From: Mugil cephalus
Taxonomy: Eukaryota; Chordata; Actinopteri; Mugiliformes; Mugilidae
Direction: 5' to 3'
NCBI RefSeq assembly: GCF_022458985.1
Contig: NC_061773.1
Location: 25,640,001 to 25,704,000 of the forward strand
Length of the DNA: 64,000 bases
The notes beneath the pieces are model-generated. The model was not told the origin of the DNA. It ran no database searches and worked only from the letters and a program-made list of their open reading frames with translations. How positions within the stretch are numbered: position 1 is the first letter of the stretch; every line of letters begins with the position of its first letter. The position numbers were made by a program, and so were the translations under genes. Positions 1-64,000 of this stretch are shown in pieces.

Positions 1-35
1 ATGTCTTGACTCACAGAATATAACTACATCCACGC

Positions 36-439
36 TCACATAAAGAATCCTGTGCAGTGTGAAAGCATGCAATACACATGCCCGTCCACATGGGGGTGGC
101 CTCTATCAGGTGGTGTTCTCTATGAAACCATTGCATATTATATGGTACACCATTTAATGTTGATGAGAGGCGTAGGACACTTGTACTCACACAACCATGT
201 GTTGCGGGTCCATGACTTCATTCCAAATAAGTAGATTAAAGCAATTTCTTTCATGCAACAAATGTTTTTATTGTTATTATTATTTTTATTCTTAATGCAT
301 TATACATGATATATTTTTTTATGACAGGAAAATTCAACTCACTAATGGGACTAATGATCTAATCATCTAAAACAACTAATATGCTAAAATATTACATATG
401 CATGCATTACTTTGTTGTGTTAATGAGCTCCTTATCTCG
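36..439 (-). other. 3' UTR and downstream flank of gene A (duplicated with 8137-8549)
   Basis: Homology between the two copies starts abruptly at CTCACATAAAG (35-45 and 8137-8147), which marks the left breakpoint of the segmental duplication. The segment holds the 3' UTR with two AATAAA signals. An apparent plus-strand ORF here is present in both copies but has no coding features. Confidence 0.6.
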
Positions 440-3400
440 TCACTTCTCCCCTAAAGATCAAGAGGAAAGGAAAATAAAATGTGTTGTCAATTTCTGTTTA
501 AGCTGCCACAACATCAACTGTGATACTTGTTGTATTTCATACTCACAGGCGATTGGTCCAATGGTGAGAGGCTCCAGGGGAGCAGAACTGGGCACAGAGC
601 GATGAACTCTCCCTCTGCAAGACTGTGATGTGAGAGGTGGTAGAAGTTTTAGACACATATATTATGCCCTTAATTATACAAAGCACTGATTATGGGTCTT
701 CTTTAGGATTTGGGAAATTCGGACTCACTGGGACGCAGTTGTCGTTCCTCTTGTCACACATGCTTAGTCTGCAGTGCAGGAAGACAGGGTTGTTAACCAG
801 AGCATGTGAGAGTGTGACCGAGAAACGAACACGGAGGGAGAGGCCATTCTCAACCACGGACACGTGTTCAGGGTCAGTAGGGCACCTGTAAATATGAGAT
901 CAGTGAAATTGTTGGACCAAAAATATTTATTTGGCTTATGTGGTTCAACAGTTTGCACAAACAAAATAGTTTTTAGCTGGATTCATTTGAGTTCTAATAG
1001 GTAGAATTCTGTAAACTTTGTGTTGCTGTAGATATTTACTATATACAGCTATATTTCATTATGACCACTAACAGGGGAAGTGAATAACATCGACCATCTT
1101 GTGACAATGCAATGTTATTCTAGGCATTACTTAGACATATACCACCCACCTAGACAAAACTAGGCACCCCCACCCCATGGCAATGATACTCCTTGATGGC
1201 AGCAGCCATCCCCTGCAGGATGCAGCCTGTGTCAGATTGAACAACTCAAAGGCCCCCACTAACAACATCCTGTTTCCAGATACCACAGGTCCTACACAAT
1301 ATTAGGCAGATGATCATAATGTTATGCCTGACAGAGAACCTTAGAACTTCAGCCTCGACAATCATTGCACATCATCATGACTTCTAGGTTATGACATTTG
1401 CTGACTGAATTAGGAGACATACCCAGAACTGATAAGTAAGTATTGCATAGCATCATCGGGGTTTGAGGAGTGACTGGTATAGCAATCCTCCAAAACAACT
1501 GCGAAGCTTGGATCACTCTCATCCACAAATGCTCCTACATGAAGGGGAGAGGCTGCTGGCAGGGTGACCAAGCCCGCTGGGTAGTTGTCTGCGTAGTCGG
1601 AGTCATGGAAGAGATGCATGAAAGCTCTGGCAAAAGCAGAGCAGAGAAAAGAGAAGAAAAAATAATTATATATTTATTTTAATTATACAGTGATTACAAA
1701 ATATATGTGCTGTTGTGGTTAAGGTTGACAACAGAAGACTTACAACAGTTCTTGCATCATTACAGTTTCCTGTTGGACATTCGTGTCCAAGGAATAGGCA
1801 CAGGAGAACGGAATGTTCTCCGGTAGAATCTGCGTATCATCGTTTAGAGGCTCGAGAACCAACGCATTGGAGTAGATGGCATGGGTGCTGTTGGTCTAAA
1901 ACAGAAGGATCATTTTGTAAGGAATTTCTTTTCTTGTGCATCGCAAACCAATAAATTTTAGATCTCCAGGAAATACTCGAAAGAATTGCATGGGCCCCAT
2001 GAAATGGAATCAGCTTATCCATTTAAGATTCATGCTGTTTCGTGGTCCATGTGCCAGTTTTCTGTACATGAAGTTGACTGAGCATCTAGGCTATGTGTTA
2101 TAGTAGAACACAGCTTGATGTATATATGATTAGAAGGTACACTGCTGCTAATTCCAGACACCAATGTCAGGTGTGCACCAATGTACACTGTGGGGCGTGC
2201 ACTGATGCATCGGGTTTACTGCTTGGTTATGTAATTTTAACCAAGATAGTTGTCTGTTTGGCTGCTAAGCATTGTTTGGCACACCCAACACTTCCAAAGA
2301 GAAGCAAAGAAACTGTGATCATAGTGAATTTATAGCTCTCCTTGATGGAAAGAAGATTTCTTTAGGTTTGACCATTGCTTACAAAAATGCATACGAAATA
2401 TCATGACCACAATAATCATACTAAGGTACTAAGGGTTTGTCAGCAGTTAATCAAAAAGTCATTAGGCTAGAAAATGAAATAGGTTTTCAAAAGGAATCTG
2501 TTTTCACCATCAATACAGTTCCACAGATGCCAGCCTGAAGTGGCATGTGGTACCACACGAAAGAATCATGCACTCTGGAGATGGAACAGTCAGAGTCAGT
2601 CAGCTGACCAGAGAATGGATTCAGACCGGATGACAAAAGGCTTCTGAAGTGCACACCAACTTCAATGTGATTGTGGGAACAAACAACTTGAAAAACCTCA
2701 AGTTGCTCCTCTGAAAGAAATTGGAATAAAAACAATAAACACATTATTTACAAGATAAACATTTACACTCAGTGATAACAAACTCCTCTGTTTAAGTCAC
2801 ACACTCATGGTATCTATAAACACATCTCCTACTTTAAACAGAATCACATGAACTATTTACCACAGACGACACCAGCATCCTCTGTGTGACCACAGTCGTG
2901 ATATCCCCATCCGTCATGCCAACACTCTGTTAGTGACGATTCATTTCCTGAACACTGAACGCTGTCTAACCAGATTGGTCCACTGCCTTGTCCAAATTGA
3001 GCCATGTGTGGTGCTGAAACAGCCCTACCACAGCCCAGCTGTTGACAAACCATCTGAGCATCTATCAGATCCCAGAGGTCATCACACACTGTCCCCCACT
3101 GGCCGTCGTGGAAGACCTCCACTCTGCCAGAGCAGCGACTGGTAGAGTTGACAAGCCTCACTTGCGAACTTGGTGGCGTTGGACCAGGTATGGCTTGAGA
3201 AATATCAGCTAGAAATTGGCACAAAAATGAACATGAAACCATCTGAAAACATGAGTCTGTCTAATAAAGAATGATGCATTTACCTTCACAGATGACACCA
3301 GCATCCTCTGTGTGACCACAGTCGTGATATCCCCATCCGTCATGCCGACACTCTGTTAGTGACAATTCATTTCCTGAACACTGAACGCTGTCTAACCAGA

Positions 3401-4104
3401 TTGGTCCACTGCCTTGTCCAAATTGAGCTCTTGATGGTGCTGAAACAGCCCCACCACAGCCCAGCTGTTGACAAACCATCTGAGCATCTATCAGATCCCA
3501 GAGGTCATCACACACTGTCCCCCACTGGCCGTCGTGGAAGACCTCCACTCTGCCAGAGCAGTGACTGGTAGAGTTGACAAGCCTCACTTGCGAACTTGGT
3601 GGCGTTGGACCAGGTGTAGTTTGAGAAATATCAGCTAGAAATTGGCACAAAAATGAACATGAAACCATCTGAAAACATGAGTCTGTCTAATAAAGAATGA
3701 TGCATTTACCTTCACAGATGACACCAGCATCCTCTGTGTGACCACAGTCGTGATATCCCCATCCGTCATGCCGACACTCTGTTAGTGACAATTCATTTCC
3801 TGAACACTGAACGCTGTCTAACCAGATTGGTCCACTGCCTTGTCCAAATTGAGCTCTTGATGGTGCTGAAACAGCCCCACCACAGCCCAGCTGTTGACAA
3901 ACCATCTGAGCATCTATCAGATCCCAGAGGTCATCACACACTGTCCCCCACTGGCCGTCGTGGAAGATCTCCACTCTGCCAGAGCAGCGACTGATAGAGT
4001 TGACAAGCCTCACTTGCGAACTTGGTGGCGTTGGACCAGGTGTGGCTTGAGAAACTGAAAATTATGAGAGTACATATGAAATGACAAATCAGAGAATACA
4101 TGTA

Positions 4105-4136
<32 letters not shown>

Positions 4137-6178
4137 TATTATTATTATTTTTACATATCTCTTTGATATACAAAAATGACAAAACAACATCCTTCCAAGA
4201 GGTTATCATGTGTTTGCTTCCTCCTTCCACATGAAAGCAGGCAGGCAGGCTACGGCATTTCAAACTGGCTGTTCCAGATGACTGCATCAAATTCCATAAA
4301 ACCATTTTATATGCTTTCTTGCCAGGTTGAGTTCTCCCCTCCCCTGTATTGTGTTCACTTCTGTCAAATTAGTAAGACATAACCCCTCAAACATCAAAAT
4401 GCACAGATACACATATCTTGTTTGAATGCAGGTCACCCAACTGGAACTCCTTGTCCTCTTTCTCTCTTTTTACTCCTAGATAAATCTATTGCATGGTAAC
4501 ATAGTCAAATAGTAACCTATCAGACTGTCATTCCCAAATGTATTGAATGTCTTGGGTTTGTTTTTTTTTCCACATTTCACAAGGCTTTGCCCTGGGGTCT
4601 CTGCATTTGGTAGTGCCACACATTCATTCAATCATTCATTCATTCATTCATTCATTCATTTTGTGTAACCGCTTGTCCTCTGGAGGGTCACAGGCCTCCA
4701 TTCTATCGCTGGGTTTACACAGAGAGACAGACAACCATTACCATCTACGACCAATTTAGAATCACCAATGAACCTAAGGAGCATGTCTTTGGATGGTGGG
4801 AGGAAGCTGGAGTACCTAATAAAAAGCCACTTAGACACAGGGAGGACATGCAAACTTGACCCTGCCAGAAAGGATTTGAACCCAGAACCTTCATGCTGTG
4901 AGGCATGGGTGCTAACTGGTGTCACACATTTGCATGACTTTTCCTATGCTAATGACACCCAGCTGTCATTGGCATCAAGGTACAATTGGGCCAAGCCAGT
5001 TGAACAGCAGGGCACCTGGGAGTGACCCTGAACGCTTGTGTGAAGAAGGGTGCTCTTTCCTACCTACAAGTTAAGGTCAAAGTCTTCCTCCTACTGCAAC
5101 AACTGAGCTCTCCTGCCTTTCACTGTTGTCCCATTACTCAGATGACCTCCGATGGTTACTGGTTACGGCTCCAGAGTTGTGGAATTAAGTCCCCACTGGA
5201 GTCAGGACACAAGGGTCCATCTTCCACGACAAACAACCCCAAATACCCATTACTTGAGTTTACTCATTTCTAATAATTACAGAAGATGCTACTAATTATC
5301 TGTTTAAATGGGTATCATGTAGCAAGACCTCCTTGTATCCTCCTCACAACATTTCTAAATCCCGCCCCTCGATCTCCATCTCATGCTGATGCTGAAAAGC
5401 TGGTCCATGCCTTTCCTCCTCCAGACTGGACTATTGTAACACACTTCTCATTGGGATCCCTAGAAAGAGCCTGCAGAGACTCCAATACATCCAAAAAGAA
5501 TTGTTTTGAAATCAACCATAGCCTTGAGTCTGATGGAGAGTTGGTTTGTCTGTTCTTTACAATTGCTGTTAGGCTACTTACAATTCTTGTTGCTCTCTAG
5601 TATAAAGGAGCAGTGCAAGGTGTAAAGTGCATAAAGTTTTAGGAGTTCTTTGCCTTCATGTATTATTGCAATTATTTGGATATTTTTGTTTTCACATCAT
5701 TTATACGTGGCTTCCCACATAATTTATTGTCTATTGTTTCTAATTTTATTTCATATACTTGTTCAATTTCTGTAATTTTAGAGTTTCTTGTTTAGTAATT
5801 AGTTGCTCAGTTCCCAAATATAATGAATTTCGTTTTGCTTAGATTTAGTGATATTTGAATTAAACCAGCTCTTCAACCACTGCAGTTCATTTTCCACTGT
5901 ATCCAGCAGTTACAGATTGTCTCCTTCTTCAATGGGAGAGATAAATGTGCAAACCTTACTCTAGTTATTTAACAATTAGCAGAGAACCCTTCAGACAAAG
6001 TCCTGACTTCCAGTTCAAACTAATCATACAGCTTTGTTTCTTCTGTGGCTTTACTTAGCATGGCTTGATAAAACCATAAACAAAAAGCCATGGCAACCTA
6101 CTTAGCCCAGAATATCACCTTACCTACATATCCAGTAAAAGTCTGGAGAACCAGGAGCAGCAGCACGTCTCGCGTCAT
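440..6178 (-). CDS. Gene A: DMBT1-like secreted protein, 3 SRCR domains + ZP domain
   Basis: Coding exons, read on the minus strand: 6124-6178 (signal peptide), 3710-4054, 3284-3634 and 2861-3208 (one SRCR each), 2508-2710 (ZP-N), 1744-1895 (ZP linker), 1423-1626, 729-885 and 547-622 (ZP-C), 440-450 (last codons and stop). They sum to 1902 nt, i.e. 633 aa, with no internal stop and matching GT-AG phases. Residues 1-18 start [12 protein letters not shown], a signal peptide. Each SRCR has eight cysteines (group B). The ZP module has ten conserved cysteines, a minimal furin site RVHR and a hydrophobic patch LTIGPI. The protein ends AWEK. Family members (DMBT1, hensin, CRP-ductin) are secreted mucosal pattern-recognition or epithelial proteins whose ZP domain polymerises; a role here is inferred only. 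AATAAA signals lie at 285-290 and 267-272. One ZP-C exon is 36 nt shorter than in gene B. SRCRs differ from gene B in the last third ([13 protein letters not shown]). Confidence 0.85.
2861..4054 (-). repeat. Tandem array of 3 SRCR exon-intron units (gene A)
   Basis: Exons of 345, 351 and 348 bp are separated by 75-bp introns, the same architecture as in gene B. The last unit lacks one Glu codon just before its donor (TGT-G|GT instead of TGT-GAA-G|GT). All three share the DGWGYHDC variant, so the three copies of gene A have been homogenised separately from those of gene B. Confidence 0.9.
4105..4150. repeat. (ATT)n microsatellite
   Basis: Near-perfect ATT repeat with one ACT interruption in intron 1 of gene A. 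Confidence 0.95.
4600..4925 (+). repeat. Interspersed fish repeat with (ATTC)n, gene A intron 1
   Basis: An ATTC microsatellite (4621-4660) is followed by a common teleost interspersed sequence (acacagagagacagacaacc, then caatttagaatcaccaatgaacc). A homologous, diverged copy sits at 17605-17660 plus 18562-18760 in gene B intron 1, so the insertion predates the gene duplication. Related copies on the other strand lie at 26495-26740 and about 54600-54740. Confidence 0.7.
4930..5530 (+). mobile_element. Decayed L2/CR1-clade LINE reverse-transcriptase remnant
   Basis: Fragments of a reverse transcriptase are recognisable on the plus strand: [11 protein letters not shown] near 4950 (decayed YADDTQ catalytic motif), [10 protein letters not shown] near 5020, and, after frame breaks, a stretch near 5390-5490 like the C-terminal [20 protein letters not shown] region. 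It is non-functional. A shorter homologous piece is in gene B at 18760-18960. Clade is judged by eye. Confidence 0.6.
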
Positions 6179-6342
6179 CCTGACTTCACGTAACACTCAG
6201 TAAAAAAGTGGTGAACGGTGGTAAGTGGCAAAAAAGGTATTATACTTCTTGTAATCTATATTCGCACCGAGACAGGAGACTGTTCTGCAAGAGAGAGACC
6301 TGAATACAGGAGGTGAAGTAAGAATGAAGATGTGGCACACTT

Positions 6343-6353
6343 CAATTTATAGG
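6343..6353 (-). promoter_or_regulatory. Putative TATA box of gene A
   Basis: Minus-strand CTATAAATT lies about 170 bp upstream of the gene A start codon. The aligned position in gene B (19470-19478) reads CTATACATT, a weaker TATA match. Surrounding sequence (GTGACTACCTATA versus GTGACTGCCTATA) is shared by both promoters. Transcription start sites are inferred about 30 bp downstream. Confidence 0.45.
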
Positions 6354-6922
6354 TAGTCACAAATATCTTATGTTTTTCATGCAAATATTAGTACATCATT
6401 AGAGAGAAGCAAATATTAATATTTGATGATATTTACATAAATGTTAAAGTTTAAAGACTGTTATCTAGGCAGTGGTGAACAATTTCTATGAAAATGGATG
6501 TTGGAGGTCTGTGTTTTAACAACAATATTGTTGATAGCTTTGAGTATTACTGAACCAGCCATGGAAAGTTTTTTTTTTTTAGCTCACTAAAACAAAGTGG
6601 TCAAATGCAATGTGTGCAACCTTTAGTCTGCAAAGAAAATAGCTAAACAAGGTAGGCAACCTCTGTAATGCTTTGGAGTTTTTTTTTTTTTTTTTTTTAT
6701 TGTGTGATTGACTGAATTGTCCAGACTTCTCCAAAGTGCTGCTAACATGTTGGTGGAACATGACAGTCCATGGAAGAGGAGCCTATCCACTTATAGAAGG
6801 TTGTTTCATGTATCTCAAACAGTATTCGTGGACTATTTGCAATCTCACCGGGTTCTCTAATGCGCCTCCACCAAGACGTCGTAATCCAAATAGTTTCTTC
6901 ACATTTTTTAAAAGAAATCTTT

Positions 6923-7091
6923 ACACTCAAATACGCTTTACATTGGATACATTATTCATTTGCATTCACACAGTCACACCCTGGTGGTGGTAAACTAACA
7001 CAGTACACGCAGCTACCCTGGGGCAGACTGACGGAAACATGACTGTGTTAGCAAATGAACAATATACCCAATGTAAAGCGTATTTGAGTGT
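6923..7091. repeat. 169-bp foldback (palindromic) element
   Basis: Left arm 6923-6963 (starting acactcaaatacgctttaca) and right arm 7051-7091 (ending gtaaagcgtatttgagtgt) are inverted repeats around an 87-bp loop. The arm sequence resembles the tail found at the 3' end of fish L2-type repeats (gtaaagcgctttgagtgt), so two tails may lie head to head. A diverged copy is at 20962-21097 in the opposite orientation. Confidence 0.8.
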
Positions 7092-7190
7092 CTATTAATT
7101 CAACCTAATTTTAAAATGTAGGTCAACTCAAAAAACTATGTTCATAACAAAATGAAAGATTTCTTTTAAATAATATGGTGCAAAACCAGT

Positions 7191-8136
7191 TACTGTGGCA
7201 ACACTTGGTCCCTAAATCTGTACAGAGATTTACCTGTATAAAAAAAAAGGTTTATTAAAAATGTAAACCGTGAATCGGTAATAAGCCGGGCTCCATTTCC
7301 TCAGGTGAAAATATGGAGGTACACAGCACGTTCTGGTCTTTGGAGGGGGCATAGGCAGAGCAGGCAAACATCAAGCACCAAGCGCTCTTCTGTACGCATT
7401 CTTCTCTTCAGTGCCTCCGGTAGGAGTGCCTTAGAATCATGCTTTTGCTTTCATAAAAGTGTAAGAACAATCGCAACTACTGTGCTGATTAGATGAGAGA
7501 CCTCCATCTTTGATCATTCACGTGATCTTTTCATCGATCTGCGTCCTTAAAATGGCTGTTCCAATTGAATGTAGTGACACACAGCAGCGTCACGATTCTC
7601 TCTCTGTAGACACATTTTGTAGTGCTTTTGTGTGTAAATAAGTTGTTGTGCCTCATGCTGTGTCTTCTTTTCTGTGCGTGGGGCACAGCTGAGATGGCCC
7701 TGGCTGATTTGATGCAAGGGGCGGTCACTGCACATGTCAGCTAGCTCAGCTAACGTATGTTACGTAACCAATCAACGAATGTTACATAGTTGGCTGTGGT
7801 ATATTGTGTGTGGTGACTTTGTATATTGATTGCTGTGTATCGGGTGTGCACTGTTTACACCATGAGCCTTGCATTCTGTTTTTTATTGTTGTCACATTAC
7901 TTTCTATTGTAACATTTGATATAGTGAGATCTTGAACACTGCCATTTGGTGGTGCTATTGATATGATAATATATGTTGTCAGATTGGCATCGTTTGTGTG
8001 ATGGCATTATTCAGCCGCAGTTTTATCGTCACCTTTTTGTTGTCACTTGCTTCTGTGTTTTTGTTGTGAGTGTATTGATTATGGTATTTCTGAACTGCAT
8101 TATGCCATGGCCCTATCAGAACTTCGATGCTTGTTC
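7191..8136. other. Unduplicated spacer between gene A upstream flank and gene B downstream flank
   Basis: This stretch has no counterpart elsewhere in the window and separates the two duplicated segments. I see only short ORFs without family similarity and no exon-like structure. Confidence 0.5.
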
Positions 8137-8549
8137 CTCACATAAAGAATCCTGTGCAGTGTGAAAGCATGCAATACACATGCCCGTCCACATGGGGGTG
8201 GCCTCTATCAGGTTCTGTTCTTTATGAAACCATTGCATATTATACGGTACACCATTTAATGTTGATGAGAGGCGTAGGACACTTGTACTCACACAACCAT
8301 GGGTTGTGGGTCCATGACTTCATTCCAAATAAGTAGAAGCTTAACTTGAAGCAATTTCTTTCATGCAACAAATGTTTTTATTGTTATTATTATTTTTATT
8401 CTTAATGCATTATACATGATATATTTTTTTATGACTTGAAGATGCAACACACTAATGGGACTAATGATCTAATCATCTAAAACAACTAATATGCTAAAAT
8501 ATTACATGTGAATGCATTGCTTTGTGGTATTAATGAGCTCCTTATGTCG

Positions 8550-19308
<10,759 letters not shown>

Positions 19309-19469
19309 CCTGACTGCGTGTCACAATCGGGAAATAAGACAACTAACCTGTAAGTGACAAATAAGATGGTGTACTTATTGTAGCCTTTGTTCTCATTGAG
19401 GCTGGACCCTGTTTTGCAAGAGAAACCTGACAACAGGAGGTGAAATACGAAAGAGATAAGGCACGCTAC

Positions 19470-19478
19470 AATGTATAG
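19470..19478 (-). promoter_or_regulatory. Putative degenerate TATA box of gene B
   Basis: The minus-strand CTATACATT aligns with the TATA box of gene A, about 165 bp upstream of the gene B start codon. The A-to-C change weakens the match, so initiation strength may differ between paralogues. Confidence 0.35.
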
Positions 19479-20829
19479 GCAGTCACAAATATTTTATAAC
19501 TTTCATGCAAATAGAAAAGAGTTTAAAGTTGTTTGTTATCTAGACAGGGGTGACCATTTGTATGAACATGGATGTTGTCATTTTTTGAGAAACTGCACCA
19601 AACAAGCTTTGCTCTACCGACTGCCCAATTGCAATTGCAAATCTACCAAATTTTGTCACGGTGAGTAAATACAATACATATATAAAAAAAGTCACTTTTT
19701 GTGGTAACAACAAATACAACAGTGTGAGCATATAACAATCAGCATTCATTCCTACCACAAAATTGGTTGGTTGGTTGGATATATATATTGTTCGTAACAC
19801 ATGCAGCTGGCTTTATCATCTTGGTCTTCATCAGTTTCTCACCCTTTTCAAGCAGGTGTCCTTTGAGGATGACTGTCGGCGTTTATGTCACTGCCCGAGA
19901 ACTAACTCTCTTCTCTGTTGAGGGGTCTCTTATAGGACTGGTAGGGCAGATCGGGTTTGCGTGAAGATAATAGCGCTTTGTGAAATCCTATGGTAATTGT
20001 TCGGAGGGCCTCTTGTTCCAGTATCTCGTAAAGCAACAATTAAGAGACAGCAGATCGGCAGGTGACCTAAAACCACACAAAATACCACATTCACAATGGC
20101 AAGTATCCTGTGACAGTTTCTCCATTGTTTGGATGGATTGTTAGAGGAAGATCTTAGTCTTGCTAAAAGTTCACACAACATTAATGTTTCAATATGCAAA
20201 GCAGCAAATGCAAACTGTGCAACTTTTGTGGAAGTTTTTTTTTTCAGTCTGCAAAGAAAATACAGTAACTAAACATGGTAGGTTACCACTGTATTTCTTT
20301 ATAGTTTTTTTTAATTGTGTGATTGACTGAATTGTTCAGCCTTCTCCAAAGTGCTGTTAACGTGTTGTTGGAACATGGCAGAGTCCGTGGAAGAGGAGCC
20401 TATCCACTTATAAAAGGTTGTTTCATGTATCTCAAACAATATTCCGGGATTACATTTATATATCTATCCTGATACTCTAATACGCCTCCACCAAAACGTC
20501 CTCTTGCATTGTTTTAACATCATCATGGAGCAGCAATGCATCTAAAAAATGTAGTAAAATAGAGACTGCAAGCAAACAAGTTGCATAGAGAGCGTCTATG
20601 TAAGAGTTAGAGATGATACAGCAAAGGAAATAAATAGTTATGATAACAAACAAGCACCACTGGGTTTTAAAGTGCAGAGGAAAATAATTAATTTAATTAC
20701 AGAGCACACATTTCTATTTGTACTCTCCTCTACTGTATTCTCGTGTGGCTGGATATATTAAACAAACAGACTATATCGAGTTATGGGCACTATCCTTTCT
20801 TCTACATTCATCAGTGTTTTTAATTATGA

Positions 20830-21130
20830 CCTGATTAGTATTTGCTAACAAAAACATTATTTAAAAGTAATCTTTAGGTCTTATGTGCTTAATTATCAAA
20901 GTTATGAACATTGACCTACATTTTAAAATTAGGTGGAATTCATAATAATAGGTGCTCATAGACACTCAAATATGCTTTGCATTGGATATATTATTCATTC
21001 GCTAACACAGTCACGTTTCTGTCAGTCTGCCCCAGGGCAGCCGTGACTACACACCGGGGCGTGACTGTGTGTGCGCATGAATAATGTATTTGAGTGTAAA
21101 GATTTATTTTAAATAATGTGAAGAATCTAT
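20830..21130. repeat. Inverted copy of the 6900-7190 flank with foldback element (20962-21097)
   Basis: The run gacctacattttaaaattag at about 20910 through aaagatttattttaaataat at about 21115 is the reverse complement of 6900-7130. The sequence just before it (20330-20505) is colinear with 6720-6880. The right palindrome arm has lost roughly 16 bp. Confidence 0.75.
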
Positions 21131-22169
21131 CTGGAGCAACTGAAGTAGTTTCATGAGAAGTTGTTAGAATTCAAAAGGTCTCGGTCTCCATTCTGCAAGT
21201 CAAGCGTAAACTTTTCTAAATGTACGATTTTTCTTTTTAATTTCTCCTTCTACATTTATTCACTTTGAAATGAAACACTAATTTGGGGCATTCAATTGAA
21301 GTTTTGTCTATAATAACTGAATGAATAGTTTTTCATTGTAAAAATCAAATCATGTACCAAACAATGGATCCTAAATATTCCAAGGCCCAAGATGCTTCAT
21401 TTGTTCAGTTAATTCATTTGCTCAGTTAACATTTGGAAAGTTTACATGAGCCGTATGACTCTCATCCACATATGTGAGGGGTCTGGGATATGAATGCTCT
21501 CTGGACTTTGTGCCTTTTAAAGCTTCCATTTAGCCTCCCTTCCCTTCCTTAAAGTAATTTCATGAGAATCTGTCGGAACTCAAAAAGACTAAAGGAAATT
21601 GTTGCCTTGATTTTATTTGTTCAGCCACTAATTTTTTTTTTTGTGCGTATAGAGACTGGCCAGCATCAGTGCCGTGTTTTTGCCCGTAGAATCCTGCAGT
21701 AAATTGGAGGATTTTTCAGTTCCTCCACAGGGAGGGGCCTCCCCCACCCACTGGTTCAGGGAGGTGGACGACAAACTGGGCTTAAAATCAAAATGCAGGA
21801 GGTGGAATCGTTCAAACAGGCAACATGGAGTTCACTCTGCAAGACGTCAGCGGTGATGGTTTGGACAGAGATGTAAACAGCTACAATATCTGACACTCTG
21901 AGGATGTGATGTATTAGTAATGTCATTGTTTGCCTTACTGTCTAATTGTTGGATGCATTATTCTGATGCACTGGTCAATGCGTCAATGCATTATTATTCA
22001 TGTTCCCAGTATTATTCATGTTCCAATGGAACAAGCATTTGGCTCAACTCTGTTTTGTTTTCATTTTTTTAATTAAACAGGCTTGAGTTGGATCTAACTT
22101 TTTGAGGTTTATAAAGTTGTTCTGTAATAAAAAAAAATGTTAAGCAGTATTAGCTGTTAAATTAAATTG

Positions 22170-22275
22170 GATATCTAGTGCGATGGGGTCACGAGTATCG
22201 GTGACTGGCAGTAGAGAAGGAAGTGATCAGGGTTTAGATAGCAGCGTTCAGACTGGTGTTATTTACAGTGCACAA
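22170..22275. repeat. Local dispersed duplicate, copy 1
   Basis: Shares agagaaggaag and tagcagcgttcagactggtg followed by ttatttacag with 23025-23105. It is a diverged local duplicate or repeat fragment with no coding content. Confidence 0.6.
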
Positions 22276-23019
22276 ATCAGTGGAATCTAAGTTAAACTCA
22301 CTATTATTGTAGTTAAATCAACCAAAAATGTTATTGTGATGTTATAAAGGTTCAACTAATTAATTAATTAATTCAACTACAGGCATCAGGTGGTTACTGT
22401 AAGTTACTGTACATCAACTATGAACAGTTATTTGAATTGACTCGTTGTCTTTGTTGTCTTAACATAAACTTTCAAGGCAGCACGGACACTCAAATATTTA
22501 AGTTGAAACAACAAGTTGGGATTTACAGTGTGGGTTACGCCCACAGATGTTCCTGTTTACACCTCAACTTCCCATGTATGTTGTTCTTCGTGTTCATGTT
22601 TTTCATGTAAGTTTGCACCTCATACAGGCATACGATGACGATGAAGGCTTTTATTTTGTCATCTTCTATGGCCGCTTCTCCTCTAGGGGAGGGCGGGAGA
22701 CAGTGCTGCTTTTAATATGATATTTCATTTCTGTTTTGTTTTTTAAAATAATGGCATGAATGCTGCTAGTCGGTGGTTAGTGCTGATTCCTCACACCAAC
22801 AAGGTTTGAGTCAGGGCCTTTTCACAGATACAGTAGGGAAGAGCTCACTAGCAGGGCGTCCCATTGTAAACCTGTTTGTGTAGTTGTGTAGTCACACTGA
22901 AGACACATTCAGGCTGCGGCTAAGGTGTCTGACACTGTAAGAGCAGCTTTGCTACAAAGAAGGAATAATATATATATTATATTTCATGCCTGCTATGTAA
23001 TTCCATAACCCGATGCATT

Positions 23020-23110
23020 GATCGCTATAGTCAAGGGCGACAATAGAGAAGGAAGATAGATAGCAGCGTTCAGACTGGTGTTATTTACAGAGCACAAATC
23101 CGTGCTGCCT
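23020..23110. repeat. Local dispersed duplicate, copy 2
   Basis: Partner of 22170-22275, same orientation, about 840 bp away. Confidence 0.6.
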
Positions 23111-25305
23111 GAAAAATCAGCTGCCTTTTTAAGTCTCCATGCATCTGTTAGAGAAACTACAACAGGGCAACTTTACTTTAACAATATAACTTGTGGATGA
23201 TGTGTTTATAGAGTGTTTACATGTGTGTAGTTTGAAATAAAAAACTAAACGTATTTACTATAGTTTGTTGTTGATGTCATATTATTCTGACTAAAGTATT
23301 TTAAATTATGGCTTTCTACATTCCCTCGCAGTATTTTCAGCTTTGTCCTGTGTCATTCTTCCTCTTTCGTTCTGTGTAACCGTACGTGACAGAGGAGTCA
23401 TTTTCATTTTGCTCCACTGTCACGGCCCCGTGGATCTTGAAGGAGACCAGGAGTGATTTGAACAGTTTATCCGTTATCAGTATTCCCTGATAGTAATTCC
23501 GAATTTTAAACTACAGATCTATTTAGAATCTCAAAATACCCTCTCTCTCAATAACAAATGCGTGACTAAGCCTCGGGAAATGTTTCCTAGAGGCGGGAGA
23601 GTCTATTTGTTAGATTTTACAACATTGGTTTATAGAGGAAAACGTCTGCAGCAATTAGAACCAACCAAACCTTTAGCGACACGTTAGATCCAACACACAC
23701 AGAGATAATGAAAATAAATAATAATAATGTCATTTATTTTTACAAAAAAATATGGAAACATCATCTGCAAGGTATGGGTCAGGTGTTGAACGGACGAGAC
23801 CAGCATCAAATTCAGCTTCCACCAGCATCACTACATAGAAAAAGGTCAAAAAATAAATTAAAAGTGAGGTAGAATGTATAAAAGTATTTTTAAAATATTC
23901 AAGTATGTATAAACAATAATCAAAGTGTATATAAAATATACAAAAGATTATGAAAGAAATTTACAAATCATCTGTCCGGAGCAGGTTGGTCCACAGGAAG
24001 CTGTTTGAGGACGTCTTATATCTGTGCGCTATTGGTCAGTGTTGCCTCCACTGCCTCCACACGGCCAGGTATGACTTTGGAGCAGATGGTGACTTTCCTG
24101 TGCAGACTGGTTGAATAGAACCAGCAGGCGATGGAGAAGCATCAAGCACTGCAACGTGAAAGTTTGTTGGTGGTTGATGGCTCACTCTCCGCAAAATGAG
24201 ACAGGATGGAGACGAATTTCTTCTGGAACAGTGCTTTACCCCAAACTGATGGAGAGATTAAGTAGAGACCCTCTACCTACTATATGTGTTCTTATTATTA
24301 AACTCACTCTAGTGCTCTTTATAAATATACTTTATTATTATAATCATTTTGAATTCATCATTATCCTTGGATTCATGTTAATGTGTGTTGAATGAAATTT
24401 AGATTTGTGGGGGAAATTAAAGAAATACACAAAAAAATGTCTAATCAACCAAAGATTTTGTGACCCTCTGTTGAAAGTGAAAGCGAAGCAAGTGACACAC
24501 AACTGGGAAGAACTCTGAAAAATATTTTCTTTCCATTATTGTGTTCACACGTTAAATCAGACAAAGATGGTTACTGTGATGAGTCCGGGGTTATATATTG
24601 ATTCTATGATCTTGTTGTTTATTTGGTCTATGCTTTCATTTCAGAGTATAATGAAACATTGAACTCCATACATTTCAATAAAGAAGATATATTACTGGTA
24701 TATACTGGTATATTTACTGGTAGTGTACCTGATGATTAATAATAAATAAGAATAAACTTTATTTGTATTGCACTTTCAGCAACCTCCAAGTGCTACAGAG
24801 CAACCGATTAAAAATGAATGCAGTTAAAAATGATCAAGGTCAATAAATAGTTAAGAGCCTGTAAAATACATTCAGCAAAAAGCTTTTAGACATGAGGTAG
24901 GTTTTTAGGTTTTGTATAAAAACATCTGTAGTCTGTGGCGCCCTCCAGTGGTCGGAGAGGACGTTTCACAGCCTCGGAGCAGCAGACGAAAAGGCTGTAA
25001 TAAATATGAATAATCATAAGAATAATAATACAGGTACAGGAATAAATAATTTGAAGCATGGATTAATTAAGAGTGACACTGTAATATTTGTAAAATTGAA
25101 ATTAAAATGAAACAGTGCTTGTGGGAATGTAAAGAAATACTGCATTTATTATTTTATTTCTCTTTATACCTGCTCGTCTGTCTATTCTTTTATTTATTCA
25201 TCTTCATCATGTGTGGCTCTCCTGTAATTCCACGCCAGGTCCTGCGGGGGGCAGTAATAGGAACCTGGCGCCAAAGCTGCTGCAGAAAAGTGCTGAAGAA
25301 GAAAA

Positions 25306-26492
25306 ATGGCGGCGTTTCTTGGCCGATTTTTCCCGAAGAAGTTGATACGACGAGATGTAAGTTGACAATCCGAGTGTTATGTAGCGTGCATTTTGCGGAA
25401 CCCTGTCGTATTTCTTGTGTTTATAATTGTGTTGTCGAGAAATCGAGAGTGCGCTTCATGTTTGTGTCGTGGACTTGATTTAGGAGGCGTGTTTACGTTC
25501 ACTTTATGTTCACGCTTCACTTTTATTTTTCCGCATAAACAATTTCAGGCATGAACGTATAGGCGACAAATGGATGTCATGTCATTTTTTATTTATTTAT
25601 TTTTTTTACTTCTGGCTGCAGGTAATAAAATGCGCATGTGACAAATAAATCTTATCTTAAATCCTGCATAAATATAATGCATGTATCTGTACATGGGTAT
25701 AATCCTCATGTTAGTACTCGGTATCAGCAGTTACTCATGTATTTAAGTATTTGTGCATAATCTGCTTGACTGAGCCAGATGAAAACTGTTTGCACAGAAC
25801 ATGTGGTGAAAACATCGCCAGTAACTGTAGCTACAGTTTGCACTGACTCTTCTAATAATACAGTGAATGAAATTTTACTTTGGTCCTCACTAGTTTTTTT
25901 AATGTAGTCTTCCTTTAAAACCCCTGAACACACCATTTGGACTTAATAATGAGGTTTGTTTCAAAAATACCTCTGCAACCAATTACATAGTCCTCCAACC
26001 AATCAGAGCCAATTAGTTTTAAACAAATTCATGGTCCTCAGATGATGTAAATGTCCACATCAGTGTTGATGTTTCTCCACTCGTTGTCTTAACACTTTAC
26101 TATATGTGTGCATGTTTATGTTGAAATGTAGACAGTTCTAAGGCGGGTACAAATACTTTAAGTCTCATTCAAGTGCAGATACATTCCCAGGAGAAACGGG
26201 ATTGTAATTTAATCTGACCCGCGTGTAGAAGAAATGCCAGTTTAATAGTAGAACACTGCTTCATTATTTCCCCTTGGATGTGATCTGCAGCTTTAGTTGG
26301 GGATTGTTTGACTTGAATGCAGCGTTTCTGGTAGAAGAAGTAATCTGTACTGTGCTTTTGATGCAGAATCCATCCAGGTACATGGTGGTGTCCGGACAGA
26401 CTCGTTGGGTGATACACAACGTGTTCAGTCTTTCAAGGCTGAGCTACACATTCAAAAGCCTCATAATTCAGGAGCAACAACTTCATTGGTAA
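25306..26492 (+). CDS. Putative two-exon small protein, possibly mitochondrial (unrecognised)
   Basis: ATG at 25306 opens a 51-nt exon encoding MAAFLGRFFPKKLIRRD, ending exactly at donor GTAAGT (25357). This peptide is basic and amphipathic, like a mitochondrial targeting presequence, and is preceded by a GC-rich, promoter-like block. A phase-0 acceptor (cttttgatgcag) at 26366 opens a second exon, 26367-26492, encoding NPSRYMVVSGQTRWVIHNVF and so on to a TAA. Joined length is 59 aa. The second exon ends against an interspersed repeat (26495-26740), so the original gene may be truncated. No family recognised; the exon pairing is inferred. Confidence 0.27.
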
Positions 26493-26494
26493 AG

Positions 26495-26740
26495 CTATCG
26501 CAACCGGTTCCCCGAAGTCCTCCCACCCTCCAAAGACATGTCTGTGTCAGTGGTGATTCTAAATTGGCCGTGGGTGTGAGTGCGAATGGTTGTTTGTCTG
26601 TCTGGTTGTTTGTCTCTCTGTGTTAGCCCTGAGACAGATGTGTGTACCCGGCCTCTGGTAGAAAATGAATCAATTAATCCCTTCATTTCAGGGAGCCACT
26701 GCAGTGTTGCCCTCACACCGCTAGAGGGAGCCAGCGTCAT
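26495..26740 (-). repeat. Interspersed fish repeat
   Basis: Reverse-strand relative of the 4730-4900 repeat: caaagacatgtctgtgtcag, attctaaattggccgtgg and the ccgctagagggagccagcg end are visible. Confidence 0.6.
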
Positions 26741-27595
26741 ATATTAAGAGAAAATAAACATTTCCATAAGAAACATCCAAACTTTTTTTTTTTTTTTTTT
26801 ACACAGTGTGCTACAACAGTTTATATCAGTGTGTATGGATTAAAAACGGCCTTGTCTCTCACGGCTGTTAATGTTGTGAAATGTTTTTTTTAATAACTGA
26901 AAGGAGGTTTAGGACATAGAGGAGTTACTGTGTACATGGACCTCTGCATGTATTTAGTAGATTAATTGTCACTCTCATATATCTGTGGTTGCCCAGTTTT
27001 TTTTTTTCCCCCAGAAAGTCTCACTGATTCGGCAAAATCAGGGGCTAAATATTTTTTATTTAATTTTATCATTCATGTAATAATATGAATGAGTTCTTTC
27101 AGTCTACATCAGGAGCCAGCGTTTCTGCAGATTCCCAGAGTAGCTGAAATAAATTCTTTTTATTTATTATTCGTTTTATTTCTTCCAATATGTTTTCCTA
27201 CACGCCTGAAAAATAATGGGCGATGGACTAGTTACAATCCACTATGTGATCTACTAACAGACTTATTGTTTATAAGTCTAAGGCTGCTAGAATATATAAT
27301 TTATATATGAAAAATAAACAAAAAACAGTTCCTATATTTCATTTAACTGATGCAGAGCAGATCCCCCACCCCCCCCCCACCCCTTCCTCTTTGTAGCCCT
27401 CCCCTGCTTTAACCCCTAATTGTCGGTGATCAGATCTGCGCTGGACTTACTCAGTGTGGCGGCTTGACAAATGCAATCATTCGGACAGCCGCGAGTTTGA
27501 AGTGGCTGGTGGTTGGCAGCTGCCCTGGCTCCTCAGCTGGGGCCCCAGTGTTGCAGGGCCTCGGGGGGGATCAACTAGCCACCAGCCATCGCTGG

Positions 27596-27637
27596 CTGAC
27601 TGACTGACTGACTGACTGACTGACTGACTGAGTGACT
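27596..27637. repeat. (CTGA)n microsatellite
   Basis: About ten copies of the CTGA tetranucleotide. Confidence 0.95.
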
Positions 27638-27869
27638 GGGCCAGTCTGAGATGACATGGGGCGGGTAGCGAGGTGCTGGTTTGGTGAAAGAACAGGGTGG
27701 TGGGTAAGTGGTGTGAGCTCAAGGGTGGGGATTTGAGGAAGAAGTGGCCAAGGAGGTATTTTTGCGCTGCATGTCCAATCATGGGTGAAAGAATTGTGGG
27801 AGCGGGCGGGAGTGTGGGACGGGTGGATGGGTGGTGGGGTGGGGGGGGGGGGGGGGTGTAGCGGGGTGT

Positions 27870-28300
27870 TGTGATGAAGATGCAATGTAGCAAATTATCT
27901 GAAAGGGTTTTTGAAGAGCACGATCTGGAGCCCTTCCAAATGACTGGCTCTGCATTATGTATTCTAATGGCCGAGGCCACGGGGGCTCCAGTCGCTGCCG
28001 TTGTGGGTGACCAGACCTGGATTCAGCCTGACAGTCACCAACAACAACAGCAGACAGCAGCTTGGCTCTCCTCTCGCCCTCCTCTCGCCCTCCTCTCGCC
28101 CTCCTCAGTCCCTCGTGGCACGGCATAAATCTGGAGCCCCTGAGATTATGCAACGCCGCTCTGGCCATTGAGACCCTCGTCGAGAGCCCCGTCGGATAAT
28201 TGGCCGAGCCCAAAGTTGTGCAAATGGTTAAGTGCTGGCTCCGGGTTGATTGGATAATGGACGGTGGATAATTGCATGCTGCATTTCATTGAGCGACATG
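27870..28300. promoter_or_regulatory. Candidate fezf2 enhancer block
   Basis: A repeat-free, compositionally balanced block with several homeodomain-type TAAT cores (ggataattggc, gattggataatgg, ggataattgcatg) 8 kb downstream of fezf2. fezf2 loci are known for dense conserved non-coding elements. Conservation itself cannot be seen from one sequence. Confidence 0.33.
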
Positions 28301-29447
28301 ATGAGGGTGTAGCGGGGGGGGGGGGCGAGGCGAGGGGAGGGAAAGGAGGAAGGAGGGAAAATATTTTGGTGTGCTGCCTTTTTGCCGTCTGTTATTCCGC
28401 ACACGGGAGTCAGGCTGCATTTGTTTTTGCACCTCACAGATTCGTATTAACCGTTTAAACTGCACGTTTATTGTTGTTGCTGTTGTTGAAGAGCAACTTA
28501 TTCACTTTCACACCCTCTCTCAGTTCTCAGTTGAGGTTTCACAGGCCGGAGCAGATGCTGCAGGTCGTTTCCTCTCTGACCTTCTATGAACCTGTAAGTG
28601 TCACCTCAGCTGAAGACGCCCGGCTCCTTCGCCTTTGACCGTCGTCCCATCTTCTTACAGTAAATAGAAAAACACTGGACTTAAGGTAGCACAACGCAGC
28701 GCCCTGTCGACCGTGTGGGCTCAACACCAACGTTTCCTCTTTAACAGCGCCTCGCGTCACTCGTGTCGCTGTATTTACACACCTCTCCGCTCTCCTGTAG
28801 CTCCCTCCACAAAGTCAAAGCCGCTTTCTTTTGTCACATTATTTTGTGCACTTACACAGAACCGGCTTTCTGGAGTTGATGTGAGAATTCTTCCCCACCT
28901 GCTCTCGAGCTACCTCCAGCCCGGTGGGTGGGTGTTTGGGTGGATGTGGGGGGGGGCTCTGAATTCCACTGTATTCGCTGCAGTCACTGTATTGATTGTG
29001 CTGCCGCAGAAGCCTCTCCGCCCTCAGCTGGTGAAGTCAGAATGTGCGGTGCTATTCATATCGACGGATGGATTAAGTGGGCTGCTGAAAGGACACACAT
29101 GAGTTTTTTTGCGTCCGTGTGCTCGTGCCTTTTGTTGGCATCGATTCTGCCGTGGGACAGGTCCACGCACGGCCCCACGGTGGGTTGAGTTCGGCTCTTA
29201 ATGAAGCTCCCTATCATGCGCTGGTGGGTTTATCATCACGCACGCCACTCAGATGGGTTTAAGTAAAAGCATTGGGTTATTATCACTCCTTCTGCAGTGT
29301 TATTCTGTTTGGGGCTGTGTCTAATATCACACTCAGTGTTAAACAACATTAAGGAAGGTTTACTTTGGCCCCACATGTATATGTTATAAACAATTTATAA
29401 ACATACTACACTATATAAATTGCTATGTGACAGTTCTAAGTTATAGG

Positions 29448-30056
29448 GCTTCAACAAGGGGTCTGTGGTTCTGCAGGGGGGTCGCAAAATCTTTGGTTGA
29501 TTAGACATTTTTCATGTATTTTTTAACATCCAACATGTTTTAGTAAAGGGATGAATGAGGTCATCTATCAGTCAGCATTCATTCATTTAGAGATACTGTG
29601 CACCTTCACACAGAGCACCACACTAGACCTGTCAATCAAAGCCTCCTGTGCACAGCAGGCCCCGCCCCCCATCACTGCTGAGCCAATCACGAGGCCGCAT
29701 ATTACACACGCCAACTCTGTCAGATTCCCCGCTATTGGCTGAGTCTCTATTCAGTCCCCAGGTTAATTCCCAGATGCAGTATTAGCAGAGGAGAAGATAA
29801 CAGTGCAGCTAACTCCCATCAACCAACTACTGAGGTCAAACTGTTTTGGTGTTTAACTGTCTCTACTGTATTTAGCTATGTTTAATGGTAAAGGCAGGGC
29901 CACCATACTGTTGCAGATGTTTGAAATTTGAACCTATGTATTATTTGAGTAGCCTAATATTGAAGCAGAATTATAATAATAATATATTAGTTAGTTACTT
30001 AGTCTCTCCATCAGTTTGGGATCCGTGGCCTGAAACTCGTTGACTCCTGCTCTAAA
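29448..30056 (+). mobile_element. Non-autonomous hAT-like element (TTGATTAGACATTT family)
   Basis: Starts tagggcttcaacaaggggtc and ends gttgactcctgctcta, an imperfect terminal inverted repeat of the kind seen in hAT elements. Near its start it carries the family marker tctttggttgattagacat. Related fragments are at 24430-24478, 31905-31975, 52080-52235 and 54150-54520. Confidence 0.55.
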
Positions 30057-30352
30057 TTACATGTTTTTTTCAATGGAAATACTTGTTATTCCTAATTTCT
30101 CCACTGTTTAATTAGAGAACACGACACTGAGACACAGGACTAAACATCAGACATCAGTGTGTCCTAACTGCACTCATTTAATCTAAAGAAATTTAATTTT
30201 TTTAATGATTTGATGTTTATTAAATGCAAATTCCCTCCTTATTAACTTGTCCTTCTTTGTACTAAAACAGATGTATTTATTCTGGAGTTGTCGTTACTTA
30301 TAGATGATTATAATATTATGTTCCTGGTGTGACCCTCTTTATATCACATTAG

Positions 30353-30420
30353 AGCAGAGGTGTCAAACTGATTTTAGTTTCAGAGCCACACACAGTCCGT
30401 ATGTGTGACCGACTGGTCGA
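30353..30420. mobile_element. hAT-like terminal fragment (CAGAGGTGTCAAAC)
   Basis: The run cagaggtgtcaaactgattt is a typical end of a widespread fish hAT-derived repeat. A matching opposite terminus (gtttgacacctgtgctct) is at 59618-59635. Confidence 0.5.
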
Positions 30421-30659
30421 TACGTTGTGTTTTTGAACACATGATGACGTATTACTTGGCCACGCACATCATTGCAGTTACAGTTCTACACAGTCTCTTC
30501 TGTTTACCTCCTTTCCAGACACAATCCAAAAAAGAACAGCAACAAACATTGTAGTTGTAGCATATATGTGTATATATATGTTCAGTGTCATTGGTTTATG
30601 ATGTAGAAACAACCTTAACGCCATAATTATTGTTAATTGATCTCGTTCCCTCTGTCGTC

Positions 30660-30900
30660 TCTCTTCTCTCTCTTTTTCTGGACATGGTTCCTCCATATGA
30701 GCTGAAGGTTCTGCTCAAGGTTTCTTCCTGTTTAAAGGGAGTTTTCCAACATCTCCTTCAGACTTACTCCTGAAGAACTGGGTCACTGAGCGTAGGGAAG
30801 GTTTTTGTTAGAGTCAGCTGGACCTTTCTCTTTGCCACTGTTACTGGGTTTGGTTTAAAACAATATTTGTGTTTGTATTCAAATAAAATTTAAAATAGGT
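30660..30900 (+). repeat. Teleost interspersed repeat tail
   Basis: Contains aaggtttcttcctgtttaaa followed by gggagttttccaacatc, a very common fish repeat tail, and ends in an AATAAAATTT run. Confidence 0.55.
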
Positions 30901-32479
30901 GTAAAAATCCCTTTTTTTTAGTTACACTTCTAATTTGTGTAAGTTTGAAAATAAGTTTTCTTTAATTGAGCTAGAATTCCTACTTATATTTGATATATTC
31001 ATCTATTCCTGTGCGCCGTGTGTTTCATTCAGTCTGCTGGGCTCATTTTGTTGGACAGCTATGACCGAGCTGTTCATCATTAACACTTTAACCTGCAGGA
31101 GGAAAAGACTGTTCCCAGCAGGACCGGGTCGGGTCAAAGGGATTAGCTGCTGTGGACCTGGACATCCCCAAATTAACTGCTCCTCCCTGTAACACCACTA
31201 AAAAAAAAAAAAAGACCTGAACGTCACAGAGGAGAAGACTCACTGGTTTTCAGTAGCAGAGGATCAATTTTAATTAGTCCATTTAAAAAAAAAGTGCTCA
31301 CTCTGCACAACAAGTGTTAGTGTTGTTTTTCTTCTCGTACGTGGGAAAATTGTCTTGCAGTTCACCATCATGACCTTCCACCGTCAGATTAGTAAACTAG
31401 TTCAATACCATTTAACCTCACGAGACCTCAGATTATTATCATTATTTTATTACCAATGTGTATGTAAACATGAACACATTCCTATAGGCTTCCACCAAGT
31501 TTCCGTATCAGTTAATAAATCATCACCAGTAATCATTAATAATCATTATTGTCCCCATTAAACAACAGACTTTTTGTTCCTTTCCTTAAACTATATTTGG
31601 ACTTTGAGCTTGTTTCATATTTTTTGGACGTTTTCTGGTAGTTGTCTGTTTTTTTTTTTGCCTGATACGTGATGATTGCTGTTTGGTAACATACGATGTC
31701 AGTGAATTGTGATTGTGTAAAAAGTGGATTTGTGTGTTCCAGGTCGCTGACCTTTCCTGGAGGATGGTGAGTGAACGTAATGAAGTTTTGTCCGTATTTC
31801 CTCAAACCTCAGCACGGTGATGTGAGTACGGTAAGACCAGTGTGCAGACAGAATCATGATCCACTGATTGTTTTGCATTGTGAATGATGATGATGATGCA
31901 ATGCTTCTTGAAACTACTGGGTCACTACGTAATTTCTCCATCAGTTTGGGTTCATTGTTCTGAAAAAGATCAAAGACGTCGGCCTTAAAAATACAATTTT
32001 ATGCTTGTTCTTAATTTTCTGGTTTTTCTACGTAAAACTCTGTGACTCCTTGTTTTAAAAAGCACTAAAGTAAAGAGAAAAAGATGAAGATGGTTAGACT
32101 TAACAGCATTATTCAGTGTAGCCAATTTAAATAATGTGGACAACAATATATGAGTTGAATGTATGAGCGTCATGGGAAGGTGTCTGCAGTGGATGGTGGT
32201 TGTTGTTGTTGATAATGATGAAAATCTTTAAGAAGAAGCAAAAAATCCAAAATAAAAGAAGAAAGAATAAAATTGTGGCCATTAATCATGGTTAACACAT
32301 GTTCTATAATGAGTCGGAAGAATTAAAGAAAATATTATTCTATTATTCCAGGAACAAACACGTGATTAAAGCAGTGAAAAGGAGGGTGATTAAATGTAAT
32401 AAAAACTAAAACTAAAACTGGGATAAGGTACCAGATAGACGTGTGTATGGACAGATGGATGCAGGTCAGTCTGGTCCCC

Positions 32480-32960
32480 GGGTGATTAGCCCACAGCTCC
32501 CCCCCTCCCAGACACAAAGCACCTTCCCTGGGCCCTCCGTGCCCTTGGCGGGCGGGCGGACGGGCACATCCCAGCGACAAGAACTGGCCGCCGTCTTCTT
32601 TACGAAAACGCTGATGAGGTTTTGCTGGAGAAAAGCTCGGGGTTACTCTGTAAAAGAATCTAAATGAGCGGTGAGAGAATGCAGCGCCGGCCTCGTTTTA
32701 ATTTGTGTGATGGGCCGCTCCTTGAATGGCTCATTGCCATGCATCACAGCCCGGACCCCTCTCCCCTCGGCCCCCACACACACACACACACACACTTTTC
32801 TGGGGGTTTCTGCATACGGATAGTGAGAATCCGTGACATCATTTTTTTCTTCTTCTTCTTCTTCTGCAGCAGTGTCATGAGAAATACGTTTGTCCATAAT
32901 ATTTAAACCTTTTCTACATTCATCTGAAGCCCCGTCCATCCTCTCTCCTTTCAACCGTTT
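32480..32960. promoter_or_regulatory. Candidate regulatory block downstream of fezf2
   Basis: GC-rich block (32480-32770) followed by a CA microsatellite (32767-32793) and a CTT run. Repeat-free and located 3.3-3.7 kb downstream of fezf2. No coding frame is credible. Enhancer role is inferred only. Confidence 0.25.
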
Positions 32961-33054
32961 GCCCCTTTAAAGCAGAGAGAAGAAAAAAAAAAGCCACCGC
33001 TCATTAATCCCTCCGTACTTCACAATGGATCCTAGAGCACTTCCCGATGGAGAC

Positions 33055-33118
33055 CAGGGAGGGGGGAGAGGGAGGGGGGATTTGGGAGGGGGGGTGGATT
33101 GGGGAGGGGGGGCAGGTT
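33055..33118 (+). repeat. G-run cluster with G-quadruplex potential
   Basis: About 64 bp containing at least seven runs of three or more G (for example ggggggagagggagggggga and tttgggagggggggtggatt). The plus strand could form G-quadruplexes. Confidence 0.6.
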
Positions 33119-33799
33119 TCTAGAATTTTATCTCCGTAATAAACTTTGACCTGCTGCTCGGAAAATACAAGTAAAAGGTTTGGGGAACAAAACGCTGCTT
33201 TTTTTTTTTGCTTTTCCTACAAGGAGTAAGAATAAAAACATAAAAACATCCTAATGAAATAAATTATAGCTATTATTAGCTATTAACTATTGTTCTTTAA
33301 TTGTGTATGTTGAACAACACGTCCTCAAAACCTCCTCTTGAGATAAATTAATATCTCAAAAGATCAAACCACTGCAAGTCACTGCTGGACACTTCATTTC
33401 TAAAAGTTTCATGCAAGTGAAGGTTAACAAAGAAAGAGAAATGTGTGTTTTTTTATTTGCACATGTCATTTTTTGTCTTTTTTCTTATTCTGTCCATGAA
33501 ATGGAGGAGGGCGTCCTGGCATTTAGGATGGAAAAAAACAAAGCAACAACACAATTTTATCTAAACAGTTCCTGTTTATTCCCTTCACCACGCATCCATT
33601 AACTCACTGCATTTGGGTGTTTGACCAGTGTACAAGTTATAGACTATTTGTTCAGATATTGTGGGAACTTCCACTGCTGGAAGGAGTGACACAGACCGTC
33701 ACCCCTCCACCTTGCTCTAAAGAAAAACTGCTACCACTGGGACTCTTTAATTGGAATTTCATGTGGGTTAAACTGAGGGGAAACTGATGTAAGTTAACA

Positions 33800-34180
33800 T
33801 TTGGTAGACTTAATTGGTCCTTTTCTCTCCAGCCTCCTCGATCTGGCACTTGTGCGCCGCTGCCGAAGCTTCCCCACTAATCTCCCATTTACTTGGCAAT
33901 TCACTCCGCCAGACAAAAAGTCCGCCTCTCGCCATTCTTCTCTTCCTGTCTCAAACGAGCTCCTTTGTGACCCGTAAATTGCCTGAATCTCCTGGCGATC
34001 CCCCAGTGGCGTAGGTAGCCCCAAAGAAAGACCGTCCTCATGTTGTTGACAGCTGATTAACGCGCGCTCCTGCTCCTGCTCCGTTCCTCCCCGGCTCTAC
34101 TCCCCCCCACTCCCACCCCTTCTCCCTCTCCCCCCAGCGTGGGCGCGCCTTAATTAAAGCTACCGCTCCTCAATTAACGT
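33800..34180. promoter_or_regulatory. Candidate fezf2 regulatory block
   Basis: Repeat-poor block ending in ccttaattaaagctaccgct and ctcaattaacg, paired homeodomain-type ATTA cores. It is 2-2.4 kb downstream of the fezf2 stop. Role inferred. Confidence 0.3.
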
Positions 34181-34974
34181 GTTTGTGGATGTTGACGCGG
34201 TTGCTCAGATGTTGGAAAGGTGCAGAGAAAAAAAAGTGCGGAGAAAAGGGCAACTTGCGCGCCTGTAGGATGTTTACTGCACAGATTCTGTTGTTCACAT
34301 CCCGCAGCCTGAAGGCCCCACTCGTGTGTGTGTGTGTTTTCTTTTTTTTTTTTTTCTCGTCACACATATTTCTTTGTGCAAAGGCGAAACACGCGTCTTC
34401 CAGCCAGTGCCCCCCTCCTCAAATTAATATTTCTCGAATGGTTCCTCGGGTTAGGACCTTCACGCCGCGTGCAGACGCGTGCGGTGGTGTGTGTGGGAAT
34501 GCGCGCGGACGGACGCGAATCAGTGTCTCCGGTGTTGTTCCTGCGAATTTGGTTGTTTAGCTTCACAAACATTTTTCTTTCTTTTTATTTGTTTACGTTT
34601 TCCCGGTCAGTGCCGACATTTCGCTTTCGGCGCGGTCAAAGACGCGCGGAGAGAAGGAGCGGATCCGCAACAGCTGGAATTTAAGTGGCGCATGAAAAAC
34701 GTGTTTCTCTGTTCTATATTTGCCGCTACTCTGATTTGAAAAAGCAAACAATCGCCCCAATGCATTTCAGTTTGTATTTATTTCTGAAATAATAAACCAC
34801 CTCAGAGCCCCAGAGCAGGAGACGCGTCCATCAGGTGACAGCGTTTTAGTCCGTCTCCAGATTGTTCTTCTAGTTTCTATAATCTGTGATAACTGCGTTT
34901 TGAATCTTGTTGTTATTTGGTGCTTGATTCCCCCAGTCATTATTGTAGACCATCAGCCCCCCCAGCTCTTTACT

Positions 34975-35480
34975 CTTCTCTTGAAGTTAACAGTAGTGTA
35001 GATTTCCCTTCTTGCTCAGGCTTATGAAATAGGTGAGCAGGGCATTCATCTACCAATATTAGCCCTGCATGCAGGCTTCTGGCGGCCCGGGCGGCCCGAC
35101 CGATTGCTAATCGTCTGTTAATAGAAACGGCGCCATTTGGGAGCACGGATCCAGCTCTTGACTGAATGTGTGCAGGAATAATATTGTTCCAGAGGCCGTG
35201 CGGAGAATAACGTGTGCTCCATTAACGCGGAGGCCCAGATGAGGAGCTGCGGCCTGAGTGCTCCATTATCTCCTGTTCTGATGAGCGGCTCCGAATGAGA
35301 CGCGCCACCCCCCCTCACCCCCTCCTCACCCTCACCTCACCCTCACCTCCCATCCTCTCTCTCTCTCTCCCCCTCACACACACACACACACACACTCAGT
35401 CCTACAGTCGAGCCCCCCCGGGGCCGTTTAGCTTATTAATGTAATTCGCTTTCAAGGGCCCGTGTTATCTCTGATCATTT
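34975..35480. promoter_or_regulatory. Candidate conserved enhancer downstream of fezf2
   Basis: A long block of balanced composition with many TAAT/ATTA cores (gattgctaatcgtctgttaa, ctccattaacgcgg, ctccattatc, gcttattaatgtaattcgct), interrupted only by a CT/CA simple repeat at 35330-35398. It lies 0.7-1.2 kb past the fezf2 stop. Judged a likely CNE from composition; conservation is not testable here. Confidence 0.35.
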
Positions 35481-35823
35481 GCGTCATTACGCCGGAGTCA
35501 AGTGTAAATGCTGCGTTTTTAAGATCGTGTCTGTCAATAAATGTTGAGGCAAAGTGGCTCCAGAGCACACAGTGGAACCAGGCTCAGTCTATATGTGGAT
35601 TTCCAGCACAATATTGTATGAATGAACCTATGCTGATATACTAACACACTATTATATGTTATCTGTCTTATATTTGCTCTTAACTTGCGTTTCTAAATCT
35701 CGTGGAAAGAACGTTTGTCATATCTTTCGAATTATTCATTTTTATTTTCAAATCCATTCAAAAAAAAAAAAAGTCGAAACAACATAGCTCAAACATTCAC
35801 TTCTCGTCATAAGTTATAACTTA

Positions 35824-35829
35824 TTTATT
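35824..35829 (-). terminator. Putative fezf2 polyadenylation signal
   Basis: AATAAA on the minus strand, about 375 nt after the fezf2 stop codon. Confidence 0.5.
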
Positions 35830-36201
35830 CACATTAACAGATTTCCCGTGTAATACATAACATGGCAATGCGCTGTCCAGGCATCTTAAATAACTTTTAA
35901 TTTTCCATAACCTATTATTTACAGTGGAGTCAGGTCTCCGCTTGAAAAAAGAAAACGCAGTCTGGAGACGAAACAAAAGCCAAAAAAAAAAAGAAAAAAA
36001 AAAGAAGAAAGAATCTATAACGTTGATGTTGTTCTGGTTTTGTTCTTTTTTTTTTCCTCCTGCTGGGGCAATGTTTTTTTTTTACCACAGCTCTTCTTCC
36101 AGGATGTCCCCGATCTTGTCTCCAAACAGCTGGAGTTTGGCCACAGATCGCGCGTCCCGTTCCGCTCCGTACCGCTCCGTGTCTTTAGAGTCCGGACGCG
36201 C

Positions 36202-39669
<3,468 letters not shown>

Positions 39670-39834
39670 TTTGTTGTCGTTTTGTTTTTGTTTGCAGCCG
39701 CGCAGAACTTGGGGTGAGCAACTCCCGGTATAGTCCGAGCCGCCTCTCCAGCTGCCCCGCGTCTTTTCACTCTACTGAGCTCCCAGCAGAAAAGACAGGA
39801 GGACACATCAGTTTAATAAGCACCTTGCTGTCAC

Positions 39835-39885
39835 AGTGTCATGCATTTGCATTCAAATGGCCATCCCCCAAGCAACAATAGCATC
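39835..39885 (-). promoter_or_regulatory. Octamer and SOX-type motifs upstream of fezf2
   Basis: A perfect octamer ATTTGCAT at 39845-39852 lies 21 bp from AACAATA (SOX-type) at 39874-39880, about 180-210 bp upstream of the fezf2 start codon and followed by several ATTA cores (39898-39930). POU/SOX pairs are typical of neural progenitor enhancers; binding is inferred. Confidence 0.38.
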
Positions 39886-40242
39886 CAGGGGTGATGGATT
39901 AATGCTCATTAACTAGTGCACACAAAATTAACAGGACATTACAGAGCTCGTTAGGAAGAAGACGGAGAAGAGGGGAGCGGAGGAAAAAAAAAAGAAAAAA
40001 CACGTTGTATGCGGAGTTCCCGGAGAACGCATGAGCGCAAAGTTGAGCCTGCGTCGGAGTTTTCTTCTTTAATGGCCAGACGGGAGTGCAGAAACCAGTC
40101 GACTGCTCCCTGTCACATGTTGGCAGCTCTCGCTCCTCCTCAGCGGCGGATCAGCGTCTCCTGACATCAGCGGACACCCCAACTCTTAACTGAGTGACAC
40201 GGAGACGCCCTCGACAACCCGCACCCACTCAGGGAGAAAAAT

Positions 40243-40252
40243 CTTTATAGGG
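40243..40252 (-). promoter_or_regulatory. Putative TATA box of fezf2
   Basis: Minus-strand CCCCTATAAAG lies about 575 bp upstream of the start codon, next to a non-repetitive block (40255-40430). It predicts a 5' UTR near 540 nt. No other TATA-like box is seen between it and the ATG. Confidence 0.4.
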
Positions 40253-40254
40253 GT

Positions 40255-40435
40255 TGGCAAGGGCGATCGTCTTCCATATGTCATCGGTGACATAGATATG
40301 AAAGCATTTCCCTCGGAAGAATGGCCAACATCTCCTAATCATCACCGGGTTTCATCGGGAACACGCGCTGCAGGATCTGATTGGGTCGCCCGCTTTAATT
40401 TGGTTAACAACACAGTAATCCTTTTTCCTTGTCCA
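40255..40435 (-). promoter_or_regulatory. Candidate fezf2 proximal promoter block
   Basis: A non-repetitive block directly upstream of the TATA-like box, bounded by a poly-T tract at 40443-40468. It contains tcatcggtgacatagatatg and ttaatttggttaacaacaca. Role inferred from position. Confidence 0.35.
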
Positions 40436-41081
40436 GTTTGGGATTTTTTTTTTTTTTTTTTTTTTTTTGGATGGGGAGGGGGGGAAAGAGAAAGCTGTTA
40501 ATCTTTACAGATGGGATCCCTAGCTGCTTTTCCACTCCGGCTTACATACTTACTATTTGTATAAATTCGAGGACGTCCAATTTCCACCTGTTTAAGAGCG
40601 CAGGCTCCCTTAGGATCCTATTAAACGTCGTTCCTCCTTCCCTCTATTCAAAAGAAGCAATTTTCCAGCGTAATTCAAGGCTCGGCTCAGCACAGGGAAG
40701 GAAAAAAAAAAAAAAAAAACACAAGCTCTTTCACTTTTAGCCACTAAAGCACTGCGTGAACCTGGTTTTGTGTTGTTTTTTTTCTTCTTCCTGAAATAGA
40801 GGGACGGATTAAAGAGGGAGAGAGGAGGGGGAAAGAAAAGACTTAGCTTGGCCAGAGGTATACAAGGACAAGTGAAAAGAGGGGCTTTTTTTTTTTTTCC
40901 TCCTCCTCTAAAGAGGCATACAAGAAGTTTGCTGGAATCCACCGTGTTGTGTGGGAGTTACAATGAGCAGCAGCCTCTCTTCCATTCTCCGGAGGGCTGT
41001 GTTGAATTCATGTGTTTGCAGACCATTTTACCTGAGGGACTCCCAACAACTGAGAGAGGAGAGTTCATACAGCACACAGGG

Positions 41082-41082
<1 letters not shown>

Positions 41083-41147
<65 letters not shown>
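41083..41147. repeat. (GT)n microsatellite
   Basis: About 32 uninterrupted GT dinucleotides, 1.4 kb upstream of the fezf2 start codon. Confidence 0.97.
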
Positions 41148-41148
<1 letters not shown>

Positions 41149-41959
41149 AGGGGGGGGAGTGGGAGTGGGAAGGTCCTGGGGTGGGCAACATTGACAGAAT
41201 TTCCATTATTTCAGCGCTACCTCTGTGTATTTGTAGTCATGTGACGTATTTATTAGCAGAATTTGAAACTTTATTTTCTTGGATCTTATCGCCTGTGGCC
41301 ACTTCACTCCCTTTTCCAATTAGTCTCATATTTTCATGTGAACATTTTAGACAAACATTGGAACAACTATATTTAATTTTTTTGTTTTAAAAATAGCAAC
41401 AAAAATTATTATTAATTTTTTTTTTTCCCATATGCTTTTTTCCTTTTAAATGAGGCCTTTAACACCCCAGGGAGACGTTCCTGCAGGAAAAAGGTGCAAG
41501 TAATGTGGATAAAAAATGATTTAAATGTCGTGGGTGATAATCATCTGCAAAAAAAAAATCTGACCTAATGACCTTTTTGCTTCTTGTTTTTCAGTTGTAG
41601 CATCTTCTCTATTATTTTATTGTATATATATATATAGTTAGACACATTCTACATGTAGCTGGCTCTTTATTATAGTCATGATTTAATTACTGTTAGTTCT
41701 TGGGACGGTAATTTGTCTCCTAAACGTGAGTTTCCATTGTGTTCCTCGTCGCTGATGAGGTGTGTGTTACTGTACGTGGAAGGAGGTGATAATTTCCTGC
41801 AGTCCCCACAGACTCGGAGCGGCGCTTTAGCCCCGGCGTGTTGCCGTCCCACAACACTGGTTTTCCTGTTAATAACCTTAAAAAACGTCCCTACCCTGTT
41901 TTGTTTTACACCTGCATCTCAGCATGGAGGGATTAATGGCTGTTGTCTCCGTGCCACTC

Positions 41960-42190
41960 ATATGTAAATGGCGCAAAAATACTGTAATTTGAGTTTATTC
42001 AGGCACAATTGCTGGCTCATCCACACAATAAACATTGATCCTATTGCCGTAACCCGGGCTCCTCTATTCAGCTGGAACAGCGGTTAACTCCAGCATTGAT
42101 TTAAGAGGCTCTTGCTTCTTGCCTGCAGGCGCACAAGGGCCCCGAATGCTGTCTGGATGTGGCAAATCTTTTCCTCACATTGTTGGGATT
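41960..42190. promoter_or_regulatory. Candidate upstream enhancer of fezf2
   Basis: A balanced, repeat-free block (tatgtaaatggcgcaaaaat, cacaattgctggctcatcca, gcattgatttaagaggctct) between AT-rich stretches, 2.3 kb upstream of fezf2. Contains an octamer-like ATGTAAAT. Inferred only. Confidence 0.32.
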
Positions 42191-42199
42191 TTCTTCTCT

Positions 42200-43241
42200 C
42201 TCTCTTTCTGAAGAGACACATTCTGACGACAAACTGGGAGACAAACATCTCAGAAAGTTAATTAGTTAAAACTCCCTGATCGGTGTTAGAGGAAGGCAGC
42301 ACATATTTATGTCACATCACTGAGCTTTACTGTTATTTGTACTTGGTTGTGTTTGCAGCTCTTTTCTTATTCTCTGGATTCCTTTAAGAATGAGAAATGT
42401 TTTCTCATAGTAATTAATGACTGGGATTCTCTGTGGACACGTTTCTGCTGCACAGGTTTGAAGGAGGTTTGCAAAGACCACAACACAAATGTCTGGGATT
42501 TGTCGCCACTTTTGTCTTTAGTAATTTCAGATGTGTGACGTTCGTCATCGTGGCAGATCAGTTAAATAAATGCAAGTGAATAAATGCAAATGCAAAACTT
42601 GCAAGACTGAGCAAAAATAAAGTAACTGAACGGAACTCATTTAACCGATGGAGGAATTTTGAATATTATAAGAAACTCAAACTATGCTCTGCTCTGAAGG
42701 TGAAGGCCTGATTCTGGCCTGAACATTTAACATTTAAGCCCAAACACGATCATAACGTGATCATTTAGTATTTTAAATTTTGTGAGGGCGGCGTAGTTTA
42801 AAAAGCTTCTTCACATGTGGTTGTGATATTCGGATTTTTTTCTTTTTCTGAATTTTTTTTTTTTGTGATCCAGTTTTTTTTTTTTATTTCAACTTTACAG
42901 GCTTCAGCCTAAATAAAAAAATTGTACAATATTTCATTTTTTTAGTACATTAGTAAATATTATTTATTTAATTGAATTGAACTATATTTATATAATTTAT
43001 AACATATATACTCACATAGTGTCTTTAAACAGATTTATTATACATACACACACATATATTTAATTAATTTTTAAAATATACATAAGCAAATATATATTTT
43101 TAGCCCTTTTGATGATTGTTTTTCCTCCTGTCTCTGTATAATGACTCTACCAGACACTTTCTCACAGGCTAAAATAAAGTATATAAATAAAAGATCGATC
43201 TTTCTAAAAATCCCATTTTCACTCAGCTTTGAGCCGTGATC

Positions 43242-43272
<31 letters not shown>

Positions 43273-44650
43273 CAGTCTTCTGCATGGAGTTTGTTTTACA
43301 CCTATAGGACGACATCAGCAAAGACACAGAGCATCTTTGCTGGAGGATCTGGATGATTTGCAAGCAGAAAAATGAAATTACCCAGAAGGAGGAGAGAGCC
43401 AGCAGAAAGCCTGGAGCACTGCTTCATGCAAACTGGACTCCAGTCAGAGTTCAAGGACAGAAATGTCTATGAGACAAAGAGCCTGACAGTGTGGTGGAAT
43501 GTGGTAGAAATAAATCTCTGTTAAACCAAGACATTTGAATAAAGCTGGTTTGAGTTTGTGTAATACTGTACGTGTTTCCTTAAGATTAATTAGACTAACT
43601 TCTGAATTTATGAATAAAAATGATCAGGATTCACGAATTTTGTATTTATTAAGGGAATCACTGAGGGAAACCAGCTGCTTTGAAATTCTATTAAATGTGA
43701 ATCCTTAATGTGAATGTCTATAAAACCAGATTAACGCCTACAGGCTCGTGCAAAAGTTTTACAACAACTTCATAGAAAGTGTAATTAAACAAAAAAGGCA
43801 AATTTGACCGGAGCAGACATTGACTTTAAAGCAGCACTTGTGCACTTGACAGGTAGATTGTCTCACAGTTATTCTGAGGGCTGAGTCTGTTTCAGACTCT
43901 TTATCTGATCTAGACTCATTCTATGATGTTGAGACCAGGAGTCTGTATTTTTGGTCGTTTCGCACACAGTACAGTATGTTTTAAAGGCTGCATCCACACG
44001 CATACAGTTACTACAGGCTTCCGTGCCAATCTAAAGCTGATTAAAGTAACATGCTGATAATGTTTCCAACTGCAGCCTCGCACATCAGTACAGGAAATCA
44101 CAGACAGTTGTCCTCACACTTTTCACCCACGGTGACAACTTTCACTGACGTTAAACCTGAGGAAATGAGACGAGAACGTGAAACTACGGAGGGAATTCTC
44201 ACATCTCACCAGCGTTGAATATTTTACGTTCTCGTTTTATTTTCAGTTCAGTTCAAGTGTTATTTATGCAACACCAATAATAATAATAATAATCCAAACT
44301 GAATAAAAGCCTGAAACCTGAAGAGCAGGTTAAAAATTCCCTTCGGAGAAAAATCCTTGAGCAGAACCTGGATCATGTGCAGGAACAAACCTGCTTGAGG
44401 CGAACAGAGCCAAACACATGAATTCATACATCTGGATGAAACATACACAGAACATCTGTCCCCGGACAAACAGAATGAAAACCTGTTTTAACCTATTGTT
44501 TTTGCGCAATATATTTTTGCTGCTGTCTGTCTGTCTTCATCTACAAAATATATTTGTTTATACTTTGTGTCTGCGCAGAAAAGGAAAAGCTCTCCAATCT
44601 CGTTATACACTGTGTAATGACAATAAAGCACGTTCCTTTCCGTTCCTTTT
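42200..44650. other. AT-rich intergenic stretch
   Basis: No gene seen. Contains a CA microsatellite (43241-43268), AAT repeats (44275-44292) and, at 44500-44640, a LINE or SINE-like tail (caatctcgttatacactg, then gacaataaagc). Confidence 0.4.
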
Positions 44651-44660
44651 TATTCAGCTC

Positions 44661-44732
44661 TATGTATGAGGTACGAGGTCTGAGGTGTGAGGTCTGAGGT
44701 GTGAGGTATAAGGTGTGAGGTATAAGGTGTGA
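44661..44732. repeat. Degenerate (GGTGTGA)n minisatellite
   Basis: Variants of gaggtgtgaggt, gaggtctgaggt and gaggtataaggt repeat until the first base of the tRNA gene. Confidence 0.85.
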
Positions 44733-44814
44733 GGTAGTGTGGCCGAGTGGTCTAAGGCGCTGGATTTAGGCTCCAGTCTCTATGGAGGCGTGGGTTCAAA
44801 TCCCACCACTGCCA
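44733..44814 (+). tRNA. tRNA-Leu (anticodon TAG)
   Basis: An 82-nt type II tRNA. The acceptor stem GGTAGTG pairs with CACTGCC, with discriminator A at 44814. The D-arm region contains the A box TGGCCGAGTGG. The anticodon stem CTGGA/TCCAG carries loop TTTAGGC with TAG at 44767-44769. A long variable arm (TCTCTATGGAGG) and the B box GGTTCAAATCC follow. All elements match eukaryotic tRNA-Leu(UAG). The 5' flank is a minisatellite ending at its first base. The 3' flank has only TTT (atcttta), a weak Pol III terminator; the next T run is TTTT near 44885. Confidence 0.95.
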
Positions 44815-45052
44815 TCTTTAACTCCATCTACATGTTATGTCAGACAGGTCTGGTTTAAGTGGCTTGTTATTAACTTCTAAATTCTTTTATTCTGGAATCT
44901 AATTTATGTTGTACAGATTTGTTATTTTCTATGATTTTATTTTTACGCTTATTTAAGTCCTTTGTCTGGTACCATTGAGCAAAATTGAGTCAAATTTCTT
45001 GTATGTGATTCTAATTCTGAAGTCTGATTCAAATGTGATTCAATAAGACAGG

Positions 45053-45085
<33 letters not shown>

Positions 45086-45100
45086 TACATATATATGTAT
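45053..45100. repeat. (AT)n microsatellite
   Basis: AT dinucleotide run with a few C and G interruptions. Confidence 0.93.
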
Positions 45101-45599
45101 ACAGCCATAAGGACACAGACAGAGAGGTCAGTCATGACATGTAAATTATTAAGTGATTAGTCTAGTGTTAAATTAAAATGCATCACAGGCAGCAGGAATG
45201 TAATATATTAATATGTTAGTATTGTATCTGCTTTCTAACACATTAGATAATATAAAGTACTTATTTTAATTTCAGGATTTTAAGGCTGTTGGGAAACTTT
45301 TTCTTTTGTCGTTTGTGATTTACGTAATGATTCAGCGTATTAATTTGTTTTCATTCATTTTACTCAGTTTTACTTAAATTAGAAGTTTCATTTTTACTGC
45401 TTAAAGTAGTTGCACGTTGCGTGATTTAAACACAGACAATTTCTACAGACGACAGGTTGTAAAAATGTCTTTGGATGTTCAGTGTTATTAACCTCATGAA
45501 ATATGATTGGAACGTGTTTAGTTATGCATTTTTGTTTTTCTGATGCACAAATTTAACAAATTCAAACAAACAAACAAACAAACAGAAACAAACTACAAC

Positions 45600-45790
45600 G
45601 TCCCTAATCAGCAGGTACTCGTTTGAGGACGCTGGGATTTCATTGTTTGCCATTGTTGTCTGTTTTTGCACAGCCATGTTCAGGAATAGAAATAAATACT
45701 TTTAGAATTTGTTACACATTGATGTATTATACAGTGAAATAATTCATATATGTGGACATTTTTTTTTTGCTTTCTCAAAAACTACTTCCT
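45600..45790. mobile_element. Fragment related to the piggyBac-like MITE at 62355-62832
   Basis: Shares tactcgtttgaggacgctgg, atttcattgtttgcc and atacagtgaaataattc with the interior of the later element. Terminal repeats are not evident, so it is a truncated copy. Confidence 0.55.
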
Positions 45791-45881
45791 GATCAAAGAA
45801 GCTTAGTTTTTATAAATTTTATTCTTTGTTACTGAAGAATCGTTTTGAGTAGGACATTAAAAATCATTTATAATTGGGTCC

Positions 45882-45957
<76 letters not shown>
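45882..45957. repeat. (GATA)n microsatellite
   Basis: About 19 uninterrupted GATA copies. Confidence 0.97.
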
Positions 45958-45959
45958 TA

Positions 45960-47640
45960 GTTATAGTAGTTATAGTTATTCCTGTAACTGTGTGGTTGGT
46001 TTGTCAAAGAATAACAGGAAGAACAGCTTCCATGCATTTTAAAATTTCTTTTCAGAGCCACATAGTGTGAACCTGCAAGAGAATCAGGCCAAAACATGTG
46101 GAACAACGTGACAAAAACACAGTGAAATGTATCAGTAAATACAGAGAGACAATGAAAAATATGGATTATTGGATCAAACTAAGGACAATGATCCGTATGA
46201 ACTAGTATGGATTTGGAAAAGTGGATTAGCCTCAGTTTCAGTTAGTGTAAGTTAATTGTACGTAATTTCAGTTATGCTAAATGTAGCTAAATAAAAGATG
46301 CTAACGCTAAGAGCTTTACTTTGAAGAGGCGTTAGCCATACAATACTGTAGCGTTGAAAGGACGACGAGGAGTCATCACAAATATTCACTTTATTGTTTT
46401 ATTGTTATTTATCCATTTACTTCTCTTTTCTTTGGCAGATATCTGTAAAAATATCTCTGACTGCTTTTCAGATCTGTTGGTTCAGTCAATCACACAAAAG
46501 CTCTTCATCATTTTTTAAATTAATTCTACAATTTAGATGCTATTAAAGTCTATGATTGAAACTAATGCTGCTAATCTCCATGATCGACTGTCACTTTTTT
46601 CCACTCAGTGGCCGTAACCACGGAGACGTCCACTTGCTGTGACGTCAGGTTCATACCCTCTGGTTGTGGAAAGATTTTGGTGAATGTATCTGTAGGTAAT
46701 GAGCTTCATGCACCACTTTAAACTGAGTGCAGACCATTTAAACCCACCACTGGACTGATTCTCATAGTTTTTTTTTTTACTATTAAACTTAATATTGTTG
46801 TGTTGACCAAACCTGGTTTTCTGCTGACACCGTGTCCAGTGCTTCCTCTTCCTCCTTCTCCTCTGAAAGTTCGTGTGGTGCCAACAAACAGGAAAAACTC
46901 AAGAGTGTCAAGTCAATTTGCCGTGTTTGTGCTGGGAGCAGCAGAACTGACTGTTTGACTGGATTCCTGCGTGAGTCTTTTTGTCAGCATGAGTTTCCGT
47001 CCCGACGCGCTGTGGAGAGTGTGTTTTTTTTTTTCTTTTTCTTTTCTTTTCCAGTCTGTCATGTCTTCACCTGGCCCCCATGAACAACAACCCCCCCTCC
47101 ACCTCCCTCCACCCAGCTGCCATGTGGCCTGTCACACCTCCTCACCTCTGCCACTACCAACATGCACACGCTTTACTGTTGTTTTGCTACATTTGTGAGG
47201 TTCTGTTTTGCTTTTTTTCTTAATCTGATCCTACATGTACATGATGCACAGATGCAAAGATGAAAAAAAATAAAATCCTTCAACACGCTGGTTTAATGAA
47301 GCAACCACTTGAGCGACCTGCTCCTCACTTCATTCATTTATTCCCTCCACCCTCCAGTAACACAAACCATCCACAAACCTCAGCAACAGCTTCACAAGGA
47401 GACACAGGGGACGAGACATCAGAGGCTGTAAGAAAAGTTTGTTAATTCTGGATTAGTGCACTTAAAGTTAAGAGTTTCATGACGGCTCTTGAATTAGAAA
47501 CGAGTCTGCACCGGATGTTAAATACAGTCATAAATCAGACCAGGTGTTCTCACTATATAACACAATGTCAGAATCCTAACACTGATACAGTTTGACTCCG
47601 GATCCGATCATATAACTAATGTAGATACAAAAGAGATCAC
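45960..47640. other. Intergenic, nothing coding recognised
   Basis: Short ORFs only. Contains poly-T and CT-rich tracts near 47030-47110. No exon with family similarity. Confidence 0.4.
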
Positions 47641-47650
47641 AGGTGGGAAT

Positions 47651-48150
47651 CTGTGATGTTCGATACCAGGGATTTCCTTTCTGATCTGATACTGAGTAAA
47701 ATTCAGGCTGGTATCGGCGATACTGAACCCATACAGATACTAAATACTAGTAAACCTAGAAAAAAGTAGAGTATTTTAAATTACAGCTTCTTAAAGAATA
47801 AAAGACATCAGAGGAATGTATTTATTTATTTTAAATACTGAGGTAATGGCCTCGTTTACTTTATTTTATAGCTGAGCTAATACAACAACAGAAAAACCAA
47901 ACAGAGACACAATCGTACAACATATGTGAAAATGCTGTTTCGTCATAAATGCCTCTTATCCTGAGGTGTTTCACAAGGTTTGTTGTGATGATACAACTCA
48001 GTAGTTTAGTTACTTTCCATTGTGTTCCTACATTACCTTCAATGACTGAAGTATCGAAAGTATCGATATTTTGATTTGAGAATCAGTTTTAGAGCATGAA
48101 GACCTGGTATCAGAAGTATCGATGTTCCAGTATCGGTTCGCACATCACTA
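47651..48150. mobile_element. 500-bp hAT-type MITE with 8-bp target-site duplication
   Basis: The left end CTGTGATGTTCGATACC and the reverse complement of the right end (TAGTGATGTGCGAACC) form a terminal inverted repeat. Flanks GTGGGAAT (47643-47650) and ATGGGAAT (48151-48158) are an 8-bp target-site duplication with one mismatch, the hallmark length of hAT insertions. Interior is rich in GTATCGATA-like motifs and has no transposase. Confidence 0.75.
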
Positions 48151-48189
48151 ATGGGAATTAGTATTTTATTTTAATTGGTATTAAAACAC

Positions 48190-48500
48190 TGTCAACAGTG
48201 GAGTTCTGTGTTTCCATTCCCTCTAGAAATGCGCAAAACTCAAATGGTAAACAACTACATTTAGAAAAAAAAACTCTCAAATATCACTACAACACTTTTA
48301 CGCTCTCATGACGTGTTTTTTCAGACGGGGGAAGTCATGTGACTTTTTTCTTCACATCCTTCTTCCTCAGTGTGACGAGAATTTGACGAGAATTACGTGA
48401 GTTACAGCCACAAAGCGCAATTGTACTTTATCAAAATTTCAGAAATATCACCTTTGTATTGCGAAAAAAGTGTAAAGGAAACACAGCTAGTGACTCAGGT
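48190..48500. mobile_element. Probable MITE with short inverted ends
   Basis: gttctgtgtttccattccct at the left and aaaggaaacacagctag at the right are inverted relative to each other. About 300 bp, no coding capacity. Superfamily unclear. Confidence 0.45.
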
Positions 48501-48559
48501 TATATACGAGGTAGCGAAGAAAACTATATGTAAAAGATGATGATTGTAAATTGTAGGTG

Positions 48560-49310
48560 TGGAGATGGAGGAGATGCTGCGGAGGTTCAGGAAGGAGCCA
48601 CCAGACGTCATGTACAGACGGACGAGGCAGACAGATGCTGCTCTGGAGCAGGTGAAATGAGGTCTTAGGAATATTGCAATTCATGTCAGGGGAATCCTCA
48701 GAAACAAGGACGTGTGTCGGCTGATTCAGAGAACTAAGATGTCATCGACTGAGTCATGAGAGATGTCGTCCGGCCCGAATCCAACTGAATAATTTTACCA
48801 CTTATCGCTAAAATCAGGGATTCAGCCTAACATAGGAAAGTCTGTCCTATATTCAGCATTTAAGTTTTACGCACAGAGGAAATATGTATGAAAAAGGTTG
48901 ACTGATGTAAGTTTGCAGTATTAATTCTCATGTGGACTGTGGTTTATTAGCTATCTGCCAATCAGAGGTTGTGCAACTAAAAAAAAGAAAAAAAAAACAT
49001 TTTAAACCAGATGTGACAATTACAGATTTCAGTGCAAACACAATCCACTTCATATTGAGTAACAAATATTCACTAATACGAACCTAAAGCTTTAAATGTG
49101 GTCAAATAAAACTAACCACAGCAGCAAGAAAAAAAAAAAAAAAGGCGGGAAACGGGCGCTTCGTCGGCGGAAAGGAAGGAAGGCGTGGTCAATTTAACGC
49201 TCAGACACAGAAACCGTGTGGAAGGAAGAAGGTGACGCTCGAGGTGTTATAAATCAAGTGTTAAGCTAACTCGGAACATTGTTGCCTTTAAGTAACACTG
49301 AAAAATTTAC
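48560..49310 (+). other. Intergenic stretch with a possible promoter/5' exon near 49140-49310
   Basis: A 31-codon open frame (MEEMLRRFRKEPPDVMYRRT and so on) at 48564-48659 is unexplained. At 49140-49310 a GC-richer, promoter-like block (ggcgggaaacgggcgcttcg) is followed by non-coding sequence. Evidence for a transcript is weak. Confidence 0.2.
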
Positions 49311-49321
49311 GGCGGGCAGTT

Positions 49322-49384
49322 TTGTTGTGTACTGTCCTGTGTAATGTCCTGTGTATTATCCCGTGTACTGTCCTGTGTACTTTC
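49322..49384. repeat. Short tandem repeat (TGTCCTGTGTA unit)
   Basis: Four to five degenerate copies of a 13-15-bp unit, tgtcctgtgtaa/ct. Confidence 0.75.
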
Positions 49385-49649
49385 TTTACCATAAGAGACA
49401 TCTGAAAACAGCTTGTAATAATACACCAGGGAGGATGAAAGTATCATATATGTCGTATAAGGTATTGGATAGTAAATACTAATACCTGTACTCATAACTC
49501 ATTGGATTAATTTTATCCCTGAAAATTGCTATAATTGAATAATATCACCACTTGGTTGATGTCTTATCTTTATCTTTATGCTCCTAAGCTTGTGCCTCGT
49601 AATATGAGCGATATTTTACTCCTCAAGGCTCAACACTCACCATTCACCA

Positions 49650-49860
49650 AGTACTCTGCACTGTGTACAACCCCCTGCAATATCTGACAATCATTATCTG
49701 TGTAATGCAATACTTTATGTTGCAAGTCATTGCAATTTTTTTTAATCTTATAATTTATCTTTTACACAGTCCACTCTTCATTCTTTTTAGTTTTCTGCCT
49801 TGTATTCTGTTGCAAACTGCAATTTCTCCATCATGGGATAAATAAAGTTTTTCTAATTTT
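49650..49860 (+). repeat. LINE-like 3' tail
   Basis: Ends tgcaatttctccatcatggg followed by ataaataaag, the usual tail of a CR1/L2-type fish retroposon. Confidence 0.5.
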
Positions 49861-49879
49861 GATTCTTTTCATTTGCAGA

Positions 49880-50022
49880 ACTCATTAGATCAAGTCTGGG
49901 AAGAGGTTTGTAGAAATGATGTCAGGTGGGGAATGGGAAAAAGAGTTTGTGCATATTCAAGGTTGTTTCTGCTCTTACAGATGGATTCATTGGGACGTTA
50001 CCACCTCATCATTTAATTCAAG
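49880..50022 (+). other. Two short exon-like segments (non-coding?)
   Basis: Segment 49880-49906 is bounded by cattttcatttgcag-like acceptor and a GTTTGT donor. Segment 49981-50022 is bounded by tgctcttacag and GTGAGT and contains ATGGATTCATTGGGACG followed by an early stop. Splice signals are good but coding content is minimal. Confidence 0.2.
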
Positions 50023-50029
50023 GTGAGTC

Positions 50030-51470
50030 CAAACGTTTGACTGGTAGCATAGATAAATAGATACTTCTATGTACTCCTTATTGGACACTAATTATTGGTT
50101 GTTTTCCTTCTGATTTGAACTATATTTCTTTAATGTCTGAAATAAATAAATCCGTTCATGTTTTTTTTCCTCCCTCTGAACTTTATGGTGCTTTTGCAGA
50201 TTTTTTGTGCACCGTCCTTGTGCACCCACTTCTGCAGAATTAAGCACATGTGGTTCTTCTAATCTGCAGCAGAAAGTCCATTTAAAACCGAACCACAGTC
50301 CATGTCCCTTATGTTTCCTCTTGCATCTTAAATGGATATGGACTTAAATATTCACACTGATTTTGCTGATTTCCACATCAGTTGTGAATGTGATCCAACA
50401 GTAAATTTATATAACACAGCTCCAGTATGTATTATTTAAATAAGCTGCTGTATATAAATTCTTACATGTGAACAAACAGAGACATCTTGACGTAACTGTT
50501 GTACGATAAATAAAAAAATAGAAATGGGCTGTTTCACCGTGCTGAACGCCCACTGCTGAATGTTTGTGACCCATTTTCTTTTTTTCAAATTATTTCTGCA
50601 TCAGTGGAAAATGGAGGCAGCTGCATATGATTCATTCTTTTTTTTCTCCTTCATATTATACGATTCTACAGGTGAAGCCTTTGGGTCTGTAGTAAGTCAG
50701 GTGTAGGTAAATCTCACTCAGGACGTCCGGGTACAGTAATAAAAGACAAACCAAAGGCCAGTGGTCAGACGGTTTAAACTCACTATATCGCAGAGAATAT
50801 GCAGATGATGCATGTTTGTCTCTGGACCCTTAAATGTGGATGTGTAGAGCACATGTTCATCCGAGAAGCTTCTTCAGTTCTAAGAGACTGAAACCTCTTT
50901 TGGATTAAAATGACCTGAAAGACTGAGAACATTCAGAGACTTTAATATGATGTGGCACAACCAGCTTTATTGTTTTATTGTAGAAGAAGATTCAGGACAT
51001 GAGTTGTATTGTTTAAGATGAATTTAACTCTTCTCTAAGATGAATTTAAACCTTCTCAGCTGGTTTAAACTTTATCAAAATCACTGACTGACATCTTAAT
51101 ATTTTCCCTTTAATCTTATTAAATTATTCCCAATAGCCCATTTTTTTTCATGTTACGTCTTGTCTGTCTCAGCTGCTTCTTTCAGTGTAACTTTGCATCA
51201 TATCTCAGTCGTCACGAGTCAAAGAAATCTGCCTGGACCTTCACAATTAAAACTGCAAATCATAAAGACTAAAGTGACCAGACGTCCTCTTTTTCACTGA
51301 CCTCTTTTTTTGTCAAACTCATTAACTTACATCTAATTCGCGTTGTGTTTCTCTGCGTGTTCCCCCGGCTCTTTTTCACATCCCAGTGATGATTCTGTTC
51401 CTTTAACCAGCCACATTTAAAGTTCATATTCTCAGGCCTTTTCTGCGGCCTCCAGGTCAGAGAGCCGCTC
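50030..51470. other. Intergenic, nothing recognised
   Basis: AT-rich sequence with no credible exon, RNA gene or complete repeat that I can name. Confidence 0.4.
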
Positions 51471-51472
51471 AG

Positions 51473-51529
51473 ATTTAGCCAAGCTAGCTAGTTTTAGCCA
51501 AGCTAGCTAGTTTTAGCCAAGCTAGCGGC
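51473..51529. repeat. 19-bp tandem repeat, three copies
   Basis: Unit AGCCAAGCTAGCTAGTTTT occurs about three times. The core GCTAGCTAG recurs inside the coding-like exon at 51655-51780. Confidence 0.85.
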
Positions 51530-51654
51530 CCATGTTCATCTGTTGCAAGCTGCACAAGCAAATCGTCCCCGTTAACGTTTTGTTGAACGATGGCAGGAGG
51601 AGGAGAGGCTGCTGATTTGGTTGCAGATCTTCACACAAAGACATTTTTTCACAG

Positions 51655-51780
51655 TGGACTTCGAAGGAAAAGATGGACACTGTGTGAGAAGGCTGGAGCT
51701 AGCTAGCTTGACCCAGCCAGGGAAATGGTGTGTCCGCTACGTTCAGCTCAGCAACTATGAGGAGAACTCTATTGTTTCTG
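51655..51780 (+). CDS. Orphan coding-like exon (unrecognised)
   Basis: A 126-nt segment lies between a strong acceptor (cattttttcacag) and a GTGAGT donor. It is open in phase 1-1 and encodes DFEGKDGHCVRRLELASLTQ followed by PGKWCVRYVQLSNYEENSIV and SG. Amino-acid composition is protein-like, but I recognise no family and see no partner exon in the window. It could be a fragment of a transposon gene or a lone exon of an undescribed gene. A separate ATG ORF (51590 onward) overlaps in another frame and stops after 38 codons. Confidence 0.25.
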
Positions 51781-52079
51781 GTGAGTACAGTTAATTATAT
51801 TTACATCTTCTATGTGTATTTTTGTCATTCATTAGTTCGACGTCAATGCTCCTGCTGGATTTGACTTATTGAGCTGCTCTAAGTGAGTTTCTTGCTTTAG
51901 TGAAGACATTCATCTCCCTCTATGAGACACTGTCTACGGTGCAACGTCCCGTTTTATCCTGTGTCTGTTTAATGTTGATGGTTGTTGCAGCAGTGGCGTC
52001 ATAACCATCGTATAAGACGTGCTCTGAATGAGGTCGGAGGTCATTGAAGGCCTAGGTGGAAACGGCCTGACATTAACGT

Positions 52080-52235
52080 AGGGGTTCAACAGAGGGTCCA
52101 CGGCCCTTAGAGGGTCCGTGGAGATACTGCAGGGGGGTCATTTGACATTTGTTATATCTGTTTTTTAATTTCCCATCACAAATTAAAAATTCTTTAAATA
52201 CACATCCAACATTTTAGTAAATAGTCAATAATTTC
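52080..52235 (+). mobile_element. hAT-like element fragment (TTGATTAGACATTT family)
   Basis: ggggttcaacagagggtcca, ctgcaggggggtcatttgac and cacatccaacattttagtaa match the start of the element at 29448. Confidence 0.5.
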
Positions 52236-52479
52236 TATAATGATGATTGTTATTTCTATGTTGAAATATTGTAGGAAAAACATAATTTTGGCATTTACAT
52301 ATATATATATAACACGTCTGTTTCAGACATAGAAAGCCTTTCATATGGGGAAAAAAAAATACAGTTGTTTCAAATGTGACCGTGGGGGTGGGGATTAACT
52401 CATGACTTGCATCTAATAATAACACCGGCCTCATCATTCCTAGTTTAAGACTGAGATACGTCTGATCCCGTATCGGCTT

Positions 52480-53350
52480 TCATCGTAAATGACCGTGAAA
52501 CAAAGCCAGCGGCACCGTGTAATATTCATCCCTGAAGTATGACACAATCTTGACCGAACATTCTGTGAGATTGCTTTAAATTGTAAGCTACTTTTTTTTT
52601 TTTTTTTCATGGAAAAGATCTGAAATTAATCAGCAGGCTTGTTGTCCGCTCTCAAAGCCACGATAAAAAGGTTTTAGCGACTGCAGAGGGAAACATAAGA
52701 AGCTTTAGAGGCAGCTTTTATTGAAAGGACCTGACATCTACCTGCCCTCCCTCAAATGACAGGCAATTTTTGACACTTCTCTCACGCAACGGCGCCACGC
52801 AAAAATACCCACGTCCTCCGGGCTGCAGGCCTTCGCCGCGCTGATGCTGTTTACCTTAAAGGACGCCGTGAAGAGCACTGTAAATGAAATGCCTCCTCAC
52901 AACAAATCGTAGACCAATTTATTTGGCAGCTTGAATGTCTACACATGGGCTGATTTCTCTCTTCATCTTTTCATTTTCCTGTTGTCATTATCGACACGTA
53001 TCAGATCAGAGATGGCTTGATGGACTCAATGTGTTGCAACGGCTTGTTCTCACATCTATATTACGGCAGGACTCCCCACAGCACGGCAGCCTGTCGGCAC
53101 TAAGACTCGGGGCCAGTTCTCACTGTGATGGTCAGTTGGAGATTCTTTTTATTTTGATACAGTTATCATTTTCCATTTCCCCACTTGATTGAAGCTTAAA
53201 AGCCAAAGCAGCTCGGATCGTGCCGGCATAAATCTCCAGGCCCATTAATCCTTCCTGGTGTCATCTCTCGCACAGGACTGCCCAGTTGTGTCTAGATATT
53301 CATGGGGAAATTAAATGAATGATACTCCGTGTCAGTCACCCACACAGATT
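52480..53350. promoter_or_regulatory. Candidate conserved block between fezf2 and cadps
   Basis: A long balanced segment, repeat-free apart from a poly-T tract at 52591-52607, with caaatgacaggcaatttttg (TALE-type TGACAG), a gtgtaatattcatccctgaa segment and several ATTA cores. Position in the fezf2-cadps desert fits a long-range enhancer; inferred only. Confidence 0.3.
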
Positions 53351-53799
53351 GGATGTTAAAATAGGCAGAACGCTCGTGCGTTCGCAGTTGATTACTCTTC
53401 CACGTATAGGATATGAAGGATATGAACAGCCTCTGTAGAGACGGGAAGTTTTCCGTTCTCATTTCTGCTTCGCTTCACATCCTCCAATATTCCTGAACGC
53501 CTTAATTTCGGAGGGTGAATAACTGTGTATGAGACGGGGCAGGACATTAACTAAATAAGAAACAAAGAAAGAAAGGGAAAGTATGTCCACTTTCAAATAT
53601 ATATTCAAGTAAGCGTGAGGTACCTTCTTGCATAATCAGAGGATGTAACTGAAAGAGCTTTAATTTAAAAAATATAAATGACTATATTTAAAAAGAATAA
53701 ACCATTTCACAGTTTGTATCAGTGAATCCAAACTGGCTTGTGATAAACTTTTGTTACTAAAAGGCTCTTTTATGATACTACGGGACACAGACAGTGTAA

Positions 53800-54130
53800 T
53801 GCAGACATTTATACTTGTGCCTCATCAGTCTGTCTCACTCTGTAACAACACCACCCAAACACTAGTGGGCGCTGTCTTTTTTTTTCTTTGCTTCACTTTC
53901 ACAACAGCAGCGACTGAAACTTTTGCTGAAATTTGTACGAATGTTTGCATCTCCTCCGTTAACCTTTTCCAGCTTCATTCATCCAGAATAATCAATTCAA
54001 AAATTGAGAAAGAAATGGAGAAGCAGCCGGAATATAATAAAAGAGGAACCACGCTACAAACAAGCGAACCAATCACAGCTCTTGCTGGTCTGCGTTGTTG
54101 CCATGGTTACAGCGTCAAAGTGATGTAGGG
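53800..54130 (+). repeat. Interspersed repeat fragment
   Basis: Contains aaacactagtgggcgctgtc and gaaccaatcacagctcttgc, both typical of dispersed fish repeats. An ORF across it has no family similarity. Confidence 0.35.
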
Positions 54131-54149
54131 TGGCGGTAAATGGCTCAAT

Positions 54150-54520
54150 TTATCTCTTTACTAAAATATGTTGGATTCGTGTTAATGTGCATTTAAAGAA
54201 ATTTAAATTTGTGGGGGTAAATTTAAAAAAAAATATATGAAAAATGTCTAATCAACCAAAGGTTTTGCAACCGCCCAGTCTCCTAGGGGAGTCACGTACC
54301 CCCTGTGGGTCTGTGGGGGTACTGCAGAGGGGTCACAAAATCTTTGGTTGATTAGACATTTGTTATATATATTTACATATATAATAAGGGAAAGTTTAAT
54401 ATTGAATGTGAAATGATAATAATAATGTATGTTTAGAATTATCACTAGTTCAATATAGAACACATACCTACTTAACCTCTCTATCAGTTTGGCTTGAAAA
54501 ACGTTGAAGACCCGTGATGT
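54150..54520. mobile_element. Two hAT-like fragments in inverted orientation
   Basis: aaatgtctaatcaaccaaag near 54244 and ctttggttgattagacattt near 54343 are exact inverted copies about 80 bp apart, so two elements of the 29448 family have inserted end to end. The tail tctatcagtttggcttgaaa (54480) matches the family's other end. Confidence 0.6.
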
Positions 54521-54839
54521 ACAAGTTAAAACCCACGGGATAAGAACATGTCATTCCAAGCAACTTACCATTACGACATGTTTAATACAGTCATGACGCA
54601 TCTTTATTAATTTTCTGTAACCATTTGTCTTCTGGACATTACGTGGGGGGACGGGGGCTGCAGCCTGTCCCAGTTGTCCCCGGACTAGAGGCGGGGTCCA
54701 TCCTGGACAGGTCTCCAGTCTGTCTCAACCATTCAAACTCACTATATAATCTGGAACAATTAAAATCCAGGCAAAGCAAACAACATGAATGAGCCTTTTC
54801 TGTAGCGAGTATGAACATCAACCAGGGGTAAAAAAATAA

Positions 54840-55705
54840 ATACTGACTTTCAGTGCTTTCATTCCCCCTCTTCCTCCACTCTCATCCAAAATCTGTCCTT
54901 TTTTCCCTCTAAGAAGGATTTGTTCACCCTCTCCCATAAAATAATTAAGATGCCCTGTCCTCTTTTAATTTGAGACTGTATTAAATCTAATCCTAGTGAC
55001 TTCAGTCTTAGCTTCCATCTTTATGAACAGATTCTATTTTTTTGTCACCGCAGAATTGTTTCAATCTCCTTCTGGACGGTAAAATAAGCTCCCAAGATGA
55101 CTGATGCTTTAATCCACGGCATTAATTTCAGACTCCCTGTCTCAAGAAAATGCTGGGGGGGGGGGGGGGGGAGAGGTCATTGTCGTGGATTAACAAATAT
55201 GTATTTTTGCAGTCTGCTTGCAAGTTTCACCAGGCTCCTCAGACAACAGGCGACATCAGCGCTCAATGAGTGGACGTGCTCTTTTCACATTTGCTATTCA
55301 CCTTTATTTAAATATTCTTTAGCATGGTGGACCCACCACTAATTTCACACATGGAGCAAAAACACTTCGGGGAGTGAATATCGGGGACATGCATTACTTG
55401 CACACGGGATGACACACAGTTCTAGGAGTACAGTATAGAAAACAGCCGACAGAGGGAAAGTACTGGCAGGTTTCACTTCCCAATAATCCATTAAAAAAAC
55501 AAAAAGAAAAATAACAATAACATGGATTGATTCCTTCATACATCCTGGAATAAAACACAGTGTGTGAATGTGTGTCTATAATAGATGGAAAATAAAGCAT
55601 TTAAATGATATTTGACTTCTACTAAACATTAAATGAATGTGTGGAAAACAGTGTTAGAAACTAAACTACATGTGTATTGCCTTTCTAACTTATCTATTAA
55701 CTGAG

Positions 55706-55736
<31 letters not shown>

Positions 55737-56700
55737 GGCATCAGGTTTATGAAGAAATCAGGCAAAATGTTTCATTAGCTCCTTGTGCAAGTTTAAGGCT
55801 GATTACAGCTTAATCTTGTCTTATTGAGAGTTGATTAAAAGTCAATCCATCAACCTGCTGAACACCTTGAATCATTTTTTGTGGCTACTCTCCAGAAGAC
55901 AGTTCTCCTTATTGTTTTTTCTGACCACTTTTATTCAGCAGGCTTCGAGCTCAAAAAACAAACAAACAAACAAACAAACAAAAAAAAAAACACTGGATTT
56001 AAACAGGATGAGTTCAAATCCATAATAGCATGTAGCATGTAGCATGTAGCACGTAGCACTGCCCCTCCCTCAGTTTCCACTTGGCGTGAACATCAACCGT
56101 TGACATGACAGTAATAACTACTGCTTTTTAACTCATCGGACTAAACTGGGTATTTTCAAAATGTGAACTTTCACTGTTTTAATCACACTCTCAGTTAATA
56201 TTCTTCTGACATGTGGCATTTATATTACAGGCATCACGGAAGCTGGAAAGAATGTTTTAATAACATTCAAAAAAAAAAAAAAGAAAAAAAAAAGCTTATT
56301 CATCATTAACGGAGGAAATCGAGCCCGGATTTAGTTTCAGAGCTTCATCGAGGCTGTTTAGGAGTCGAGCCGTCTATTCCTTTAGCTGTCAGTAGTAACG
56401 TCTTCCACACAATCGCTTCTTTAAAGGCTCCGTCCTCCGTCCAGGTTGCTCAGGAATGTTCCGGTCTTAATTGGCATATTAAATCTGATAAATCTGTCAT
56501 TTAAAACCAGCTCCGTACCAGAAGCTTTAAGAACGCTGAGTGAGTCACATCCTCATTAGTTTACGTTCCTACTCTCTGTGTTCCTATAATTATTACTTTG
56601 GATTCTAGGTCTGTTCAGCATAAATCAGTGTACGCTTTATCCACACATGAATTTTAGTTGTTTTTTTTGTCCACTTTGTGCTCAAACTGGGGTCCCCGGA
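54840..56700. other. Intergenic with simple repeats
   Basis: Contains a G15 tract (55155-55171), (GAAA)n at 55703-55737, (CAAA)n at 55953-55992 and poly-A tracts near 56270-56294. The block 56300-56560 is repeat-free and could be regulatory. No gene seen. Confidence 0.4.
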
Positions 56701-56762
56701 GTCCTCGGGGTCCGTTATACTGTTTTATTAAACGTCACTCTCTCTCTCCTGTATCTGCTGCA

Positions 56763-57345
56763 CAGAAAGGGATATCAACTGATATATCGGACCGATATTT
56801 GTGTTTTTTTTACCGGTATCGGCCGATACACGGGTGCGTTCGATGATACACATATATTTTTTTTCCTTGGCAGAATTTACAGACAGGCGCATCCACAGGC
56901 AGCCCTAAACTGCTGGAGACGCTGCGGACCCATGCAGCCCATACATGGCCCCTCCCCCACTGGCAGAGTTCATGCTCTTTATCATGTTTATCTTTTGGTC
57001 GTGTGGTCATGCAGGTTGTATATGAACCACTGTCCACAGTTTAGACTGGAGCTGTTGTGTTGTTGTTAAGCTTTTGGTAGGAATATGTGTTGATGTTAAA
57101 GCCTAATTCCTAAAGATAAATTCTGCCAATGAGCTTATTTTTTATTTTTTGTGTGTATAAGACCTTAAAATATTCTTTCAGTTCAATAAATGTTCATGTT
57201 TTTGGTTAAATTGAGACTTGTAACATGTTACCATTGTATAATTTTTGTCATGTAAATGGAGGAAGAAAACGCAGTATCAGCTCCAAATATCGGCCCTAAA
57301 CGGTATCGGCCCTAAAACATCCATATCGGTCGATCTCTACCTTTG
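56763..57345. mobile_element. Probable hAT-like MITE with TATCGG-rich ends
   Basis: Starts agggatatcaactgatatat then cggaccgata and ends ccatatcggtcgatctctac; the ends are inverted and imperfect. The motif cggtatcggcc recurs inside. No transposase frame. Confidence 0.5.
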
Positions 57346-57489
57346 TCTTGATAATAGATAAACTCTGTAATAGATAAACTCTTTGTGCATTTCAAACCTT
57401 TGGTCTGAACGTATCAGTGGAGGTTTTAACCTGTTCCATCACTTCGTTTAAGATGTTGCTGTAGCTTGCTGGGGTAGAGCTACGTAGTG

Positions 57490-57710
57490 AAACATTGATC
57501 ATGCGTTTGTCGTTAGGCTTCAATAGAGACAGATATCTGCATCAATTTCACTTGGGATCACAGTATAGTGGCCTAACATGGGCACGGGTCGTCCGCCCAG
57601 ATTTAACAGCTTAAAATAAAGTGAGTGGAGAAATATTTTTTATCAAGCTGCTACAAAGACCTGATACAAAGACAAAGGCTGCTTGGCATAAAGACTGTTT
57701 TTGATCCCTT
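57490..57710. repeat. Local duplication, copy 1
   Basis: Shares cttcaatagagacagatatc, tgcatcaatttcacttggga and ggctgcttggcataaagac with 58428-58665, same orientation, about 940 bp apart. Confidence 0.8.
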
Positions 57711-57717
57711 ACGCCAA

Positions 57718-57862
57718 AGTGTCCTTGAGCAGGAAACCGAACCTCCAGCTGCTCCAAGTGCGTGGCAGTGGTGCATGAATGGGTAGGTGTGTTTGTGACT
57801 GCTTTGAGTACCAATAGGTAGAAAGGCGCTACATAAATAAAAGACCCTTTACCATTTACCAT
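57718..57862 (+). repeat. L2-type LINE 3' tail
   Basis: Contains gtgtccttgagcaggaaacc, tgcatgaatgggtaggtgtg and aaaggcgctacataaataaa, the diagnostic tail of fish L2 elements. Confidence 0.65.
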
Positions 57863-58427
57863 ATTATATAGACCTCATCCCCTGGTTTAGCTGGGAACTA
57901 GTAAGCAGTGACGACAACTAACGGACTGCCGCATTTCGCTGGGTGGGTGAAATTAGGTGTTTTTTGTTCCACTCATGCAAACACTTTGACTCACAAAGTT
58001 TGTGTTAGGCTAAGTAGGCAGGAGTTATTTGGTCCACGAAATAAAACTGACAAAATCTGAACTGCAGGTGAACTTTTGTCATTCTGTTACTAAAGATAAT
58101 TCCACTTTTGCGACCATCAACTTAACTGTCGCCGATTCACTCGGTTTCTTTTGCTGTCGAGATTAACCTCGCATGATTTAAAATACCACAACAGAGAAAC
58201 TAATACGTGACCATTTTCACATTCTTTACAGCACTGGAACGCACAAAAGCAACTTTTTTTTTTTTTTTTGTCAAGACATACAGTACCCTTGGTCGTAAAA
58301 CGTGGGAGCAGGTTAGTCATCCATATTGCTGGTTCCCATTCAGAAATAAAAAGTGTTTAAGCTCATTTTACTTTTGGGAATGTCTCGTGTTAAACCAACA
58401 AGTAACCGCGGTTTCTTGAAGAGGAGA

Positions 58428-58665
58428 AACACTGATCATGCGTTTTGTCGTTGGGCTTCAATAGAGACAGATATCTGCATCAATTTCACTTGGGATCACA
58501 GTATAGTGGCCTAACATGGGCATGAACGGGGTTTGGGGCCCATCTAAACAGCCTAAAATAACATGAGCCGCTACAAAGACTCCACAGAGCTGCATCCACA
58601 TGTGTTTTTTTTTTCTCTTATCTATAAGGCTGCTTGGCATAAAGACCGTTTTTGCCACGTTAATC
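58428..58665. repeat. Local duplication, copy 2
   Basis: Partner of 57490-57710, roughly 300 bp beyond the cadps stop codon on the transcript side, so it may be part of the cadps 3' UTR. Confidence 0.8.
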
Positions 58666-58934
58666 TCAAATACTGTCATGTCTTGTGACTTTTTCATATT
58701 CTGGAAAGATATTTACTCATAACTCTGGCAAAATAAAGCATCGTCGCTGTGAATATGACGTTTTCGTACGTGGAATTATTACAGAATGAAAAACTAAAAG
58801 CAAACAATGGAGGGGGTTCGTTGGATGTTGGGCCGAGCTATGTTGACCCCGTGGAAAGGCTGTGTGGGTTTTCAGGCAGTGTACCTCTCCTTGTGAAAAG
58901 CTTAGCCGCTCCGGTAGTTTTCAGGCCCTTTGAT

Positions 58935-60124
58935 CTAGTTGTCGTTGTCCTCTTCATCGCTGTCCTTCATGGAGATGCCTTGCATCCCTCCCTCCCTCAC
59001 CGAGGCCGTGGCTTCTTCCAAGGTCAGCCGGTTTCTCACGGTGTCGTACATTTTACTGTTTAACGTGGAGTCCAGCACGCCTTGGAGGCGGAAGTCACGG
59101 TACTTTTTCTGTCACAAACACAACAATGAAAAATGTGTAAGGAAAGACATTAGGGTCTGAGAGCTGACATATATACTGGCTGTAGCTTAGCGACTCTGTC
59201 CATCTTCTAACAAATCAAACGATGGAGGAGTCGCCTGAGAACGTCTCTAAGTTGCACGTTCCCGAGTTGAGAATTAACCCAAAACCTGGAGGCATGAAAA
59301 TATTGCGACACCACAGCTGGTACAACCGCTCTCTGCACTGTGAGAATTCCTTCATTTAAATGATGACACATCTCCCACTTCTTTTGCACATCTGCTTTTC
59401 TTTTTGGATCAGGCACAAACACTTCTGATGTCCAATTTGGTGACACAACTCATTATGTTGTATAATGTCAATGTTGTTCAGGCCAAGGACCCCCAAACCT
59501 TTATTTATTTATTTTTTTTAATAATGTGTTCAATGCAATTTTTGCACTTTGCAAATTCATCGTGCGGCCCAGATTAGACCGTCTGGTGGGCTGCTTTTAG
59601 CCCTCGGTCCGTATGTTTGACACCTGTGCTCTAGATTAACATATTGTCTTAAAGACACACATACTACAGGCTGCATACTGCACATATGGGAGATACTTGG
59701 CAGCTATATTCATGGAGGATATGGAATGATAAATGAGCAGAATGTGGGTCACAGTGAATGGTAGTGATCTGTCACGATGCCCGCTGTGCCATCACCACGC
59801 TTTTACATCGTCACCTTTCTTTGTGGGCTGATGGCCACTGGTGGCAAAACACCAGTGTACAAATGTACTTTTAAGAAGAGCAGATATCAAATGGTGAAAA
59901 TCTTGCATGCACCCAGAGTCGCTCTGTTATTTACGGTGTGATTATTCAGGAAGTAAAAGTCGAGGGAATCACCTGGCTTCCATTTGGAGAAACGTAGGAG
60001 AAAAAGTGGTCATACTCACTTTGACAACCCTGATGAGAATCTTCAGCTGATAAACGTGGAGCTGCAGGTCCATACGGTCAGTCAGCCACGTTCCTATAAG
60101 GTTCATAGTGCTGGTGTACCATTG
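58935..60124 (-). CDS. cadps: cadps, last two coding exons (partial gene)
   Basis: Exon 60020-60124 (35 codons, phase 0) encodes [20 protein letters not shown] and so on; exon 58935-59108 (57 codons plus TAG) encodes [20 protein letters not shown] and so on, ending in the acidic tail DSDEEDNDN. Acceptors TTGCAG and GTGACAG and donor GTGAGT are canonical. These match the C-terminus of CADPS/CAPS1, which primes dense-core and synaptic vesicles for calcium-triggered fusion at the plasma membrane by acting with SNAREs and PIP2. I chose CADPS over CADPS2 because of its position beside fezf2. The rest of the gene lies beyond the right edge; no further cadps exon is recognised in 60125-64000. Substitutions relative to the mammalian tail are few. 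Confidence 0.94.
59540..59640. mobile_element. hAT-like terminal fragment
   Basis: gcggcccagattagaccgtc to gtttgacacctgtgctctag, the other end of the element type seen at 30353, located in the last cadps intron. Confidence 0.5.
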
Positions 60125-60589
60125 CTGCAACAGACACACAAACACAAAGCAGGTATCAGGCTTTTTCCATAGCGAGACCTTCTGCTCTACATTGCTCTAT
60201 AGCGTGATTTTAGCCTCGTTTTTAACAGATAACAAGTTGAAGGAGCAGGTGGACTAGCACTGGAAGAAATAAATTGCTATTTTCTAATGTTTACAGGTTA
60301 TAATAACACAATTGCATGATTTTTTTTATCTTTTTCTTTCCAAAATACAATTTTTATTTTCCATTTTAGAGTTTGTATCTCCCAGGATACGTTGCCCATT
60401 TAGGGTATAAAATAAAACAAATTCCTATTTGTCAAATAGGTCATATGTTAACTTTTAAAATATATTACAGGCAATTAATTAGCTACTTTCTCTCAGGTTT
60501 TGTGTACAAAGTTATAACAATGCAACAGGAGCTCAATAAGGTTTTTGTTGTTCTCCCGTTTGACCATTGAACCAGTTTTGAATGTGATG

Positions 60590-61140
60590 AGGCAGCTAAT
60601 GTTCCGGATGTGGGGAGGAAGGGAGTTCCGGGGGCCACGGTGCTGAGTGGTTAGATGATCGGTGACCGAAAGGTGGATTGATGAGGAGGAACTTTAAAAG
60701 AAGGATCTTGAAGGTGATGTGGTAGTGGATGGGCGGCCAGTGGAGTTGCTGTAAAACATTCGTGATGTAACTGGTGGTGGAGGTTCTGGACCAGTTGTAG
60801 TTTGTGAAGTGATTTGAAGGGGAGACCACACAGAACAGAGTTGCAATAGTCAAGGCGGGATGTGACCAGGGAATGGATGAGGTTGCCGGTGGATTTGGGT
60901 GTGAGGGTTGATAGTGTGAAGGTGGAAGGAAGTAGGCGGTCCTGGTGACTTGGTTAATGTGGGGCTGTAGTGAAAGTGTGGAATCCAGAACAACGCAGAG
61001 GCTCTTGACCTGGAGGGGGAAGGTGAAATTGTGGAGTTGCTGAGGGGTAGTGAGAACCTGTGGGATTTGGACAGGGTGGATTTTTTTTGCCAATTAAGAG
61101 GATTTCGGTCTTATTACTGTTTAATTTTAGGAGTGTGAAC
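60590..61140 (-). mobile_element. L2-type LINE reverse-transcriptase C-terminal fragment
   Basis: A minus-strand open frame (60596-61093) resembles the L2 RT C-terminus: [20 protein letters not shown], then [20 protein letters not shown]. Frame shifts lie between the blocks (the [10 protein letters not shown] segment is out of frame). The element lies in a cadps intron in sense orientation and is non-functional. Confidence 0.75.
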
Positions 61141-61149
61141 CAGAGCTGG

Positions 61150-61372
61150 AGTTCATTTGGACAGTCTCAGAGGGAGGTGACTGTTTAGACTGTGTTCCTG
61201 TGTAAACCATGAAGTCGTACAAAAAGTCAGACACCTAAATATCCCTTGCACGAATATCTCAAACCAACATTGTTTGGGTTCGCTTGATAAATGCTGCCAC
61301 AGACTTTTTTCCTCTTTGTATTTAACCATCATCTCATCAACTGGTTCCATTAACTGAATCAGGTGAAACATC
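61150..61372 (-). pseudogene. piggyBac transposase remnant
   Basis: The minus-strand frame contains EPVDEMMVKYKEEKSLWQHL and then CWFEIFVQG, matching the piggyBac DDE-domain block DE-M-(V/I)-(K/P)-(Y/F)-K-G...SLKQY-P-KP. A one-base frame change then gives LYDFMVYTGTQSK, the expected next segment (YDF-VYTG). The conserved Gly after YK is Glu. Only about 75 codons survive. Confidence 0.55.
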
Positions 61373-61379
61373 AGGTGGC

Positions 61380-62350
61380 AAAACTACAGATGTTGGATGC
61401 TTTTTCTTGTAGACCTACTCCCTACTTAAATTCCCTGAAAACATACTTACACTGGTAAATGAATCAGTTTAAGAGTTAAATGAAGTGTAACCAATATTTG
61501 TCACCTCTATATAAGTGATTATCTGTAGATTAAAGGCTCCAGTCTTTGGTTTCTCCTTCTCTGAATGTCATTTGTGTGCTGGCTGAAGTTGATTGTGTAG
61601 CCAAAGAAGTGTGTGATGTCACCGTTGCTGTGTATTATAATAGGAGTTAGATTCTTTCTGGATTGCTCGGGGCGAAGACAGAAGGACAATACCGGCGTAC
61701 ATAAAGTCAGCAGAAAGACGTGTCTAATCCCAAGATGTTGATGTCATGTCCGTCAGAAAATGATGCAGCACAGAGCAGCTAGAAGTTGTTCTGCTCCAGT
61801 TCAGCGACGCCCACAGTTCGTCTGAGATCCGTCACTGTCCCACGGGCTAAGGATCTATTTAAGTCTAAAGTGTGGACCGCGGGACGATCCAGCAGCAATT
61901 GAGGTGTCAGTTAATGTGAATCCTAATAAAGAGAGCGGCTAATAATGCTCCCGGCACACAGCAACATGTTCTGAGAATACAAGCACTCGTCTAAGTGCTT
62001 GAAAGAAATTTTATTCTAGTCTAAACTGTGTTGACATTGACTCTCTTTCCTGATGAACACATTCTCGCTGATTACGGTGTAGCTCAATGACAGAAAGGAA
62101 AGTGATTCTGGGAAATTAAGACACTTTCACTCACTGACAATTCACATTTTCCGTCTTGAAGTAACAGACAGACAGGTTTTATTTGACTGTCACACACGTT
62201 TCCCCAAGAATTACAGTGTCAGCTGTCATGGTTGGCAAAACCCTGAGAAACCCTGACAAACATATATTAATTTCAAAAACAAAGTATTAATCTTAAAATG
62301 TGGCCTACATCAAATACATACTACAAGAAAATACAAATCAGCTGCCAGAT
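61380..62350. other. cadps intron, no feature recognised
   Basis: No exon or named repeat. The part 61850-62000 (gagcggctaataatgctccc, caagcactcgtctaagtgct) is balanced and could be regulatory. Confidence 0.35.
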
Positions 62351-62354
62351 TTAA

Positions 62355-62832
62355 CCTCCTGAGACCTGACGTCCTCATACCGGGACATTAAATTTTAGGT
62401 TTGTTGCAGCTTATTCTGCTTCATTTAGACTTGTCGTCCTCATAAGGAGACACTTTTGTCTGCAATGCACTGGTAGCAAAGGGTCAATACGCTTGTTTAT
62501 TTACGCTTATTAAATTTTCTAGTTTTACACGACACGCAAATTTAACAAACTCACAAGTACTCGTTTGAGGACGTTGGGATTTCATCGTTTCCAATTTTGC
62601 TTTTGCATTAAAATGAACAGTTTTATATTTTGGTTCACATTGGGGACTTAAATTGTAATATACAGTGAAATAACTCCTGTGTCCACATAAAGTTTTTTTT
62701 AAAAATGACTTCCATTTCAAAGATGATGCTTATTTCTTTTATTTCTTAGGTCCTACTGATCCCAAATACCTAAAGATCTCATCTTATCTTAAATTCAGAA
62801 GCATTCTAAAGAAATGCTTGGGTCTCAGGAGG
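62355..62832. mobile_element. 478-bp piggyBac-like MITE
   Basis: TTAA at 62351-62354 and at 62833-62836 flanks perfect 12-bp terminal inverted repeats CCTCCTGAGACC / GGTCTCAGGAGG. TTAA target duplication with CC-starting ends is diagnostic of piggyBac-type transposition. No transposase inside. A truncated relative is at 45600-45790. Confidence 0.78.
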
Positions 62833-62839
62833 TTAAGAT

Positions 62840-63420
62840 AGTTGATATGTTTTGAACATCTACCTTTTGTTAAGTTACATTCCAATACTTTTGGTGCCTG
62901 ATAATAATACTAAACTATACTTTTATAGTATTGTTTTGACTGGCAGCGCAATGGACAGTTTATTGTAAACTCAAGAGACCTTTCCCTCTCGCTATTATTG
63001 GCACAGTTTTTACCACCTTGACATAAGCCCAGTGTTCTGTTCAGACAAACTCTCTCAGAGGACGGTAGCGCTGAAAAAAAAAAAAAAGGAGCCGAAAGGC
63101 TGCAGATGTTGCCTCTTTGGGACTAGGCAGTTGCCAGTCTTAATTGATGAATAATGATGGGCTGATACTAATAGAAGCTGACTGACATTCAGCGGTCATA
63201 GCGGAATGGGTGGAGCGATGGGGAGGAAAGGGAAGAGAAATGAAGAAGAAGAAGAAAAGGGGGAAGCAGTGTATGTGTGTGCATGTGTCTTTAGAGGGAA
63301 TTAGATGCTAGGGGCTTCATTCTAAGTTGTACAAGATAGGCTTTATCATTGGAAGTAAACAACTATTGGCCACGACGAATGTAACAATCGAAGGGGTAAT
63401 TACATTAACAGATTCCTCTA
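62840..63420. other. cadps intron, possible regulatory block
   Basis: Contains ccagtcttaattgatgaata, gcttcattctaagttgtaca and gtaattacattaacagattc, repeat-free ATTA-rich stretches around a short poly-A (63074-63087). No coding frame. Confidence 0.25.
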
Positions 63421-63424
63421 TTAG

Positions 63425-64000
63425 ACACACCTTGCTAGTAAAAGGTTGGACCCCCTTTTGACTTCAGAACTGCCTTAATCCTTCGTTTCATACTTTCAAC
63501 AAGGTGTTGGAAACATTCCTCAGAGATTTTGGTTCATATCGACATGATAGCATCACACGGTGGCTGCAGATTTGTCGGCTGCACATGTATGATGAGAATC
63601 TCCTGTTCCACCACATCTCAAAGGTGCTCTATCTATTGGATTGAGATCTGGTGACTGTGGAGGTCATTGGAGGCCATTGAACTCATTGTCATGTTCCAGA
63701 AACCAGTTTGAGATGATATGAGCTTTGTGACATGGTGCATTATCCTGCTGGAAGTAGCCATCAGAAGATGGTCCACTGTGGTCATAAAGGGATGGACATG
63801 GTCAGCAACAATACTCAGGTAGGCTGTGGCATTTAAACCATGCTCAGTTTGTACTAAGGGGCCTAAAGTGTGCCAAAGAAATATCCCCCACACCATTACA
63901 CCACCACCACCAGCCTGAACCGTTGATACAAGGCAGGATGGATCCAGGCTTTCATGATGTTTACGCCAAATTCTGAGCCTGACATCTGAATGTAGCAGCT
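63425..64000 (-). mobile_element. Decayed Tc1/mariner-like transposon (cut by window edge)
   Basis: The minus strand encodes the C-terminal half of a Tc1-like transposase: VWGIFLWHTLGPLVQTEHGL, then after a frame shift GYFQQDNAPCHKAHIISNWF (second catalytic Asp in QQDNAPCHKA) and HSPDLNPID (the usual third catalytic residue Glu follows NPI; here Asp). The end near 63425-63460 (agacacaccttgctagtaaa) resembles the known fish element terminus. Frame shifts and stops make it dead. The 5' part lies beyond 64000. Confidence 0.8.

Follow-up and report, generated by a model that had tools for sequence, protein, structure and literature searches.

The closest described systems are mammalian DMBT1 (also SALSA, gp340, or hensin), the ZP proteins uromodulin and GP2, and clusters of SRCR-superfamily genes in sponges. 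Human DMBT1 carries 7 to 20 SRCR domains per molecule depending on the allele, and the mutation rate of its CNV1 deletion allele is 0.7 to 2.7% per generation (PMC4851238). The size of the protein depends on its repeat number, and an S. mutans strain was not bound by short isoforms (PMC9038570). Eight cysteines make up the group-B SRCR pattern, and the SIDs between the SRCR domains of DMBT1 have 20 to 24 residues (PMC3100851). In uromodulin, the interdomain linker of the ZP module has 28 residues, F456 being the last, and residues 446 to 452 form Lβ3, a linker strand by which the ZP-N sheet of the following subunit is completed (PMC7486124). F456 is highly conserved and stacks on Y427, L435 is the plug of a ZP-C pocket, and ZP proteins with a minimal linker, such as endoglin and betaglycan, do not polymerize (PMC7737619). 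Recent tandem SRCR duplicates in a sponge have a conserved exon structure and two to six SRCR domains (PMC10855680). No paper among the matches listed, in which subscription journals are thinly covered, described fish SRCR–ZP gene pairs with differing unit number, and the lungfish genome paper names dmbt1 solely for its largest intron (PMC7875771).

We analyzed a 64,000-nucleotide stretch of Mugil cephalus DNA (the window) and found two neighboring SRCR–ZP genes that resemble DMBT1 without matching its mammalian definition. They share with it a secreted product with a C-terminal ZP module, tandem group-B SRCR domains encoded by one exon each, Ser/Thr/Pro linkers, and a unit number that varies, here between the two genes and in human by allele. 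On the other hand, mammalian DMBT1 has an additional SRCR domain with a CUB domain on either side before ZP, and neither CUB nor SRCR14 was found here. Pfam returned no CUB in the parts scanned, namely the whole protein of gene 1 and a three-unit open reading frame and the ZP part of gene 2. There is no room for a CUB domain before the ZP exons, because the introns following the last SRCR exon have only 150 bp in gene 1 and 146 bp in gene 2. Also unlike DMBT1 with its longer SIDs, the Pro/Thr/Ser-rich linkers have about 16 to 18 residues, as read from the translations, and are encoded inside the SRCR exon. The repeat unit is only 426 bp long, two genes stand in tandem, and none of the 14 SRCR units has the bacteria-binding motif VEVLxxxxW (named in a title cited by PMC5435793, and given as a peptide in PMC3100851). 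An earlier comparison with DMBT1 thus stands for the probable mode of working, but not for the CUB domains and this motif.

The ZP-N and ZP-C domains and an EHP-like LTIGPI, common to the proteins of both genes, are shared with uromodulin and GP2, from which they differ in that Pfam reported no EGF or D8C domain for the parts scanned. Unlike uromodulin, neither protein has a membrane anchor in its sequence, an FXF motif (a feature of the ZP-C ef loop) within its last 110 residues, or a match to R415 in the fg loop of ZP-N, where the alignment is loose, and gene 1 is without the linker strand. The sponge clusters resemble the locus in having tandem copies that differ in SRCR number, and they are likened to it on that feature alone. 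The locus is ordinary for the SRCR–ZP family, and the in-frame loss of the linker strand in gene 1 is its more interesting point.

Layout of the two SRCR–ZP genes

The two genes lie head to tail (Table 1). Their exon models rest on homology and splice consensus and were joined at GT-AG, and each has one terminal stop and a coding total divisible by three. These totals exactly reproduce those of the first-pass annotation, whose claim of 3 versus 11 SRCR exons in intact frames was borne out by our separately built models. Above the curated cutoffs, Pfam found SRCR, ZP-N, and Zona_pellucida in the whole spliced protein of gene 1, and ZP-N and Zona_pellucida in the ZP part of gene 2; the three-unit open reading frame of gene 2 scored 358 bits for SRCR. 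The best matches of the gene 2 ZP module were uromodulin (E 5.5e-39) and GP2. The two signal exons are 94% identical over 18 amino acids, the first intron measures about 2.07 kb in either gene, and both proteins end with an EHP-like LTIGPIAW plus two residues. A tblastn search of the whole window with one SRCR unit (E up to 1) returned the 14 units of the two arrays and none beyond them, and no further copy of the gene 2 ZP part or signal peptide was found in the same span.

We consider it likely that these are two tandemly duplicated genes for secreted SRCR–ZP proteins with a DMBT1/SALSA-like predicted ligand binding. Each product would start with a signal peptide and continue with a series of group-B SRCR domains, connected by short linkers of Pro, Thr, and Ser, before ending in a ZP module of the uromodulin/GP2 type.

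Table 1. Coordinates of the two genes, their exons, and the homogenized tract in the window
Feature	Position	Strand	Remarks
Gene 1	6178–440	minus	CDS 1902 nt, 633 aa, 10 exons, 3 SRCR exons
Gene 1 signal-peptide exon	6124..6178	minus	55 nt, ends in phase 1
Gene 1 SRCR exon 1	3710..4054	minus	345 nt, phase 1-1, 8 Cys
Gene 1 SRCR exon 2	3284..3634	minus	351 nt, phase 1-1
Gene 1 SRCR exon 3	2861..3208	minus	348 nt, phase 1-1
Gene 1 ZP1 exon (ZP-N)	2508..2710	minus	203 nt; Pfam ZP-N on the spliced protein
Gene 1 ZP2 exon	1744..1895	minus	152 nt; ends within the ZP linker
Gene 1 ZP3 exon	1423..1626	minus	204 nt; 12 codons absent (uromodulin 447-457)
Gene 1 ZP3 substitute acceptor	TTTTGCCAG, ending at 1627	minus	
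Gene 1 ZP4 exon (ZP-C)	729..885	minus	157 nt
Gene 1 ZP5 exon	547..622	minus	76 nt; RVHR basic site
Gene 1 terminal exon	440..450	minus	11 nt including stop
Gene 2	19308–8550	minus	CDS 4752 nt, 1583 aa, 18 exons, 11 SRCR exons
Gene 2 signal-peptide exon	19254..19308	minus	55 nt
Gene 2 SRCR array	12580..17185	minus	11 exons, phase 1-1, 75/76-nt introns
Gene 2 SRCR exons 1–4	17185-16841, 16765-16415, 16338-15988, 15912-15562	minus	
Gene 2 SRCR exons 5–8	15486-15136, 15060-14710, 14634-14284, 14208-13858	minus	
Gene 2 SRCR exons 9–11	13782-13432, 13356-13006, 12930-12580	minus	
Gene 2 ZP1 exon	12231..12433	minus	203 nt
Gene 2 ZP2 exon	9648..9799	minus	152 nt
Gene 2 ZP3 exon	9314..9553	minus	240 nt; linker segment present, missing from gene 1
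Gene 2 ZP4 exon	8849..9008	minus	160 nt
Gene 2 ZP5 exon	8666..8741	minus	76 nt
Gene 2 terminal exon	8550..8560	minus	11 nt including stop
3′ homogenized tract, gene 1 side	35..945	.	fitted change point ~945
3′ homogenized tract, gene 2 side	8137 to roughly 9060	.	upper end estimated, not computed

Three other features lie elsewhere in the window. C2H2 zinc-finger exons at 36202-39771 on the minus strand, where Pfam reported zinc fingers for two of three open reading frames scanned, are a possible synteny anchor, and their N-terminus presumably represents a FEZF2-like sequence. This gene and the shortness of the introns would fit a vertebrate, probably a ray-finned fish. ARAGORN in its bacterial setting reported a tRNA-Leu at 44733-44814 beside a TGAGGTG repeat, which is probably spurious. 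At 63633-63998, an open reading frame on the minus strand without a Pfam hit extends past the window end, and we take it to be a remnant of a Tc1-type transposase.

SRCR arrays and unit number

The SRCR exons have lengths of 345, 351, and 348 nt in gene 1 and of 345 nt followed by 10 times 351 nt in gene 2, and all 14 are entered and left in phase 1, in agreement with the modular phase 1-1 structure proposed before. Of the 12 within-array introns, 11 have 75 nt and one has 76, giving a repeat unit of 426 bp (exon 351 plus intron 75), from which only a single unit of 427 bp departs. Tandem Repeats Finder reported a period of 426 for both arrays, with 2.8 and 10.8 copies. Every unit has eight cysteines (14/14), and each domain is contained in one exon. 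A 425-codon open frame at 12983-14260 on the minus strand spans three SRCR exons together with the stop-free 75-nt introns between them. Coding read-through of the array introns was nevertheless rejected: a stop interrupts both introns of gene 1, and in gene 2 a stop or a frameshift occurs in 7 of 10, leaving 3 that are free of stops and of a length divisible by three.

Among the solved DMBT1 SRCR domains, a gene 2 unit matched 6sa5 (E 1.6e-42), which ranked below chains with several SRCR domains, CD163 among them, where nine domains contribute to the score. The cation-coordinating positions in DMBT1 SRCR are D1019, D1020, D1058, D1059, N1081, and E1086 (PMC7043408). When these were placed on our units by spacing, without a structure alignment, D1019, D1020, D1058, and E1086 were conserved in 14/14 units. 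The N1081 position has N in the 11 units of gene 2 and D in the 3 units of gene 1, and the D1059 position has D in none of the 14, being N in 11 and S in 3. As in DMBT1/SALSA, the SRCR domains would bind polyanionic microbial or host ligands, putatively via a Ca2+-bridged acidic patch, with a valency that grows with unit number. In that case, the agglutinin encoded by gene 2 would be long and multivalent, and that of gene 1 short. The unit number itself may shift by unequal exchange between the 426-bp repeats, and since these are of phase 1-1, the frame is kept at any unit number.

The closest pair among the 10 full units of array 2 is 98.4% identical (98.3% for the closest of its 11 exons), and adjacent units resemble each other no more than units in shuffled order do (lag 1 P 0.21), so nothing in this haplotype points to a very recent change of array 2. 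The analysis covered one haplotype, and the copy-number polymorphism that the first-pass annotation thought likely is a putative one. Array 1, on the other hand, may have changed more recently, given that its two introns are identical and its longest exact repeat reaches 347 bp (263 bp in array 2). A higher-order repeat in array 2 is not claimed; lags 2 and 3 were slightly raised, with P values of 0.05 and 0.03 for units 1–10, uncorrected over seven lags, and of 0.15 and 0.04 for units 2–10. The exact repeats in both arrays exceed common short reads, which together with the identical introns of gene 1 would fit a difference of 3 versus 11 that is partly an assembly artifact, with array 1 collapsed or array 2 inflated. 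We regard this as very improbable. All 10 full units and all 11 exons of array 2 can be told apart at the identities given above, the window contains no N, and each array starts with a 345-nt exon preceded by a long intron and closes with its own last intron of 146 to 150 bp.

Duplication history and constraint

The flanks and introns of both genes align, and we therefore conclude that a whole gene was duplicated, with the homology between the paralogues ending at 35/8137. The SRCR units cluster by gene (bootstrap 100), and exon identity is 96 to 99% in array 1 and 92 to 98% in array 2, but 85 to 90% between the arrays, indicating that the arrays were homogenized or expanded separately. Toward the 3′ end, divergence is 5.5% over the last 907 aligned bases versus 23% in the 197 sites upstream, a change at ~945 with a Fisher P of 9e-13, which is optimistic because the change point was fitted. 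The other aligned stretches diverge by 9 to 26% in most 100-base windows, with outliers of 31% in the ZP3–ZP4 intron and 36% at the 5′ end. When only noncoding DNA was counted, divergence was 1.9 to 5.2% in three 3′ stretches and 13.7 to 20.2% in four upstream intron stretches. Judged from the sequence, the simplest reading would be that the 3′ end underwent gene conversion at a later time.

The 5′ ends with the signal exons (6110-6387 and 19240-19513) are among the most diverged parts, at 18 to 36% per 100-base window, and the two genes may accordingly differ in regulation. The ZP1–ZP2 intron has 2.4 kb in gene 2 versus 0.6 kb in gene 1. It holds an insertion in gene 2 (10200-12190, minus) with a reverse-transcriptase-like open reading frame at 10748-11239, for which Pfam gave ALKBH8_N (22.3 bits) and which we presume to be LINE-like.

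Over 858 aligned non-SRCR coding bases, we found no frame-shifting indel, whereas 5.1 were expected (Poisson P 0.006) at the rate of the paralogous noncoding DNA if both copies had been drifting. The unconverted part alone likewise had none versus 5.0 expected (P 0.007), and no stop was seen versus 2.8 expected among the 86 substitutions in ZP (P 0.06). Intact frames through drift of both copies would therefore be unlikely on these counts. With only one copy drifting, however, the expectation halves to about 2.5 (P about 0.08), so that the intact frame is not decisive against a decay of gene 1. It appears rather unlikely to us that gene 1 is a duplicate decaying toward a pseudogene, its array having shrunk and its ZP module having been damaged. 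Its ZP deletion would fit such a course, and so would a dN/dS of 0.69 between the ZP modules (no test against 1) and the differences among its SRCR units, which are mostly nonsynonymous (pN/pS 1.65; 3 pairs with few changes, mean 8.5 N and 1.5 S). The dN/dS and the pN/pS suggest that one copy may be loosely constrained, while array 2 is constrained, with a pN/pS of 0.28 over 55 pairs. Against decay stand the missing frameshifts and stops, the equal change of both copies relative to uromodulin (among the differing sites, uromodulin agrees with gene 1 alone at 13 and with gene 2 alone at 10, with 96 identities for each copy), and the 10 ZP cysteines, which align by eye between gene 1 and gene 2. 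Overall decay of gene 1 is not favored by the comparison with uromodulin.

Between the arrays, 12 residues are fixed differences, and a count by codon gives 12 nonsynonymous and 2 synonymous fixed changes. We do not claim positive selection; an MK-like test of fixed changes (15.5 N : 5.5 S, entered as 16 : 6) against within-array variation (38 N : 31 S) gave a P of 0.21; with gene 2 variation only (26 : 28), it was 0.07. Ten of the 21 fixed nucleotide differences fall within codons 94–104 (P 8e-6, for a region picked post hoc), a cluster that includes the cation-site position 1081. This crowding could reflect one small conversion event.

The ZP linker of gene 1

The first-pass annotation had the paralogy right and overlooked both the 3′ homogenization and a loss in the ZP linker of gene 1. 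Its one-to-one correspondence of the ZP modules holds for the number of exons, but not for their content, as ZP3 has 204 versus 240 nt and ZP4 157 versus 160 nt. Nor is it the case that only the SRCR block differs, since ZP3 of gene 1 is 36 nt shorter. In the alignment with gene 2, the old acceptor of this exon and part of the exon itself are missing from gene 1, and a CCAG within the former coding sequence, after a long pyrimidine tract, provides a substitute acceptor. Twelve residues are lost with the frame kept, and they match uromodulin 447–457, including the conserved F456. Both uromodulin and GP2 have residues there, and a loss in gene 1 is therefore the simplest account. We took a linker of 22 to 28 residues with strand Lβ3 and F456 as the mark of a polymerizing ZP module. 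The gene 2 linker, with 26 residues against uromodulin 429-456, retains the F, while that of gene 1 has 16 residues and is without F456. Endoglin and betaglycan, which act as co-receptors and whose N-terminal parts are unrelated, have a shortened linker between ZP-N and ZP-C as in gene 1.

These observations may point to a specialized gene 1, that is, a non-polymerizing paralogue of low valency acting as a soluble decoy or filament terminator, with gene 2 as the assembling form of high valency; we think this unlikely. In its favor, the deletion removes most of Lβ3 as well as F456 from a segment that is present in uromodulin and GP2, gene 1 has a Q at the position of L435, the ZP-C pocket plug, and the known minimal-linker ZP proteins do not polymerize. 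The linker also holds 3 of the 10 changes derived in gene 1 (P 0.025, post hoc) versus 1 of the 13 derived in gene 2. On the other hand, both proteins are without FXF in their last 110 residues and without R415 in a loosely aligned loop, and filaments of the uromodulin type may therefore be beyond gene 2 as well. Both proteins also terminate just past the EHP-like LTIGPI, as does a uromodulin-EHP construct that is secreted and unpolymerized, and the ZP-C Pfam scores of the two are nearly equal (78.6 and 76.6 bits). A fuller division of roles would make gene 2 an 11-domain agglutinin with a full linker, and would have gene 1 regulate the gene 2 polymer as a soluble product that does not itself assemble. 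The linker strand of gene 1 would then have been excised in frame by deletion of the splice acceptor, and its SRCR face would have been altered in a cluster (codons 94-104). Even the gene 2 product may not polymerize, and we therefore keep this division at a low probability, as a distinctly unlikely one.

For the preferred reading, two tandem duplicates encoding DMBT1/SALSA-like secreted proteins, the number of SRCR units is of interest because repeat number in DMBT1 is tied to bacterial binding in humans (PMC9038570). The compact pair of 3 and 11 units, which can be spanned by one long read, would be convenient for following the evolution of SRCR number. The linker loss of gene 1, in a protein whose frame is otherwise intact, would, if real in transcripts, be a naturally occurring deletion within the very portion of ZP on which filament formation in uromodulin depends.
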